Assembly (NCBI RefSeq): GCF_021233435.1
Contig: NZ_CP089468.1
Coordinates: 1,860,001 to 1,924,000 of the forward strand
Length of the DNA stretch: 64,000 nt
From: Halobacterium noricense
GTDB taxonomy: Archaea > Halobacteriota > Halobacteria > Halobacteriales > Halobacteriaceae
Direction: 5' to 3'
Shown here: positions 1-64,000 of the stretch, piece by piece
How positions within the stretch are numbered: the first letter of the stretch is position 1
Layout: every line of letters starts with the position of its first letter
Notes under the pieces: model-generated
Databases searched by the model: none
Told to the model about the DNA's origin: nothing
The model's input: the letters and a program-made list of their open reading frames with translations, nothing else
Made by a program: the position numbers and the translations under genes

Positions 1-95
1 GTAGCGCGTACAAACCCGGAGACGATTGACTCGCACTGCCGATTTCACATCCCGCGACCCAAGCGCTTACGCCCCGCGTCGCCCCACACTCGGGT

Positions 96-380
96 ATGCC
101 CGCCGACCTCCACGAGAAGATGGACCGCTACGAGGGCCTGCTGGCCGAAGCGCTCGCGGAAGCCGAAGCCGTTCCACCCGCGGACACGCCGCTGGGCGAG
201 GCCGCTGCCGAGTACGAGGAGATGGCACAGTCGTACCTCGACGACGGCCGTCACTTCCGCGACCACGACGACCCAGTGAACGCGCTCGCGGCGTTCTCCT
301 ACGGGCACGCGTGGCTGGACGCGGGCGCTCGAATCGGGCTCTTCGACGTGCCCGAGAGTGGTCACCTGTTCACCGTGTAG
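96..380 (+). CDS. DUF357 family protein
   Basis: A 94-residue, acidic, all-helical protein. The helical pattern starting LHEKMDRYEGLLAEAL and the later AYSYGHAWLDAG-like stretch (AFSYGHAWLDAGARIGLF, residues about 68-85) match the archaeal DUF357 family, whose function is unknown. Length is normal for the family. The ATG is the first in frame and follows a GTCGGG-type leader without a clear Shine-Dalgarno, as is usual in haloarchaea. It precedes a small regulator gene on the same strand by 76 bp. Family assignment is from recognition of the pattern; no role can be inferred. Confidence 0.85.
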   Translation: MPADLHEKMDRYEGLLAEALAEAEAVPPADTPLGEAAAEYEEMAQSYLDDGRHFRDHDDPVNALAAFSYGHAWLDAGARIGLFDVPESGHLFTV

Positions 381-456
381 GCGCTCGCGCGTCCGGAGCC
401 GGCACGCCGTGCGATGTCGGGTGGTTTTACGGTACTGCGCCGTCTCGGAGTAGTCG

Positions 457-732
457 ATGGAGGCCGCGCTCTGGTACGTGTTGACGGGGACGCGCGGCGG
501 ACCGAACCGCGTCCGCCTGCTGCGGGCGCTCGCCGACCGTCCGAGAAACGCGAACCAGCTCGCGGAGGACCTGGACCTCGACTACAAGACGGTCCGACAC
601 CACCTCGACGTGCTCGTCGAGAACGACATCGTGCAGTCCAGCGGCGACGACTACGGCGCGGTGTACCTGCCGACGGACGCGGCCCGCGACAACTGGGACA
701 CCATCGAGGAAATCATCGAGGAGGTCGAATGA
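457..732 (+). CDS. Winged-helix (ArsR-like) transcriptional regulator
   Basis: A 91-residue winged-helix protein. Residues 15-70 contain the helix-turn-helix: GPNRVRLLRALADRP, then NQLAEDLDLDYKTVRHHLDVL as the recognition part, followed by a wing ending in VYLPTDAARDNW. This is the compact haloarchaeal ArsR/HTH_20 type, with no metal-binding or effector domain visible. It sits 73 bp upstream of a three-helix membrane protein and probably acts on nearby promoters; two similar promoter elements (GAATTTGGGAAA and GAATTCGGGAAA) lie just upstream of the next two genes. The regulatory link is an inference. Confidence 0.85.
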   Translation: MEAALWYVLTGTRGGPNRVRLLRALADRPRNANQLAEDLDLDYKTVRHHLDVLVENDIVQSSGDDYGAVYLPTDAARDNWDTIEEIIEEVE

Positions 733-758
733 TGCACGATTCTAGGGGAATACCGGCC

Positions 759-770
759 GAATTTGGGAAA
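759..770 (+). promoter_or_regulatory. Upstream element GAATTTGGGAAA
   Basis: The 12-mer ends 36 bp before the ATG of the small membrane protein gene at 806, and is followed by a TATA-like GTATAACTA. A near-identical 12-mer (one mismatch) occupies the matching place in front of the surface-protein gene at 1335. The position, just upstream of the expected TATA box, suits a shared activator or repressor site. The binding factor is not known; the neighbouring winged-helix protein is the obvious candidate. Confidence 0.45.
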
Positions 771-805
771 GCGTATAACTACCGCTCCTGCCAACGGTGG
801 TGTAG

Positions 806-1108
806 ATGACAGTCTGGGCGGACGTGACGCGAGCGGCGATGGCGGTCAACGTCGTCGCACTGCTCGCGCTCTGCGGCGTGTGGGCTCGCAACTACCGGCA
901 GATACAGTCGAAACACACGCTCGGCCTGCTCGTGTTCGGTCTGCTGTTGCTCGGGGAGAACGCGCTCGGGCTCTACTACTTCGTGATGCACGACGTGTTG
1001 ACCGCGTGGTTCAGCGGCCTGCCGTCGATTTCCGCGACCGCGATGATGGCGCTGCGGCTGCTCGAAACTGCCGCCATCGCGTTCCTGCTGTGGGTGACGT
1101 GGGACTGA
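806..1108 (+). CDS. Small three-helix membrane protein
   Basis: A 100-residue hydrophobic protein with three predicted membrane helices at about residues 10-27, 36-58 and 78-97, and a short polar loop (RNYRQIQSKH) between the first two. No catalytic motif is seen. It lies downstream of a winged-helix regulator on the same strand; such regulator plus small membrane protein pairs are common in haloarchaea and often mean local control. It has its own promoter, with TATA-like GTATAACTA about 30 bp before the ATG. I do not recognise a named family. Confidence 0.75.
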   Translation: MTVWADVTRAAMAVNVVALLALCGVWARNYRQIQSKHTLGLLVFGLLLLGENALGLYYFVMHDVLTAWFSGLPSISATAMMALRLLETAAIAFLLWVTWD

Positions 1109-1290
1109 CCCAATACTGACTCGGCACTGACCTGGCACTGACCTCGCTTCTTCGGCTCGCTCACGACGACCAGCCTAGCCGCAGCCACCGCGCCCGATAC
1201 CCTCCTCCGCCAGACTTGGCAATACGATGATATCGGCGATAGAGGGGCCTAGGGACGCAATTTGGCGAATCTCCGGCGGAAATTGGGCCT

Positions 1291-1302
1291 GAATTCGGGA
1301 AA
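1291..1302 (+). promoter_or_regulatory. Upstream element GAATTCGGGAAA
   Basis: This differs by one base from the element at 759-770 and lies 33 bp before the start codon at 1335. Both copies are preceded by GGCC or GGCCT and followed by an A/T-rich stretch ending in TACCG, so the similarity extends beyond the 12-mer. This suggests the surface protein and the small membrane protein share a regulator. Confidence 0.45.
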
Positions 1303-1334
1303 TCTTCTTTCAAGTACCGGGTGTCGTCGGTGGT

Positions 1335-3350
1335 ATGCGGGAACGCATCCAAGCACTCGTGCTCACAGCCGTCGTCGTTGGCTCGCTGTTCGCCGTCGCA
1401 CCTGCGGCAGCGACGGCCGACCAGCAGGCGGCTGCGAGCGTCACGTTCGACGCACAGACTTCCGGTGGCCAGACGGTCACCGTCGACAGCGCCACGCTCC
1501 CGAACGGCGGGTTCGTGACGATTCACGACAGCAGCGTGCAGGAGGGCGAAACGCTCGGCAGCGTCGTCGGGTCGTCGGCGTACCTCGAACCCGGCACGCA
1601 CGACAACGTCACCGTCCACCTGGACGAGCCGCTCGCCGAGGACGACACGCTCGTCGCGATGCCGCACATGGACACCGACGGCGACCGCGTCTACGAGTTT
1701 GTCTCCGCGAACGCGGCCGTCGACGGCCCGTACACGGCTGACGGCGGTGCTGTCGTCGCCGCGGCGAACGTCACCGCGTCCTCAACCGTGTCGATGAGCG
1801 ACCAGCCGACCGACGGTAATTCCGTCGTCGTCGACCGCGTCGAGCTGGCCGAGCCCGGCTTCGTCGCCGTCCACAACGACAGCCTCCTCGACGGCGACGC
1901 GCTCGGCAGCGTCGTCGGGCACTCCGCGTACCTCTCGGCGGGCGTCCACGAGAACGTCCGCGTCGAACTCGACGAGTCGGTCGGCAACGAGACGGTGATT
2001 CCGATGCCCCACGTCGACTCCGACGGCGACGAGACCTACGACTTCGTCTCCTCCGAGGGCAGCGACGACGGCCCGTTCACCGACATGAACGGGGAAGCCG
2101 TCCTCGACACCGCGATGGTCACGCAGTCGAACACGGCGTCCGTGTCCGCGATGAACCAGACCACCGGCGGTCACGCCGCGACCGTCGATTCGGTGTTCCT
2201 GCCCGACGGCGGGTTCGTCACCGTCCACGACGGTAGCGTCACCGAGGGCGCGGTCTTCGAGAGCATCCGCGGCACGTCGATGTACCTCGAACCCGGCCTC
2301 CACCGGAACGTCCGCGTGAGCCTCGACGACCCGTACACCGAGGACGGCACGCTCGTGCCGATGGCGCACATGGACACGAACGGCGACGAAGCGTACACGT
2401 TCGAGGAATCCGAGGGCAGCGAGGACGGCCCGTACACGGCTGACGGTAGCGCAGTCGTCGACACCGCGTCCGCGACCGTCTCCGCGTCCGTCAGCGTCGA
2501 CCACCAGCAGTCCGACGGCCACACGGTCGTCGTGGACTCTGTCGACCTCAGCGAACCCGGCTTCGTGACGATTCACGACGCCTCCCTGTTCACCGGCGAG
2601 TCGCTCGGCAGCGTCGCAGGGACGTCGACGTACCTCGAAGCCGGCCACCACGAGGACGTCGAAATCACCCTCCACGACCCGATCAACGAGTCACAGACGG
2701 TCGTTGCGATGCCCCACGTGGACTCTGACGGGGACCAGTCGTACGACTTCGTCACCTCCGAGGGCAGCGACGACGGGCCGTTCACCGCGAACGGCGGCGC
2801 GGTCGTCGACACCGCCCACGCGTCCGTGAACGCAGTCACGACCATCAGCGACCAGGAGAGCGACGGGTCGACGGTCGTCGTCGACTCGGTGACGCTCGCG
2901 AACGGCGGGTTCGTGACGATTCACGACGGCACCCTCGCCGACGGCGCGGTCTTCGACAGCGTCCGCGGCACCTCCGCGTACCTCGCACCCGGCACCCACG
3001 AGAACGTCGAAGTGATGCTGGACAGCGAACTCGACGGCGAGACGACGGTGTTCGCGATGGCGCACGCGGACTCCGACGGCGACGAGACGTACACGTTCGT
3101 CGAATCGGAGGGCAGCGCCGACGGCCCGTACGTCGCCAACGGCGCACCCGTAATGAGTTCCGCGACGGTGGACGCGCCCGCGATGACGACCGAAACCACC
3201 GAAACGATGGAAACGACTGAGATGATGCAGACCACCGAGGCTGGCGACACGACCGACGACGGATCCGGCGGGAGCGTCCCCGGCTTCGGCATCGGTATTG
3301 CGCTCGTCGCACTCCTCGGGGCCGCGCTGCTGGCAGTTCGACAGCAGTAA
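1335..3350 (+). CDS. Secreted surface protein with five DUF7282-type domains and PGF-CTERM anchor
   Basis: A 671-residue exported protein. Residues 1-28 form a Sec-type signal peptide (hydrophobic LVLTAVVVGSLFAVA then APAAATA). Five tandem domains of about 115 residues follow (roughly 34-145, 150-262, 266-378, 382-492, 496-610). Each has the order GFV(T/A)(I/V)H(D/N), a (S/T)xYL(E/S/A)(P/A)G turn, and an acidic D(T/S)(D/N)GD loop, which could bind a cation. A Thr/Glu linker (about 612-640) precedes a C-terminal PGF motif, one membrane helix and RQQ. That end is the PGF-CTERM signal recognised by archaeosortase, which normally exchanges it for a lipid anchor. Function beyond a cell-surface role is unknown. 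Confidence 0.9.
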   Translation: MRERIQALVLTAVVVGSLFAVAPAAATADQQAAASVTFDAQTSGGQTVTVDSATLPNGGFVTIHDSSVQEGETLGSVVGSSAYLEPGTHDNVTVHLDEPLAEDDTLVAMPHMDTDGDRVYEFVSANAAVDGPYTADGGAVVAAANVTASSTVSMSDQPTDGNSVVVDRVELAEPGFVAVHNDSLLDGDALGSVVGHSAYLSAGVHENVRVELDESVGNETVIPMPHVDSDGDETYDFVSSEGSDDGPFTDMNGEAVLDTAMVTQSNTASVSAMNQTTGGHAATVDSVFLPDGGFVTVHDGSVTEGAVFESIRGTSMYLEPGLHRNVRVSLDDPYTEDGTLVPMAHMDTNGDEAYTFEESEGSEDGPYTADGSAVVDTASATVSASVSVDHQQSDGHTVVVDSVDLSEPGFVTIHDASLFTGESLGSVAGTSTYLEAGHHEDVEITLHDPINESQTVVAMPHVDSDGDQSYDFVTSEGSDDGPFTANGGAVVDTAHASVNAVTTISDQESDGSTVVVDSVTLANGGFVTIHDGTLADGAVFDSVRGTSAYLAPGTHENVEVMLDSELDGETTVFAMAHADSDGDETYTFVESEGSADGPYVANGAPVMSSATVDAPAMTTETTETMETTEMMQTTEAGDTTDDGSGGSVPGFGIGIALVALLGAALLAVRQQ

Positions 3351-3437
3351 CGCGCTCGACACGGTGATTCGGCCCGGCGAGCATCGGCGGAACGGCCACC
3401 AGCCATTTTTCAGGGGCCGGTCTACGTCCACACGTTC

Positions 3438-3830
3438 ATGAAGCACGACGAGTTCGTCGGTGCGGTCCAGAACCGTGCCGAACTGGCCTCCCGTGGCGAA
3501 GCAATCCGAGTCACCCGCGCCGTCCTCACCACGCTCGGTGAACGACTGCAGCCGGGCGAAGCGTCCGACCTCGCTGGCCCGCTCCCGATGGAAATCGACA
3601 TCTTCCTCCACCAGGCGGACTCCGGCCAGATATTCGACTACGACGACTTCGTCCAGCGGGTCGCCGAGCGCGCGAACGCCGACTACGCCGACGCCGCGTT
3701 CTACGCGCAGGTCGTGCTGGACGTCGTCGACGAGACGGTGCCCGAGAGCGAACTCCAGGACGTCACCGCCCAGCTCCCCGAGGGCTACGACGACCTCTTC
3801 GAGCTACTCGCTACCGACGAGTACTACTGA
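3438..3830 (+). CDS. DUF2267 domain protein
   Basis: A 130-residue acidic protein with the DUF2267 pattern: FVGAVQNRAEL near the N-terminus, then AIRVTRAVLTTLGERLQPGEASDLAGPLP, and a second half-repeat with FVQRVAERA and QVVLDVVDETVP followed by LPEGYDDLF. The two halves look like a duplicated helical unit, as in the family. DUF2267 proteins are often stress-linked but have no defined biochemical role. The gene has its own start 87 bp after the surface-protein gene and is the last core-like gene before the fructose island. Confidence 0.88.
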   Translation: MKHDEFVGAVQNRAELASRGEAIRVTRAVLTTLGERLQPGEASDLAGPLPMEIDIFLHQADSGQIFDYDDFVQRVAERANADYADAAFYAQVVLDVVDETVPESELQDVTAQLPEGYDDLFELLATDEYY

Positions 3831-3840
3831 GCGAGACGGA

Positions 3841-3894
3841 GTAGTGTTCAGATACGTAGACGAGAGTAGCGGAGACGATGTTGTCTTTTGAAAG
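3841..3894. repeat. Left copy of 54-bp inverted repeat flanking the fructose island
   Basis: This 54-nt stretch matches the reverse complement of 13518-13571 at 47 of 54 positions, with no gaps. The core AGTAGCGGAGACGA is identical in both. Two of the seven differences are synonymous if the element is read as coding; both copies then end in the frame DESSGDDV(V/A)F followed by TGA. The pair therefore could be remnants of the 3' end of a duplicated gene, or a recombination site. It starts 10 bp after the DUF2267 stop codon. Confidence 0.8.
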
Positions 3895-4184
3895 CCCTCG
3901 GCGGTCTCGGCCGTCGGGAGACTCGCAGTGCTCGTCTCCCGTGGTCTCGTTCGTTGCACTCACGACACTCCCGCGGCTCGCTACGCGCGTTCACTCTCGT
4001 CTGAGCGGCTGAAATTGAGGCTATATCGGGTTTAACGAGTCTGTAATGCGTGTTTTCGATTGAATCAACGAGGGGAAACTGCCTCAAATCGCTCTCCAAA
4101 CGCACGCTCTTATTGTATTACCAACTATGTGGCCGAGTTTCGTCAACTTCCAGCAGTGTTGGCACTTAACTCCGCGCTCGTATG
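3895..4184. other. Gene-free, partly AT-rich junction segment
   Basis: About 290 bp without a recognisable gene. It starts with a perfect 8-bp stem-loop (CGGGAGAC at 3915-3922 and GTCTCCCG at 3934-3941). A distinctly AT-rich part follows (about 4010-4160), bounded by TTGAGGC at 4015-4021 and its complement GCCTCAA at 4081-4087. These 7-bp ends could be the remains of a small mobile element, but no transposase fragment is recognisable. The composition differs from both the core chromosome and the fructose genes, in keeping with a decayed insertion junction. Confidence 0.4.
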
Positions 4185-4516
4185 CGCGCGCTCGACGGCG
4201 GTCCTGACGCTGTCGTCGAGGACCTCCGCGGGGAGACCAAGCTTCGGTACACCGGCACGATGGGAGCCCATGTCGATCACATCCTCGTCAGCGGAGGACT
4301 CCGGGGTACCCGGTGACCGAGTCGATCCCCGACGGCGTCCTCCGACTCCAGTACGAGGCGAATCCCGTGGCGTACATCCTCGAATCGGCCGGTGGCGCGG
4401 CCTCGACCGGCTCGATCCCAATCCTCGGTGCGATGCCCAACGGCGTCCATCAGCGGGTTCCCGCCTTCTTCGGGACGGCCGATCTTCTCGCGGAGCTAGA
4501 GGCCGCGCTCGCTTGA
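4182..4516 (+). pseudogene. fbp: Fructose-1,6-bisphosphatase (class I) remnant, frameshifted
   Basis: Two adjoining reading frames together spell the C-terminal third of a class I FBPase. From 4182 the frame reads RALDGGPDAVVEDL then GETKLRYTGTMGAHVDHILV and SGGL, like the family's RYIGSMVADxHR-xLLxGG block. After GGL the frame is lost (TGA at 4317-4319), and the other frame continues YPVTESIPDGVLRLQYEANP, then AYILESAGG, STGSIPILG and HQRVPAFFG, all family hallmarks. The metal-binding N-terminal two thirds are absent. It lies just past ptsB in the fructose cluster, so the cluster probably once carried an fbp gene. It cannot be functional. Confidence 0.85.
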
Positions 4517-4568
4517 GAGGCTCGCGGCTGTCGACGTTGTCTTCGGACGGAAATATCGCCGCGAGCAC

Positions 4569-5018
4569 TCAGGAGAATAGCCGCTTGAGGCGGGCGACCA
4601 GGCCCTTGGACCGGTCGCCGCCGCGCCGCTGTGGCCGGGCCTCGTCCTCGGTTGTCACCGAGGAGGCGTCGTCGGTCTCCCCGGCACCGTCGGCCGGCAC
4701 CGCTTCGGCCTCGCTCTCTGCGGCGTCGATCGCGTCTTCGAGCATTCCCTCGGCGTCGTTGACGGCGTCTTTGACCGTTCCCTTGACGAGGGGTTTCCCC
4801 TCGAACCGGTCGCGGTTGACCGAGGTGTCGGCCGCGATGACGACCGCGTCAGCGTTCGCGACGTCGTCGGCCGAGAGTTCGTTCTCCACGCCCATGGCTC
4901 CCTGGATCTCGACTTTGATGTCGTGACCGTCGTCGGCCGCGACCTGTTCCAGGTTCTCGGCCGCCATCTGGCTGTGTGCGATACCCGTCGGACAGGACGT
5001 TACTGCGACGAAGTTCAT
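4569..5018 (-). CDS. ptsB: PTS fructose-specific EIIB component
   Basis: Accepts phosphate from EIIA and passes it to fructose during transport by EIIC. The protein is 149 residues. Residues 1-100 are a fructose-type EIIB domain: VAVTSCPTGIAHSQMAAENL with the phosphorylated cysteine at position 9, then VEIQGAMGVEN and VVIAADTSVNRDRF. Beyond about residue 103 there is a non-domain tail, first acidic (about 40 residues) then basic (RSKGLVARLKRLFS), which is not needed in the minimal domain. It is the last gene of the operon and overlaps the end of ptsI by 4 bp. EIIB is a free-standing protein here rather than fused to EIIC. Confidence 0.95.
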   Translation of the reverse strand: MNFVAVTSCPTGIAHSQMAAENLEQVAADDGHDIKVEIQGAMGVENELSADDVANADAVVIAADTSVNRDRFEGKPLVKGTVKDAVNDAEGMLEDAIDAAESEAEAVPADGAGETDDASSVTTEDEARPQRRGGDRSKGLVARLKRLFS

Positions 5019-6712
5019 GGTTTATCTCTTAGGATTTTGTCGACTTCAGCTTTTGTCTCGGCCGCGAGCGCGCTCTCTGCGAGGGCCGCAGCGTCCTCGC
5101 TGTCAGTCTCAGTAATCGTCCGCTTTACGTCCGGCACCGTGATGGCGCTCATGCTGAGCTCGTCCAGACCCAGACCAACGAGCAGCTCCGTCAGCGCCGG
5201 ATCGCCGGCCATTTCGCCGCACATCCCGACCCAGGCGTCGGTGGCCTCAGCGGACTCGACACACCGTTTGATCGCCCGCAACACGGCCGGGTGACGCGGG
5301 TCGTGCAAGTCAGCGACGGCGTCGTTCTCGCGGGCCGCGGCCATCACGTACTGGATGAGATCGTTGGTCCCGATGCTGAGGAAATCGACCTGGTCGGCGA
5401 ACTCTGGGGCCGTGAACGCCGCTCCGGGCGTCTCAACCATCACGCCGAGCTCAGGGATACCGTGGGAGACATTCGCGGCTTCGAGACGCTCCGCAACCGA
5501 CTCGACCGCCGCGAGCGCGTTGTCGAGCTCCGAGACAGTCGCAACCATCGGGAACATCACCGCGAGATCCCCGCCCTCGACGGCCGCGGCCCGCAACAGC
5601 GCGCGCAGTTGCGTCTCGAAGAGGTCTCCGTCGGGGCCCAGCGAGCGCCTGATCCCCCGCTGGCCCAGGAAGGGATTCTCCTCGTCGGGGAGGTCCAGGT
5701 ACGGGATCGGCTTGTCGCCCCCGATGTCGAGAGTTCGGACGACGACGCGTCCGTCCGGAAACGCCCGGAGCGCCTCGGCGTAGGTCTCGTACTGCTCGTC
5801 CTCGTCGGGCGGTCGCTCGCGGTCGAGGAAGAGAAACTCCGTCCGGAAGAGGCCGATCCCGTCGGCCCCCTGCTCGACAGCGCCCGCTAGCTCCGCGGCG
5901 GTCCCGAGGTTAGCGGCGACCTCGATTTGCCGGCCGTCGGACGTCTCGACGGGCCCCTCGAGAATCTCGACGTCACGGCCGCCCGCGGCCCGCTCTTTGG
6001 TCTCCTCGTCGGGTTCGACAACCACTTCGCCCGCGTCGCCGTCGACGACGACTTCGCTCTCGCTCTCGACGGCCAGCAGCTCCTCTCCAACCCCAACGAC
6101 GGCCGGGATGGCGAGCGACCGGGCGAAGATGGCGGCGTGAGAGGTCCGACCGCCCACCGCGGTGACGAAGCCGGCGATGCGGTCCGGATCGAGCTGTGCC
6201 GTGTCGCTCGGTGTGAGCCGCTCGGCGAGCAAGATGGTGCCCTTGGGCAGCGCGGTGAGGTCCGTCCGCTCGCTATCGGTGAGGATCCGGACAAGCCGGT
6301 CACGCAGGTCGCGCAGGTCGTCGGCCCGCTCGGCCATTCGGCCCTCCATGGACTCGAACTGCGATATCGGTGCCTTGAACCCTTCAACCACAGCGTGTTC
6401 GGCCGGAAGTCCGCCCTCAATCTCGGTCTCGACGGGCTCTATCAGTTGGGGGTCGTCGAGAAACTGGATGTGAGAGCCGAACACATCGGCCTCCTCCTCG
6501 CCGACGCGCTCGCGCAGGCGCTCTCGCTCGACTTGCAGTTCCTCGCGGGCCTCCTCGCGGGCGGCCTCATAGCGCTCGTGCTCCGCCTCTCCGTCGACGC
6601 GCTCGGGGTCCGGCGGATCAGGCAGCTCCGCGTCCGGCTCGTACCACGCGACGATCCCGACTCCCGAACTGGGCACCGCACCGGCCCCGGAGAGGACGCG
6701 TTGGGCCATCAT
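5015..6712 (-). CDS. ptsI: Phosphoenolpyruvate-protein phosphotransferase (PTS enzyme I)
   Basis: Starts the PTS relay by taking phosphate from PEP and passing it to HPr. It has 565 residues, the usual length. The order is N-terminal HPr-binding helices (about 20-140), a swivelling phosphohistidine domain with GGRTSHAAIFARSLAIPAVVG (active His in TSHAAI), then the PEP-binding barrel with GIGLFRTEFLFL, RTLDIGGDKPIPYL, NPFLGQRGIR, SIGTNDLIQY and the catalytic-cysteine block WVGMCGEMAGDP. I chose the ATG at 6712 because it overlaps the ptsH stop; the in-frame extension upstream lies inside ptsH. An alternative ATG is 3 bp later. Confidence 0.95.
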   Translation of the reverse strand: MMAQRVLSGAGAVPSSGVGIVAWYEPDAELPDPPDPERVDGEAEHERYEAAREEAREELQVERERLRERVGEEEADVFGSHIQFLDDPQLIEPVETEIEGGLPAEHAVVEGFKAPISQFESMEGRMAERADDLRDLRDRLVRILTDSERTDLTALPKGTILLAERLTPSDTAQLDPDRIAGFVTAVGGRTSHAAIFARSLAIPAVVGVGEELLAVESESEVVVDGDAGEVVVEPDEETKERAAGGRDVEILEGPVETSDGRQIEVAANLGTAAELAGAVEQGADGIGLFRTEFLFLDRERPPDEDEQYETYAEALRAFPDGRVVVRTLDIGGDKPIPYLDLPDEENPFLGQRGIRRSLGPDGDLFETQLRALLRAAAVEGGDLAVMFPMVATVSELDNALAAVESVAERLEAANVSHGIPELGVMVETPGAAFTAPEFADQVDFLSIGTNDLIQYVMAAARENDAVADLHDPRHPAVLRAIKRCVESAEATDAWVGMCGEMAGDPALTELLVGLGLDELSMSAITVPDVKRTITETDSEDAAALAESALAAETKAEVDKILRDKP

Positions 6713-6984
6713 CCGCCGTCCCCCTCGGACGTCGAGAGGACCGCTTCGAGGGCGTCGAGCGCGTCCTCGGCGTCCTCTCCCTCCGCGCTCAGGGCGACGT
6801 TGTCTCCGCAACCGGCGCCCAAGCTCGTCACGGCCAGCATTGATCGGGCGTCGACCCGCTCGCCGTTGTCCGCGAGGCCGGCCTCGATCTTGCAGTCGTA
6901 CTCGTTTGCCGTCTCGACGAACTCAGCGGCCGGCCGGGCGTGGAGCCCCGCCTCGGGGACGACGGTGACGACGCGGTCGGTCAT
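6709..6984 (-). CDS. ptsH: Phosphocarrier protein HPr
   Basis: Shuttles phosphate from enzyme I to EIIA-Fru. The 91-residue protein has the active site AGLHARPAAEFV with His15 at the expected position, and ARSMLAVTSLGA with a serine at position 48. That serine sits near the place of the regulatory Ser46 of Gram-positive HPr, but archaeal HPr kinase control is not established and none is visible here. The gene overlaps ptsA by 4 bp upstream and ptsI by 4 bp downstream, so translation is tightly coupled. Confidence 0.95.
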   Translation of the reverse strand: MTDRVVTVVPEAGLHARPAAEFVETANEYDCKIEAGLADNGERVDARSMLAVTSLGAGCGDNVALSAEGEDAEDALDALEAVLSTSEGDGG

Positions 6985-7454
6985 GCCAGAGCCTCCGTGA
7001 CGACCTCCCGCACCTCCTCCGGGGACTCCGCCTCGTAGAGGGAGTCCCGAACCTCGTCGTGCATGAGCGACCGCGAGAGCGAACTCAGGATGCTGAGGTG
7101 CTCGTCCTCACCCCCGGCGGGCACAAGGATCATGAAGATCAGGTGAGCGAGCGAGCCGTCCATCGCGCCGAAGTCGATCCCCTCTTCGGAGCGAGCGAAC
7201 GCGACCGTCGGCCGGTCCACGGCCTCAGTTTGGGTGTGCGGGATGCCGATCCCCTTTCCCACGCCCGTTGTCGTCTCCTCCTCGCGAGCGAGGAGTGCGT
7301 CGAGGGCCGCGTTGCGGTCGGTGACTCGCCCCGCGTCGACCGCGAGGTCCAGCAGGAACTCGATGCAGGCCGCCTTCTCAGCGGGCGGTTCCGAAAGGGA
7401 TGTCAGATCCGTCGTCAGTATCGATTCGATCGTATTAGTATCCATTATTGACAT
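6981..7454 (-). CDS. ptsA: PTS fructose-specific EIIA component
   Basis: Transfers phosphate from HPr to EIIB. The 157-residue protein has the mannitol/fructose EIIA fold: an early CIEFLLDLAVDAGRV helix, ALLAREEETTTGVGKGIGIPHTQ with the active histidine in IPHTQ, and late FMILVPAGGEDEHLSILSSL. The start at 7454 (MSIMDTN) lies 17 bp after the ptsC stop; a second ATG at 7445 is also plausible. Longer in-frame extensions would run into ptsC and have no EIIA similarity. It is part of the ptsC-A-H-I-B operon. Confidence 0.93.
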   Translation of the reverse strand: MSIMDTNTIESILTTDLTSLSEPPAEKAACIEFLLDLAVDAGRVTDRNAALDALLAREEETTTGVGKGIGIPHTQTEAVDRPTVAFARSEEGIDFGAMDGSLAHLIFMILVPAGGEDEHLSILSSLSRSLMHDEVRDSLYEAESPEEVREVVTEALA

Positions 7455-7470
7455 ATGGGTCCGAAGGGTC

Positions 7471-8658
7471 TTAATCGCTGGTCTGGGCCGCGGTCTCGCC
7501 CGCCTCGGCGACGCGGTCCTCGTAGTCGGGTTTGACAACTGTGACCACGACGGCCGTCACGAACGAGCCGAGGAGGACACAGGCGAGAAACAGGAACGGG
7601 CTGTTCGACAGGGGAACCACGAAGATACCGCCGTGGGGCGCGGGCATCGTTACGTCTAGCACCATCGCGGCCGCGGCCCCGGTCGCGCTCCCGATCATGA
7701 TGCTCGGGATGACGCGGATGGGGTCGGCGGCCGCGTAAGGGATTGCGCCCTCGGTGATGAAGGAAAAGCCCATGAGGATGCCGCTCTTTGCGTTCTCGTA
7801 CATCTCCGCGGCGTACTTGTGAGGCGCAATGAGGTTCGCCAGCCCCATTCCGATCGGGGGGATCATGCCGGCGATCATCACCGCGGCCATCGGCTCGGTG
7901 ATGGGGCCGCTCTGTGTGCCAAGCAGTCCGACCGCGAAGACGTACGCGACCTTGTTCACGGGGCCGCCCATGTCGAAGGCCATCATCACGCCCAGCAGCG
8001 CGCCCACGAGGACCGCCTGGCTGCCCTGCATCCCTTCGAGGAAACCGCTCAGGCCGGCGTTTGCGATGGCAACCGGGACGCCCAGGATGAACAGGACGAT
8101 GGGGAACAGAATCATGGTCGTCCCGACCGGAACGAGCAGGACGGGCATCATCGGTTCAAGCATCTCTGGAACGTCGAGATTCTTGAACCAGCGCGCGACG
8201 TATCCGGCGGCCAGCCCCGCAACCAGCGCGCCAAGGTAGCCGGCGCCCGCGCTGCCCCCAGAGATACCCATCACCTGGCCGGCCTGTTCGACGACTGCGC
8301 CCTGCTGGATGACGTACGAGAGCAGGAAGCCCGGGGCCAGCCCGGGACGGTCAGCGATGGCGTACGCGATGTAGGCCCCGAGTATCGGGACCATGATCGT
8401 GAGCCCGAGATTCCCCATCTGAGCCAGGAACCACGAGAAGGACCCCGACGCCTCGAATATGTTCTCGACGGTCGCGCCGCCCGGCCACAGGACGACGCTG
8501 AAGAGTTCGATTCGCCCCATCGATGCGGCGGCGTACCCGAGCGCGAGGAAGATACCGCCGATCGTCACGAACGGGATCATGAACGACACGCCGGTCATGA
8601 CGTCCTCTTTGACGGAGGTCACGTGAGACCGGAGCGCGCGTTCTGCTTTGTCTGACAT
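7471..8658 (-). CDS. ptsC: PTS fructose-specific EIIC permease
   Basis: The membrane channel that moves fructose inward while it is phosphorylated by EIIB. It has 395 residues with about nine membrane segments. Fructose-family landmarks are the N-terminal GVSFMIPFVTIGGIFLALG, MSAFDMGGPVNK-like MMAFDMGGPVNKVAYVFAVG, and FSFITEGAIPYAAADPIRVI. There is no fused EIIA or EIIB. It opens the minus-strand operon ptsC-ptsA-ptsH-ptsI-ptsB and is preceded by a 261-bp regulatory region with two GTTTTCGAACG boxes. The homologous cluster in Haloferax volcanii imports fructose. Confidence 0.95.
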   Translation of the reverse strand: MSDKAERALRSHVTSVKEDVMTGVSFMIPFVTIGGIFLALGYAAASMGRIELFSVVLWPGGATVENIFEASGSFSWFLAQMGNLGLTIMVPILGAYIAYAIADRPGLAPGFLLSYVIQQGAVVEQAGQVMGISGGSAGAGYLGALVAGLAAGYVARWFKNLDVPEMLEPMMPVLLVPVGTTMILFPIVLFILGVPVAIANAGLSGFLEGMQGSQAVLVGALLGVMMAFDMGGPVNKVAYVFAVGLLGTQSGPITEPMAAVMIAGMIPPIGMGLANLIAPHKYAAEMYENAKSGILMGFSFITEGAIPYAAADPIRVIPSIMIGSATGAAAAMVLDVTMPAPHGGIFVVPLSNSPFLFLACVLLGSFVTAVVVTVVKPDYEDRVAEAGETAAQTSD

Positions 8659-8919
8659 GGATGGAACCTACACTATTATCTAGTGAGGAGTTGAAAAGTA
8701 TTACCGAAAATGAATGTTTTCGAACGGTAGGGGAGAAATTATGGGATTAGCGTTCACTCAGCGAGACGAGACACACACACACAGACCACGACTGAAAAAG
8801 CCATTATCACGAGGTACGTGCGCTATAGTCCGTAATTATCGTTCGAAAACGTTCGCACACGCGTTTCAGAGCGAGTCCCCGAATTGAGTATAACTGATCA
8901 AACGCGCCGCCGTCTCGGG
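8659..8919 (-). promoter_or_regulatory. ptsC promoter region with two GTTTTCGAACG boxes
   Basis: This AT-rich gap separates pfkB from ptsC. GTTTTCGAACG lies at 8716-8726 and its reverse complement at 8840-8850. The first is part of a wider inverted repeat, CGAAAA (8705-8710) with TTTTCG (8717-8722). A TATA-like AGATAATAG lies about 25-30 bp before the ATG on the minus strand. The same 11-mer recurs upstream of fba, so these are good candidates for GlpR-type operator sites. Binding is inferred, not shown. Confidence 0.6.
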
Positions 8920-9828
8920 CTACCGTGCCGATACGTGCACGCGCTCGACATCCGACTGGATATCGCCGAGTGCCGGGATGTCGGTCCCCGGCACGCTGAC
9001 CACGCGAGAGGCGACAGCTACGCCGGCACGCAGCGCCGCGGCGTCCGATTGTCCCGCGACGAGCTCCGAGAGGACGCCAGCCAGTAGCGAGTCGCCGGCG
9101 CCGACGGTGTCAACGATATTGACGTTCAGCGCGGGCGCGTGCAACACCGAGTCTGCGGTGGCCATGACGGCTCCCTTCTCGCCGAGGGACGCGACCACGC
9201 GCTCGAACCCCGACTCACGGAGGCGACTCGCCGCGGCCCGGCTCTCCTCTACGGTCCCCGTCTCCGCGCCGGTCGCGGCCGCCAGTTCCGTCTCGTTTGG
9301 CTTACAGAGCGCGTACTCGGCGTCGAGCTCCCGGAGCGTCGCCCCGTCGACGTCGACGGCGGTGTCCCAGGCCCCGGCGAGAGCGATCCGGTCGACGTGT
9401 CGGGGCTCGATACCCGGCGGGCAGCTCCCGGCCACGACCACGATGTCGGGATCGACACCCCGGATCGTCTCGACGACATCGCCGACGACGCTCGGGTCGA
9501 CGGTCGGGCCGTCGTGGTTGATCTTGTACTCCTCGCCGTCGGTCAGGATCGTCGTGTTGAGCCGCGTCCGATCGCCGATCTCGACGAAGTCGTGGGGGAT
9601 CCCCTCCTCGTCAAGCTCGTCGGCGATGAACTGGCCGAACGCGCCGCCGAGAAGGCCGGTCGCGACGGTCTCCGCGTCGAGGTGAACGAGGTACTTCGAG
9701 ACGTTGATCCCCTTCCCGCCGGGGTGGACGGTCGCGTCTCCCGTCCGGGCAACCTCTCCCGGAGCGGGGAACGCATCGAGCTGGACCGTGTGATCGAGCG
9801 CCGGGTTCAGCGTGACTGTGAGTATCAT
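8920..9828 (-). CDS. pfkB: 1-phosphofructokinase (PfkB family)
   Basis: Phosphorylates fructose 1-phosphate, made by the PTS, to fructose 1,6-bisphosphate. The 302-residue ribokinase-fold protein starts ILTVTLNPALDHTVQLDAF, has the substrate-side HPGGKGINVSKYLVHL, the VAGSCPPG turn, LCKPNETELAA, and the catalytic, anion-hole motif DTVGAGDSLLAG with the base Asp near position 250. These are typical of the FruK/TagC branch. The start overlaps the end of glpR by 4 bp (ATGA), so the two form one operon, as in Haloferax. Confidence 0.94.
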   Translation of the reverse strand: MILTVTLNPALDHTVQLDAFPAPGEVARTGDATVHPGGKGINVSKYLVHLDAETVATGLLGGAFGQFIADELDEEGIPHDFVEIGDRTRLNTTILTDGEEYKINHDGPTVDPSVVGDVVETIRGVDPDIVVVAGSCPPGIEPRHVDRIALAGAWDTAVDVDGATLRELDAEYALCKPNETELAAATGAETGTVEESRAAASRLRESGFERVVASLGEKGAVMATADSVLHAPALNVNIVDTVGAGDSLLAGVLSELVAGQSDAAALRAGVAVASRVVSVPGTDIPALGDIQSDVERVHVSAR

Positions 9829-10592
9829 CTGTCGCGCACCTCGATCAGTTCCGCGCCCGCGGACTGGAAGGGCTCGCGGGCCGCCTCCGACAGCGGCTCG
9901 TCGGTGACGAACGTGTCGACGTCCTCGAACTCAGCGAACCGGACGAAGCTCTGCTCGTCGAGCTTGGTCCCGTCCGCGACCAGCACCACGCGCTGGGACT
10001 TCTGGATCATTAGCTCCTTGAGCCGCGCCTCGTCCTCGTTGGGAGTCATTAGACCCTGATCGAGGTCGATGGCGTTCGTCCCGAGAAAGAGTAAATCGAA
10101 GTTCATCTGCTCCATGAACCGCTCGGCGCTGGGGCCAACTAGCGACCGCGTCCGTTCGCGCAGGGACCCGCCCGTTATCTTCACCTCGTTGTCCCGCTGT
10201 ATCAGCTTCAGAGAGAGCGGTGGCGAGTTCGTGACGGCCATAAACGAGCCGTCTCGGGGGGCCGTCTGGGCGACCTGCATCGTCGTCGTCCCGCCGTCGA
10301 AAAACACCACCTCGTTCTCGTGGATCTCCTCTACAGCCCGCTCGGCAATAGCCATTTTGGCCTCCAGGTTCTGGACTTCCTTCTGGCCGTACGTCTGTTC
10401 TTCGCCGACGCTGGTCGCTGGGACGGCGCCCCCGTGGGAGCGCTCGATCAGTTGCTGTTCGGCCAGGTCGTTGAGGTCGCGTCGGATCGTCGCCTTGGAG
10501 AACTCGAGCTCCTCAGAGAGGTCGTCGACGGAGCAGCCGCCCTGGTCCGTGACGAGGCCGACGATCTTTCGCTTGCGTACTTCGGGGAGCAT
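9825..10592 (-). CDS. glpR: DeoR/GlpR-family transcriptional regulator
   Basis: A sugar-phosphate-sensing repressor. Residues 1-55 form the DeoR winged helix (MLPEVRKRKIVGLVTDQGG, then LSEELEFSKATIRRDLNDLAEQQLI and SHGGAVP). The rest is the sugar-phosphate-binding domain with VFFDGGTTTMQVA, VTNSPPLSL, ITGGSLRERTRSLVGP and LGTNAIDLDQGLMTP. It has 255 residues. I prefer the ATG at 10592 because the DeoR N-terminus begins there; upstream in-frame codons lack similarity. In Haloferax volcanii GlpR represses the fructose and glucose kinases and the PTS; here it is likely to act on the GTTTTCGAACG boxes. Confidence 0.93.
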   Translation of the reverse strand: MLPEVRKRKIVGLVTDQGGCSVDDLSEELEFSKATIRRDLNDLAEQQLIERSHGGAVPATSVGEEQTYGQKEVQNLEAKMAIAERAVEEIHENEVVFFDGGTTTMQVAQTAPRDGSFMAVTNSPPLSLKLIQRDNEVKITGGSLRERTRSLVGPSAERFMEQMNFDLLFLGTNAIDLDQGLMTPNEDEARLKELMIQKSQRVVLVADGTKLDEQSFVRFAEFEDVDTFVTDEPLSEAAREPFQSAGAELIEVRDR

Positions 10593-10768
10593 GGTCGAGG
10601 CGTAGCCGTTGCGCGGTAATTGTCCGCGCCAACGTATAGTTGTTTGTGAATATTTTTTACCGAACATGCACGATATCGGGATTTGCGCGCTCGTCGATCG
10701 CCGGTCGCGCGGGTCCGCCAGTCACCGACGGCCGCGACCCGCCGGATGCTATCGACGCCGCCATCTGC
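10593..10768 (-). promoter_or_regulatory. glpR-pfkB promoter region
   Basis: A 176-bp gap between glpR and the aldehyde dehydrogenase gene. Around 10630-10670 it is AT-rich; on the minus strand it reads GTAAAAAATATTCAC then ACTATACG, the latter a plausible TATA box. No exact GTTTTCGAACG box is present, in contrast to the ptsC and fba promoters, so glpR may be controlled differently. Confidence 0.4.
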
Positions 10769-12199
10769 TCAGAGGATTACTGACTTGCGCCGGACGAACT
10801 CTCGGATCGTGACGCCCAGGCCCTCGCGCCCGATGCCGGACTTCCCGTTGCCGCCGAAGGGAATGTCGCCGAGTCCGTGGCTCGGAACGCCGTTGATGCG
10901 GACCGCACCGGCCTCCAGCCGGTTGGCCACGGATGTCGCCCGGTCGTAGTCGCTCGTGAAGACACAGCCGTCAAGGGTCAGATCGCTCTCGTTTGCCAGC
11001 TCTAGGGCGGCCGACTCGGACTCGACTTCCGTAACGGCCGCGACTGGCCCGAACTGCTCCTCACGGAGGATCCGGGCGTCGTGGGGGATCTCCGAGAGCA
11101 GCGTCGGTTCGTAGACGGTGCCGTCCCGCTCGCCACCACACACCAGGTTCGCGCCGCGGTCAACAGCGTCAGTGACGAGCTCGTCGACCCACTCGGCCTG
11201 GCTTTCGTCGATGAGAGGACCGACCCTGGTCGACTCCTCGAAGAGGTCGTCCGGCTGCCACTCCGGGACCCTGTCTTCGAGGTCGGAGACGAGGTCGTCG
11301 TGGACGTCCTCGTGAGCGAGGATCCGGCTCACCGCCGAGCAGCGCTGGCCGGCGTACTTGAACGACCCCTTCGCGCACTGGTCCGCGACGTCCGTCAGGT
11401 CCGCGTCGGAGAAGACGATAGCGGGCGCGTTCCCGCCCAGTTCGAGGTGGAGGTTGGCGATGCCGCTCTGGTCGGCGACGCGTTTCCCCGCGCCGGACGA
11501 GCCGGTCATCGCGACGGCGTCGACCCTGTCGTCGCCCACGAGCGCATCGCCGATCTCGCTTCCGCGTCCAGGGAGGAAGTTGAACGTCCCCTCGGGGAGA
11601 TCGACATCGTCGAGGACTTCCGCGAGCATGGCCGCGCTGACGGGCGTTTTCAGCGCCGGTTTGAGCAACACGCTGTTGCCCGTCGCGAGCGCTGGCGCGA
11701 CCTGCAGGGCGGTCGTCGCCAGGGGATAGTTGTACGGCGAGATGCAGACGACGGTACCGATGGGTTCGAACTTGACGAGGGCCTCCCAGTCCTCGTGGCC
11801 GTCGGTGGTGCCCTCGCGGTACTCGCCCTTGAGATGGCGAATCTCCTCGGCGGCCCGATCGAAGCGCTCGGCGGCGCTCTCGACCTCGCCGCGCGCGCTC
11901 GATATTGGTTTGCCGGCCTCGCGGACGATGGTCTCGACGAAGTCCGACTTCCGCTCGCGGATGCCGTCCGCGATCTCGTGACACCAGTTCGCTCGCTCCG
12001 GGATGGTCGTCTCGCGCAGTTCCGTCCGGGCCGCGTCCGCCGCGGTGAGCGCACGCTCAACGTCATCGACTCCCGCCAGATGGACTGTCTCGAAGGTCCC
12101 GCCATCGGCGAGATCGGAGATGGTCGCCGTCCGCTCGGGGGCCGTCCACCTGCCGCGGACCAGCGGTCCGGTCGCGTGTCGGGTGCGTTGTGCGGCCAT
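10769..12199 (-). CDS. NAD(P)-dependent aldehyde dehydrogenase, GAPN-like
   Basis: A 476-residue aldehyde dehydrogenase with EPIGTVVCISPYNYPLA, the cofactor-fold turn MTGSSGAGKRVA, the general base in LHLELGGNAPAIV, and the nucleophile in KYAGQRCSAVSR. The C-terminal DIPFGGNGKSGIGREG block is like archaeal non-phosphorylating glyceraldehyde-3-phosphate and lactaldehyde dehydrogenases. Its position 5 bp after fba, in a fructose-degradation island, favours oxidation of glyceraldehyde 3-phosphate to 3-phosphoglycerate, bypassing GAPDH and PGK. Lactaldehyde or succinate semialdehyde are other possible substrates. Substrate is therefore inferred from context. Confidence 0.85.
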   Translation of the reverse strand: MAAQRTRHATGPLVRGRWTAPERTATISDLADGGTFETVHLAGVDDVERALTAADAARTELRETTIPERANWCHEIADGIRERKSDFVETIVREAGKPISSARGEVESAAERFDRAAEEIRHLKGEYREGTTDGHEDWEALVKFEPIGTVVCISPYNYPLATTALQVAPALATGNSVLLKPALKTPVSAAMLAEVLDDVDLPEGTFNFLPGRGSEIGDALVGDDRVDAVAMTGSSGAGKRVADQSGIANLHLELGGNAPAIVFSDADLTDVADQCAKGSFKYAGQRCSAVSRILAHEDVHDDLVSDLEDRVPEWQPDDLFEESTRVGPLIDESQAEWVDELVTDAVDRGANLVCGGERDGTVYEPTLLSEIPHDARILREEQFGPVAAVTEVESESAALELANESDLTLDGCVFTSDYDRATSVANRLEAGAVRINGVPSHGLGDIPFGGNGKSGIGREGLGVTIREFVRRKSVIL

Positions 12200-12204
12200 C
12201 TGAA

Positions 12205-12993
12205 TTACCGCTCCAAGACGTCGCTCGCGCTCTCGCCCTCGAACACGACGCCTTCGAGTGCGTCGAGGATTCTCTCGGGGTCCTCGCGCTGCCAGACGTT
12301 TCGACCGACGGCGAGGCCGCTCGCGCCGGCGTCGACGGCGGCCTCAACAAGCGAGAGGAACTCGTAGTCGGTGGTTTTCGACCCGCCGCTGAGGACGACG
12401 TTCGCCTCGCCGGCGGCGTCGACGGCGCGCGACATCGCCTCGGGGCTGCGGGGCCACTTGACCTTCACCAGGTCGGCACCGAGTTCGAGGCCGATGCGGG
12501 TCGCGTACGCGATAGCCTCGGGGCTGCGGTGGTTTTTCATCGCCTGCCCGCGGGGGTACGACCACATCGCGACGGGGAGGTCGCGGTCCCGGGCGGACTC
12601 CTGGACGTCGCGGAACTCTTCGAACATCTCCGGTTCGCGATTCGACCCGGCATAGACGGTGTATCCGACCGCATCAGCGCCTAGCTCGACCGCGCGCTCG
12701 ACGGAACAGGTCTGGGGCGAGTAGGGCTCGCCCGACCAGAGGCCAGACGTGCCGTTGAGCTTCGCCAGCAGCGACACCGAGTCCTCGTAGGACGGGTAGT
12801 ACGTCTCGGCGAGGCCCTTGTGGACGGCGAATCCGGTCACCGCGTCGTGGGTCGCCATCTCGAAGACCTCGCGAGGGTCGAGCCGTTCAGGCACGTCCTC
12901 GAAGGCGGCCGGTCCGTGCTCCAGGCCGTGATCGTGGGCCAGAATCAGCGACCGACCGTTCCTCGTGAGCGGATTGTCTTCTGATACCTTCAT
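12205..12993 (-). CDS. fba: Archaeal class I fructose-1,6-bisphosphate aldolase
   Basis: Splits fructose 1,6-bisphosphate to dihydroxyacetone phosphate and glyceraldehyde 3-phosphate by a Schiff-base mechanism. The 262-residue DhnA-type barrel shows LILAHDHGLEHGP, FAVHKGLAE, WSYPRGQAM, LGADLVKVKWP with the Schiff-base lysine, and VVLSGGSKTTD plus GASGLAVGRNVWQRE for phosphate binding. Haloarchaea more often use a class II aldolase, but class I DhnA types also occur. It is the first gene of an fba-aldehyde dehydrogenase transcript, separate from glpR-pfkB, and has its own upstream GTTTTCGAACG box. Confidence 0.92.
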   Translation of the reverse strand: MKVSEDNPLTRNGRSLILAHDHGLEHGPAAFEDVPERLDPREVFEMATHDAVTGFAVHKGLAETYYPSYEDSVSLLAKLNGTSGLWSGEPYSPQTCSVERAVELGADAVGYTVYAGSNREPEMFEEFRDVQESARDRDLPVAMWSYPRGQAMKNHRSPEAIAYATRIGLELGADLVKVKWPRSPEAMSRAVDAAGEANVVLSGGSKTTDYEFLSLVEAAVDAGASGLAVGRNVWQREDPERILDALEGVVFEGESASDVLER

Positions 12994-13290
12994 ATTCGAG
13001 TGTTACTACGCACTAACAATCGCTTAGTAGTACTGAATACGATTGTTTCGTATCGGTTTTCCCACAACATGTCTTTCATCGGTAATCGTCGAGGATTCAC
13101 TCTCGAGAAGAGTCGCCCGAACAGCGGACAAATCGGTCTCGTTAGCGTCTGTGTACCGAGATTATCCGAGGGCGGGATCTCTCGGTTCGTTTTCGAACGT
13201 GTGTGAATACCGTGCACGAACTGGGTCGAACCGGCGATCGGCGGGGGAGATCGTGGTTTCAAGCCCGCTTGTCGAGTATCACGTCCCACG
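12994..13290 (-). promoter_or_regulatory. fba upstream region with GTTTTCGAACG box
   Basis: About 300 bp without a gene. It holds GTTTTCGAACG at 13189-13199, identical to the two ptsC-upstream copies, and a small inverted repeat ATACGA/TCGTAT at 13037-13053. The part nearest fba (12994-13060) is AT-rich and should contain the core promoter. The sequence 13060-13290 is GATC-containing, like the rest of the island. The box lies 196 bp before the start codon, similar to the distal ptsC box (182 bp). Confidence 0.55.
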
Positions 13291-13446
13291 ATGTTCGAGG
13301 CGACGCCGCAGGACTGGGTCGGTGCCTGGAGCGAGAAGCGCGCCGCGCTGACCGCGGAGCGGGTCGGACTGGTCGACCACGCCACGGGCGAGCGGTACAC
13401 CTACACGGACCTGGACGCGTGGGCGAACAGGTTCGCGCGTCTCTTT
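13291..13446 (+). pseudogene. Truncated acyl-CoA synthetase (AMP-binding) N-terminus
   Basis: The frame encodes about 52 residues typical of the start of an AMP-dependent acyl-CoA ligase: DWVGAWSEKRAALTAERVGL, VDHATGERYTYTDLDAWANR and FARLF. After ARLF the similarity ends and a GC-rich palindromic stretch takes over, so the remaining 450-odd residues, including the AMP-binding motifs, are missing. It directly adjoins the right repeat of the fructose island; the break was probably made when the island inserted or rearranged. The frame runs on into the next gene without a stop, but that part is not ligase. Confidence 0.75.
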
Positions 13447-13517
13447 TTGTCGAGCGGGCGGGCGGCTCTGCCGACCGCCGCGAAACGTGGCGGCAAAGCT
13501 GCCACGCGCGGCTCGAC

Positions 13518-13571
13518 CTTTCAAAAGGCAACGTCGTCTCCGCTACTTTCGTCTGCTTATCCGAACACCAC
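13518..13571. repeat. Right copy of 54-bp inverted repeat flanking the fructose island
   Basis: The reverse complement of this stretch matches 3841-3894 at 47 of 54 positions without gaps. It lies between the truncated acyl-CoA synthetase and the next core gene. Just before it (13470-13500) is a GC-rich palindromic sequence with GCCGCGAAACGTGGC-like pairing. The two copies in opposite orientation enclose about 9.7 kb of fructose genes. Confidence 0.8.
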
Positions 13572-13620
13572 CCGACACGGGGCCTCAACCTTTTTCCCGG
13601 CAGCCGTTCGACTGGTGAGC

Positions 13621-13803
13621 ATGGCGCACGAGGCGTACGTGCAGTTGGTCTGTCCTGAATGTCAAAAGCAGTGGGAGAGCACGCCGAGCGAGTTGCCCAC
13701 CCACGACGAGAACTTCAGCTGTTCGAACTGTCACGCCACACGGCGGACGGCGGAGTTCATGCGAACCGACCGCGACCTCGAAAACTTGAAACAGCTCCAG
13801 TAA
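13621..13803 (+). CDS. Small CPxCG-type zinc-ribbon protein
   Basis: A 60-residue protein with two Cys pairs, LVCPECQKQW near residue 10 and FSCSNCHATRR near residue 33, forming a likely single zinc ribbon. Such small zinc-finger proteins are widespread in haloarchaea and several affect physiology, but none of the motifs points to a specific partner. The ATG at 13621 is chosen because it follows the repeat and because the frame upstream belongs to the truncated ligase. It is convergent with the aIF2-beta gene, 5 bp apart. Confidence 0.85.
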   Translation: MAHEAYVQLVCPECQKQWESTPSELPTHDENFSCSNCHATRRTAEFMRTDRDLENLKQLQ

Positions 13804-13808
13804 CCCTT

Positions 13809-14207
13809 CTAGACGACCGACCGGGCGCCACACGCTTCGCAGTGGAGGCGTTCGGTGTCGTCCTCGATTTCGAGATTCGTGTCCGGCAGCCCGCACTCGG
13901 GGCACGTGACGTACGTGTCGACGTACTCGTCGAGCACGTCCTCGACGCGGCGCTGACGGAACCCGCCAGTGAATCGGGCGCGCCCGTTCTCGTCGATCTG
14001 GGCGCTCGTCCCGAGCTCGTTCTGAATGAACTTCAGCACGTGGTCCTGCTCGCGGCCGAGTCGGTCGAGCGTGTCTTGGAAGTTCTCGTACACCGTGACG
14101 TTGCCTTCCTCGCGGACGTTCGGCTCCGGAACCTCGAACCGGCTCTCGCTGCCCGCGACGTCGGGCTTCTCCTGCATCGCGCGGTCGAGTTGCTCCTCGT
14201 AATCCAT
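13809..14207 (-). CDS. Translation initiation factor aIF2 subunit beta
   Basis: Part of the aIF2 complex that delivers initiator tRNA to the small ribosomal subunit. The 132-residue protein has an N-terminal helix, a central fold with TVYENFQDTLDRLGREQDHVLKF then NELGTSAQIDENGRARFTG, and a C-terminal zinc ribbon with VTCPECGLPDTNL and LHCEACGARSVV. Length and domain order are normal. The start at 14207 fits the family N-terminus (MDYEEQLDRAM); nine further in-frame codons upstream have no similarity. Confidence 0.95.
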   Translation of the reverse strand: MDYEEQLDRAMQEKPDVAGSESRFEVPEPNVREEGNVTVYENFQDTLDRLGREQDHVLKFIQNELGTSAQIDENGRARFTGGFRQRRVEDVLDEYVDTYVTCPECGLPDTNLEIEDDTERLHCEACGARSVV

Positions 14208-14343
14208 ACCCCAACGAAGTAGCGGCCCGCACAAAAGCCTTTCAAAAGCCCGGGTTGCCCCGATTTCGGCCCGTACAGTCGAGACCCGTGGTAACAGCTC
14301 TCAGGATAATACTATAACCCCGTGACCGTTAGAATTGGCTGCC

Positions 14344-14583
14344 ATGAAGAAGCAGGAGCTCATCCACCTCCACGGCCTCCTCGCAGAGGTCGGGAACTAC
14401 TACGAGGAGTGCAAGTCCGACGAGATTTCCCTCGACGAGTACGAGGACCTCGGCGTACGACCGACATCGATTCACAAATCGAAGACTGACCACAAAGCGG
14501 CTGTTTTCGCGCTCGCGGGCGGCATCACTTCGGCGATGGACGAACCCGAGGAACAGGAAGCCGTCCCCGCCCAAGCTGACTAA
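14344..14583 (+). CDS. UPF0058 family protein
   Basis: A 79-residue protein starting MKKQELIHLHGLLAEVGNYY, with YEDLGVRPTSIHKSKTDH and AVFALAGGITSAM, the pattern of archaeal UPF0058. The function is unknown. Its ATG at 14344 is preferred to a TTG three codons earlier. An AT-rich TACTATAACC about 28 bp upstream is a good TATA candidate and suggests a leaderless transcript. It is divergent from the aIF2-beta gene. Confidence 0.88.
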   Translation: MKKQELIHLHGLLAEVGNYYEECKSDEISLDEYEDLGVRPTSIHKSKTDHKAAVFALAGGITSAMDEPEEQEAVPAQAD

Positions 14584-14634
14584 CGTAGCGACACGCGACG
14601 TCTCCTCACACCCACTACCTCCCCAGCGACAGCG

Positions 14635-15021
14635 TTACGCCCCGTCCGCCCCGCCTTCGGACTCCCCGCTCTCCCCCTCCTCGCTGCCTTCCTCCTCGAC
14701 GGTCAGCACTTCCAGCGGGATGTTCTCCAGGCGCTGGCCGATCTCCTTGCGGGCAATACGGGAGGCGTGTTCGTTCCGTTCGACGTTGAACACGCTCATC
14801 TCCAGTTCGAGCGCGACCAGACTCTCGTCGGCCGCGACGAACGCGGGGTCGAGTTCGTCCCCGCAGTGCGGGCACGTCCGCTCGCCCATGCTGATTTCGA
14901 CGTAGTTGAGGTCCGGGTTCAGGAGCTCGCCGGTCTTCGCGATGGCGATGCGCACCGCGTCGTCAGGGGTCTCGACGTCGTAGACGGGGATTGCGGCCTC
15001 GACGACCACCCTACAATCCAT
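14635..15021 (-). CDS. UPF0212 (DUF555) family protein
   Basis: A 128-residue protein with MDCRVVVEAAIPVYDVETPD, AIAKTGELLNPDLNYVEI, a CPHCGDEL zinc-knuckle-like pair and a tail ending EEEGSEEGESGESEGG that is strongly acidic. The first 105 residues match UPF0212, an archaeal family with no known role. It is convergent with the UPF0058 gene and divergent from the 8-oxoguanine glycosylase gene. The acidic tail is a halophilic addition. Confidence 0.87.
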   Translation of the reverse strand: MDCRVVVEAAIPVYDVETPDDAVRIAIAKTGELLNPDLNYVEISMGERTCPHCGDELDPAFVAADESLVALELEMSVFNVERNEHASRIARKEIGQRLENIPLEVLTVEEEGSEEGESGESEGGADGA

Positions 15022-15109
15022 GGCTACGTGAGACGTTCACGCGCAACGTAGAAGAACTTTGGCCCGGAACCGAACCCGTCTTCCCCCAGCGCCGCCAAGC
15101 CCGCCCGAG

Positions 15110-22894: not shown

Positions 22895-23538
22895 GGGCGT
22901 TCGGCGACGAGCACGCCGACCTGCTCGTGAACCATCTCGACGGCCGTGATTGCGTACCCTTCGTCCGTGAACGCGTCCACGAGCACGCCGACTGTCGCCG
23001 GGTCGTCGACCTCGGGGCTGTAGAACGGCCCCTCGGGGTTCGGTGCTCGCGGCTCCTCGCCGCTCGCTTCCGGGGCGCGTAGCGCCCCGCCCCCGAAGAA
23101 CATCAGGTCCCCGAGCACGATTCGCCGCGGGCCGAGGCCGGTAATGACCGAGATGGCTTCGCGCTTCTCCTCGTCGCTGAGGTGGTGCATCGCGAAATTC
23201 GAGGTCACGATGTCGACCTCGCCGTCGTAGTTCGGCTCGCGGAACTGCCCCTGTCCGAATTCGACGTTGTCGAGGCCGCGCTCGTCGGCCTTCCGTCGCG
23301 CCTCGTCCATCATTCCCTCGCTGATGTCGCGGCCGACGACGCGGCCCGCCTCCTCGGCCAGCCCGAGCGCGATGGCACCCGTCCCACAGCCCAAGTCGAG
23401 AACAGTGTCGTCGCTGTCCGGGTTCGCGTGTTCGAGGACGAGCGCGACGCATTCGTTGTACTCCGCGGACTTCTCCTCGTCGTAGTCGGCCGCGAGGTCG
23501 TCGAAGCGCGCGGCGTGCTCCTCAACTGTCTTCTTCAT
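22891..23538 (-). CDS. Class I SAM-dependent methyltransferase
   Basis: A 215-residue methyltransferase with the SAM-binding motif TVLDLGCGTGAIALGLAEEA, the acidic second strand VVGRDISEGMMDEARRKA, and VDIVTSNFAMHHLSDEEKRE. It is embedded between the two RNase P protein genes, a conserved placing in haloarchaea, so an RNA or protein substrate tied to RNA maturation is plausible but not shown. A short insertion rich in A, P, E and R (GALRAPEASGEEPRAPNPEG, about residues 150-170) carries a perfect 8-bp stem-loop with GTA loop. The ends overlap both neighbours. Confidence 0.88.
   Translation of the reverse strand: MKKTVEEHAARFDDLAADYDEEKSAEYNECVALVLEHANPDSDDTVLDLGCGTGAIALGLAEEAGRVVGRDISEGMMDEARRKADERGLDNVEFGQGQFREPNYDGEVDIVTSNFAMHHLSDEEKREAISVITGLGPRRIVLGDLMFFGGGALRAPEASGEEPRAPNPEGPFYSPEVDDPATVGVLVDAFTDEGYAITAVEMVHEQVGVLVAERP
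23081..23099. repeat. In-frame stem-loop with 3-nt loop inside methyltransferase gene
   Basis: CGGGGCGC at 23081-23088, loop GTA, then GCGCCCCG at 23092-23099: a perfect 8-bp palindrome. It lies in an insertion-like part of the protein with unusual composition. Next to it, on the minus strand, is GAGCGGCGAGGAGCCGCGAG, which closely resembles parts of the nnr and moaC insertions. Confidence 0.6.
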
Positions 23539-24226
23539 ACCTGCCGCGTTCGACTCCCTTCGTGATGAACTCCTCGGACATCCGGTGGCGGTTTCGCTGT
23601 GCGAGTTCGCCCCACGCTTCCAGTCCCGCCCGAATCCGGTCGCGATCGAACCCGACCGCCTCGCCGACCGCGAGCAGTTCGCGGGGTGCGCGCAGGTGGA
23701 GGTGGGACTCGGGGTCGACGCTGACGACGTACGGCGCGTCGTAGTGGTCGACGAGTTCGCGGAGCTTCCGCAGGCCGCGCAGCGCCTGCACGCGCTCCCC
23801 GCCGCTCGCGCGCAGCACCCGCGAGAAGTCGAACTCCAGGTGGACCGCGTTCCGCTCGGCGGCCTTCACGACGACGTGGTTGACGTCGCCGCGCCCCCGC
23901 ATCGGCCCGGCGAGCACGTCCACACGCTGCGATTCGGCGACGAACCGGTTCAACTCCGGCGTCCCGCCGCGCGCGACCAACACGGTCGCCTGCTCGCGGA
24001 GGTTCGCGATAGCGCCGCTGGCCTGCGACGTGTTCTCAGCGTCGAGTTCGACGCCCGACACCACGTCGATGCCGTGCTCCTCGGCGACGGCTTCGTGGTC
24101 GACGTCCGGGTGGGCGTCCGAACGACTCCGCACGACGACGCCGTCGTAGCCGACGCTGGCGGCTGTCGCGGCGAACCGCGCGACGGTGCTGTCGCCGTCC
24201 GGGTGGGCGTGAACGGCCTCGTACAC
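23522..24226 (-). CDS. rnp3: Ribonuclease P protein component 3 (Rpp30)
   Basis: The other half of the Pop5-Rpp30 pair in RNase P. The 234-residue TIM-barrel protein shows YEAVHAHPDGDSTVARFA, GYDGVVVRSRSD, VSGVELDAEN and a late LHLRAPRELLAVGEAVGFD. With GTG at 24226 the protein begins VYEAVHAHP, which fits the family; in-frame codons further up have no similarity. Its end overlaps the methyltransferase gene by 17 bp, giving the run rnp3-methyltransferase-rnp2-psmA. Confidence 0.88.
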   Translation of the reverse strand: MYEAVHAHPDGDSTVARFAATAASVGYDGVVVRSRSDAHPDVDHEAVAEEHGIDVVSGVELDAENTSQASGAIANLREQATVLVARGGTPELNRFVAESQRVDVLAGPMRGRGDVNHVVVKAAERNAVHLEFDFSRVLRASGGERVQALRGLRKLRELVDHYDAPYVVSVDPESHLHLRAPRELLAVGEAVGFDRDRIRAGLEAWGELAQRNRHRMSEEFITKGVERGRYEEDS

Positions 24227-24296
24227 GACTGTTCGTTCGTCGTCAATCCGTAAAAACGCGTGCGTTCGCTGTCGCGTGTCCGGGAACGGACAGCGG

Positions 24297-24953
24297 TCAC
24301 TCGCCGAACAGCCCGAAGTTCTGTACTGTCGGGAGGTGCCAGTCGTACACGACTGCAACTAATCGAATCAGGACGGTCACCGCCGCACACGCGACGGCAG
24401 CCGTACTCCCGGCCGCACCGAGCATTCCCGCAGCCCAGTACGCAACCCCGCCGAGCACGGCACAGCTCGCGTAGAAGTCCTCGAAGAGGATGAACGGCGC
24501 TCTATCGAGGAGGATGTCCGCGAACGCCCCGCCGCCGACGGCGTTGATTGTCGCAATCGTGACGACGCCGAACGCCGAAACGCCGGCGTCGGACGCGACG
24601 ATGGCACCCGTCGTGGCGAACGCACCGAGCCCGACGGCGTCCGAGACGAGCGTGACCGGATGGGTGTCCGGCGACGGCAACACGACGCTCAACGCGATGG
24701 CCAGGCTGACCCCAAGCAATCCCAGACTGATTTCCAGTGGGGACTGTAGCGCTAACGGGATTCGTGCTACGAGGAGGTCGCGCGTCGCGCCGCCGGCGAA
24801 CGCCATCGCCAATCCGACGATGACGATGCCGAACACGTCGAACTCCTCGCGGATCGCCTTCGAGGCACCGACGAGAGCGAACGCGACCAGTCCGACGGTG
24901 TTCATCACGGCGAACGGATCGCCGAACAGCGTCGCGACGACGTCCTGAATCAT
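24297..24953 (-). CDS. TRIC-type (UPF0126) cation channel family protein
   Basis: A 218-residue membrane protein with two repeats of about three helices. The tell-tale motif GLAMAFAGGATRDLLVARIP in the first half and NAVGGGAFADILLDRAPFIL in the second correspond to the Gly-Gly-x-x-Arg-D motifs of the UPF0126/TRIC family. FDVFGIVIVGL leads into the first. Prokaryotic TRIC proteins can form homotrimeric cation channels; the physiological role here is not known. The gene is 70 bp upstream of rnp3 on the same strand. Confidence 0.88.
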   Translation of the reverse strand: MIQDVVATLFGDPFAVMNTVGLVAFALVGASKAIREEFDVFGIVIVGLAMAFAGGATRDLLVARIPLALQSPLEISLGLLGVSLAIALSVVLPSPDTHPVTLVSDAVGLGAFATTGAIVASDAGVSAFGVVTIATINAVGGGAFADILLDRAPFILFEDFYASCAVLGGVAYWAAGMLGAAGSTAAVACAAVTVLIRLVAVVYDWHLPTVQNFGLFGE

Positions 24954-24962
24954 TATTCTCGT

Positions 24963-25382
24963 CTACGACAGCGCTTCGCGGGCGTTCTCAACGGCGGCCT
25001 CCTTCTTGGCGGGGTAGGCTTCGACTTTCGCGCGGAGCGCGATGCCGTCCCCCAGTTGGGCGTCGCCGAGGAACGCCTCCTGTTTGTCGAGGTGGACGAA
25101 CAGCGAGCAGTTGTCGTCGACGCGCTGGTCGAGCTCCTCGTGGATGCGCTCGATATCCGCGCCGTCCCGGAGTTGACCGAGCACGTGGCGCATCTCGTCG
25201 GCGCGTTCGACGCGCGCGGAGAGCACGACAATACGGTCGCCGAGGTGGCCTGCGCTCTCGGCGCGTTCGAGTGCGACCTCCTCGGGGAGGAAGTGGCCGA
25301 GCGCATCGGCGACGCGAACCTCGTCCTCCGTGCCGTAGCAGAACGCCCGGAGGTCGACGTAGTGGAACGGAACCTCGCTCAT
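24963..25382 (-). CDS. RNA-binding protein of the DUF54 family
   Basis: A 139-residue protein with VPFHYVDLRAFCYGTEDEVR at the start and a later CSLFVHLDKQEAFLGDAQLG then IALRAKVEAYPAKKEAAV. This is the archaeal DUF54 fold, annotated as an RNA-binding protein possibly linked to the exosome. It lies 9 bp upstream of the TRIC-like gene and 36 bp downstream of the glycosyltransferase, all on the minus strand. The exosome link is from family annotation, not from the sequence. Confidence 0.85.
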   Translation of the reverse strand: MSEVPFHYVDLRAFCYGTEDEVRVADALGHFLPEEVALERAESAGHLGDRIVVLSARVERADEMRHVLGQLRDGADIERIHEELDQRVDDNCSLFVHLDKQEAFLGDAQLGDGIALRAKVEAYPAKKEAAVENAREALS

Positions 25383-25418
25383 TACGTGGCGGTAGCGGCC
25401 GCGGCGGTAAAAGCGTCG

Positions 25419-26381
25419 CTACTGCGGGCTGTCCGGGAGGTACGTCGCGGCGATTTCGGCGACGCGTTTCGCGCCGTTCTCGCGGGGCTGGGGCGCTTCG
25501 ACGCCGTCGAGGAGCGCTTCGACGCCCGCAATCGAATCCGCGGCGTAGAAGCCGGGGGTGTCCGCGAGCGCGTCGACGACGCCGCGCTGTTCTGACGTCG
25601 CCGGCAACACGATACACGGCGTGCCGGCGACCGCGGCCTCCATCACCGTGGAGTAGCCGCTACAGATGACGAGGTTCGCGCCCGCGATGAACGGCTGCAG
25701 GGATTCCTGAAGTACCCAGTCGTCGCCACCGACGAGCGTCACGTCCCGGCCCTGCGCCTCCAGCGCGTCCGCGAGCCGGTCGGGGTCGATGCTGAACTCG
25801 CTCGGGACGACGAGCACGTCGACGTCCTCGTCGGGTGCGTCGCCGGCGGGTGCCATCGGCGGCACGTCGATTGCGGCCGGAATCGAGGGGTCGCCGCTCC
25901 ACGCCTTCGGGAGCAGGAACGCCTCTGCGCCGCGGCCCGCGATGCGGTTACGGACCCACGCGCCGACGCGCTCGACGGGATTCGCGTAGAACGCGGCGGG
26001 GTCGTGCGAGACGTAGACGTAGCGCTGGCCGTGCAGGGATGCCGCGATAGCCGCGGCGATGTCGTCGGTCACGAGCAGCGCGGGGGCTTCGTCGTCGAAC
26101 CACGCGCGGTACTGCTGGACGCGCTCGTAAAGCGCGGGAACGCTGTTCCGAGCGACGTCGAGCAGGCTCCCGTCCTGGAGGTCGTCGACGAAGTCCACGA
26201 CGGTCGGCTCGAACTCGGTGTAGCCGTTGGCTTCGACGAACTTCGTGCCGGGGCCACCACCCGCGATGACCGTCTCGTAGCCGGCAGCCTCCAGCTCTTC
26301 GACGACTGCCAGCATCCGGGTGGCGTGGCCGGCCCCCTCGCAGTAGTGCGCGACGGCGACTTTCGAGGGCGTCCCGTTCAT
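25419..26381 (-). CDS. MurG-like GT-B glycosyltransferase
   Basis: A 320-residue glycosyltransferase. The N-terminal half has VAVAHYCEGAGHATRMLAVV and ETVIAGGGPGTKFVEANGY, as in MurG and archaeal MJ1255-type enzymes. The C-terminal half has ANLVICSGYSTVMEAAVAGT and PCIVLPATSEQRGVVDALAD, the nucleotide-sugar-binding side. The sugar donor and acceptor are unknown. It is followed upstream by a flippase-like membrane protein and, on the other strand, two sulfatase-fold proteins, suggesting a role in cell-envelope glycan or lipid modification. Confidence 0.88.
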   Translation of the reverse strand: MNGTPSKVAVAHYCEGAGHATRMLAVVEELEAAGYETVIAGGGPGTKFVEANGYTEFEPTVVDFVDDLQDGSLLDVARNSVPALYERVQQYRAWFDDEAPALLVTDDIAAAIAASLHGQRYVYVSHDPAAFYANPVERVGAWVRNRIAGRGAEAFLLPKAWSGDPSIPAAIDVPPMAPAGDAPDEDVDVLVVPSEFSIDPDRLADALEAQGRDVTLVGGDDWVLQESLQPFIAGANLVICSGYSTVMEAAVAGTPCIVLPATSEQRGVVDALADTPGFYAADSIAGVEALLDGVEAPQPRENGAKRVAEIAATYLPDSPQ

Positions 26382-26445
26382 CTCGCAGTCACGTGTGCGT
26401 CTCCGTCAGAGCGCGAGCGGTATAAATCACTCCGAACGAGGCGGC

Positions 26446-27489
26446 TCAAGCGCGCACGCCGAGCGCGCTGGTGGCGGCAGCGCCGACGGTCGTCGTCAAC
26501 AGGTAGCCGCCGACGCTGTGAATCGTGACGACGGCTGCGATGGTCGGCGCGCTCACGGCCGTCAGCAGCGTGAGCAACGTGACGTTGATGGCTTCCGTCG
26601 CCCCGAGACCGCCGGGCGTCGGGAGCAGCGACCCGATTTTCCCCAGTGGCAACACGAAGAAGGGAACGTAGAGGGGGACGAACGAGTCGAGGGCGAGGAA
26701 CGTCACCCAGAGGGCGAACGCCTGGAGCGCCCACCCGAGCGCCGAACAGCCGACGGCGGCGGCGAGGCGTTCTCGGGAGACGGCGACGCGCCCGACGGCG
26801 TCCGTGAAGCCGCTGATGCGGGCGGCGAGGTCGTCGGCATCGGGCAGGGAGACGCGCGGAATCGCGCCGACGACGCGGTGGACGACTGACGCGACCGTGC
26901 CGCCCACCCGGCCGCGAATGGTCGTTCGATAGCGCCACACGAGCGCCGCGACGACCGGGAGGACGACTGCCGCCGCAATCACGGCGAGCGGTAAGACCCC
27001 GAGTTCGCCGTCGGTCTCGGTGGTGACGTAGTAGAGCGAGCCGACTGTGGCGAACGCCAGCGACGGCACGACGTTGATGGCGTCGAGGCTGGTGATGGAC
27101 GCGAGGCTCACCTCGTAGTCCGCGCCGGCGGTCTGTGAGAGGAGCCACGCCGTCACGGGCTCGCCGCCCGCCTGTCCGAACGGCGTGACGTGGTTGGCGA
27201 ACGCACCGGCAGCGTTCACGAGAAGCGCCGTGTGGACGGGGATGCGGATGTCGAGCGCGCGCAGGACGTTCCAGAGTGCCAGCCCCCACGACGCGTTCCA
27301 CAGCAGTATCACGCCCGCGACGGCCGCGAGCAACACCGGGTCCGCACGGCTGGCCGCCGCGAGCACCTCGCGAGCGTCTACGACCCAGAACATGACCGCG
27401 AACACGAGGGCTGCGCCCACGAGTCCGGCCGCCGTCGCCAGCAGGTCCTCTCGCTGCACGCCTCCGAGTGGCGGGCGGGCGTGAATCAA
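26446..27489 (-). CDS. Flippase-like membrane protein (UPF0104/LPG synthase TM family)
   Basis: A 347-residue integral membrane protein with about eight helices and the family landmarks ANHVTPFGQAGGEPVTAWLL, SITSLDAINVVPSLAFATVG and LGKIGSLLPTPGGLGATEAI. The last block, P-T-P-G-G-x-G-x-x-E, is the strongest marker. Relatives include the transmembrane part of lysylphosphatidylglycerol synthase and YbhN; a lipid- or glycolipid-flipping role is proposed for the group. The neighbour glycosyltransferase fits such a role. Confidence 0.88.
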   Translation of the reverse strand: MIHARPPLGGVQREDLLATAAGLVGAALVFAVMFWVVDAREVLAAASRADPVLLAAVAGVILLWNASWGLALWNVLRALDIRIPVHTALLVNAAGAFANHVTPFGQAGGEPVTAWLLSQTAGADYEVSLASITSLDAINVVPSLAFATVGSLYYVTTETDGELGVLPLAVIAAAVVLPVVAALVWRYRTTIRGRVGGTVASVVHRVVGAIPRVSLPDADDLAARISGFTDAVGRVAVSRERLAAAVGCSALGWALQAFALWVTFLALDSFVPLYVPFFVLPLGKIGSLLPTPGGLGATEAINVTLLTLLTAVSAPTIAAVVTIHSVGGYLLTTTVGAAATSALGVRA

Positions 27490-27619
27490 TCCATCGAATC
27501 CGTGGCTGGCGGTCGCCGCGTCCTCCTTCCCCGCCGATAGGAGGTTTTTTCTCCGCCCGTCACAACCGAGTCACCGAGTACTCTCCCGGAAATGTACGAG
27601 AAGATGCCCACAGCCGCCC

Positions 27620-28552
27620 ATGGTTGACGTGCCCGCTCAGGTGGCTAACGTCGCCCGTAACCTCCGCTACCGCGGCGTCGACGCCGTCCGCGAACTCGCG
27701 TCGCTGGTGGCGTACTCGCTGCAGTCGACCACCGACCCGGACCCCGTGCTCGACGCCGACTGGGACGTCCTCGTCCTCCTGGACGCGTGCCGCGCGGACC
27801 TCTTCGCGGACGTCGCCGCGGACGCCGACTACGACTCCCTCCCCGCGGAGCCGGGGTCGCGGACGTCGCCTGCGAGTTCCTCCGTCGAGTGGCTGGAGAC
27901 GGTGTTCGGTGGAGCTAGTGACGACGCGCTCGCGGACCTCGCGTACGTCACCGGCAACCCCTACTCCGCGTCGAAAATCGACCACGACCGCTTCCACACC
28001 GTCGACGAGGTGTGGCGGTACGCGTGGGACGACGACCTCGGCACGATTCCACCGCGCCCCGTGACGGACGCCGCCATCCGTACCGGCCGCGAGTCGACCG
28101 CCGACCGCATGGTCGTCCACTACATGCAGCCCCACTTCCCCTCGGTCGTCGAGCGCGAGCAGCGCAGCGAGGGCGTCGAACTGGACGAGTTCGGCGACGA
28201 CGAGATGTCCGTCTGGGACGACCTCCGCTTCGGCCACCGCAGCGAGGCCGACGCCTGGAAGTCCTACCGCCAGAACCTCGAATACGTCCTCGACGACCTC
28301 GCCCTGCTGTTCGAGAATCTGGACGCCGAACGCGTCGTCGTCACCGCCGACCACGGCAACGCGTTCGGCGAGCACCACGTCTACGGCCACCCGGGTGGCG
28401 TCGACCTCCCCGTCCTCCGCGAGGTGCCGTGGTGGGAGACGACCACGACGGACACGTACAGCCACGACCCCGACGCCGCGGGCCGCGACGACACCGGCGA
28501 GGGCGGCGATGTCATCGAAGAACGCCTCGAAGACCTCGGCTACCGAACCTGA
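27620..28552 (+). CDS. Alkaline-phosphatase/sulfatase-fold protein 1
   Basis: A 310-residue protein of the alkaline phosphatase superfamily. It has WDVLVLLDACRADLFADVAA, where the first metal-binding aspartates are expected, and the late VVVTADHGNAFGEHHVYGHP that binds the second metal. It lacks the long N-terminal nucleophile region of classical sulfatases, with a cysteine in LLDACRADLF near the first metal site. The C-terminus ERLEDLGYRT is like that of the next protein. It is in an operon with that sulfatase (2-bp gap). Substrate is unknown; a glycan ester is plausible from context. Confidence 0.82.
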   Translation: MVDVPAQVANVARNLRYRGVDAVRELASLVAYSLQSTTDPDPVLDADWDVLVLLDACRADLFADVAADADYDSLPAEPGSRTSPASSSVEWLETVFGGASDDALADLAYVTGNPYSASKIDHDRFHTVDEVWRYAWDDDLGTIPPRPVTDAAIRTGRESTADRMVVHYMQPHFPSVVEREQRSEGVELDEFGDDEMSVWDDLRFGHRSEADAWKSYRQNLEYVLDDLALLFENLDAERVVVTADHGNAFGEHHVYGHPGGVDLPVLREVPWWETTTTDTYSHDPDAAGRDDTGEGGDVIEERLEDLGYRT

Positions 28553-28554
28553 CT

Positions 28555-29796
28555 ATGGACGACACTACCGACTCCCCGAACCTCCTACTGGTCGTGGTGG
28601 ACTGCCTCCGACAGGACTTCCTGCACCGAGACGCCGTCGACACGCCGTTCCTCGACGGCCTCCGCGAACGCGGGCAGGAGTGCACCGAACTGTACGCCAC
28701 CGCGACCACGACGACGCCCGCGGTTGCGAGCCTGCTGACGGGCGCGTACGGCGAGCGCAACGGCATCCAGTCGCTGCGCCGCGGCAGCCTCTCGGCGGAC
28801 GTCGAACCGATGGCGGAAGTTCTCGGCGACGCCGGCTACCACACCGAAGCGATGGCGACCGGCCCGCTCGTCCCCGAAACCGGCCTCGACCGCGGATTCG
28901 ACGCCTACGAGTGCCGGGACCGCGACGAGTCGATGTTCAGCGACTGGCGCGAGGAGGGAATCGATAGGCTCACCGGCCTCCCGGAGCCGTTCGCGGCGTT
29001 CGTCCACCTCTGGGAGATTCACGAGGACATCCACGTTCCGCGCGAGTACGATAGTTCGGAGTATGGCGAGACGCCGTACGGCCGGGCGTTCTCCGCGCTC
29101 GACCGCGAACTCGGGGTACTCGTCGACGCCGTCCCCGACGACACAGTCGTCGCGGTCGTCGGCGACCACGGCGAGAGCATCACCCACCGCAACAACCCGC
29201 TTCGGCTCGCCGTGAAGTCCCTGCGGGACGCCGTGAAGTACTACGGCGGCGTGGACACTCGCGGCGTCGTCGAACGTATCAACCAGTACTGCGACCAGTT
29301 CGGCCCGGACGTCGACGACCACTTCGTCGAGAACGGGCACGGCGAGAACGTCTTCGACTTCACGACGAACGTCCCGTTCGTGCTCGCCGGCCCCGGCGTC
29401 GAACCCGCAACCGTGGACGCCCAAGTCCGGCAAATCGACATCCTCCCGACGCTGTTGGACGTGCTCGATGTCGACCACGAGACGGACGGCGACGCCATCG
29501 AACCCGGCGTCGAGGACCGCATCGCGTACATGCGGGCGTGCGGCGCGTCCCTGCACCGCGAGCGCAACTGGGCGCGCGCCGTCCGCTACGACGACGCCAA
29601 GTACGTCGAGTACCCCGAGCGCGACTGGGAGCCCGGCGTCTACGATATCGAGGCGAATTCTCAAGAACTCGAACGCACCGACGACCCCGACCTCGAAGCC
29701 GAACTCCGCGAACGCCTCCCGGAGCGCGGCGTCGACCCGACGGACGTCGAGATGCTGGAAATCAACGAGCGCCTCGAAGACCTCGGCTACCTCTAA
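28555..29796 (+). CDS. Sulfatase-family hydrolase
   Basis: A 413-residue sulfatase-like protein: NLLLVVVDCLRQDFL (first metal site), TATTTTPAVASLLTGAYGER with the nucleophile position occupied by Thr/Ser-rich TTTTPA rather than the CxPxR formylglycine motif, VVAVVGDHGESITH, and DILPTLLDVLDV. The lack of CxPxR suggests a phosphodiesterase or phosphoglycerol-transferase-like activity rather than a classic sulfatase. It ends ERLEDLGYL. The ATG at 28555 follows the previous stop by 2 bp, so the two are co-translated. It probably acts on the cell envelope. Confidence 0.87.
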   Translation: MDDTTDSPNLLLVVVDCLRQDFLHRDAVDTPFLDGLRERGQECTELYATATTTTPAVASLLTGAYGERNGIQSLRRGSLSADVEPMAEVLGDAGYHTEAMATGPLVPETGLDRGFDAYECRDRDESMFSDWREEGIDRLTGLPEPFAAFVHLWEIHEDIHVPREYDSSEYGETPYGRAFSALDRELGVLVDAVPDDTVVAVVGDHGESITHRNNPLRLAVKSLRDAVKYYGGVDTRGVVERINQYCDQFGPDVDDHFVENGHGENVFDFTTNVPFVLAGPGVEPATVDAQVRQIDILPTLLDVLDVDHETDGDAIEPGVEDRIAYMRACGASLHRERNWARAVRYDDAKYVEYPERDWEPGVYDIEANSQELERTDDPDLEAELRERLPERGVDPTDVEMLEINERLEDLGYL

Positions 29797-29847
29797 GGCG
29801 GTCGCTGGTCGACGGGGAACGGCGGAAAAGGGAACGGTGAATTCGCG

Positions 29848-30084
29848 TTAGGCGTCGTCGACTGCTTCGTCCTCGCCCTCGTCGGGGTCCTCTTCGCTCT
29901 CGTCGTCCTCGGCGAGTTCGAGGTTGTCCTCGGGCACGCCGGCTTCCTGGCCGTCGTCGAAGCTGACGGTGTAGTTGGGCTCGCCGAACATCGTGTCGAC
30001 GACCTGCGTGATGGTGCCGGTCTCGCCGTCGTACTCGCTGTGCTTGTCGTGGAGGACGACCTCGTCGTCTTCTTCGAAGCTCAT
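29848..30084 (-). CDS. Small KOW/DUF1918-like protein
   Basis: A 78-residue acidic protein. Residues 1-55 look like a small beta-barrel: EVVLHDKHSEYDGETGTITQ, VVDTMFGEPNYTVSFDDGQE and AGVPEDNLEL, similar to DUF1918 and KOW-type folds. The last 25 residues are almost all acidic (EDDESEEDPDEGEDEAVDDA). The ATG at 30084 is preferred; in-frame codons upstream are basic and unlike the rest. The function is unknown. Confidence 0.75.
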   Translation of the reverse strand: MSFEEDDEVVLHDKHSEYDGETGTITQVVDTMFGEPNYTVSFDDGQEAGVPEDNLELAEDDESEEDPDEGEDEAVDDA

Positions 30085-30231
30085 GGCACGAAGTTTCCGC
30101 GGCCGATTCAAAAGCGACCCGGTTTCGTGGCTCCGAAACGGTAACGTGCGCGTCGCCCGTACGACCGGCTATGACCCCCGCTCTCGCCGCGCTCGGAGCG
30201 TCCACGAATCGCCTGCAGCCACCGCACCGCG

Positions 30232-30789
30232 ATGCCAGTCGATGACCTCTGGTATCTCGCGAGCCGTGCCGAACAGCGCGCCGAACGCGCCTACCACGCG
30301 CTGACCGACGCCCACGACGACTTTCTGGAGTTCGAGCGGCAGCGCTCTGTCTCCCGGCAGCGCTTCCGCACGCTCGCCGAGCGCGTCGAACGGACTGGTG
30401 CGCCGTACGGCGCGCACACAGTCGTTTACCGGGAGAACGGCGACCTGCTGTTGGTGCGACACGACGACGTCGACCTCTGGGTGCTGCCCGGAGGCGGCGT
30501 CAACGACGGTGAGACGTTCCGCGAGGCCGCCGAGCGCGAACTCGCCGAGGAAGCCGGCGTCGATGCTACCTACCACGGCCTCGCGATGGTGACCTCGGTC
30601 GCCTTCGAGTCCAGCGGCTACTCCGCGTGGGGCGTCCTTCCCGTCTTCGAGGCGTGCGCCGACGACACCTGCCTCGAAGTACTGGACCCGGACGGCGAAA
30701 TATCGGACGCCGCCTGGTTCGCCGACCTCCCCGAGGACACCCGCGACCGTCGCGACCTCCAGCGCTGGCGCGAACGCGCGCTCTCGTAG
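30232..30789 (+). CDS. NUDIX hydrolase
   Basis: A 185-residue NUDIX protein. The Nudix box is complete: GGGVNDGETFREAAERELAE then EAGV, matching G-x5-E-x7-R-E-x-x-E-E-x-G. Before it is a haloarchaeal N-terminal helical region (about 1-60) with WYLASRAEQRAERAYHAL-like sequence. The substrate, a nucleoside diphosphate derivative, cannot be told from the motif. It is followed after 33 bp by a GNAT acetyltransferase gene on the same strand. Confidence 0.92.
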   Translation: MPVDDLWYLASRAEQRAERAYHALTDAHDDFLEFERQRSVSRQRFRTLAERVERTGAPYGAHTVVYRENGDLLLVRHDDVDLWVLPGGGVNDGETFREAAERELAEEAGVDATYHGLAMVTSVAFESSGYSAWGVLPVFEACADDTCLEVLDPDGEISDAAWFADLPEDTRDRRDLQRWRERALS

Positions 30790-30822
30790 CGCTTTTCTCG
30801 CCCGTCCGCGTCCTCCACGATA

Positions 30823-31284
30823 ATGGACGTACGCGTGCCGGCAGACAGCGAACGCGCGGCCGTCGCCGACCGGCTGCTCCGGCCGGCGTACCGCGAGGCC
30901 GAAGCCCTCGACCCCGCGTTCAGCGACCTCGACGACGACGTCGTCGCCGACGAGGACTGCTCGCGGTGGCTGGACGACGCCGACCGCACGATGTTCGTCG
31001 CGTACGACCCCGAGCCCGTCGGCGTCGTCTCCGGCGGCGTCACGTCGTCGCCGGCGCTGTACACCCGCGGGAAGAACTGTTACGTCGATGGCCTCTACAT
31101 CGTCGCCGAGCGCCGCCGCGAGGGCATCGCGGGCCGCCTACTCGACCGCATGAAGGCGTGGGGCCGGGAGCGCGACTGCGAGTACGCGAGTCTCTCCGTG
31201 CACGTGGACAACCACGCCGCGATGGCGTTCTACGAGGACCACGGCTTCGAACCGAAGTTCCGCAGCCTCCGCCAGCAGCTCTGA
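30823..31284 (+). CDS. GNAT-family N-acetyltransferase
   Basis: A 153-residue acetyltransferase with the acetyl-CoA-binding signature in YVDGLYIVAERRREGIAGRL (R-x-x-G-I-A/G) and the C-terminal SLSVHVDNHAAMAFYEDHGF, where N-x-x-A-x-x-F-Y-E-x-x-G-F is the usual end of a GNAT fold. The acceptor is unknown. It is probably co-transcribed with the NUDIX hydrolase gene. Confidence 0.9.
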   Translation: MDVRVPADSERAAVADRLLRPAYREAEALDPAFSDLDDDVVADEDCSRWLDDADRTMFVAYDPEPVGVVSGGVTSSPALYTRGKNCYVDGLYIVAERRREGIAGRLLDRMKAWGRERDCEYASLSVHVDNHAAMAFYEDHGFEPKFRSLRQQL

Positions 31285-31378
31285 CGCGCCTCGTTCGCCC
31301 CGCAAGAGCTTTTCCGTCACCTATCGAACCTCGAAGTATCCCGGTTCGCACTCCTCGCGCGCCGGCCGATTGCTCACC

Positions 31379-32203
31379 ATGAACTTCGACCACCTGTCGC
31401 TGGACCGAGTCGTCCGGACAGCTGGCTACGGGCTGTTCGGTGTCGTCGGGGCCATCGTCGTCGCACTCGTGTTCGCGCGCGGCCTCTCCCCGCTCCAGCC
31501 CGTGATATACGACGCGTTCTACCTCGTGCTTGGTCCGTGGTCGTCGACCGAGCTGGCGTCCGTCCTCCACATCACTGCCGTCGGCGTACTCGCGGTTACC
31601 GCGCCGGTGCTCGTCGCCGAATACACTGCTGGCGACCGGCTTCGTACGCTCGCAGTCGGTGCTACCGTCGCGTTCGCGGTGCTCGTCGTCGTCTCGGTTC
31701 TCGCCGCGTTCGTCGACGTGCTCGGGTTTCCTACTGTCGCGGTTGCCGTCGCACTCGTCGCCGCTGCTGCGACGGCGGGCCTCAGGCGCGTCGGTGCCTC
31801 GCGTGGCGCGACTGTCACGTTCGCCGGCTCGCTCCCGGTGCTCGCGCTTCTGCTCGTCCTGTTAGGCGTCGGACTCGGCTGGGGTGGCGGCTACGACGTC
31901 GTCGCCGAACCAATCGACGCGTCGGCCGTCGACGGACCGGCAGCGGACTTCGCGGACGCCCCCGCGGTCCGCGACGACCTCTTCTCGGCGGACGCCTGCG
32001 ACCCCGCCGACGACGGGACCTGCCGGCTCTCCCTCCGGTCGTACGAACACGAACGGCAGGCCGCGCGCGTGCTCGCGGCTAACGGAGTCAGGTGTCCGTT
32101 CGTGAACACGCCGCGAAACCCGGTCTACGACCCGGACGCGTCGTTCGTCGCCGAACACGACGACCAGTACTACCGGGTGACTTGCGAAGCGTACGGCGAC
32201 TGA
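31379..32203 (+). CDS. Five-helix membrane protein with C-terminal soluble domain
   Basis: A 274-residue protein. Five membrane helices lie at about 15-38, 55-75, 85-110, 112-130 and 145-165. A soluble acidic domain of about 105 residues follows, with cysteines in DACDPADDGTCRLS, GVRCPFVNTP and VTCEAYGD that could pair if outside the cell. I do not recognise the family. The ATG at 31379 is used; a TTG three codons earlier is possible. It converges with the next gene with no gap. Confidence 0.75.
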   Translation: MNFDHLSLDRVVRTAGYGLFGVVGAIVVALVFARGLSPLQPVIYDAFYLVLGPWSSTELASVLHITAVGVLAVTAPVLVAEYTAGDRLRTLAVGATVAFAVLVVVSVLAAFVDVLGFPTVAVAVALVAAAATAGLRRVGASRGATVTFAGSLPVLALLLVLLGVGLGWGGGYDVVAEPIDASAVDGPAADFADAPAVRDDLFSADACDPADDGTCRLSLRSYEHERQAARVLAANGVRCPFVNTPRNPVYDPDASFVAEHDDQYYRVTCEAYGD

Positions 32204-33082
32204 TTACTCGGGCCCGAACGACTTGCCATCGCGCTCTTCGGCGTCCATCCGGCGGAGCGTGGCGCGGGCGTTGCTCGCCTCGTAGCCGAAGAACACGCCT
32301 TCCGCGTACTCTTCGACGACCTCAGTGGCGTGAACCAGATTCTCGACTTCGACGTCGACGGCGTACAGTTCGACGCTGAACGGCGCGTCGAGCAGGTCCG
32401 CGAAGCCCGAGGCGATGGTCTCCAGCCAGTAGGTCGTCCCGTAGTTGGTGTCGTACAGCGGCACGACGAACTCGTCGACGTGCTCGGCGAGCGCCTCGAC
32501 GTCGAGGCCCGCGCGCTCGTAGAGGTGGCCCGGGTACGGGTCGGGGTAGAGGGTGAGGTACGTCGTCCCGGGGATGCGGTCGGCGGCCTCCGCGACGAAC
32601 TCCGTGACGACGCTCGCGCGCCAGTCGTACCAGTCGTCGAATTTGGTGTCTCGCGGGCTCCGCCCGCTCGACTCTCCGGTGGAACGCTGTTCCACCCATT
32701 CCTCGAACGCGGTCTCACAGCGCTCGCACTGGCAGTACTCGCCGCGCGGGAACCCCACGTCGTCGAGGCGAACGTCGCCGTTGACCTCCGCGCACGTCTC
32801 GATGACCGTCAGGAGGCCGTTGCGGTAGTCCTCGGCGAGCGGGCAGATGTACGACCAGTCGAAGTACGGCTGGTCGCGGGTGGCCTCGTTGCCCTCGTCG
32901 TCGACGGGCACGAGGTCGGGTTCGGTGCCGGCGGTGGCGTTGTCCCCGAAGCAGGACACCATGCTGACGGCGTCCTCCAGCGGGTCGGTGTGGCGGCCGG
33001 TGACGTCTTTGACCTCGTAGAACGTGCGGTCGAACTCCGGCCACTCGACTTCCTCGGCGTTCCGCGTGACGACGCCGTACAT
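32204..33082 (-). CDS. Conserved haloarchaeal protein, glycosidase-like barrel features
   Basis: A 292-residue soluble protein. WSYICPLAEDYRNGLLTVIE, VRLDDVGFPRGEYCQCERCE and TYLTLYPDPYPGHLYERAGL resemble the strand ends of TIM-barrel putative glycoside hydrolases, with acidic residues (LDDVGFP) where catalysis would occur and a Cys pair in CQCERC. No activity is known. Between EEWVEQRSTGE and RDTKFDDW there is an insertion carrying two perfect stem-loops (32653-32667 and 32678-32696). The family assignment is weak. Confidence 0.65.
   Translation of the reverse strand: MYGVVTRNAEEVEWPEFDRTFYEVKDVTGRHTDPLEDAVSMVSCFGDNATAGTEPDLVPVDDEGNEATRDQPYFDWSYICPLAEDYRNGLLTVIETCAEVNGDVRLDDVGFPRGEYCQCERCETAFEEWVEQRSTGESSGRSPRDTKFDDWYDWRASVVTEFVAEAADRIPGTTYLTLYPDPYPGHLYERAGLDVEALAEHVDEFVVPLYDTNYGTTYWLETIASGFADLLDAPFSVELYAVDVEVENLVHATEVVEEYAEGVFFGYEASNARATLRRMDAEERDGKSFGPE
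32653..32696. repeat. Two in-frame stem-loops with 3-nt loops
   Basis: First, GCGGGC (32653-32658), loop TCC, GCCCGC (32662-32667). Second, GGTGGAAC (32678-32685), loop GCT, GTTCCACC (32689-32696). Both are perfect. On the coding strand the second encodes VEQRST, and the first is part of ESSGRSPRD. The same GTSGARC-NNN-GYTCSAC palindrome encodes VEHGST and VERGST in the sensor kinase at about 50.15-50.21 kb. Confidence 0.65.
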
Positions 33083-33163
33083 GGACGCGAGTTGGCCGGC
33101 GGGCCGCCTAAGTCGTTCGCTCTCGGCACGCGCAGAAAAAGCGGGGAGTGGGGGCGGGACCGA

Positions 33164-33280
33164 CTAGTCGATGCGGTCGACTTCCTGGGGTTCGGGCGCT
33201 TCGTCGCCCCCGACGACGAACTTCCAGACGAGGGCGATGACGAGCAGTGCGGCGGCGGCTTTCACGAGTTTTCCTGCCAT
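33164..33280 (-). CDS. Small single-helix membrane protein, 38 residues
   Basis: The frame reads MAGKLVKAAAALLVIALVWK then FVVGGDEAPEPQEVDRID. One membrane helix (about 5-23) and a short acidic tail. Small single-span proteins of this sort are common and conserved in haloarchaea. The start and stop are clear and the codon usage is like its neighbours. No function is known. Confidence 0.65.
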   Translation of the reverse strand: MAGKLVKAAAALLVIALVWKFVVGGDEAPEPQEVDRID

Positions 33281-33359
33281 GGTTGACACTATCGGCGGCC
33301 GGCACTAAACGCTTTGCGGGGTCGGCACGAATCCGTGATTCCCCACCGACATCTCGCGG

Positions 33360-33818
33360 TCAGTCACGGAGGTGTGCGGTGATGTCCTCGCGGATGAGTT
33401 CCCCGCAGTACTCGCAGCGCAGGCCGTCCTCCAGCACTGCGAACGTCGGCTCGACGGGCTCGCCCGCGTTCGTGATGCACTCGCGGTTCGGGCAGACGAG
33501 CACGCCGCCGACCTCCTCCGGGCGCTCGACGCGGCGCTTGTCCACGACGTCGTAGTCGCGGATGATGTTGATGGTGGCTTCGGGCGCGATGAGCGACAGC
33601 ACTTCGGCTTCGCTGTCGCTGAGTTCGCGGCCCTCGACTTTCACGACGTCCTTGCGACCGAGCCGGTCGGAGGGGACGTTCATGCCGAGGCTCATCGGCG
33701 TGCCTTCGGTGCCGTCGATGCCCAGCAGGCTGAGCACGTGCAGCGCCTCCCCGGCGGAGACGTGGTCGATGACGGTGCCGTTCTGGATTTTCGAGACGCG
33801 GAGTTCAGTGTCAGTCAT
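33360..33818 (-). CDS. pyrI: Aspartate carbamoyltransferase regulatory chain
   Basis: The regulatory subunit of ATCase, which binds CTP/ATP. The 152-residue protein begins [20 protein letters not shown] (nucleotide-binding domain), has [14 protein letters not shown], and ends with a zinc domain: [20 protein letters not shown] then [10 protein letters not shown], giving the four Cys that hold the interface with PyrB. It overlaps pyrB by 8 bp, so the two subunits are made together. Confidence 0.95.
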
Positions 33819-34722
33819 CGTCGAGGAGCAAGTCGAGGAGGGCCATTCGGACCGGGACGCCGTTGTGTGCCTGTTCGAAGTACGTCGCGTTCTCCGTCTC
33901 GTCGACCGCGGCCGCGATTTCGTCCACGCGGGGCAGCGGGTGCATCACCGCGAGGTCGTCTTTCGCGGCTTCGAGGGTTTCGGGCGTGATGCTGTACTCG
34001 CCGGCGACGGCCTCGTACTCGTCCTCGTCGGGGAAGCGCTCGCGCTGGATGCGCGTGACGTACAGCACGTCGAGGTTCGGGAGGACGGCGTCGAGGGAGT
34101 CGTGTTCCTGTACCTGTGCGCCCGCCTCGTGGAGGTCGTAACGCACCGAGCGCGGCAGCCGCAGGCTCTCCGGGCTGACGAAGTGCTGGCGGACGTCGAA
34201 GTTCGTGAGCGCGTGCGCCAGCGAGTGGACGGTTCGGCCGTACTTCAGGTCGCCCATGATGCCGATGGAGATGTCGTCGAGGCCCGCGTGCTCGCGAATC
34301 GTGTAGAGGTCCAACAGCGTCTGACTCGGGTGGTGACCGGCTCCGTCGCCCGCGTTCACGACGGGGACGTCGACGTGCTCGCTGGCCATCTTCGCAGCGC
34401 CCTGCTTGGGGTGGCGGAGCACGATGCCGTCGGCGTACCCCTCGACGACGCGGACGGTGTCGGCCAGCGACTCGCCCTTCTTCACCGACGAGGACTCCAC
34501 GGAGCCCATGTCGACGACGTCGCCGCCGAGGCGTTTCGCGGCCGTCTCGAAGCTCATCTTCGTGCGCGTGCTCGGCTCGAAGAAGCACAGCGCGAGCAGC
34601 TCGTCGGCGTACCGCTCGCCGGCGGCCGCCGGGTTGTCGTCGAAGGCCGCCGCCCTGTCGAGGACCGTCTCGATGTCGGCCCGCGAGAGCTGTTTGGCGG
34701 TGAGGAGGTGGTCGTGACGCAT
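33811..34722 (-). CDS. pyrB: Aspartate carbamoyltransferase catalytic chain
   Basis: Makes N-carbamoyl-aspartate in pyrimidine synthesis. The 303-residue protein has the carbamoyl-phosphate site [57 protein letters not shown], and [14 protein letters not shown] near the C-terminus. These are complete. The ATG at 34722 fits the family start ([20 protein letters not shown]). It heads a pyrBI operon and is divergent from the MinD-like gene, sharing a 120-bp promoter region. Confidence 0.96.
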
Positions 34723-34842
34723 CGGTTCAGTACGCGAGCCCCGGGAGCGTAAAGGTCCCGGAGCACGCCCGCCTCCGGGGTGTGCCACCGCTCCCCACAC
34801 CCGGCCCGAAGTTCAAGTACGAAGCCGGAACCACTCACTCGC

Positions 34843-35451
34843 GTGCTGGCAGTCGCGGGCGGCAAAGGCGGCAGCGGGAAGACGACCACCGCGCTCGGTC
34901 TCGCGGGCGCGCTCGTCGAGCGGCGGCGTCGCCCGCTCGTCGTGGACTGCGACCTCGATGCACCGAACCTCCACCTGCGTGCGGGCGTCCCGCGAGACCC
35001 CGGTGTGGACGCCGACAGCCCGACTGCGGCCGCCCACGAGTCGTCCACAGTTCCTGGCGTGGACGTGCTCCCGGCAGGCGACGCGAACGGCGACGACCTC
35101 GCCGCAGCACTCGACGCGCTGCCCGACTCACGACCCATCGTCTTGGACTGTCCCGCCGGCGCGAGCGAAGCCGCGGCCCGCCCGCTGCGCGCGGCCGACG
35201 GTTGCGTGGTCGTCGCGACCGATAGCCGGGAAGGCATCGAAGACGCCGTCAAAACCGCCGCGATGGCGCGCGCGGTCGGGACGCCAGTCCGCGCCATCGG
35301 CGTCACTCGCGTGGCCGCCGCCCCAGCAAGGCTCGCGGACGCGACGGCCGCCGACACCGTGCCGGTTCCCGCCGCTGCAGCACCGCTCGAAGCCCCGGAG
35401 ACGGCCGCAGCGTACGCGATGCTCGCCGACTACGTCGAGCCAAATACTTAA
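34843..35451 (+). CDS. MinD/ParA-like ATPase
   Basis: A 202-residue P-loop ATPase with the deviant Walker A motif VAGGKGGSGKTTTALGLAGA, the second strand PLVVDCDLDAPNLHLR and PIVLDCPAGASEAA. It lacks the C-terminal amphipathic membrane-targeting helix of true MinD. A GTG at 34843 starts the protein directly at VLAVAGGKGG; this places the P-loop at the usual distance. It is 27 bp upstream of a RecA-like protein, which suggests a functional pair. Its role is unknown; haloarchaea have several MinD paralogues not needed for division. Confidence 0.85.
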   Translation: MLAVAGGKGGSGKTTTALGLAGALVERRRRPLVVDCDLDAPNLHLRAGVPRDPGVDADSPTAAAHESSTVPGVDVLPAGDANGDDLAAALDALPDSRPIVLDCPAGASEAAARPLRAADGCVVVATDSREGIEDAVKTAAMARAVGTPVRAIGVTRVAAAPARLADATAADTVPVPAAAAPLEAPETAAAYAMLADYVEPNT

Positions 35452-35478
35452 CCTGTGTCCGTCCCCTACAGTGAAATC

Positions 35479-36105
35479 ATGCGCGAGCGGCTCTCCACCG
35501 GCGTGGACGTCCTCGACCGGGAGCTCGGCGGCGGCGTGCCGACCGGGACGGTGGTCGCCTACGAGGCACCACCCGCCAGTCAGGGAGAGCTACTGCTGTA
35601 CGAACTCACGCGCCCGCGGCCCACGCTCTACCTCACCACGAACCGCACCGAGCAGGCCGTCCGGGACGCCTTCGAGGCGACGGACGCGCCGACGGGCGAC
35701 CCCGAGGTCGGCTACATCCCGGGCGCCGACGCCATCGAGAACGCGCGCCGAGCGTTCCGTAGCGTCCCCCCGGAGTCGACGGTCATCATCGACCCCGCCG
35801 ACGCGTTAGAGCGCGCCGACCGCGGCCGCTACGAGAACTTCCTCAACGAACTCGGCAACCACATGCGCAACGTCGGCGGCATCGCCGTCCTGCACTGTCT
35901 AGACACCGACGACGACGCCGACCTCCGCGGCACCACCGAACACATGGCCGACGTCGTGTTCAAACTGCGCGTCGAGGAGACCAACGACGAAGTCGAGACC
36001 CGGCTCACCGTCCCGAAGTTCCGCGGCGGCAACGCTCTGGACTCCTCGATAAAGCTGAACCTCGGCGAACGCGTCCAGGTCGACACGAGCCGCGACATCG
36101 CGTAG
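35479..36105 (+). CDS. RecA/RAD55-like protein with degenerate P-loop
   Basis: A 208-residue protein. RLSTGVDVLDRELGGGVPTG is typical of the RadA/KaiC/RAD55 family, but the following sequence VVAYEAPPASQGELLLYELT lacks the GxxxxGK(S/T) of Walker A. A Walker B-like STVIIDPADALERA and a later GIAVLHCLDTDDD remain. So it is probably a non-hydrolysing member of the family. The ATG at 35479 follows an upstream GTG (35455) that adds 8 residues. It is in an operon with the MinD-like ATPase. Confidence 0.78.
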   Translation: MRERLSTGVDVLDRELGGGVPTGTVVAYEAPPASQGELLLYELTRPRPTLYLTTNRTEQAVRDAFEATDAPTGDPEVGYIPGADAIENARRAFRSVPPESTVIIDPADALERADRGRYENFLNELGNHMRNVGGIAVLHCLDTDDDADLRGTTEHMADVVFKLRVEETNDEVETRLTVPKFRGGNALDSSIKLNLGERVQVDTSRDIA

Positions 36106-36178
36106 ACGGACCCCGAGCTATCGCGTCGTACTTTCGCTGCAATAAATAGGCCGAGCGGCCGGAAGTCGGCAGTCGACG

Positions 36179-37108
36179 TTAGGCTTCGTCTTCGTCGATG
36201 TCGAGCTCTTCGACGATTTCGTCGGCGTCGACGTCGGCGTCTTCGAGGGCTTCCTCGACGTCACCGAGCCCTTCGCCGCCGCCCATGCCACCCATGCCGC
36301 CCATCATGCCGGGCATGCCAGCGGGCTGGCCGTCGATGATTTCCTGGACGATGACGCGGTCGACGTCCAGCATGTCGATGACCTGGTTCAGAATCTGATC
36401 TTTGCCCATCATCCACTGCTGGTTGAACTGGAGCTCGGGGGACTGCTCGATGTACAGCGTCTCCTTCTCGACGGTTTCCGTCGTGGTCTCCGTCTCGCCG
36501 TCCTCGGTTTCCTCGGTGACTTCCTCTTCGACCTCGTCGGTCTCGAGGTGCATGTCGAGGTCGGCGTCGAAGTACATCTGGAGCAGGCCGCGGGCCTTCT
36601 CGACGGTGTCCTCGACCTGGTCGAGAATCTCGTACTCGTACTCGACGTCTTCGCCGGCGAGCGGGTGGTTGAAGTCGATGCGGGCGCGGCCGCCGATGAC
36701 GGCTTCGACGTGGCCGTGCTCGCCGTCGATGTCGACGTGCGCACCGGGGTAGCGCTCGTCCTCGGGGATCTTGTTCGCGGAGACCGTGCGGACCTCCTCG
36801 TCGTCGTACTCGCCGAACGCCTGTTCGACGACGACTTCGCCGGTGTCACCGACTTCCTTGCCGACGAGGTCCTGCTCGACGTCGTCGAAGATGTGGCCCT
36901 CGCCGATGACGATGGTGCGCGGGGAGAACTCCTGCTCTTCGGTGTCGACGCCCTCCTCCTCGGCGACTTCCTCGTCGGTGGTGTCGACGAGTTCGCCGCT
37001 GTCGACCGTGTGGGCGGTGTAGGAGAGCTTAACGAAGTCCCCCTCCTGGAGTCCGCCCTGTTCTGTCTCGGATTCGTCGGCCGTCTCGGCCTCAGTTTCG
37101 TCGCTCAT
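36179..37108 (-). CDS. FKBP-type peptidyl-prolyl isomerase, long archaeal type
   Basis: A 309-residue isomerase and chaperone. After an acidic N-terminus, the FKBP domain (about 25-175) has GDFVKLSYTAHTVDSGELVD, FSPRTIVIGEGHIFDDVEQD and a SlyD-type insert (AFGEYDDEEVRTVSANKIPE then HVEAVIGGRARIDFNHPLAG). A C-terminal region (about 176-309) contains a charged linker, TLYIEQSPELQFNQQWMMGK and a Met/Gly-rich segment PAGMPGMMGGMGGMGGG. This long type is seen in many archaea. It probably assists folding of cytosolic proteins. Confidence 0.9.
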   Translation of the reverse strand: MSDETEAETADESETEQGGLQEGDFVKLSYTAHTVDSGELVDTTDEEVAEEEGVDTEEQEFSPRTIVIGEGHIFDDVEQDLVGKEVGDTGEVVVEQAFGEYDDEEVRTVSANKIPEDERYPGAHVDIDGEHGHVEAVIGGRARIDFNHPLAGEDVEYEYEILDQVEDTVEKARGLLQMYFDADLDMHLETDEVEEEVTEETEDGETETTTETVEKETLYIEQSPELQFNQQWMMGKDQILNQVIDMLDVDRVIVQEIIDGQPAGMPGMMGGMGGMGGGEGLGDVEEALEDADVDADEIVEELDIDEDEA

Positions 37109-37180
37109 ACCAGTACGCACTCCCGTTCCACCCTTAAGAATCACGTTTCGCGGCCGTGAGCGGCGTCGGCGGTCGCGCGG

Positions 37181-37381
37181 TCACCGGTTCTCGGCTAATG
37201 TGACGAGGGCGTCGGCGTCGACGGAGAGCCACGCGGTGAGCCGGCGGTCGCCGTCGACGTCCGGCGGCGAGAGCGTGCAGCGGTCCGGCGTGTTCTGGTA
37301 GCGGACGACGGTCGCGTCGAGCGGCGTGCGGTCGACATCGTCGCGTGACTGCCGGGCACCACGGGTGCTGTCGGTGGACAT
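37181..37381 (-). CDS. Small haloarchaeal protein (DUF7511-like)
   Basis: A 66-residue protein with DATVVRYQNTPDRCTLSPPD followed by DRRLTAWLSVDADALVTLAE. The pattern Y-x-N-x-P-D-R-C-T-x-(S/F)-P and a W-L half-strand is found in many small haloarchaeal proteins (DUF7511 type). The function is unknown. It is divergent from the CYTH-domain gene, with a 117-bp shared promoter region. Confidence 0.75.
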   Translation of the reverse strand: MSTDSTRGARQSRDDVDRTPLDATVVRYQNTPDRCTLSPPDVDGDRRLTAWLSVDADALVTLAENR

Positions 37382-37498
37382 CGTGAGTCGGTTCGGGCTT
37401 CGAAGGACCCCGGGATAACGCCTGCTAAGAGCCCCACGTAGCTCTATTGAGGCCTCGGAAGCGTCGTGTTTTTCCGGGGTGGCCGCGAGCACTCGTGC

Positions 37499-38119
37499 AT
37501 GTACGAAGTGGAGGTGAAGGTGCCGGCGAGCCACGAGGCGGTCCGCGCGGCGCTCGCGGACGTCGACGCCGAGCGCGTCGGGACGGTAGCGCAGGCGGAC
37601 ACGTACTTCGACGCGCCACACCGCGACTTCGCGGAGACTGACGAAGCGTTACGCGTTCGTCGGGTCGCCACCGCAGCCGAGACGTTCGAGCGCGGAGCCG
37701 TCAAAGACGGGCTCACGGCCGCCATCGACGCGGTAATCGACGGGAAGTACCGCGCCGAGGGCGAGTCCCGCGTGACGTACAAGGGCCCGCTGTTGGAGAC
37801 CGAGTCGAAGTCCCGCGAGGAGTTCGAGACGGCCGTCGGGAGCGGCGCGGAGATGCGCGAAATCCTCTCGCGGCTCGGGTTCGAGCCCGCTGCGACAGTG
37901 CGCAAGCTCCGCGAGACTCACCACGTCGACGACTTCGAGGTGCTGCTGGACGCCGTCGAGGACGTCGGCGAGTACGTCGAAGTCGAAACCGAGGTCGAAT
38001 CGGACAGCGAGGTCGAAGCCGCCCGCGAGGACGCGTACGTCCTCCTCCGGCGTCTCGGCCTCGGCCCCGACGACCAGATTCGGACGTCGTATCTCGGGCT
38101 CAAGCTCGCCGACACCTGA
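37499..38119 (+). CDS. cyaB: CYTH-domain protein (class IV adenylate cyclase CyaB-like)
   Basis: A 206-residue CYTH protein. It begins YEVEVKVPAS, with the E-x-E-x-K that gives the fold its triphosphate and metal site, and has RVTYKGPLLETESKSREEFE, FEVLLDAVEDVGEYVEVETE and a later arginine-rich strand. CYTH enzymes include class IV adenylate cyclases, thiamine triphosphatases and inorganic triphosphatases; the sequence does not decide between these. It is followed after 81 bp by the MAT gene. Confidence 0.88.
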   Translation: MYEVEVKVPASHEAVRAALADVDAERVGTVAQADTYFDAPHRDFAETDEALRVRRVATAAETFERGAVKDGLTAAIDAVIDGKYRAEGESRVTYKGPLLETESKSREEFETAVGSGAEMREILSRLGFEPAATVRKLRETHHVDDFEVLLDAVEDVGEYVEVETEVESDSEVEAAREDAYVLLRRLGLGPDDQIRTSYLGLKLADT

Positions 38120-38162
38120 CAGAAGTATGCACGAAGGTCATATTCTTCCTCCTCGTGCTTTT

Positions 38163-38198
38163 CGCAAGTTATAGAAGCGGAGCCGGGCAACACTTGCG
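38163..38198 (+). promoter_or_regulatory. Inverted repeat spanning the MAT promoter
   Basis: CGCAAGT at 38163-38169 and its complement ACTTGCG at 38192-38198 lie just before the ATG at 38201. Between them is AGTTATAGAA, a good TATA box about 30 bp before the start codon. A repressor bound to the arms would cover both TATA and the transcription start. In RNA, only the second half would be present if transcription is leaderless, so an RNA hairpin is less likely. Confidence 0.5.
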
Positions 38199-38200
38199 TA

Positions 38201-39421
38201 ATGACCGAGCGGAACATCCAAGTGCAGTCTCTCGACCGCGGGGCCGTCGAGGACGAGGAAGTCGAAATCGTCGAACGAAAAGGCCTCGGCCACCCCGACT
38301 CCATCTGCGACGGCATCGCCGAACACGTTTGCGAACGCCTCGCCCGCGAGTACATCGACCGCGTCGGCGAAGTCCTCCACTTCAACACCGACGAGACCCA
38401 GCTCGTCGCCGGCACCGCCGCGCCCGCGTTCGGCGGCGGCGAAGTCGTCGACCCGATTTACGTGCTCGTCGTCGGCCGCGCGACCAGCCACTACGTCGAC
38501 GACGACGGCGTCGAGTACAACATCCCCGTCGAGTCCATCGCGCTAGAAGCCGCCCGCGACTACCTCCGCGAGAACTTCCCGAACCTCGACCTCGAAACGG
38601 ACGTCATCGTCGACGTCAAACTCGGCGAAGGCTCCGGTGACCTCCAGGAAGTGTTCGTCGAGGACGGCCCCGCCGTCCCGATGGCCAACGACACCAGCTT
38701 CGGCGTCGGCCACGCACCCCTCACCGAGACCGAGCGCATCGTCTACGAGACCGAACAGTCCCTGAACGGCCCCTACGGCGACGCCAATCCCGCCGTCGGC
38801 GAGGACGTCAAAGTCATGGGCAAACGCGAAGGCGGCCACATCGACCTCACCGTCGCCGCCGCGCTCGTCGACGCCCACGTCGACGACCTCGACGCCTACG
38901 AGGCCGAAGTCGAGGCGCTCCGCGAGCACGTCCACGACCTCGCTACCGACCACACCAACCGCGACGTCACCGTCCACGTCAACACCGCCGACGACTACGA
39001 ATCCGGCTCCATCTACCTCACTACCACCGGCACGAGCGCCGAACAGGGCGACGACGGCAGCGTCGGCCGCGGCAACCGCGCGAACGGCCTCATCACCCCG
39101 AACCGCTCGATGAGCATGGAAGCCACCTCCGGGAAGAACCCCGTCAACCACATCGGGAAAATCTACAACCTCCTGTCCACCGAAATCGCCGAGAGCATCG
39201 TCGACGAAGTGGACGGCATCCGCGACCTCCGCGTCCGCCTCCTCTCCCAAATCGGCCGCCCCATCGACCAACCCCACGTCGCCGACGTCCACGTCGTCAC
39301 CGAAGACGGCCTCGACGTGTCCGACGTCGAACCCGATATCCAGAAGATTGTCGACGCCGAACTCGCAAACATCACCGACATCACCCAGCGCGTCATCGAC
39401 GGCGAACTCGATACCTTCTAA
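38201..39421 (+). CDS. mat: S-adenosylmethionine synthetase (archaeal type)
   Basis: Makes S-adenosylmethionine from methionine and ATP. The 406-residue protein has the archaeal MAT signature: [80 protein letters not shown] and [20 protein letters not shown]. The length is normal. Its codons are markedly uniform and C-ending, as in highly expressed haloarchaeal genes. A strong stem-loop follows directly after the stop. Confidence 0.96.
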
Positions 39422-39429
39422 AACGCACT

Positions 39430-39472
39430 TTTTGCTGTGGGAGGGCGCCTGCGGCGCCCTCCCTGGCAAAAA
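39430..39472 (+). terminator. Strong stem-loop after mat
   Basis: GGGAGGGCGCC (39439-39449), loop TGC, GGCGCCCTCCC (39453-39463): a perfect 11-bp stem. It is flanked by TTTTTGC (39430-39436) and GCAAAAA (39466-39472), which extend the pairing after small bulges. It lies 9 bp beyond the mat stop and would give a U-rich or A-rich tail in either direction. A role in transcript ending or 3'-end protection is likely. Confidence 0.6.
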
Positions 39473-40096
39473 CTTGCGGAAAAAGCACTCCTCGTCGTTC
39501 GAAAGACGGCGGAGCCGTCTTTCGTGATGACGAAAGGCGCGAAGCGCCTTTCGAACCACTCCTGCCGCTCGCTACGCTCGCGTTAGTCGCTCGTCGGCCC
39601 GCGAGCTGAAGGCTCGCGATGAATCGCGCGGCTCCGCCGCGCGAATGCTCGCCGCTACTGGCCGCGTAGGTTCAAATAGTAATACGGAGCCAACCCTGCG
39701 CGTGACCTGAATCTCGTCGCGGGGCGCTCCGAGCCGAGCAATCGGTACGGCGAGCGCGGCGAACGCTCCGCGAGAACTGGCCGCCTGTGAGCCCCAACCT
39801 GCCTACAGCTGCTTGCTGACGTAGGGACCGTCCTGCCGGTAGCCGAGCTTCTGCTTGTAGTACTGGCGCGCGCCGATGCCACGACGACCTTTTGCGCTGC
39901 GTTCGGCGCGATGCGCCTCACTCGGCAAAAGCTCGGCCAAAAGCACTCCTCACTCCCTTCGGTCGTTCGTCGGCCCGCTCACTTACCGGGTTCGTTCGCG
40001 GTGAATCGGTCGCCTCGGGTTCGCCGCGAGAGCAAGCTCTCGCGTGCCCTTGTTCGCTTCGTTCACGAGGACTTCGAACCGCTCGGTAAGCGAAGC
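39473..40096. repeat. Intergenic array of GC-rich stem-loops
   Basis: About 620 bp without an intact gene. Perfect stem-loops: CGAAAGACGGC-GGA-GCCGTCTTTCG (39500-39524), CGAAAGGCGC-GAA-GCGCCTTTCG (39531-39553), GCGAGC-TGAAG-GCTCGC (39601-39617), CGCGCGGC-TCC-GCCGCGCG (39625-39643) and CGCGAGAGC-AA-GCTCTCGCG (40025-40044). A 68-bp copy of the elp3 3' end lies at 39813-39880. Two places read like haloarchaeal spacer sequence (CAAAAGC and ACTCCT repeated near 39485 and 39940). No transposase or RNA gene is recognisable. Confidence 0.7.
39813..39880 (-). pseudogene. 68-bp duplicate of the elp3 3' end
   Basis: This stretch is identical over 68 bp to 40107-40174, which encodes the last residues of Elp3 (GARQYYKQKLGYRQDGPYVS). 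The copies are in direct orientation, 294 bp apart. The duplicate ends abruptly inside the GNAT-domain end and has no gene around it. Identity at all 68 positions indicates a recent event or ongoing gene conversion. Confidence 0.85.
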
Positions 40097-41743
40097 TTAG
40101 AGGGGTTTGCTGACGTAGGGACCGTCCTGCCGGTAGCCGAGCTTCTGCTTGTAGTACTGGCGCGCGCCGATGCCCGAGATGACGCTGAGCTTCCCGAAGC
40201 CGGCGTCGGCGGCCATCTCCTCGGCGCGCGTCATCAGGCGCTGACCGTAGCCCTGGTGCTGGTGCTGGCCGTCCGCGGTGTCGTCGCCGACGCCGACTTC
40301 GCCGCCGTAGACGTGGAGTTCGCGGAGGAGTGCCGCGTTCTCCAGTTCGTCGCGGACTGGGTCGTTCGGGAAGCGCAGGCGCGCGAACCCGACGAGGAGG
40401 TCCTTCTCGAAGTCCTCGAAGCTGATGAAGTGCTCCGTGCCGCCCGCAGCGTCGTACGTCATGACGTCGAGTTCGACGTTCTCGGGCTCCTCGTCGTTCA
40501 TCCCGGCCTCCCGGCAGCGGATGCAGTCGCACGTCCAGCCGTGCTCGTCCATGCGCTGGCGGGCGAGCTGGCGGAGATTCGACTTCCAGACGCCCGCGTC
40601 GATGTGGTCCGCGGGGATGTCCCGCTGGACGCGCTGGAGGCGCGTGTACCGCGGAATCATCTCCTTGATTTCCGCGACGAGCTCGGCGGCTTCCTCGTTC
40701 CGCAGCGGCTGGAACTCCTCGTTGCGCCACATGTCGTACGTGACGGTGTCCCGAACCACCAGCGTCGGGTAGATTTTGAGGTAGTCCGGCTTCCACTTCT
40801 CGTCCTCGAACAGCCGCCGGAAGTCCTCCAGGCACATCTCCTTGCTCATGCCCGGCTGGCCCGGCATCATGTGGAAGCCGACCTTGAACGCGGCGTCCCG
40901 GAGCCGCTGGTTCGCGTCGATGGACGCCTGCACGCCGTGTCCGCGGTGCATCTCGCGATTGATGCGCTCGTAGGTCGTCTGCACGCCGACCTCCACTTTG
41001 GTGCCGCCGAGGTCGAGCATCCGACTCACCTGCTCGGGGTCACACCAGTCGGGCTTCGTCTCGAAGGTCGTCCCGATGTTCCGGATGTCACCGTGCTCGT
41101 TCTCGGAGATGACGTCTTCGAGGTAGGAGAAGTCGTACGCCTCGGGGGCCTGCGCGAACGACTCCGTCTCGGAGGGGTTCGGTTCCTGCTCGGGGTCGAA
41201 GTCGTTCAGCGCTTCGAGCGCGCGCTTCGCGAACCACTCCTGATAGTCGTGGCTGCGTGCGGTCATCGTCCCCCCCATCAGGATGAGTTCGACCTTGTCG
41301 ACGGGGTGGCCGATTTCCCGGAGCTGGTGGAGCCGCAGCGTCACCTGCCCGTAGGGGTCGTAGTCGTTCTGCACGCCGCGGGCGGCGGCGGGCTCGTGGC
41401 CCGTGTACGACTGGCTCGACGAGAACTCGCTGGCAGGCCCGCCCGGGCAGTAGAGACACTTGCCGTGCGGGCACATGTGCGGGCTCGTCATGATGGCGAC
41501 CGGCGTCACGCCCGACGCGGTCCGCACAGGTTTTCGTTGGAGGACTTCTTCGAGGTCGTCGCGGCGGTCCTCGGGCGCGAAGTCCAGCAACTCGGAGTGC
41601 TTGGGCACCTTCGGTGCGGAGTACTCGGAGCACACTTCGAGCTTCGCGCTCTCGACGTCGTCTTTGCCGACGTCCCCGTCGAGGATTCGTTCGACGAGCT
41701 CCTCGCAGGCAGCCTCGAATGCGGTGTCGGCGTCCGCGCTCAT
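40097..41743 (-). CDS. elp3: tRNA uridine-34 modification radical SAM/GNAT enzyme Elp3
   Basis: Adds a carboxymethyl-type group to U34 of tRNAs, using SAM and acetyl-CoA. The 548-residue protein has an N-terminal helical region, the radical SAM cysteine cluster in SPHMCPHGKCLYCPGGPASE, then QVTLRLHQLREIGHPVDKVE and VEVGVQTTYERINREMHRGH. The C-terminal GNAT domain has HVYGGEVGVG and HQGYGQRLMTRAEEMAADAG. The ATG at 41743 matches the family start. The 3' 68 bp are duplicated downstream, so repeats flank the gene end. Confidence 0.94.
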   Translation of the reverse strand: MSADADTAFEAACEELVERILDGDVGKDDVESAKLEVCSEYSAPKVPKHSELLDFAPEDRRDDLEEVLQRKPVRTASGVTPVAIMTSPHMCPHGKCLYCPGGPASEFSSSQSYTGHEPAAARGVQNDYDPYGQVTLRLHQLREIGHPVDKVELILMGGTMTARSHDYQEWFAKRALEALNDFDPEQEPNPSETESFAQAPEAYDFSYLEDVISENEHGDIRNIGTTFETKPDWCDPEQVSRMLDLGGTKVEVGVQTTYERINREMHRGHGVQASIDANQRLRDAAFKVGFHMMPGQPGMSKEMCLEDFRRLFEDEKWKPDYLKIYPTLVVRDTVTYDMWRNEEFQPLRNEEAAELVAEIKEMIPRYTRLQRVQRDIPADHIDAGVWKSNLRQLARQRMDEHGWTCDCIRCREAGMNDEEPENVELDVMTYDAAGGTEHFISFEDFEKDLLVGFARLRFPNDPVRDELENAALLRELHVYGGEVGVGDDTADGQHQHQGYGQRLMTRAEEMAADAGFGKLSVISGIGARQYYKQKLGYRQDGPYVSKPL

Positions 41744-41795
41744 TACTCCGTAGAAGCCGCCGCGAGCGAAAAAGCGTGTCGTTGCCGGGTCGCAG

Positions 41796-43898
41796 TTAGG
41801 CGAGCTGGTCGGTGATGGCGTCGACGACCGCGTCGACGACCGCGTCCTTCTCTCCCGAGAGGAACTCGATGCGGCCGTCGCGTGCGCCGCGCGGCTCGAC
41901 ACCGGCCTCGGGGAGTTCGTCGGCGACCGTCTCGCCGACGGCGCGCACGTCCACCGCGTCGTCGCTGCGGACGCGAATCTCGTCGCCGCTCACGCCGACG
42001 AGCACGTCCGCGCGGTCGCGACGCCGGTAGAGCGCGTCCAGCAGCAGGTCGACCGGCGGGAAGTCGTACTCGTGCGTGTACGCGTCCACGTCCAGCGTCT
42101 CGAAGGCGACGCCGTCCTGCCCGCGCACGTCGAGGTGGGGTTCGGCGGTCGAAACTTCCGTTTCGAGGCGCTCACGGAACTGCTCGGAGACGTGCTCGAT
42201 GAGCGAGTCGTCGGCCTCCCCCCAGAGCAGGTCCGAGATGAGTTCGCGCTTGTCCTCGTAGGACTGGTAGAACGCTTCCAGCGCAATAGCGTCCCGGAGG
42301 TCGGCGAGCGTGTCCGGGCTGTAGTGGGTCTGGGCGGCGAGGTCCGCGTACGCGTCGGGCGTGTCGGCCCAGTACGCGACGGCGGGCAGGTGGGAGAGGT
42401 CCTCGCGGACGTCGTCGTTGACGAACGCGGCGAGCTGCGAGCCGAGCGCACCCGTGTTCACGGGGTTCTCGCCGGCTTCCGTCGGGCTGACGAGGACGTC
42501 TGCGCCCGCGGCGTCGTCGGTGTAGCCACCGTCGATGGCGACCGTATCCGCGTCGTAGATGTCCAGCAGGTCGATGGCGTCGGTGGACTCGCTGGTGGAG
42601 CCGGCACCGACGAGCACGAACAGCGGGTGTTTCTCGTCGTGGCGCTCGGCGGCTTCCAGCATCGACGTCACGTCGCCAGTGGCGTCGTCGATGGTGTAGA
42701 ACGCGTCGTCGAGCGGTCGCCGGTCGACGTAGTGGTATTCGGCATCTTCGCGCTCGTGTTCGTCCCGAATGAGCGGGAGGAGCGCGCGCTCGATGGCGGT
42801 GCCGGCGACGTAGCCTTCCACGGTCGCAGTGTGGCGGACGATGACCGGGCGGGCTTCGACGACGGCGCGGCGGATAACCGTCGCGGCGTTGACGAGGTCG
42901 TCGGTGACAGCTTCGACCGCGTCGTCCTCGGCGAGCAGTTCAGTCGTCTCGGGCGTGGCGCGCTCGGTGAGCGCGTCCTCCATGCGGGCTTCGACGGACT
43001 GTGCGTCCGTGCCCTCGAGTTCGTAGAGGTCCTCGGTCTCGACCTGGAGTTCGCCGCGGCGGCGCTCGACTTCGCCGACGATGCGGACGACGTCGCCCGC
43101 TTCGATGTCGGGGTAGGCGCGGACGCCCGCTTCGACGAACGCGGCGCAGTCCACGGCACCGGTCTCGTCGGCGAGTTCGAACACTGTCGGGCCGCTGGTC
43201 TGCCGGGCGTTCGCGAGCTCGCCCTCGATCGTGACGCGTTCGTCGACGTAGTTGTCGAGGTCGGCAATCGGAACGCGCTCCGATTCGCTCTCCTCGGACT
43301 CGGTCTCCGCAGCTTCGCTCTCCGCGACTTCCGCTTCGTCGGCGGCGGCTTCGGCTTCCTCGTCCGCCTCGGTTTCGGCTTCCGACTCGTCCTCCGCTTC
43401 GGCGTCTTCGGCTTCGTCGCCGAACTCGAACTCGGCGTCGTCTTCGGGGACGGGCGTGCCGCCGTCCGCGGTGCTGGTCTCGGTGTCCTGTTCGTCGTCG
43501 GAATCGTCGCCCTCCGGGAGTTCCGCGTCCGACTCCGCGCTCGGGTCGTCGACCAGGTGGCCGCGGAAGTCGCGGTCGTCCTGTCGAATCGACCAGCCGA
43601 GGTCGACGTTCTCGTTGTCGTGGACGTCCGTAACTTGGACGTACACTTCGTCGCCGGCGTCCCAGCCTAGCGATTCGAGGCGGCCGGGCACTTCGCTGCG
43701 GTGGAGCAGGCCGGTGACGGAATCACCGATGTCGACGAACGCGCCGAACTCGGCGAAGCCGTCGATAGTGCCTTTGTAGTAGCGGCCGGGCGTCAGTTGG
43801 TCGGGAGAATCTCCGCGGAACTCGAAGGCGACGTCCTCCTCGTGGGTGTCACAGACACGGCCGTCCGTGGAGGAGCCGCAGATGATACACGTACCCAT
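41796..43898 (-). CDS. RecJ-like DHH-superfamily protein with S1 and OB domains
   Basis: A 700-residue protein. It begins with a zinc knuckle (CIICGSSTDGRVCDTHEE), an S1-type RNA-binding domain (about 35-100, YYKGTIDGFAEFGAFVDIGD), a very acidic linker (about 115-205) and an OB-fold (about 210-290, VTIEGELANARQTSGPTVFE). The remaining 400 residues resemble archaeal RecJ/GAN proteins, but the metal-binding DHH and DxD motifs are not evident, so it is probably a catalytically inactive or altered member. It may bind nucleic acid in repair or replication. This is a family-level inference. Confidence 0.75.
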   Translation of the reverse strand: MGTCIICGSSTDGRVCDTHEEDVAFEFRGDSPDQLTPGRYYKGTIDGFAEFGAFVDIGDSVTGLLHRSEVPGRLESLGWDAGDEVYVQVTDVHDNENVDLGWSIRQDDRDFRGHLVDDPSAESDAELPEGDDSDDEQDTETSTADGGTPVPEDDAEFEFGDEAEDAEAEDESEAETEADEEAEAAADEAEVAESEAAETESEESESERVPIADLDNYVDERVTIEGELANARQTSGPTVFELADETGAVDCAAFVEAGVRAYPDIEAGDVVRIVGEVERRRGELQVETEDLYELEGTDAQSVEARMEDALTERATPETTELLAEDDAVEAVTDDLVNAATVIRRAVVEARPVIVRHTATVEGYVAGTAIERALLPLIRDEHEREDAEYHYVDRRPLDDAFYTIDDATGDVTSMLEAAERHDEKHPLFVLVGAGSTSESTDAIDLLDIYDADTVAIDGGYTDDAAGADVLVSPTEAGENPVNTGALGSQLAAFVNDDVREDLSHLPAVAYWADTPDAYADLAAQTHYSPDTLADLRDAIALEAFYQSYEDKRELISDLLWGEADDSLIEHVSEQFRERLETEVSTAEPHLDVRGQDGVAFETLDVDAYTHEYDFPPVDLLLDALYRRRDRADVLVGVSGDEIRVRSDDAVDVRAVGETVADELPEAGVEPRGARDGRIEFLSGEKDAVVDAVVDAITDQLA

Positions 43899-43978
43899 TT
43901 GCTTCGAAAGAGCGGGTGCTGCCGTAAACGATTATCGAAAGCTCGTCGGTTCCACGCGGTGACAGTCGCGCTCGCGAG

Positions 43979-44242
43979 CTACTCGAAGACGGGGCTGTCG
44001 GCCTCCAGCGCTTCCACGTCGTCGACGACGTCGCGGACGTCCTCGGGAAACAGCGCGACCTGTACTTCGTTGCCGCTGTCGTCCTCGAAGACGAGTTTGA
44101 CGCGCTTGTCGCCGAACTCGCGGGCTTCTGCGGCTTCGACGTCGAAGAGCTTCGCGTCGGCGGCCGTGTTCGACGGGCCGACGTGCTTGACCGCACCGTC
44201 TTTCAGTTCGAACATGAGGTCCGAGAAGTTGACGTTGAGCAC
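43979..44242 (-). CDS. Small conserved haloarchaeal protein, unknown
   Basis: An 87-residue acidic protein beginning MLNVNFSDLMFELKDGAVKH and with a mixed helix-strand pattern (VKLVFEDDSGNEVQVALFPE, then DVRDVVDDVEALEADSPVFE). No known motif is present. It lies 24 bp downstream of the Yip1-like gene on the same strand and so may be its operon partner. I do not recognise the family. Confidence 0.7.
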   Translation of the reverse strand: MLNVNFSDLMFELKDGAVKHVGPSNTAADAKLFDVEAAEAREFGDKRVKLVFEDDSGNEVQVALFPEDVRDVVDDVEALEADSPVFE

Positions 44243-44266
44243 GCACCGGCGTTGGGAGTGCGCCCA

Positions 44267-44914
44267 CTAAACTCCGAGCACTGCGGCGGCCTCGACCGCA
44301 CGCCCGACCCAGGGCATGTAGTCGGCAGTCCACGGGAACAGCGCGGTCGTCGCGGCGAACCAGCCGAATCCGGAGCCGTACGCGAGCGCGCCGGGTGCGA
44401 GCGCGGTGACCGCAGCGCGCGCGAACGACGTGTCGTGAACGATGCGCGTCCCGAGCACGAGCAGCGCGAACGCCCACAGCCCGCAGACGAACGTGACCAC
44501 AGGGACGCCGACGCCGACGAACGCGCAGGGGGCGCTGGCGTACGCGAGCACTTGGACTGTTTCGCTGACGCCGCCGCGGTCGGGGATGACAGCGGCGAGC
44601 ACGAGTGTTTCGACAGCCGACAGCGCGTGCAACGCGGCGGGCGCAATCAGGAGCACGGCGAGCGCGAGCGTGAGCGTAGCGGCGAGCCACGACGGTGCCG
44701 GAAACTCCAGCGCACGCCCGGGGGCGAGCGCGAGTCGCGTTCCCTGCGAGACGAGCACGACCGCCATCGCGAACACCAGTCCCGGGGCTTGGTCGCCCGG
44801 CGAGACGGCTTCCTCGAAGAACGTCGTCGGGTTCACGAGCACCTGCGTGAACGCCTTCGCGAGCCCGACCGGCCCGCGTTCGCGGCCGCCCTCCGGCTCG
44901 ACCCACGTGGTCAT
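44267..44914 (-). CDS. Yip1-family membrane protein
   Basis: A 215-residue membrane protein with five helices. The start (GLAKAFTQVLVNPTTFFEEA) is the usual lead-in of the Yip1 domain, where NPTxFF precedes the first membrane helix. The rest is hydrophobic, with LHALSAVETLVLAAVIPDRGG and a later ALLVLGTRIVHD. Prokaryotic Yip1 proteins have no defined role. It is 1 bp downstream of the thymidine kinase gene. Confidence 0.85.
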   Translation of the reverse strand: MTTWVEPEGGRERGPVGLAKAFTQVLVNPTTFFEEAVSPGDQAPGLVFAMAVVLVSQGTRLALAPGRALEFPAPSWLAATLTLALAVLLIAPAALHALSAVETLVLAAVIPDRGGVSETVQVLAYASAPCAFVGVGVPVVTFVCGLWAFALLVLGTRIVHDTSFARAAVTALAPGALAYGSGFGWFAATTALFPWTADYMPWVGRAVEAAAVLGV

Positions 44915-44915
44915 C

Positions 44916-45503
44916 TCAGTCGCGCTCGACGACGTGGCAGTTCCGGCACCGTGCCTCGTAGGACTCCTCCGCGCCGACCATAATCGTGGGGTCGTCGTAG
45001 TGGGCTGGCTCCCCCTCGATGAGCCGCTGGTTGCGGGTCGCGGGCTCCCCGCACTGCGTGCAGATGGCCTGGAACTTCTCGACGTACTCGGCGACCGCCA
45101 TCAGCTGCGGGATGGGGGCGAACGGCTCCCCGCGGAACGTCTGGTCGGTGCCGGAGACGACGACGCGGCGGCCGTCGCTAGCGAGATTCTGACAGACTTC
45201 GACGAGTTCGTCGGGGAAGAAGTTCGCCTCGTCGATGGCGACGACCTCCTCGCCGTTGAGGTAGCTGGGTATCTTCGAGACGCCCTCCGCGGTGGTGTCG
45301 ACGACCGTCGCCTCCCACGTGCGGCCGGCGTGCGAGCCGAGCGTCGCCTCGCCGTACCGGTCGTCGATGGCCGGCGTGAACGCCGCGACCTCCTGGCCCG
45401 CGATTTCCGCGCGCCGCAGCCGCCGCAACAGCTCCTCCGTCTTCCCGGAGAACATCGACCCCGTGATGACCTCGATCCACCCGGAGTTCGTAATCGCGTG
45501 CAT
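44916..45503 (-). CDS. tdk: Thymidine kinase
   Basis: Phosphorylates thymidine for salvage. The 195-residue type II kinase has the P-loop GSMFSGKTEELLRRLRRAEI, Walker B VVAIDEANFFPDELVEV, the lasso region SGTDQTFRGEPFAPIPQLMA and zinc-binding Cys in AICTQCGEPATRNQRL and ARCRNCH. These are all complete. The ATG at 45503 is used; a GTG two codons upstream is possible. It is divergent from the universal stress gene, with 116 bp between. Confidence 0.94.
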   Translation of the reverse strand: MHAITNSGWIEVITGSMFSGKTEELLRRLRRAEIAGQEVAAFTPAIDDRYGEATLGSHAGRTWEATVVDTTAEGVSKIPSYLNGEEVVAIDEANFFPDELVEVCQNLASDGRRVVVSGTDQTFRGEPFAPIPQLMAVAEYVEKFQAICTQCGEPATRNQRLIEGEPAHYDDPTIMVGAEESYEARCRNCHVVERD

Positions 45504-45619
45504 GCTCACAACGGGGGTTGTCGCGGGGCAAAACGCTTGCTCATCTGCGGCGGCGAGCCGTTACCAGCTGTCAGGAATCCACCCGCACCTATTTTGGGCC
45601 GGATTGCCTCTCGCGGCGT

Positions 45620-46051
45620 ATGTACGACGACGTTCTGTTGCCGACCGACGGGAGCAGTGCCGCGGACGCCGCGGTCCCGCACGCAATCGAACTCGCGGAC
45701 CGCTACGGCGCGCGCCTGCACGCCCTCTACGTCGCGGACACCACCGAGTACAGCACCGTCACCTTCGAGGACAACGTGGTCGATCCGCTGGCCGAGGAGG
45801 GCCAGTCAGTCGTCGACGAAGTCGTCGAGAAGGCCACCGACCGGAACGTCGAGGGCATCGGCGTCGTGATGAAGGGCGGTGCCTACGAGACCATCCACCA
45901 GTACGTCGAGGACGAGGGCATCGACGTGGTCGTGATGGGGACGCACGGCCGCCGTGGGCTGGACCGCGCGCTCCTCGGGAGCGTCACCGAGCGCATCGTC
46001 CGCACCTCGGACGTACCCGTGTTGACAGTCAGAGAGGACGAAGAAGCGTAG
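45620..46051 (+). CDS. Universal stress protein (UspA family)
   Basis: A 143-residue Usp protein. It starts MYDDVLLPTDGSSAADAAVP and ends with the ATP-binding signature VVMGTHGRRGLDRALLGSVTERIV, the G-x2-G-x9-G-S type found in nucleotide-binding family members. The start at 45620 fits; 34 in-frame codons upstream have no similarity. It is the last gene before the lower-G+C segment. Confidence 0.93.
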   Translation: MYDDVLLPTDGSSAADAAVPHAIELADRYGARLHALYVADTTEYSTVTFEDNVVDPLAEEGQSVVDEVVEKATDRNVEGIGVVMKGGAYETIHQYVEDEGIDVVVMGTHGRRGLDRALLGSVTERIVRTSDVPVLTVREDEEA

Positions 46052-46338
46052 TTACGTGGCGAGGCGCGCGACCGTCTCCTCGCCGCGGTCTTCGTTCCCC
46101 ATTCAAGGTGAAAGTGAAATGGCGATTCCGACCGTTTCACCCTTCTACACACTTGGCAGTCGGGAAAGGTTCTTATCCAGCGGAACTTGTTCTTCGTACC
46201 GGTAGACAAGCCAAAGTGAGGAAATCGCAATTCACCGACGCTAACGGTGATTAAACACGCGAGTCGCGGGCCAAAACGATTTGCCGAACGCTTGCCATCC
46301 ATCCCGGTGCCGCAATTGAGAGACCCGAAAACGCCGAA
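46052..46338. other. Gene-free left junction of the lower-G+C segment
   Basis: About 290 bp with no gene recognised. G+C drops from about 46100 on. It contains an inverted repeat GTGAAA/TTTCAC (46114-46119 and 46135-46140) and a small CACCG/CGGTG stem near 46235. A TTCTTATCC at about 46170 looks like a promoter element, but only a 12-codon frame follows. It may be debris from insertion of the toxin-antitoxin-like pair. Confidence 0.4.
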
Positions 46339-47214
46339 CTAGTTGGCCGTGGGTTGAACCGTATCACCATCGCGGTCAAGAATTTGTTTTTCGACGAGAC
46401 GATCTATCCCAGCAGAGACCGCCTCCTCGTCGCCAACTGACAACTCCCGGACGTTCGAAAGAACACGTTCACTGATCGCACGTGGACTCCGGAGACCCTC
46501 ATCGACCGCTTCCAAGATACCGTACTCAACTTCGAATCCGGTTGCGAACGCTGACACGCGACCCGTAAACGAGGGAGGGAGCCCAGAAAGCGACTGAACA
46601 GCCATCTCGATAGTGAACAACGGGTGCGATTGATCTCGGATATGCGTCGCTTCAGTTGATCCGATATTGAACGGACGCTGTTCCTCAATCTCTTCTAGGA
46701 TCACCTCGTAGGCGAGTCCACGCTGCGCGTACGTCCGCATATCCTCAATGTCGCGTCGTCTGCCAGCCCCTAAGTCGCCGCCGGACACTGCCTTCAACAA
46801 GAACATATCCTCATCAGCGAGCACGTACGCCGTTGCGTGCTCCCCTGGCCAGAACTCGTCCGCTCGGTCGTGCATGCTCGTTGTGATCCAGACTTTCCCG
46901 ACAACCTGTTGCTCAAACAAGTCGACCCGGAACCCGCGCTCGGGATGGTGGAGTTCAACTGTTTTCCCGACCCCTTCGAATGACGCTGTCGGCTCGCCTG
47001 TCACGTGAAACCCTTGTTCTCGAAGGGCGTGATAGACGTGTTCGAATTCGGTTGGCACGCTCAGTGCCAAGTCGATATCTTGGGTTTGGTCTTTCAGACC
47101 GTGAACCGTCATTGCAGACCCGCCAAGGAGGTACACGTCCACCGATTCTGAGAGCCACTCATCAAACTCGGTAAGAAACGTCCTGATGGCCTCCTCACCG
47201 GTGAAGACGGTCAT
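46339..47214 (-). CDS. Nucleotidyltransferase-fold protein, AbiEii/DUF6036-like
   Basis: A 291-residue protein. Residues 25-60 have the nucleotidyltransferase motif VYLLGGSAMTVHGLKDQTQD then IDLALSV, with GGS at 31-33 and the metal pair D46 and D48; a third Asp is in GFRVDLFEQ. DMFLLKAVSGGDLGAGRRRD follows, as in DUF6036 proteins. The C-terminal part (about 190-291) looks like a winged helix with LSSVRELSVG-like sequence. It starts immediately after the stop of the winged-helix gene upstream, an antitoxin-toxin order. A toxin role, by analogy with AbiEii, is inferred. Confidence 0.75.
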   Translation of the reverse strand: MTVFTGEEAIRTFLTEFDEWLSESVDVYLLGGSAMTVHGLKDQTQDIDLALSVPTEFEHVYHALREQGFHVTGEPTASFEGVGKTVELHHPERGFRVDLFEQQVVGKVWITTSMHDRADEFWPGEHATAYVLADEDMFLLKAVSGGDLGAGRRRDIEDMRTYAQRGLAYEVILEEIEEQRPFNIGSTEATHIRDQSHPLFTIEMAVQSLSGLPPSFTGRVSAFATGFEVEYGILEAVDEGLRSPRAISERVLSNVRELSVGDEEAVSAGIDRLVEKQILDRDGDTVQPTAN

Positions 47215-48171
47215 TTATGCGACTCCATACTGGTCTTTCAGCACCGCGTATTCTTGAGCGCTCGGCAAGGGACTCTCCGCCTCCATCTCATCGGCGGCGT
47301 CGGTGCCCCCGTCTATAAGACGATACATCCGGGGTATCGTTGATTCTAGACCGTACCAAGTCGCAGTCTCGGTGAGGATTTCCTGTTCAATTCGTTCCTG
47401 TTCGATGAGAAGCATCGTATAGCTCACGCGTCGGGAGTCCGTTTCAAGGACGAGCGTATGGCAAACGATGTCTGCAGGGGTGAGATCGTCGTCTGGGGCG
47501 TACCAGAAGGCGGGTTGTCCTGCGAGAAAGAACTGTAGGCCGTACGCTTGGAATTTCGCTAATCCAGTCACGTCCCAGTCATCGGCGTTCTGGAGTTTGT
47601 CCGTGTCTTCGGAGTTCTGTACTTGGACAAGTGCGCGTTTCGGGTCACACCACGCAATCGTGGCACTGGGTGCTAGTCGCCGAACGCGGTTGCGGTGGTC
47701 ATGCCTGACGACGGTGTTGGCGAATTCGAGTAAGGGGTGAAGATCGTCGGCGAGTGCGTACTCTGGTCCGTCAGGCGCGAGCATCGCTCGGTTCTTCAAA
47801 GGGGATAACGCCTTGTGGACGGCCTGTCGCGTAATTCCTAATCGGTCAGCGATCGTGGTGATGCGGCGTGGCTCATCGAGGTACCAGCAGACCTGTATCG
47901 TAGCAGGTGAGAGGAGGTCTTCCCAGTCCACGTGCCCGAGGTTCGATGTCAGATTCCGGTACGCTTCGACAATAGGATCGTCAGAGGCGCGCAGGACACG
48001 CTGGTTGTGCTGTGCTCGGGACTCGTCCAGTACCCCTATGTCGAGTAAGTCGTCAACGACGCGGTAGACTTGCTTGCGACTATATCCGGTTTCTGCGGCC
48101 AGCTCTTGTGCGGTCGCGTCCCCCCCGGAACTCAGCACATCCAGAATAGCGATCCCGGCCTTCGTAAGCAT
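47215..48171 (-). CDS. Double winged-helix protein, candidate antitoxin/regulator
   Basis: A 318-residue protein with two DNA-binding regions: AGIAILDVLSSGGDATAQEL then AAETGYSRKQVYRVVDDLLD (about 5-45), and IQVCWYLDEPRRITTIADRL then GITRQAVHKALSPLKNRA (about 90-130). A mixed C-terminal domain of about 180 residues follows, with no known motif. It is directly followed by the nucleotidyltransferase gene without a gap. Its promoter carries a perfect 16-bp palindrome over the TATA box, so it probably represses its own operon. Confidence 0.75.
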   Translation of the reverse strand: MLTKAGIAILDVLSSGGDATAQELAAETGYSRKQVYRVVDDLLDIGVLDESRAQHNQRVLRASDDPIVEAYRNLTSNLGHVDWEDLLSPATIQVCWYLDEPRRITTIADRLGITRQAVHKALSPLKNRAMLAPDGPEYALADDLHPLLEFANTVVRHDHRNRVRRLAPSATIAWCDPKRALVQVQNSEDTDKLQNADDWDVTGLAKFQAYGLQFFLAGQPAFWYAPDDDLTPADIVCHTLVLETDSRRVSYTMLLIEQERIEQEILTETATWYGLESTIPRMYRLIDGGTDAADEMEAESPLPSAQEYAVLKDQYGVA

Positions 48172-48172
48172 C

Positions 48173-48227
48173 TTTGTAAACTATATTGTCTCAACAGTTA
48201 TAACTGTTTCCGCATTTTGGTTTACAA
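48173..48227 (-). promoter_or_regulatory. Nested palindromes over the promoter of the winged-helix/NTase operon
   Basis: A perfect 16-bp palindrome, AACAGTTATAACTGTT, at 48193-48208 contains the TATA element, centred about 29 bp before the start codon of the leaderless-type gene. It is enclosed by a second inverted repeat, TTGTAAAC (48174-48181) and GTTTACAA (48220-48227). A dimeric repressor here would block TBP binding. The winged-helix protein encoded directly downstream is the natural candidate. Confidence 0.65.
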
Positions 48228-48491
48228 CTCCGAGGATCGGACCGGGTTTCGATGATTCGTCGTCGTTCTCAAAGACGCAGCTTGTGGTCCACTTCCTTGA
48301 GAAATCTGAGCGGTTTGTTGATCTTAATGAAGGCCTGTTTAACATGGGTTCTACAGATTTTCAAGTCATCCCGTCTGGTATCGTTACCGTCATCGATACT
48401 GAGTCATCGTTGCGCAGATCTTCAACGGGCAGACTAACTTTTCAAGAAGGTGATAGCTATTCTTGAGGAGTAAAATAGCGCTGTTAATGTT
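48228..48491. other. AT-rich stretch between operon promoter and mutY
   Basis: About 260 bp with no convincing gene. A frame on the plus strand (48252-48466) reads SSSFSKTQLVVHFLEKSERF and VDLNEGLFNMGSTDFQVIPS, which looks protein-like, but it lacks a start and is cut off; it may be a fragment of a lost gene. No other feature is seen. The G+C is lower than anywhere else in the window apart from the neighbouring genes. Confidence 0.4.
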
Positions 48492-49421
48492 TTATTTCTG
48501 AAGACGGGCGATAGGCACGTCGCCAGCTTCGTCAACTTCGGCCAATTCATCCTCCGCCAAATCAGACAGTAACTCTCGAAGCCACTCCCGTCCGTGCTCA
48601 CCGTCAGGTGTGTAGTCAACGCGAATTCGATGGCCAAGTGTGTCCAGCTCCATCTCGTCGTGTTCGCCGAGGAGTCGAACGATCCGCCCGCGGAACTGTC
48701 GCCTGCTCCCCTCGAAGCTCGGTTGTGTCGGAACGTCTGGTGCGGTGAAGTCGCCGGTCTGGTACGCGTGACACCACTCGCGCCACGGGCAACTGGCCTC
48801 GTCACACCGTGGTTTCTTCCCGCAGGCGACACCGCCGAGTTCCATAATCGTATTGTTCCAGATTCGGGACTCTCCGGCCGGCATGAGGGCATTCGCTACG
48901 GTTTCGTAGTCCGGATCGTCCGCATTACGGATTTCTGCAAACGCGCGGTAGAGCACGCGCTTGACGTTCGTGTCCACGACCGCGTCGCCGTTGTCGAACG
49001 CGAACGACGCGACGGCGTTGGCGGTGTACGGGCCGACGCCCATCAGTTCGGAGAGTTCGTCGGGCGTCTCCGGGAACTCGCCCTCATATTCGCTTTCGAC
49101 CTGCTGGGCGGCCTCGTGGAGGTACTTCGCGCGGTTGTTGTACCCGAGGCTGTTCGCCGACCAGAACCCGACGACGTCCGCGCGGTCCGCAGCCGCGAGG
49201 TCGGTGGTCGTCGGCCACCGTTCGAGGAACGCGTGGTAGGCGTCCTCGACGCGGGAGAGCTGGGTCTGCTGGCTCATCACCTCCGAGACGAGAATCGCGT
49301 ACGGGTCGTCGGTGCGGCGCCACGGGAAGTCCCGGTGGCCGTCCTCGTACCACGCGACGAGCGCGTCCCGGACGGCGTCGACGTCGCTGGGGAGTGCGAA
49401 CTCCCCGTCCCCCTCAGTCAT
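48492..49421 (-). CDS. mutY: A/G-specific adenine glycosylase
   Basis: Removes adenine mispaired with 8-oxoguanine. The 309-residue protein has DFPWRRTDDPYAILVSEVMS then QQTQLSRV (catalytic Glu in VSEVM), the helix-hairpin-helix MGVGPYTANAVASFAFDN, the catalytic VVDTNVKRVLYRAF, and the 4Fe-4S cluster in CGKKPRCDEASCPWREWC. It ends with a short C-terminal domain rather than the full MutT-like one. Third-position G+C falls in the 3' half (about 48492-48950), so this part seems recombined with the neighbouring acquired segment. It works with Ogg to avoid 8-oxoG mutations. Confidence 0.93.
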   Translation of the reverse strand: MTEGDGEFALPSDVDAVRDALVAWYEDGHRDFPWRRTDDPYAILVSEVMSQQTQLSRVEDAYHAFLERWPTTTDLAAADRADVVGFWSANSLGYNNRAKYLHEAAQQVESEYEGEFPETPDELSELMGVGPYTANAVASFAFDNGDAVVDTNVKRVLYRAFAEIRNADDPDYETVANALMPAGESRIWNNTIMELGGVACGKKPRCDEASCPWREWCHAYQTGDFTAPDVPTQPSFEGSRRQFRGRIVRLLGEHDEMELDTLGHRIRVDYTPDGEHGREWLRELLSDLAEDELAEVDEAGDVPIARLQK

Positions 49422-49530
49422 GGCCGGCAGTTGTTCGGTCGCGCGCTTAGGGGTGCTGGTTCGGCGGCGACGACAGGCGCCGTTCCGAACAACGAAAAGG
49501 CGTATCCCGACGCCAGCACACGTCCCGCGT

Positions 49531-49845
49531 ATGAGCCTCGACGACCTCGAAACCGACGTCGAACTGGCGTACGACGACCTCGACGACTACGCGTTCCTCG
49601 ACCGCGAGAGCCGCCAGGAACTGGCGATGCTGAGCGCGGCGCTGGACGCCGACACGGACGAGCTGCTGCGGCGCGCGATCCACCTGCTGTTCCAGTCGAC
49701 GACCGAGTCGGGCCGCCTGGACTTCCACCTGCGGTCGACGTACGACGTCACCTACGACGAGTACCTCTCCGGAATGACGTTCGACGAGATGACCGGCGGC
49801 ACCGCGGTCCAGCAGCCCGACGACGACCGTCGCTACCAGTTCTGA
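49531..49845 (+). CDS. Small conserved haloarchaeal protein, unknown
   Basis: A 104-residue acidic protein with MSLDDLETDVELAYDDLDDY then AFLDRESRQELAMLSAALDA and IHLLFQSTTESGRLDFHLRS. It is mainly helical and soluble. DVTYDEYLSGMTFDEMTGG is a compact second half. I do not recognise a named family. It is divergent from mutY and converges with the sensor kinase gene, 4 bp apart. Confidence 0.75.
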   Translation: MSLDDLETDVELAYDDLDDYAFLDRESRQELAMLSAALDADTDELLRRAIHLLFQSTTESGRLDFHLRSTYDVTYDEYLSGMTFDEMTGGTAVQQPDDDRRYQF

Positions 49846-49849
49846 AGGG

Positions 49850-51778
49850 CTACGCGGCCTCGACGCCCACGAACTCGAAGCGCGCGCCGCCGCCGTCGGC
49901 GTCGGTCAGCGAGACCGTCCAGCCGTGGGCTGCCGCGACCTCCGCGACGATGTTCAGCCCGAAGCCCGTGCCCTCGTCATTCATGGAGTAGCCCACGTCG
50001 AAGACGTCGCCGCGGCCGTCCACGGGAATTCCGGGACCGTCGTCTTCGACGTAGAACCCGCCGTCGAGCGCGCCGACAGTCACGGTGACGTCCGCCCCCG
50101 CGTGCTCTACGGCGTCCTCGTGAGTGTGCGAACGAGGGGCCGTCGAACCGCGTTCGACAGTATCCCGCCGAGCCTGCGAGGTAGGGCCTGTGGAGCCATG
50201 CTCCACAGCGTTCCGAAAGAGGTTCACGAGCAACTGCCGGAGGCGGCTCCCGTCAGCGCGAATCGTTACGTCGGCGTCGACGACGAGCGTCGCGTTCCCG
50301 GTCTCGACTGTCGTCCACGCGTCCTCGACGACGGCGGCGAGGTCCGTCGGCACCACGTCGTCGACGCCCTTGCCGGCTTGTGCCAGCGACAGGAGGTCCT
50401 CGACGAGCGTCTCCATGCGCGCGATAGTGTCCCGGCACCGCTGGAAGTGTTCGGCTTTGCCGGACTCCTCGGCGAGATCGAGGTAGCCCACGAGGACGTT
50501 CAGCGGGTTCCGGAGGTCGTGGGAGACGATGGACGCGAACCGTTCGAGTTTCTCGTTCTGGGCTTCGAGGCGCTCGCGGACGCGGCGGCGCGTGAGTTCG
50601 TACCCCACCCACTGGCTCATCAGGTCCACGAGCGTCACCTCCCATTCGGAGAACTGCTCGGTCCGTGGCTCCTCGCCGTAGAAACAGAACGTCCCGTACA
50701 CGCCATCCTCGACGAATACGGGCGCGCCGAGGTAACAGGCGATGCCCCACTCGGCGTACCCGTCGTTTCCCGTCAGTTCCGGGGCGTCGCGGGCGACGTT
50801 CGCCATCACGAGCGTCCGCCGCTCGGTTGCGGTGCGCTCGCAGTTCGTCGCCGACAGCGCCACGGTGTCCCCGGGCTGGGTGTCGGTATTGCCGCGGATC
50901 GCCTCGATCTCGTACGTGTCGCCGCGGATGCAGGAGAGCACGCCCGTGGACGTGCCGAGTACGTCAGTGCCGAGGTCCAGTAGCGCGTTCACTTGCTCCG
51001 TGAACGACCGGTCGGTGTCCGCGGTGATGTCCTGCATCTCCCGGAGCACGCGCTCGCGCTCCGCGAGCGCGTGCTCGCGCCGCCGCCGGTCGGTGACGTC
51101 CCGAAAGTAGACGGAGAGCCCGCTCGGCGACGGGTACGCTCGGGCTGCGAGCCACGCGTCCAGCGGCTCGTAGTACTCCTCGAACGAGACCGGCTCTTGG
51201 GTCGCCATCGCGGACTGGTACTTGTCGTAGAACGTCGTGTCGACAGCCTCGGGGACGACGTCCCACAGCACTAAGCCCGTCAGGTCGTCGTCCGGATCAC
51301 CGTCCATCGCGGTGACGATTAGCTCGCGTGCGTGGTCGTTGACGTACGTCAGCCGGAACTCCTCGTCGACCGCGAAGAACGCGTCAGTCATCCGGTCGAG
51401 GATGCCCCGGCCCTCGTCGTTCGGGTGCTCGGAGTCAGCCAGCCGTCGAGCCGTCACGACGAGACTGCCGTCTGACAGCCGGGACGCGCGGACTTTCGTG
51501 GGAAGGCGCTCGCCGCCGTCCGTCGCGAGTAGTGCTTCGACCGTCTCGCCGTCGCGCGCGGCGTTCACGACCCCTTCCTCGGTGACCCCGGCGAACAGGT
51601 CCGAACGTGTCGCGGCCGCGAGCGCGTCCTCGTCGTAGCCGGTGGCGTCGCTGGCGGCCGCGTTCCAGTACTGGACGCTGCCGCCAGCGTCGAAGGCGAA
51701 CACCGGGTCCGGGAGCGCGTCGAGCGTCGCCCGGTGGATGCCGTCCGCCGTTATTGGAGCGGAAGTGTCGTCTGTCAT
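49850..51778 (-). CDS. PAS-PAS-GAF sensor histidine kinase
   Basis: A 642-residue soluble sensor kinase. Two PAS domains (about 10-110 and 125-235), a GAF domain (about 255-400, with GIACYLGAPVFVEDGVYGTF), HisKA with FASIVSHDLRNPLNVLVGYL (phospho-His) and HATPase with LVNLFRNAVEHG (N box), VEDDGPGIP (G1) and GTGFGLNIVAE (G2). Between the N box and G1 an insertion of about 34 residues (STGPTSQARRD through HEDAVEHAG) repeats the VE(H/R)GST peptide. No response regulator is adjacent. The signal is unknown. Confidence 0.92.
   Translation of the reverse strand: MTDDTSAPITADGIHRATLDALPDPVFAFDAGGSVQYWNAAASDATGYDEDALAAATRSDLFAGVTEEGVVNAARDGETVEALLATDGGERLPTKVRASRLSDGSLVVTARRLADSEHPNDEGRGILDRMTDAFFAVDEEFRLTYVNDHARELIVTAMDGDPDDDLTGLVLWDVVPEAVDTTFYDKYQSAMATQEPVSFEEYYEPLDAWLAARAYPSPSGLSVYFRDVTDRRRREHALAERERVLREMQDITADTDRSFTEQVNALLDLGTDVLGTSTGVLSCIRGDTYEIEAIRGNTDTQPGDTVALSATNCERTATERRTLVMANVARDAPELTGNDGYAEWGIACYLGAPVFVEDGVYGTFCFYGEEPRTEQFSEWEVTLVDLMSQWVGYELTRRRVRERLEAQNEKLERFASIVSHDLRNPLNVLVGYLDLAEESGKAEHFQRCRDTIARMETLVEDLLSLAQAGKGVDDVVPTDLAAVVEDAWTTVETGNATLVVDADVTIRADGSRLRQLLVNLFRNAVEHGSTGPTSQARRDTVERGSTAPRSHTHEDAVEHAGADVTVTVGALDGGFYVEDDGPGIPVDGRGDVFDVGYSMNDEGTGFGLNIVAEVAAAHGWTVSLTDADGGGARFEFVGVEAA
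50140..50208. repeat. In-frame stem-loops in the kinase insertion
   Basis: CTGTGGAGC (50188-50196), loop CAT, GCTCCACAG (50200-50208) is a perfect 9-bp stem and encodes VEHGST. Near 50140-50156 a second palindrome, GTCGAAC-CGC-GTTCGAC on one strand, is a perfect 7-bp stem and encodes VERGST. Both have 3-nt loops. They lie in the non-conserved loop between two ATP-binding motifs. Confidence 0.65.
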
Positions 51779-51899
51779 CTTCGAATGCTTCGTACTCAGG
51801 GAGGGGTCGCAGCGTTAAATGTATGCGTGTGCCACAGAGGTCGATGCCGCAGTGCCGGAAGACGACCGACTTAAATCCCCGACGTACCGACGACGAAAC

Positions 51900-52313
51900 A
51901 TGCGAGACCGAACGCGACGCGACGTACTGCGCGCGACCGCAGGTATCGGCGCGACGGCCGCGCTCGCCGGCTGCCTCGGCGGCGGCGACGACAGCGGCGA
52001 CGAGGATGTCGAAGCCCTCGACGCCCCGGAAGGGACAGAGGTCGTGAAGGTCGGTCCCGACGGCAACTACGTCTTCGACCCCGACGAACTCACGATTCCG
52101 ACGGGGACGACCGTGCGGTTCGTCTGGCTGACGGGCACGCACAACGTCGCCGTGTCGAGTCAGCCCGCGGACGCCGACTGGTCGGGTCACGACACTATCG
52201 AGGAGCGCGGCTTCTCCTTCGAGCACACCTTCGAGGTGCCGGGTCGCTACGAGTACGTCTGTACACCCCACCAGGCGCAGGGGATGACCGGCGCAGTCGT
52301 CGTCGAGGAGTAG
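51900..52313 (+). CDS. Halocyanin-type blue copper lipoprotein
   Basis: A 137-residue exported electron carrier. The N-terminus has a twin-arginine signal with lipobox: RRDVLRATAGIGATAALAGC, the Cys being the lipid anchor. An acidic linker precedes the plastocyanin domain (about 45-137), with copper ligands in GTHNVAVSSQ (His) and YEYVCTPHQAQGM (Cys, His, Met). All four are present. TTAAATCCC about 30 bp upstream is a good promoter. It probably carries electrons at the outer face of the membrane. Confidence 0.93.
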   Translation: MRDRTRRDVLRATAGIGATAALAGCLGGGDDSGDEDVEALDAPEGTEVVKVGPDGNYVFDPDELTIPTGTTVRFVWLTGTHNVAVSSQPADADWSGHDTIEERGFSFEHTFEVPGRYEYVCTPHQAQGMTGAVVVEE

Positions 52314-53690
52314 TTACTGGACGTCCTCGCTGTGGCCCGTCGAGGGTCCAGCCTTCGTGACTTTCGGGTCGTCGAGGGCGTCGAGGAAGACGTCCATCGC
52401 GACGTCGATTTCACGCGCCGTGACGTCCAGCGGCGGGAGCAGGCGTACCGTCTTGTAGCCACAGCCGAGCAACAGCAGTCCGCGCTCCAAGCACGCCTTC
52501 ACGACGGCTTCGCGGCGGTCCTTGGTGTCGAACTCGACGCCGAGCATGAGGCCGTTCCCGCGCACGTCGGCGACGAAGCCGGGCGCGTCGTCGGCGAGAA
52601 TCTCTTTCACTTGCCGGCCGCGCTCGGTGACGTTGTCGAGCACGCCGTCGCTGGTGATGGCGTCGATGGTGGCGACGCCCTGTGCGGCCGCGAGCAGGTC
52701 GCCCGCGCCCCACGTCGAGGAGAGCCGCCCGGTCTCGTCCGGGAAGAGGTCCTCGTCGGCGACGGTCGCGCCGACGCGCAGGCCCTTCGCGGACGTGATG
52801 ACATCGGGGTCGATGCTGGTGTGGTCGACGCCCCAGAGTTCGCCCGTGCGCCCGAGCCCGGATTGAATCTCGTCGGCGATAACGGGGATGTCGTGGGTCT
52901 GCTGGATGTCGACGATGTCGTCGGCGAACTCGTCGCTGGGGACGCGGTAGCCGCCCTCGCCCTGCTGGGGTTCGAGGATGAGGTACGCCACTTCTTCCGG
53001 GTCGATGACGCCGCGGTCGGGGTGGAGTTTGTCCGCGACGGCGTTCCCGCCGGGGCCGTTGGTCTTCCAGCCGCACTCGCAGTCGCCCTCGCAGGCGCAG
53101 TAGGGTGCGGAGACGACGCCGCCGATTTCGGGGTAGCCGGTGCGGTGGACGGCCTTCGAGCGGTTCAGCGAGAGCGCGCCGAGCGTGCGCCCGTGGAACG
53201 CGCCGTCGAACGTGAACGCGCGGTGGCCGCCGTTCGCGTAACAGATTTTGATGGCGTTCTCGACGGCTTCCGCGCCCGTGTTCGAGAGGAAGACCGTGTC
53301 GAGGCCGTACTCCTCGGTGATGTCGGTGAGCCGGTGCAGCAGCTGTGTGGACGTCGGGAGGTCGGCGTCCCCGGGCGGCCAGCCGCCGCTGGCGTAGAAG
53401 TCCTGGCCCGCAATCTTGGAGGGGTCGACGACGTCGAACTCCGCCAAGCGATCCATGATTTTGGGGTTGTTGTAGCCGAACGGCGCGGCCGCGACGTGGC
53501 TCGTGAAGTCCATGAGGACGTTGCCGTCGACGTCCCGGCAGAACGGGCCGGCGGCGTCCTCGGTGATGTCCCAGACGAACTCGTAGACGTACGTGCTGGG
53601 AGCGGCGTGCTCGTGGTGGTAGTCGACCCACTGCTGGGCTTTCTCGCCGGGCAGGCTCCGGACGCTCGGCTCCGCGGTCTCCCTGTCCAT
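52314..53690 (-). CDS. Class III aminotransferase
   Basis: A 458-residue PLP enzyme related to 4-aminobutyrate and acetylornithine aminotransferases: LSNTGAEAVENAIKICYANG, FTFDGAFHGRTLGALSLNRS, IPVIADEIQSGLGRTGELWG (PLP-binding Asp) and DVITSAKGLRVGATVADEDL (Schiff-base Lys). A Cys-rich insert YCACEGDCECGWK around residue 200 is unusual and might hold a metal. The substrate is not decided by the sequence. The ATG at 53690 is used; far longer in-frame extension upstream belongs to the neighbouring gene's antisense. Confidence 0.92.
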   Translation of the reverse strand: MDRETAEPSVRSLPGEKAQQWVDYHHEHAAPSTYVYEFVWDITEDAAGPFCRDVDGNVLMDFTSHVAAAPFGYNNPKIMDRLAEFDVVDPSKIAGQDFYASGGWPPGDADLPTSTQLLHRLTDITEEYGLDTVFLSNTGAEAVENAIKICYANGGHRAFTFDGAFHGRTLGALSLNRSKAVHRTGYPEIGGVVSAPYCACEGDCECGWKTNGPGGNAVADKLHPDRGVIDPEEVAYLILEPQQGEGGYRVPSDEFADDIVDIQQTHDIPVIADEIQSGLGRTGELWGVDHTSIDPDVITSAKGLRVGATVADEDLFPDETGRLSSTWGAGDLLAAAQGVATIDAITSDGVLDNVTERGRQVKEILADDAPGFVADVRGNGLMLGVEFDTKDRREAVVKACLERGLLLLGCGYKTVRLLPPLDVTAREIDVAMDVFLDALDDPKVTKAGPSTGHSEDVQ

Positions 53691-53755
53691 GGTACTGGTT
53701 GCCCGGGCCGCCGACAAAAGCGATTCGTTACGGTTGGGGCAAACTTCACCGGCCG

Positions 53756-55060
53756 TCAGAACGCGACGACCGCGGTCGCGACGCCGCCGGCGACGAGCAG
53801 GACTGCGCTGTATCCCGCGACGCGGTACGCGAACGACCGGTTGTCGCTGGCGGCGGTGAGCGCGACCTTCACGCCGATGGAGGAGGCGGTCGCCAACAGC
53901 ACGGCGATGGTGGCGGCCGTCCCCGAAATCGCGCCCGTCCGGTAGAGCACGATGGCGGACGTCGTCGCACCCGCGCTCGACACCAAGCCGGAGAGGATGG
54001 CGGTCGCGTAGAGGCCGGCGGAGCCGAACTGGGTCTGCGCGAGCCCGCCCGCGACCACGACGACGAGGAACATCGCGCCGAACGCGAGCGCGTTCCGCAT
54101 CGAGAACGGGCTCTCCAGTTCCATCTCGACGCGCGTCGACCAGTCCGCGGTGACCGCCGCGACGCCGATGCAGCCGAGGACGATGACCACGAGCGGGACC
54201 GTCGCCGCCACGAGCACGCCCGTCGAGAGCGTAAACACGACGACGATGAGGAGGTTCCGCAGCGCCATGGCGGCGTTCGCGAGCAGGACGCCCGCGACCG
54301 CGTACGACGCCGCCTCCGTGCGCTGGCTGACGTGGTCGAGCATCGTCCCGACGACCGCCGTCGAGGACGCCAGCCCGCCGAAGAAGCCCGTGACGGCGAT
54401 GCCGCGGCCGCCGTACGTCTTCACGACGACGTAGTTCACGATGCCGATGCCGGCGACGAACACGACCATCAGCCAGACGACGCGGGGCTCGACTTCGACA
54501 GCGTACCGTCCCGACCCCAGCGACACCGTGCCGGCTGGCAACAGCGGGTAGACGACGAACGCCAGAATCGCGAACTCGAACGTCGAGCGCAGTTCCTCCC
54601 GGGAGAGCCCCCACGCGAACCCGTGGAGTTCGCGCTTGAACACCAGCAGGACGGAGCTCGTGACGGCGACGACCGTCGCGGGGAGCACCGCGTCGACGGC
54701 GACGAGCACGCCGACGCCGTACGCCACCATCAGGCTCACGGCGGTCGTCAGGTGGAGCCCCTCGTCCTCGTTGCGCATCCCCGAGACCATCAGCACGCCC
54801 GTGACGACGATGACGAACGCGGCACCGACGCTGGAGAGGTACGGCGGGCAGACGCCCGCGGCGTCCGCGCAGCGCTCCGTGTCCACCTCCGTGAAGATGG
54901 TGGCGAGGACGCTGACGAGCGCGAACGTGCGGATGCCGGCGGCCTTCTGAGCCCACTCGCGTTCGAGGCCGATGAACAGCCCGAGCGCGACCGACAGCGC
55001 GAGGCTGACGACGCGGCTGTCTATCGGGGCGTCCGCCAGCAACTCGATGACTCCGGGCAC
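53756..55060 (-). CDS. MgtC/SapB-DUF4010 family membrane protein
   Basis: A 434-residue integral membrane protein with about twelve helices. The N-terminal MgtC-like part has ALSVALGLFIGLEREWAQKA and AGIRTFALVSVLATIF, and the C-terminal DUF4010 part has VVKTYGGRGIAVTGFFGGLA and LYATAILSGLVSSAGATTSA. A GTG start at 55060 places the first helix at the usual position. The function of this fused type is unknown; MgtC itself affects magnesium stress and ATP synthase. Confidence 0.88.
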   Translation of the reverse strand: MPGVIELLADAPIDSRVVSLALSVALGLFIGLEREWAQKAAGIRTFALVSVLATIFTEVDTERCADAAGVCPPYLSSVGAAFVIVVTGVLMVSGMRNEDEGLHLTTAVSLMVAYGVGVLVAVDAVLPATVVAVTSSVLLVFKRELHGFAWGLSREELRSTFEFAILAFVVYPLLPAGTVSLGSGRYAVEVEPRVVWLMVVFVAGIGIVNYVVVKTYGGRGIAVTGFFGGLASSTAVVGTMLDHVSQRTEAASYAVAGVLLANAAMALRNLLIVVVFTLSTGVLVAATVPLVVIVLGCIGVAAVTADWSTRVEMELESPFSMRNALAFGAMFLVVVVAGGLAQTQFGSAGLYATAILSGLVSSAGATTSAIVLYRTGAISGTAATIAVLLATASSIGVKVALTAASDNRSFAYRVAGYSAVLLVAGGVATAVVAF

Positions 55061-55166
55061 TCTCTGGCGTTCATCGTGGGCGGGCAAAAGCTTGCGGGCT
55101 CGCACAGCCTGCCCCCCGAAAACGGCCGGCGAATCTTTTTGCGTGGCCGCGCCGCTATCTCACGTA

Positions 55167-56324
55167 ATGGACGTCGACCGCGGTCGACTCGCGTGGTGGG
55201 TCGTGGCTGCCGTGCTCAGCGGCGTGCTCGCGGTCACCGTCTACTCGTTCCTCGGGACGTTCGTGCTCGGTATTTTCATCTACTACGCGACGCGGCCGGT
55301 CTACCGCCGCCTCGAACGGTGGATACGGCCGCCGACGGTTCGCGCGGTGGTGGCGCTCGTGACGCTCGCGCTCCCCGCGATGCTGGTCGTCGCCTACACC
55401 ACCGCCGTCGGCCTCCAGGAGCTCAACCAGTTTGTCGACGCACAGAACGTCGACCTCGGGCGGGTCGGGACGCTCCTCGACCCGTACCTCGACGTCTCGT
55501 CCATCGTCCAGGACCCGCAGGCGTTCCTGAACCAGCCGTCAGTACAGGAAGCGCTGGCGTCGTCGGCGAGCAACGCGCTGGAGTACGTCGGCTTCCTCGG
55601 GACGCTGTTCGTCCACCTGTTCGCGGTCGTCATCGTCGCGTTCTACCTGCTCCGGGACGACCACCGCCTCGGCGGCTGGTTCCAGCGACGGTTTACGGAC
55701 GGCAGCGGCGTCACGGAGGCGTACGCGCGGGCGGTCGACCGCGACCTCGCGACGGTCTTCTTCGGGAACATCGTCTTCGCGTTCGCCACCGGCGTCATCG
55801 CCGCGGTGTCGTACGCCACGCTGGACGCGTTCTCGCCAGCGGGCATCGCCATCCCCTATCCCGTGTTGTTCGGGCTCGTCACGGGCATCGCGAGCCTCGT
55901 GCCGGTCGTCGGCATCAAGCTCGTGTGGGTTCCGCTGGCGGGGTGGCTCGGCTTCGTCGCGTTCCAGAGCGGCACGGGCCACGCGTTCGTCGCCGTCTTC
56001 GTCGCCGTCGCCGCGGTCGTCGTGGACTTCGTGCCGGACTTGCTGTTGCGGCCGTACGTCTCCGGGCGCGACATCCACCTCGGGCTGGTGATTCTGTCGT
56101 ACGTCTTCGGGCCGCTGCTGTGGGGCTGGTACGGACTGTTTCTCGGCCCGCTCGTGCTCGTGTTCGTCGTGCACTTCGCCCGGCTCGTGCTCCCGGAGCT
56201 GCTCGCGGGCGAGGAGATTTCGCCGGAGGCGCTCGGCGGCGACATCCTGACGGCGAGCAACGACGGCGAGCAGACTGACGTCTCGCAGTTCGAGTCGGAT
56301 TCGGAGAACGGCGGGGAGTCGTAG
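55167..56324 (+). CDS. AI-2E family transporter (PerM/TqsA-like)
   Basis: A 385-residue membrane protein of the AI-2 exporter superfamily. It has an N-terminal pair of helices, an acidic extramembrane region (about 85-150), then AVVIVAFYLLRDDHRLGGWF, GIASLVPVVGIKLVWVPLAG and VVVDFVPDLLLRPYVSGRDI, the best-conserved block. It ends in a helix pair and an acidic tail. Members export small molecules or act as sodium antiporters; the substrate here is unknown. It is divergent from the MgtC-like gene. Confidence 0.88.
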   Translation: MDVDRGRLAWWVVAAVLSGVLAVTVYSFLGTFVLGIFIYYATRPVYRRLERWIRPPTVRAVVALVTLALPAMLVVAYTTAVGLQELNQFVDAQNVDLGRVGTLLDPYLDVSSIVQDPQAFLNQPSVQEALASSASNALEYVGFLGTLFVHLFAVVIVAFYLLRDDHRLGGWFQRRFTDGSGVTEAYARAVDRDLATVFFGNIVFAFATGVIAAVSYATLDAFSPAGIAIPYPVLFGLVTGIASLVPVVGIKLVWVPLAGWLGFVAFQSGTGHAFVAVFVAVAAVVVDFVPDLLLRPYVSGRDIHLGLVILSYVFGPLLWGWYGLFLGPLVLVFVVHFARLVLPELLAGEEISPEALGGDILTASNDGEQTDVSQFESDSENGGES

Positions 56325-56567
56325 TCAGCGCGCTTCGAGGCGGGTGCCGTCGTGCGGCCAGTACGCGAATTCGGGATTCCGCGTCCGGAATCCGCAGACC
56401 GGGCACTCGTAGACGGCGGGTTCCTCGCTACATCGCCGGAACAGCAGCGGAATCAGCGGCACGGCGAGGAAGAGGACGGCGACGTCGAAGACGACCCACG
56501 CCGCGACGCTGATGGCGAGGCTCGCGAGCACGCCGACGGCGGCGGTGGCGGTCCGCGAGGAGACCAC
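56325..56567 (-). CDS. Small membrane protein with zinc-knuckle
   Basis: An 80-residue protein with two close membrane helices (about 8-25 and 28-45) and a C-terminal zinc-ribbon-like half: VYECPVCGFRTRNPEFAYWP. Only one Cys pair is present. The GTG at 56567 lies 2 bp beyond the PadR gene's stop, so it fits translational coupling; the ORF also has an ATG upstream within padR. It is convergent with the AI-2E-type gene. The function is unknown. Confidence 0.65.
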   Translation of the reverse strand: MVSSRTATAAVGVLASLAISVAAWVVFDVAVLFLAVPLIPLLFRRCSEEPAVYECPVCGFRTRNPEFAYWPHDGTRLEAR

Positions 56568-56569
56568 AG

Positions 56570-56848
56570 CTAGTCGAGGTCGACGTACTGCTGTTCCCAC
56601 TCGCGGCGCGCGGCGATTTCGCGGCGGCCACGGCGGGTGAGCGTGTAGTAGTTGGTGCGCTGGTCGAGTTGGCCCTTGTCGACGAGGCCCTTGTCGACGA
56701 GGGTGTCGAGGTTGGGGTAGAGTCGGCCGTGATGGATTTCCGACTCGTAGTACTCTTCGAGTTCGTCCTTGATGGCGAGGCCGTGTGGCTCGTCTAGTCC
56801 GGCGACGACGTAGAGGAGGTCGCGCTGGAACCCTGTCAGGTCATACAT
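56570..56848 (-). CDS. PadR-family transcriptional regulator
   Basis: A 92-residue PadR winged helix. The family pattern is clear: YDLTGFQRDLLYVVAGLDEP, GLAIKDELEEYYESEIHHGR then LYPNLDTLVDKGLVDKGQLD and RTNYYTLTRRGRREIAARRE. It is the short PadR type with a single domain. It leads a two-gene operon with a small membrane protein and is divergent from an HTH gene, so it may control the promoter region at 56849-57023. Confidence 0.92.
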   Translation of the reverse strand: MYDLTGFQRDLLYVVAGLDEPHGLAIKDELEEYYESEIHHGRLYPNLDTLVDKGLVDKGQLDQRTNYYTLTRRGRREIAARREWEQQYVDLD

Positions 56849-57023
56849 ATGTCCTACTCTCGTTACGTCTTTTGTCTCGGAAAGCATAAGCGTAGGGGAT
56901 TGGCGTTCCGATTGCCGATAACGACCGGGCGTGTATCGAAGTGACATGTCGAAATCGGTGACTCGAACCGACGCCGCCGGCCGTCCCGCCGACTTTATGC
57001 CGGCCGGCCGGCGACACGGCCAC

Positions 57024-57269
57024 ATGGCCGGCGTGGACGCCCACGACCTCGCAGACGTCTCGCCGACAGCGTGGCGACTCCTCCGCGTCGCCGCCGACTT
57101 CAGCCAGCGCGACGTCGAGCGGGCGGTGCCGGACCTCCGGCAGGCCCACGTCTCGATGCTTGAAGGCGGGCACCGTGGGCTCTCTGGCGACCGCCTCCGC
57201 GACCTCTTCGCGCTGTACGCGGCCGAACTCGACGACGAGCAGGTGGCCGCCATCGTCGAGCACTTCTGA
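57024..57269 (+). CDS. Small helix-turn-helix-like protein
   Basis: An 81-residue helical protein: DVSPTAWRLLRVAADFSQRD then VERAVPDLRQAHVSMLEGGH and RGLSGDRLRDLFALYAAELD. The Q-R-D-V-E, S-M-L-E and G-H-R-G-L-S spacing resembles an XRE-type helix-turn-helix. I chose the ATG at 57024 because a TATA-like CTTTATG lies about 30 bp before it; an ATG at 56946 is also in frame but would place that element in the coding sequence. It is divergent from padR. Confidence 0.65.
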   Translation: MAGVDAHDLADVSPTAWRLLRVAADFSQRDVERAVPDLRQAHVSMLEGGHRGLSGDRLRDLFALYAAELDDEQVAAIVEHF

Positions 57270-57292
57270 GCCGTTGCGCCGAGAGTGAATCC

Positions 57293-57340
57293 GTTAATCA
57301 TTAACGATAGGAGTGGCGACTGCCCGTGTATCAATGATAC
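57293..57340 (+). promoter_or_regulatory. Two palindromes in the SLC13 transporter promoter
   Basis: GTTAAT-C-ATTAAC at 57293-57305 and GTATCA-A-TGATAC at 57328-57340 are both perfect, with a single central base. The first lies 29-41 bp before the start codon, where the TATA box is expected, and the second spans the start codon ATG itself (57334). They may be operators for a regulator of the transporter gene. Confidence 0.5.
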
Positions 57341-58926
57341 AGGTGGACATTCGCTCGACGCGTGGCCGACTCGCGGTGTTCGCGCTCGCGCTCGCCGTCA
57401 CCGCCGCCATCGCGCTCGCACCGACCCCCGAAAGCCTCGGGCTGGAAGGAAAGTACGCCATCGCGACGATGGCGTTCGCGGGCGTGCTCTGGGTGACCGG
57501 CGCGCTACCGCTGGCGGTCACCGCGCTCTCGATTCCCGCGCTACTCACCGCATTCGGGGTGTTCGGCGACCTCGACGACGCGCTCGCGCCGTTCGCCGAC
57601 CACCTCATCTTCCTGTTCATCGCGGGGTTCATGCTCGCAAACGCGCTCCAGAAGTACGACATCGACCGCCGCATCGCGCTGTACATCATGGCGCGCATGG
57701 GGTCCAGCCCCCGCAAGCTCATCCTCGCGGTGATGATTGCGACCGCCGTGCTCTCGATGTGGGTCTCGAACACCGCCACCAGCGCGATGATGACGCCCAT
57801 CGCGGTTGGCGTGCTCGCGCAAGTCGTGGGTCGCGACGAACTCACGGAAGCCGGTGACGGCGACCCCACGACGAACATCCAGGTCGCGACCCTCCTCGGG
57901 ACTGCGTACGGCGCTAGCGTCGGCGGCGTCGGCACGCTCATCGGCACGCCGCCGAACGCCGTCGTCGCCGGCGTCCTCAACGACCAGCTCGGCTACGAAA
58001 TCGGGTTCGCCGACTGGCTGCTCATCGGCCTCCCCATCGTCGTCGTCACGCTCCCCATCGTCTGGTACGTCCTGACGTACTGGCTCTACCCGCCGGAAAT
58101 CGAGGACGTCAGCGGCGCGCGCGAGGAAGCCCGCCGCTACCTCCGCGAGGAGGGCGAACTGAGCACGCGCGGCCGCCGCGTCGCGTACATCTTCACCGCG
58201 ACCGCCGGCCTGTGGGTGCTGGGCGGCCTCGGGGGCCCCGTCTGGTGGCTGTTCGAAACTATCGGCCTCAGCGCCGACACCGCGAACGTCCTCCACACCA
58301 CGCTGTTCGGCGGCAGCGGCCCGACGCTGTTCGGCACCGACGGCGGCTACCAGGGGCTGCTGTACTACGTCATGGTCGGCCTCTACGCCATCCCCGCGCT
58401 CGTGCTCGCGGACACCACCGAGTGGGAGGACCTCGTCGACATCGACTGGGGGACCATCCTCCTCTTCGGCGGTGGCCTCTCGCTGGCCTCCGGGTTCGCG
58501 AACAGCGGCGCGACGCGCTGGATTGCCGAGTCCATCTTCGGCTCGCTCACCGGCCTCCCCATCGTCGTCATCGTCGCCGCCGTCGTCCTGCTGGTCATCT
58601 TCCTCACTGAGATGACGTCGAACACCGCCACCGCCACCATCATCGTGCCCGTGCTCGTCTCCATCGGCGGCATCCTCGCCGCGACGCTCGGGCTCGCCGA
58701 GGAATCCGCGGCCATCTTCCTGGCGGTCAGCGGCGCTATCGCCGCGAGCTTCGCGTTCGCACTCCCGGTCGCGACGCCGCCCAACGCCATCGTGTTCGGC
58801 TCGGGCTACCTCGAACAGCGCGACATGATGCGCGCCGGAGTCGTCCTCAACCTCCTCATGACCGCGGTGCTGACGGTGTTCATCTGGCTGCTGTTCCAGT
58901 TCGTCTGGCCGATGTTCCTCTGGTAG
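57334..58926 (+). CDS. SLC13/DASS-family anion transporter
   Basis: A 530-residue membrane protein of the divalent anion-sodium symporter family, about twelve helices. Two SNT motifs, which mark the substrate and sodium sites, are seen: MWVSNTATSAMMTPIAVGVL and LTEMTSNTATATIIVPVLVS. Also GVGTLIGTPPNAVVAGVLND and LPVATPPNAIVFGSGYL. Likely substrates are dicarboxylates, sulfate or phosphate; the sequence does not decide. An ATG at 57334 is preferred. Confidence 0.92.
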   Translation: MIQVDIRSTRGRLAVFALALAVTAAIALAPTPESLGLEGKYAIATMAFAGVLWVTGALPLAVTALSIPALLTAFGVFGDLDDALAPFADHLIFLFIAGFMLANALQKYDIDRRIALYIMARMGSSPRKLILAVMIATAVLSMWVSNTATSAMMTPIAVGVLAQVVGRDELTEAGDGDPTTNIQVATLLGTAYGASVGGVGTLIGTPPNAVVAGVLNDQLGYEIGFADWLLIGLPIVVVTLPIVWYVLTYWLYPPEIEDVSGAREEARRYLREEGELSTRGRRVAYIFTATAGLWVLGGLGGPVWWLFETIGLSADTANVLHTTLFGGSGPTLFGTDGGYQGLLYYVMVGLYAIPALVLADTTEWEDLVDIDWGTILLFGGGLSLASGFANSGATRWIAESIFGSLTGLPIVVIVAAVVLLVIFLTEMTSNTATATIIVPVLVSIGGILAATLGLAEESAAIFLAVSGAIAASFAFALPVATPPNAIVFGSGYLEQRDMMRAGVVLNLLMTAVLTVFIWLLFQFVWPMFLW

Positions 58927-59056
58927 CGCGGCCCGACGACTCGACGCCTCGTTTTCCGGCGTCTTCGAGCAATCGCGACGAATTCGACCTCGTGGCAGTC
59001 GTGCTACCCATCCTCTCGGAACGGTTATCCGTGTATCGCGCCTCTATCTGGTTGTA

Positions 59057-59263
59057 ATGGCAGAAGGTAAGGTTGACTTCTTCAACGACACTGGCGGCTA
59101 CGGTTTCATCACGACTGACGACGGCGACCTCGACGACGACGAAGACGTGTTCTTCCACATGGAAGACGTCGGCGGCGAAGACCTCACGGAAGGTACTGAG
59201 GTCGAATTCGACATCGAGTCCTCGCCCAAGGGACCTCGCGCAGCGAACGTCGTCCGACAGTAA
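59057..59263 (+). CDS. cspA: Cold-shock domain protein
   Basis: A 68-residue CspA-type nucleic-acid-binding protein. It has GKVDFFNDTGGYGFITTDDG (RNP1-like) and DEDVFFHMEDVGGEDLTEGT (RNP2-like), then VEFDIESSPKGPRAANVV. In CspA the usual first motif is KGFGFI; here GGYGFI is the normal haloarchaeal form. It probably melts RNA structure. GGTTATCCG about 30 bp upstream could be the promoter. Confidence 0.95.
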   Translation: MAEGKVDFFNDTGGYGFITTDDGDLDDDEDVFFHMEDVGGEDLTEGTEVEFDIESSPKGPRAANVVRQ

Positions 59264-59581
59264 TACGACGTACCTGTCGTTCACAGCGACAGCCGACACT
59301 CCCGATTTTTCAGACGACGACACGGCCGAGCTGACGCTCTCTGTACGTAACCGGATTTTCCCAGTACTGACGAGAACCGTCTCGGCAACTACTGGTGAGA
59401 CGAGTTCGCAGTACTGCCGCTTCGAGCGTCGTGCAACGGAAAAGGATGCGGAGCCGGAAAAGCCGGCCCCGCAGCCGCCCTGAATTGGTCCCCGCTGACG
59501 CTTCGGCCCTCCAAAGCGAAGCGTCATCTGGGTCAAAACGGTCGACGATAATAAACCTATCCCCGGCAGTAACGGCTGCCG
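59264..59581. terminator. Spacer with long inverted repeat between convergent genes
   Basis: About 320 bp with no gene seen. TGACGCTTCG (59496-59505) and its complement CGAAGCGTCA (59517-59526) form a perfect 10-bp stem with an 11-nt loop, 230 bp after cspA. It lies between cspA and a gene on the opposite strand, so it could serve as a two-way terminator. The rest of the segment has several short runs of A after GC (GGAAAAGCCGG), also terminator-like. Confidence 0.45.
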
Positions 59582-59728
59582 CTACATGTGCTCTTCTTCG
59601 AGCACCCAGCCGAGCGCGCGCCGGTAGTACGTGAACATCTCGCGGACGCCCTCGTGGTTCATCTCCTCGGAGTCGAGCTGTTCGACGAGAAACTCGTACT
59701 GCTCGCGGATTTCCTCCTCGCTGCGCAT
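59582..59728 (-). CDS. Small helical protein, 48 residues
   Basis: The frame starts MRSEEEIREQYEFLVEQLDS and continues EEMNHEGVREMFTYYRRALG then WVLEEEHM. It is a helical protein with no Cys. Start, stop and codon choice look genuine, and the sequence has the feel of a conserved small haloarchaeal protein. I do not know its function. Confidence 0.65.
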   Translation of the reverse strand: MRSEEEIREQYEFLVEQLDSEEMNHEGVREMFTYYRRALGWVLEEEHM

Positions 59729-59770
59729 ACCGGCTATCGGAGCGCCGGCCGTATCAATACCCGTGGCTGC

Positions 59771-59977
59771 TCACTTCCGGTCGAGCCGCGAGAGCCCGTG
59801 CCAGATGGCGTTCACGAGCTGGTCTTCGCCGTCGCCGTTCGCGAAACGCCGCGTGGCGACAGCGCCCGCGTCAGCGCTGGCGAACGGGATGGCCGCGCCC
59901 ACGCCGACGAACTTCGACTGGACGGCGACCCCGACCGCGTCGGTTTCGGGGTCGTGCGCGACGATGGAGAACGTCAT
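59771..59977 (-). pseudogene. Truncated DUF1028 (Ntn-hydrolase-like) protein
   Basis: The 68-residue frame starts MTFSIVAHDPETDAVGVAVQ then SKFVGVGAAIPFASADAGAV and ATRRFANG, the first quarter of a DUF1028 protein (normally more than 200 residues). After FANG the rest is GEDQLVNAIWHGLSRLDRK and a stop, which is not DUF1028. So most of the gene has been lost and the tail comes from other sequence. It is unlikely to work unless the family's N-terminal part alone has a use. Confidence 0.7.
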
Positions 59978-60008
59978 GGCCGGCAGGTAGCCAGCCGCGG
60001 GCAAAAGC

Positions 60009-60371
60009 CTACGGCTCGACCACCTCCGTTGCCGTCTTCTCGGCGGTCAACGGCTGCCTGCTCGCCAGCGAGACGTCGAACGCGGGGTGTTCGGCGAGGT
60101 GCCACAACACCATGTGTCGGCGGCCCGCCGTCAGCCCGCTCGCGGAGAGGTCGTCGGCAGTAAACTCTGCGGGGAGGCGCTGGCAGAGTCGCTCCAGCGC
60201 GTCGAAGGAGTCGAATACCTTGCGGTTGCCCGACGAATCGGCCCCGCGGCGCTCCACGACGTAGCTGCCGTCCGCGCGGTGCACGCCGACGGTGTTCACG
60301 AACGTCTCTCGGGCGGTCAGTGCGTCGTCCAGCGAATCGCGGAGCTCGGCGGCGTCCTCGCGGGAGAGCAA
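60009..60371 (-). CDS. Haloarchaeal protein of unknown function, start uncertain
   Basis: At least 120 residues, with ETFVNTVGVHRADGSYVVER and VFDSFDALERLCQRLPAEFT then GLTAGRRHMVLWHLAEHPAF. It resembles a family of haloarchaeal proteins (DUF7528-like). The frame begins at a TTG, but coding potential clearly continues upstream in the same frame to about 60497 (TWLVEKSDRSPDFSVERRGS) with no ATG or GTG. So either a TTG start is used or the true N-terminus lies beyond a frameshift. See findings. Confidence 0.6.
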   Translation of the reverse strand: MLSREDAAELRDSLDDALTARETFVNTVGVHRADGSYVVERRGADSSGNRKVFDSFDALERLCQRLPAEFTADDLSASGLTAGRRHMVLWHLAEHPAFDVSLASRQPLTAEKTATEVVEP

Positions 60372-60644
60372 CAGTTCCTCGTCGCCGACAGTGACGGCGA
60401 CCCGGCTGCCGCGGCGCTCGACGGAGAAATCAGGCGAGCGGTCGGATTTCTCGACCAGCCACGTCGCCGTGGCTTCGAGTATCCTCTGCCGGCGTCGTCA
60501 GATTCTGACTCGGCATCGTGGGCGTCAGTTGTGGAGACGCATAGTTAACTCCGGTGGTGGGACAGACGCCGGCTGTCCGACCCAGCCCGCTCCGACCGCA
60601 CGTCGCCCGTTCGATTTTTCACCCGACTCTCAGAACACCGACGT

Positions 60645-61568
60645 ATGGCCCCGCCGACGAGCGTCCTGCTGCCGACCGTCGAGTGGACCCCGGCGTGCGA
60701 CGAGGTGGCCGCCCAACTCGGCCCGGACGACGAACTGCTCGTCGTCTGCGACACCGAGGCGGACCCCGTCGCCGACCGCGCGGGCGACCTCCCCGAGCAA
60801 ACCGACCTCGTGTTCGCCGGCGAACCCGAAGGCTGCTCCGGGAAGGCGAACGCCATCGCCGCGGGCATGGAGGCTGCCGCGCACGACCGCATCGTGTGGA
60901 CCGACGACGACTTCCACCACCCGCCGGATTGGCTCGCGACCCTGCACGCGGACTACGAACGCTACGGCCCCGTCTCCGAACTGCCGTTCTTCGTCGGCCG
61001 CGACCCGCTCTCGACGCTCCTCGAACCCGTCTACGCGCTCGGGGGCACGCTCGGCGTCTACGTCGGCGGCCAGGCGTGGGCCGGCGCAGTCGCCTTCGAG
61101 CGCGACGACCTCGACGTCGACGCGTTCCTCGCGGCCCTCCGCCGGACAGTCAGCGACGACGGCCTGCTCGCCGAACGCCTCGACGTCACGCCGCTGCGGC
61201 GCACTCGCCGCGTCGAAATTGGCGGCACGCTCCGGCAGACGCTCGAACGCCACGTCAGATTCACGCAAATCGTCGCCACCCACGACCCGAATGGGCACGT
61301 CGTCGTCGCGCTGGTGACGCTCGCGCTCTTCCTCGCCTGCCTGCTCGTGCCGCTGTACGCTGCGGCCGGCCTCACCACGCTCGTCGCGGGCGTCTACGTA
61401 GCGTTCGGGACTCGGCGGTGGACTGCCATTCTCGCGTACCCCGCAGTGTTGGCAGCGATTCCACTCGGAATCTACGCGCACGCCCGCCGGACGTTCGTCT
61501 GGGGCGGCCGGCGCTACCGCTGGCGCGGGAAGTTCGATGTGGAAGTCGTCGAGCGCGTCGACGAGTAG
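60645..61568 (+). CDS. Family 2-type glycosyltransferase, membrane-bound
   Basis: A 307-residue glycosyltransferase with the GT-A pattern: LLVVCDTEADPVADRAGDLP (first Asp), HDRIVWTDDDFHHPPDWLAT (the metal-binding DDD), and a late YRWRGKFDV like the (Q/R)xxRW motif of ceramide glucosyltransferase-type enzymes. Two or three membrane helices lie at about 222-245 and 253-285. It likely transfers a sugar to a lipid at the inner membrane face. It stands alone. Confidence 0.88.
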   Translation: MAPPTSVLLPTVEWTPACDEVAAQLGPDDELLVVCDTEADPVADRAGDLPEQTDLVFAGEPEGCSGKANAIAAGMEAAAHDRIVWTDDDFHHPPDWLATLHADYERYGPVSELPFFVGRDPLSTLLEPVYALGGTLGVYVGGQAWAGAVAFERDDLDVDAFLAALRRTVSDDGLLAERLDVTPLRRTRRVEIGGTLRQTLERHVRFTQIVATHDPNGHVVVALVTLALFLACLLVPLYAAAGLTTLVAGVYVAFGTRRWTAILAYPAVLAAIPLGIYAHARRTFVWGGRRYRWRGKFDVEVVERVDE

Positions 61569-61616
61569 CGAGCCCGATGCACGGGGGTTTTGCCCCGCGA
61601 CGCCCAACGCCCGAGT

Positions 61617-62324
61617 ATGGACGTGCGCGGCGAACGGGAGTGCAAATCGTGTGGGACGCGGTGGTCGTACTACGAGACCGGGAGCGTCGAGTGCCCCGAC
61701 TGCGGGAGTGTGCGCAGCGTCGGTGTCGGCGAGCGCAGCACGCACACGGATGGGAACGCCGACCTCGACCTCTCGGCCGCCCGCGACGCCGCCGCGGACG
61801 GCGACCTGCGCGGTGCACTCGACCCCGCCGCGGACGCGTGTCGGGACTACTGCCAGTCCCGAGGGTTCGTCTCGGGCGGCGATCTCCTCGACCTCGACGA
61901 CACGTATCTCGCGGCGCAGGAACTCCGGCGCGCGGCGGTCCTGCTCGGGGACGCGCTCCGGACGAGCGACGAGGCCGAACGCTACGTGCTCGCGCTGTTG
62001 AACGGCGCGGCGGACGGCGAGCGGCCCGCGCCCGACGAGGTGCCCGAGTCCCTGCGAGCGATTCGCGGGCTCGCGTACGCCGCGGCCGTCGACCACTACC
62101 GCGCGGACCTGCGGACGTACTGCGACGGCGAGGTGCCCGAGCCCGAGCGCGGGCTGCTCGAACGCCTCCGCGACCACGCCAAGCGGGTCGACGCGCTGGA
62201 CGGCGACGTCGCTCCCGAGGATGCGGAACGGCTGGTAGAAGCAGCGCGCGCCATCGCGGACGCGCTCCGCGGCGACGAGTCGGGGGTCGAGCGGGCGCGC
62301 ATCCGCCTCGACGCGCTCGCCTGA
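61617..62324 (+). CDS. Zinc-ribbon protein with helical repeats (DUF7117-like)
   Basis: A 235-residue protein. The N-terminus is a zinc ribbon: RECKSCGTRWSYYETGSVEC then PDCGSVRS, giving two CxxC pairs. A long acidic helical region follows, with ARDAAADGDLRGALDPAADA and a TPR-like FVSGGDLLDLDDTYLAAQEL. The start at 61617 precedes the ribbon; nine upstream codons are rejected. The family is found across haloarchaea; no role is known. Confidence 0.8.
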   Translation: MDVRGERECKSCGTRWSYYETGSVECPDCGSVRSVGVGERSTHTDGNADLDLSAARDAAADGDLRGALDPAADACRDYCQSRGFVSGGDLLDLDDTYLAAQELRRAAVLLGDALRTSDEAERYVLALLNGAADGERPAPDEVPESLRAIRGLAYAAAVDHYRADLRTYCDGEVPEPERGLLERLRDHAKRVDALDGDVAPEDAERLVEAARAIADALRGDESGVERARIRLDALA

Positions 62325-62343
62325 CTGGAACCGATTCGCCGGC

Positions 62344-63237
62344 CTACGGGAGTTCGACGTCCGTCCCGGTCTGTTCGCCGGCGGCCTTCACGGTGTTGTA
62401 CAGCAGCATCGCGCGCGTCATCGGGCCCACACCGCCGGGAACGGGCGTGATGGCGCTGGCCTTCTCCTCGGCGCTCTCGAACTCCACGTCGCCGACGAGC
62501 TCGTAGCCCTTCTCGGTGTCGGCGTCCACGCGGTTGATGCCGACGTCGATGACGACGGTGCCCTCCGAGAGCATCGAGCCGTCCACGAGTTCGGTGACGC
62601 CGGCGGCCGCGACGACGATGTCCGCGCGGCGCGTGTGTGCGGCGAGGTCTTCCGTGCGACTGTGGCAGACCGTGACGGTGGCGTTGCCGCCCTCGCCCTT
62701 CTGGACGAGGAGGTTCGCGAGCGGCTTCCCGACGATGTTCGAACGGCCGACCACGACGACCTCCTTGCCCTCAGTGTCGACGCCCTCGCTCGCGAGGAGC
62801 TTCTGGATGCCGTGTGGCGTGCAGGGCTTGAAGCGGGCGTTCCCGGCGACGAGCTTCCCGACGTTCTCGGGGTGGAAGCCGTCGACGTCCTTCGCGGGGT
62901 CGACCGCAGAGAGCACGCGTTCGTCGGGGACGTGTTCGGGCGTCGGGTCCTGCACGAGGATGCCGTGGACGTCCTCGCGGTCGTTGAGCTCGGTGACCGT
63001 GTCGAAGAGCTCCTCGGCGGGCGCGTCGGGGTCGATGCGGATGTCCTCGGCGGCGATGCTGATTTCCTCGCAGTCCCGCTGTTTCATCGAGACGTACGTC
63101 TCGCTGGCCTGCTTGTCGTTCATCAGGACGGTGGCGAGTCGCGGCGTAACACCGGCGTCTTTCAGCGCGGCCACGGAGTCCGCGAGGTCGTCACGGACGT
63201 CGGCGGCGACGCCGTTCCCGTCGATGATGCTGGTCAT
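62344..63237 (-). CDS. folD: Methylenetetrahydrofolate dehydrogenase / cyclohydrolase
   Basis: Interconverts 5,10-methylene-, methenyl- and 10-formyl-tetrahydrofolate. The 297-residue protein has VLMNDKQASETYVSMKQRDC with the catalytic Lys in VSMKQ, VHGILVQDPTPEHVPD, KDVDGFHPENVGKL, VVVVGRSNIVGKPLANLL and ITPVPGGVGPMTRAMLLYNT. All are normal. It lies 92 bp downstream of glyA on the same strand, so the two probably work together in supplying one-carbon units. Confidence 0.96.
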   Translation of the reverse strand: MTSIIDGNGVAADVRDDLADSVAALKDAGVTPRLATVLMNDKQASETYVSMKQRDCEEISIAAEDIRIDPDAPAEELFDTVTELNDREDVHGILVQDPTPEHVPDERVLSAVDPAKDVDGFHPENVGKLVAGNARFKPCTPHGIQKLLASEGVDTEGKEVVVVGRSNIVGKPLANLLVQKGEGGNATVTVCHSRTEDLAAHTRRADIVVAAAGVTELVDGSMLSEGTVVIDVGINRVDADTEKGYELVGDVEFESAEEKASAITPVPGGVGPMTRAMLLYNTVKAAGEQTGTDVELP

Positions 63238-63329
63238 ATCGCGACCTCCGCGCTCGCCCGCCTTCAATTCAGCGGTTCGTGCACAAAATAGCGCGTCGTT
63301 CGTGAAGAATGTCCACGAACGCGTAACGC

Positions 63330-64000
63330 TCACTCGTACAGCGGGTGGTCGTGACAGAGGCGCTCGACGGTCGCGGCGACCTCGGCGTACACCTCGGCGT
63401 CGCCGATGTTGTCCACAACCTTGGCGATGCAGTCGCCGACCGTCTCCATCGCGTCCTCGTCGAAGCCGCGCGTCGTCAGCGCGGGCGTGCCGGCGCGGAT
63501 GCCCGACGGGTCGAACGCCGACCGGGACTCGTCCGGCACGGTGTTGGCGTTCAGAACGATACCGACCTCTTCGAGGGCGTCCTCGGCGTCGCCGCCCGAA
63601 ACGTCGGGATGCGAGTCGCGGAGGTCGACGAGCACGAGGTGGGTGTCGGTGCCGTCCGAGACCAGCGAGAAGCCGTGGTCCTGGAGCGCCTCACCGAGCA
63701 CTTCCGCGTTCCGCACGACCTGCGCGGCGTACTGGTCGAACGCCGGGTCCAGGGCTTCCTTGAAGCCGACCGCCTTCCCGGCGATGTTGTGCATCAGCGG
63801 GCCGCCCTGTGCACCCGGGAACACCGCCGAGTCCACGTCGCCGGCGTACTCCTCGTCGCACATGATGATGCCGCCGCGGCCCGCGCGAATCGTCTTGTGC
63901 GTGCTCCCGGTCACGAAGTCCGCGACGCCGACCGGCGAGGGATGTTCGCCGGATGCCACGAGGCCCGTGATGTGCGCGATGTCGGCCATATGGTACGCAC
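63330..64000 (-). CDS. glyA: Serine hydroxymethyltransferase, C-terminal part (runs off the window)
   Basis: Converts serine to glycine with transfer of a one-carbon unit to tetrahydrofolate. About 223 residues are present, the C-terminal half of a protein of about 415. Visible are MADIAHITGLVASGEHPSPV, FVTGSTHKTIRAGRGGIIMC with the PLP lysine in STHKT, and VFPGAQGGPLMHNIAGKAVG. The gene begins beyond position 64000. The in-frame ATG near 63989 is internal, since AYH precedes it as in the family. It is in the order glyA-folD. Confidence 0.95.
   Translation of the reverse strand, partial: AYHMADIAHITGLVASGEHPSPVGVADFVTGSTHKTIRAGRGGIIMCDEEYAGDVDSAVFPGAQGGPLMHNIAGKAVGFKEALDPAFDQYAAQVVRNAEVLGEALQDHGFSLVSDGTDTHLVLVDLRDSHPDVSGGDAEDALEEVGIVLNANTVPDESRSAFDPSGIRAGTPALTTRGFDEDAMETVGDCIAKVVDNIGDAEVYAEVAATVERLCHDHPLYE

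Follow-up and report, generated by a model that had tools for sequence, protein, structure and literature searches.

A winged-helix regulator and MenT-fold nucleotidyltransferase gene pair as a probable, horizontally spread toxin-antitoxin-type module of haloarchaea

Background

AbiEi, a winged-helix protein, and AbiEii, a nucleotidyltransferase (NTase), form a type IV toxin-antitoxin pair with self-repression. Toxin-antitoxin systems with an NTase are known mainly from bacteria, and toxins of the MenT kind add nucleotides to the acceptor end of tRNA. AbiE and the mycobacterial MenAT4 share with the locus described here the gene order, i.e. a winged-helix regulator first and an NTase second, the NTase superfamily, and inverted repeats that cover the promoter (PMC3985639, PMC7319586). 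MenAT4 (Rv2827c/Rv2826c) possesses two sets of such promoter repeats, as does the present pair. In MenAT1 of M. tuberculosis (Rv0078A/MenA1) toxicity of MenT1 needs residues D41, K137 and D152, and the phosphoacceptor residue is T39 (PMC10435456, PMC11375011).

The gene pair under study belongs to Halobacterium noricense (contig NZ_CP089468.1). "The window" denotes the whole stretch of DNA that was analysed, 64,000 nucleotides long (contig positions 1,860,001 to 1,924,000), and coordinates refer to this window unless another locus is named. An initial annotation, made from the sequence alone, had compared the pair with AbiE.

The gene pair and its proteins

Two open reading frames on the reverse strand adjoin without a gap. 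The first encodes a winged-helix regulator, the putative antitoxin (47215-48171, 318 aa), the second a MenT-fold NTase, the putative toxin (46339-47214, 291 aa). The initial annotation had recognised this arrangement, as well as the GGS and DxD motifs of the NTase (GGS at residues 31-33, DID at residues 46-48), its own C-terminal winged helix and the low G+C content of the pair, which amounts to 56.7% vs 67.3% in the rest of the window. It had also assigned two winged helices to the regulator, present at residues ~4-62 and ~89-140, and missed the C-terminal HVO_2833_C domain (~196-317), which follows a long helix (142-166). With 172.1 bits against PF24271 (gathering cut-off 34) the regulator is a member of the HVO_2833_C family; Pfam names this domain without a function, and its link to an NTase partner is made here. 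The AF2 model of the regulator (mean pLDDT 89.6) bears out the domain layout. In the AF2 model of the NTase (mean pLDDT 86.9) the C-terminal ~65 residues (225-290) resemble small winged-helix domains (Z ~8). The dN/dS ratio is 0.12-0.18 for the regulator (vs six relatives) and 0.06-0.21 for the NTase, values that indicate purifying selection on both genes. The same genome contains a broken second HVO_2833_C copy with an in-frame TGA (C1:1417178-1417529).

Insertion at mutY

The pair occupies a conserved unit (46282-48228, reverse strand) that seven genomes from other genera of haloarchaea share at 90-92% DNA identity and with different flanks. The unit lies in a 2.48 kb insert (46095-48576) that is absent from the rest of the genus: mutY is present in 13/13 genomes of Halobacterium, its 3' end is intact and uninterrupted in the other 12, and a universal stress gene directly follows it wherever the examined flank includes the neighbour. 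In the window mutY (48492-49421) is a hybrid of a genus-like 5' part and a Halovenus-like 3' part, with a crossover near 48940-49000. The 3' half that appears donor-derived (48492-48940, reverse strand) resembles Halovenus at 82-95% per 60-bp block, and the nearest genus-mates at 54-79%. On the far side of the insert lies the native 3' end of mutY, displaced to 46052-46094 (reverse strand) and alignable to that of the genus-mates. Downstream of the pair lies a histidine-kinase (HATPase) remnant (46257-46313, reverse strand), the first part of which is common to close relatives. These features indicate a recent acquisition of the pair in low-G+C foreign DNA at mutY.

The hybrid mutY fits homologous recombination anchored in mutY, combined with one non-homologous junction. 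The alternative of an integrase-type attachment site in mutY was rejected, no identical core being visible at both junctions. The left junction (46085-46170) carries a 44-bp motif, GGTGAAAGTGAA..CGATTCCGACCG, that also occurs, 84% identical, in an island of Halovenus (L153 6819-6900).

Distribution and genomic neighbourhood

The NTase is found in 142/292 genomes of the class and the regulator domain in 179/292, and relatives of the NTase occur in 91 plasmid records. The pair is accessory, not core: the patchy, often plasmid-borne occurrence is at odds with a core, vertically inherited locus of all haloarchaea, the situation that the initial annotation had named as contrary to its reading. A close relative of the pair lies on a contig that is probably of Halovenus rubra, 8.7 kb downstream of mutY and within an island that contains histidine kinases, an N6-methyltransferase, NurA, a large AAA ATPase, and SAVED-TIR and E1-E2-JAB proteins. 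The SAVED-TIR effector of this island adjoins the E1-E2-JAB protein in a CBASS-like manner (L153 7460-11097). In Salinibaculum a HerA-type helicase is located beside the pair.

Promoter and double dyad

The promoter of the pair appears leaderless in layout. An operator-like double dyad (48174-48227, reverse strand) is centred on the TATA box. Its outer arms (48174-48181 and 48220-48227) form a perfect 8-bp inverted repeat, extend as close as 2 nt to the start codon and share their centre with a perfect 16 bp palindrome, AACAGTTATAACTGTT (48193-48208), across the TATA box. Both elements had been pointed out in the initial annotation, and both are real; the 16-mer is nevertheless weak as evidence, because six perfect palindromes of at least 16 bp occur in the window (2.3 expected after block shuffling) and because it is absent from the ~90% identical relatives. 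The palindrome was for this reason discarded as a conserved operator and the outer dyad, which is conserved, takes its place. An inner dyad of different sequence recurs in other clades, the 16-mer being the version of this copy only.

The upstream sequences of 61 regulators in seven homologue groups were compared after alignment about the start codon. The best dyad centre falls on the TATA box, at position -27 or position -29, in 7/7 groups. In the outer arms (20-25 bp from the centre) 87% of cells are complementary vs 58% permuted, and in the inner arms (9-13 bp from the centre) 64% vs 41%, in a permutation that ignores relatedness and covers the groups other than the solo-regulator group of the ~60% clade; complementarity in the stretch between inner and outer arms is no higher than permuted. 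The fixed position of the dyad centre across deep groups is independent of this neglect of relatedness. In the window clade the outer-arm sequence is TTGTAAAC, in other clades TGTAACA, TGTTGCA or TTGTCTCA; changes are clade-specific and compensatory, i.e. both sides switch together and self-complementarity is kept. Concentric dyads with co-varying arms are as expected of a self-repression operator, and the element is regarded as a putative one. One group of solo regulators has lost the outer dyad.

Gene pairing and asymmetry of loss

Of 56 distinct pairs, 53 have a spacing of -4, 0 or +1 nt between the stop codon of the regulator and the start of the NTase. Regulator and NTase distances are correlated within the window clade (r 0.93; 0/1000 permutations as high, in a test that ignores phylogeny). 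A survey of 59 related genomes, in which all PF24271 matches were listed, produced 38 NTase matches. The regulator is located directly upstream in 34 of them, one of these being a fusion; two lie ~1.4 kb from the regulator, one match is a fused protein and one a pseudogene. No intact NTase without a linked or fused regulator is present among the 38 matches. Conversely, 18 of 54 full-length regulators are solo, lacking an NTase partner, and at four of the solo loci that were inspected a remnant of the NTase gene is left, namely its start, an N-terminal fragment or a deleted version. The regulator persists without the NTase, not the reverse, as would be anticipated if a cell that still has the NTase pays a price for losing the regulator.

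Several arrangements depart from the simple pair. In two plasmid records of distant genera an annotated TnpB/transposase gene lies, at identical spacing, within the ~1.4 kb between regulator and NTase (L102 and L103, 3618-4847). Two genomes encode single chains of 551-553 aa in which a tandem winged helix, an HVO_2833_C-like domain and the NTase are naturally fused (L154 985-2646; L155 105-1760). A plasmid gene string of Halobaculum XH14 contains regulator and NTase, and a similar string in H. salinarum pHS3 and Har. marismortui pNG600 contains the regulator without the NTase, next to a restriction endonuclease; these strings provide a natural comparison with and without the NTase.

The solo regulators, which sit in such conserved plasmid gene strings and operons, speak for a regulatory pair without a toxin. 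The NTase would here be a signal-dependent modifier, acting for instance by AMPylation on the winged-helix repressor or on other targets, and the pair would control plasmid or island genes. Since solo regulators exist, such a non-toxic role retains some probability, and the two natural fusions of regulator and NTase into one chain as well as the purifying selection on both genes agree with it. We nevertheless consider it unlikely: intact regulators stand beside broken NTases while the reverse is not seen in any of the 38 matches, and the NTase keeps a MenT1-type fold with all four catalytic residues.

Fold and active site of the nucleotidyltransferase

The closest fold match of the NTase model is MenT1 (8an5; Z 12.4, rmsd 3.6, 183 residues aligned), and Foldseek concurs (E 7.8e-7 against the same structure), so that the predicted fold is that of a MenT NTase. 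The first match other than MenT1 follows at Z 9.6; ANT(2'')-Ia (Z 9.1-9.3), LnuA (Z 8.9), MenT3 and MenT4 (both at Z 8.5-8.9) are in the same list. Motifs I and II (47071-47124, reverse strand) comprise the GGS of residues 31-33, T44, D46 and D48. T44, D46, K141 and D155 are invariant in 26/26 NTase sequences, down to ~25% identity. T44 and D46 are the likely equivalents of MenT1 T39 and D41, the T-x-D-x-D segment being aligned by a profile search at a weak E of 0.027; K141 and D155 correspond to K137 and D152 by order and spacing (95 and 14 residues in the window NTase vs 96 and 15 in MenT1). All four catalytic residues of MenT1 have equivalents in the NTase by these comparisons. In contrast to MenT1, the NTase possesses a C-terminal winged helix, and its partner, a 318-aa tandem winged-helix regulator, bears no relation to MenA1, the short antitoxin of MenT1.

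The ANT(2'')-Ia and LnuA matches would also suit a small-molecule NTase that inactivates an antibiotic or a metabolite in the manner of ANT/Lnu enzymes, under its own repressor. We regard this as highly improbable, as MenT1 is well ahead of both, the MenT-type K141 and D155 equivalents are invariant, and plasmid multiplicity and the decay pattern suit addiction modules better.

Sequence-based searches with the NTase return little. It matches nothing in Pfam (E<=1), NCBIfam or PADLOC scans and just one unnamed family in PHROGs (E 3e-5), and searches against PDB sequences give no convincing match, MenT1 being the best profile match at the E value given above. No HEPN domain is found among the 25 best Pfam matches listed and the partner is a winged-helix protein, so the pair is not of the HEPN/MNT type.

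Relation to AbiE and DUF6036

The reading of the pair as AbiE-like is supported as a functional analogy and not as a family membership. The analogy is supported because the operon is bicistronic with the regulator first, its promoter carries inverted repeats, the NTase has the predicted MenT fold and catalytic residues, the spread over plasmids and defence islands is patchy and the regulator outlives the NTase. Canonical AbiE was rejected on profile comparison of both proteins. HHalign of the NTase against haloarchaeal AbiEii gives a probability of 0.7%, PF08843 (AbiEii/DUF1814) is not matched at E<=1, and the motif spacing is GGx13DxD, not x15 as in AbiEii, and the fourth residue ahead of the first Asp is not Arg. 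The regulator aligns with AbiEi in the generic winged helix only (59% probability); instead of one winged helix and the AbiEi C-terminal domain it has two winged helices and HVO_2833_C, and neither its C-terminal domain nor the NTase gives a profile match to haloarchaeal AbiE. Fold matches listed for the regulator model are single winged helices, AbiEi not among them. Two winged helices in the regulator, rather than one, also set the pair apart from MenAT4, as do dyads that are concentric and not tandem as in the known systems. A true type IV system diverged in sequence, for which shared gene order, NTase superfamily and promoter repeats speak (PMC3985639, PMC7319586), is thus barely credible beside the profile probabilities, the altered motif spacing and the missing Arg. 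A canonical AbiEii match (PF08843, E 1.8e-37), possibly N-terminally shortened, is encoded elsewhere in the same genome (C1:1223269-1223895).

For DUF6036 (PF19502) the outcome is divided. The window NTase and its ~70-90% clade receive no score from this model, whereas ~30% identical homologues on haloarchaeal plasmids, with the same kind of winged-helix partner, exceed the Pfam cut-off (25.1-36.6 bits, cut-off 23.6) and are annotated as DUF6036. The NTase is accordingly best described as an apparent distant relative of DUF6036 beyond the reach of the model. The literature searched, outside of which most subscription journals lie, contains no mention of DUF6036 or HVO_2833.

Discussion

The pair is read here as a horizontally spread archaeal module of toxin-antitoxin type, in which the MenT-fold NTase would be the toxin and the winged-helix protein would both repress its own operon and act as antitoxin; we give this a probability of roughly two in three. 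Regulator and NTase genes constitute a closely coupled operon and are inherited together. The two concentric dyads on the TATA box fit a dimer presenting four winged helices, and its binding would block TBP/TFB and the start of transcription. The HVO_2833_C domain may normally keep the NTase inactive, either by contact, which is plausible because natural regulator-NTase fusions exist, or via phosphorylation of T44, the presumed counterpart of the MenT1 phosphoacceptor T39, which the domain would promote. When the level of regulator falls, e.g. after plasmid loss, under stress or during infection, the NTase would be freed to add nucleotides to RNA, most likely at the acceptor end of tRNA, and translation would be arrested. 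The benefit may lie in maintenance of the plasmid or island, in abortive defence or in both.

Some observations count against the toxin-antitoxin reading. The regulator can function independently, given its solo copies on conserved plasmid operons, one group of which is without the outer dyad; no match to the pair occurs in the phages and viral contigs searched; the C-terminal winged helix of the NTase, which MenT1 lacks, has no part in the scheme; and MenA1, the antitoxin of MenT1, is short and unrelated to the regulator.

A wider reading, to which we give slightly less than an even chance, is that of a large undescribed archaeal toxin-antitoxin family, present in about half of the sampled haloarchaeal genomes, whose tandem winged-helix antitoxin shuts its own promoter via concentric dyads round the TATA box and uses the new antitoxin domain HVO_2833_C to keep a tRNA-modifying NTase in check, antitoxin and toxin being fused in one chain in some lineages. 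If confirmed, plasmids and defence islands of haloarchaea would harbour a native and abundant NTase module, HVO_2833_C and the relatives of DUF6036, both unassigned domains, would gain a function, and the pair would offer a simple archaeal case of autorepression by covering of the TATA box.
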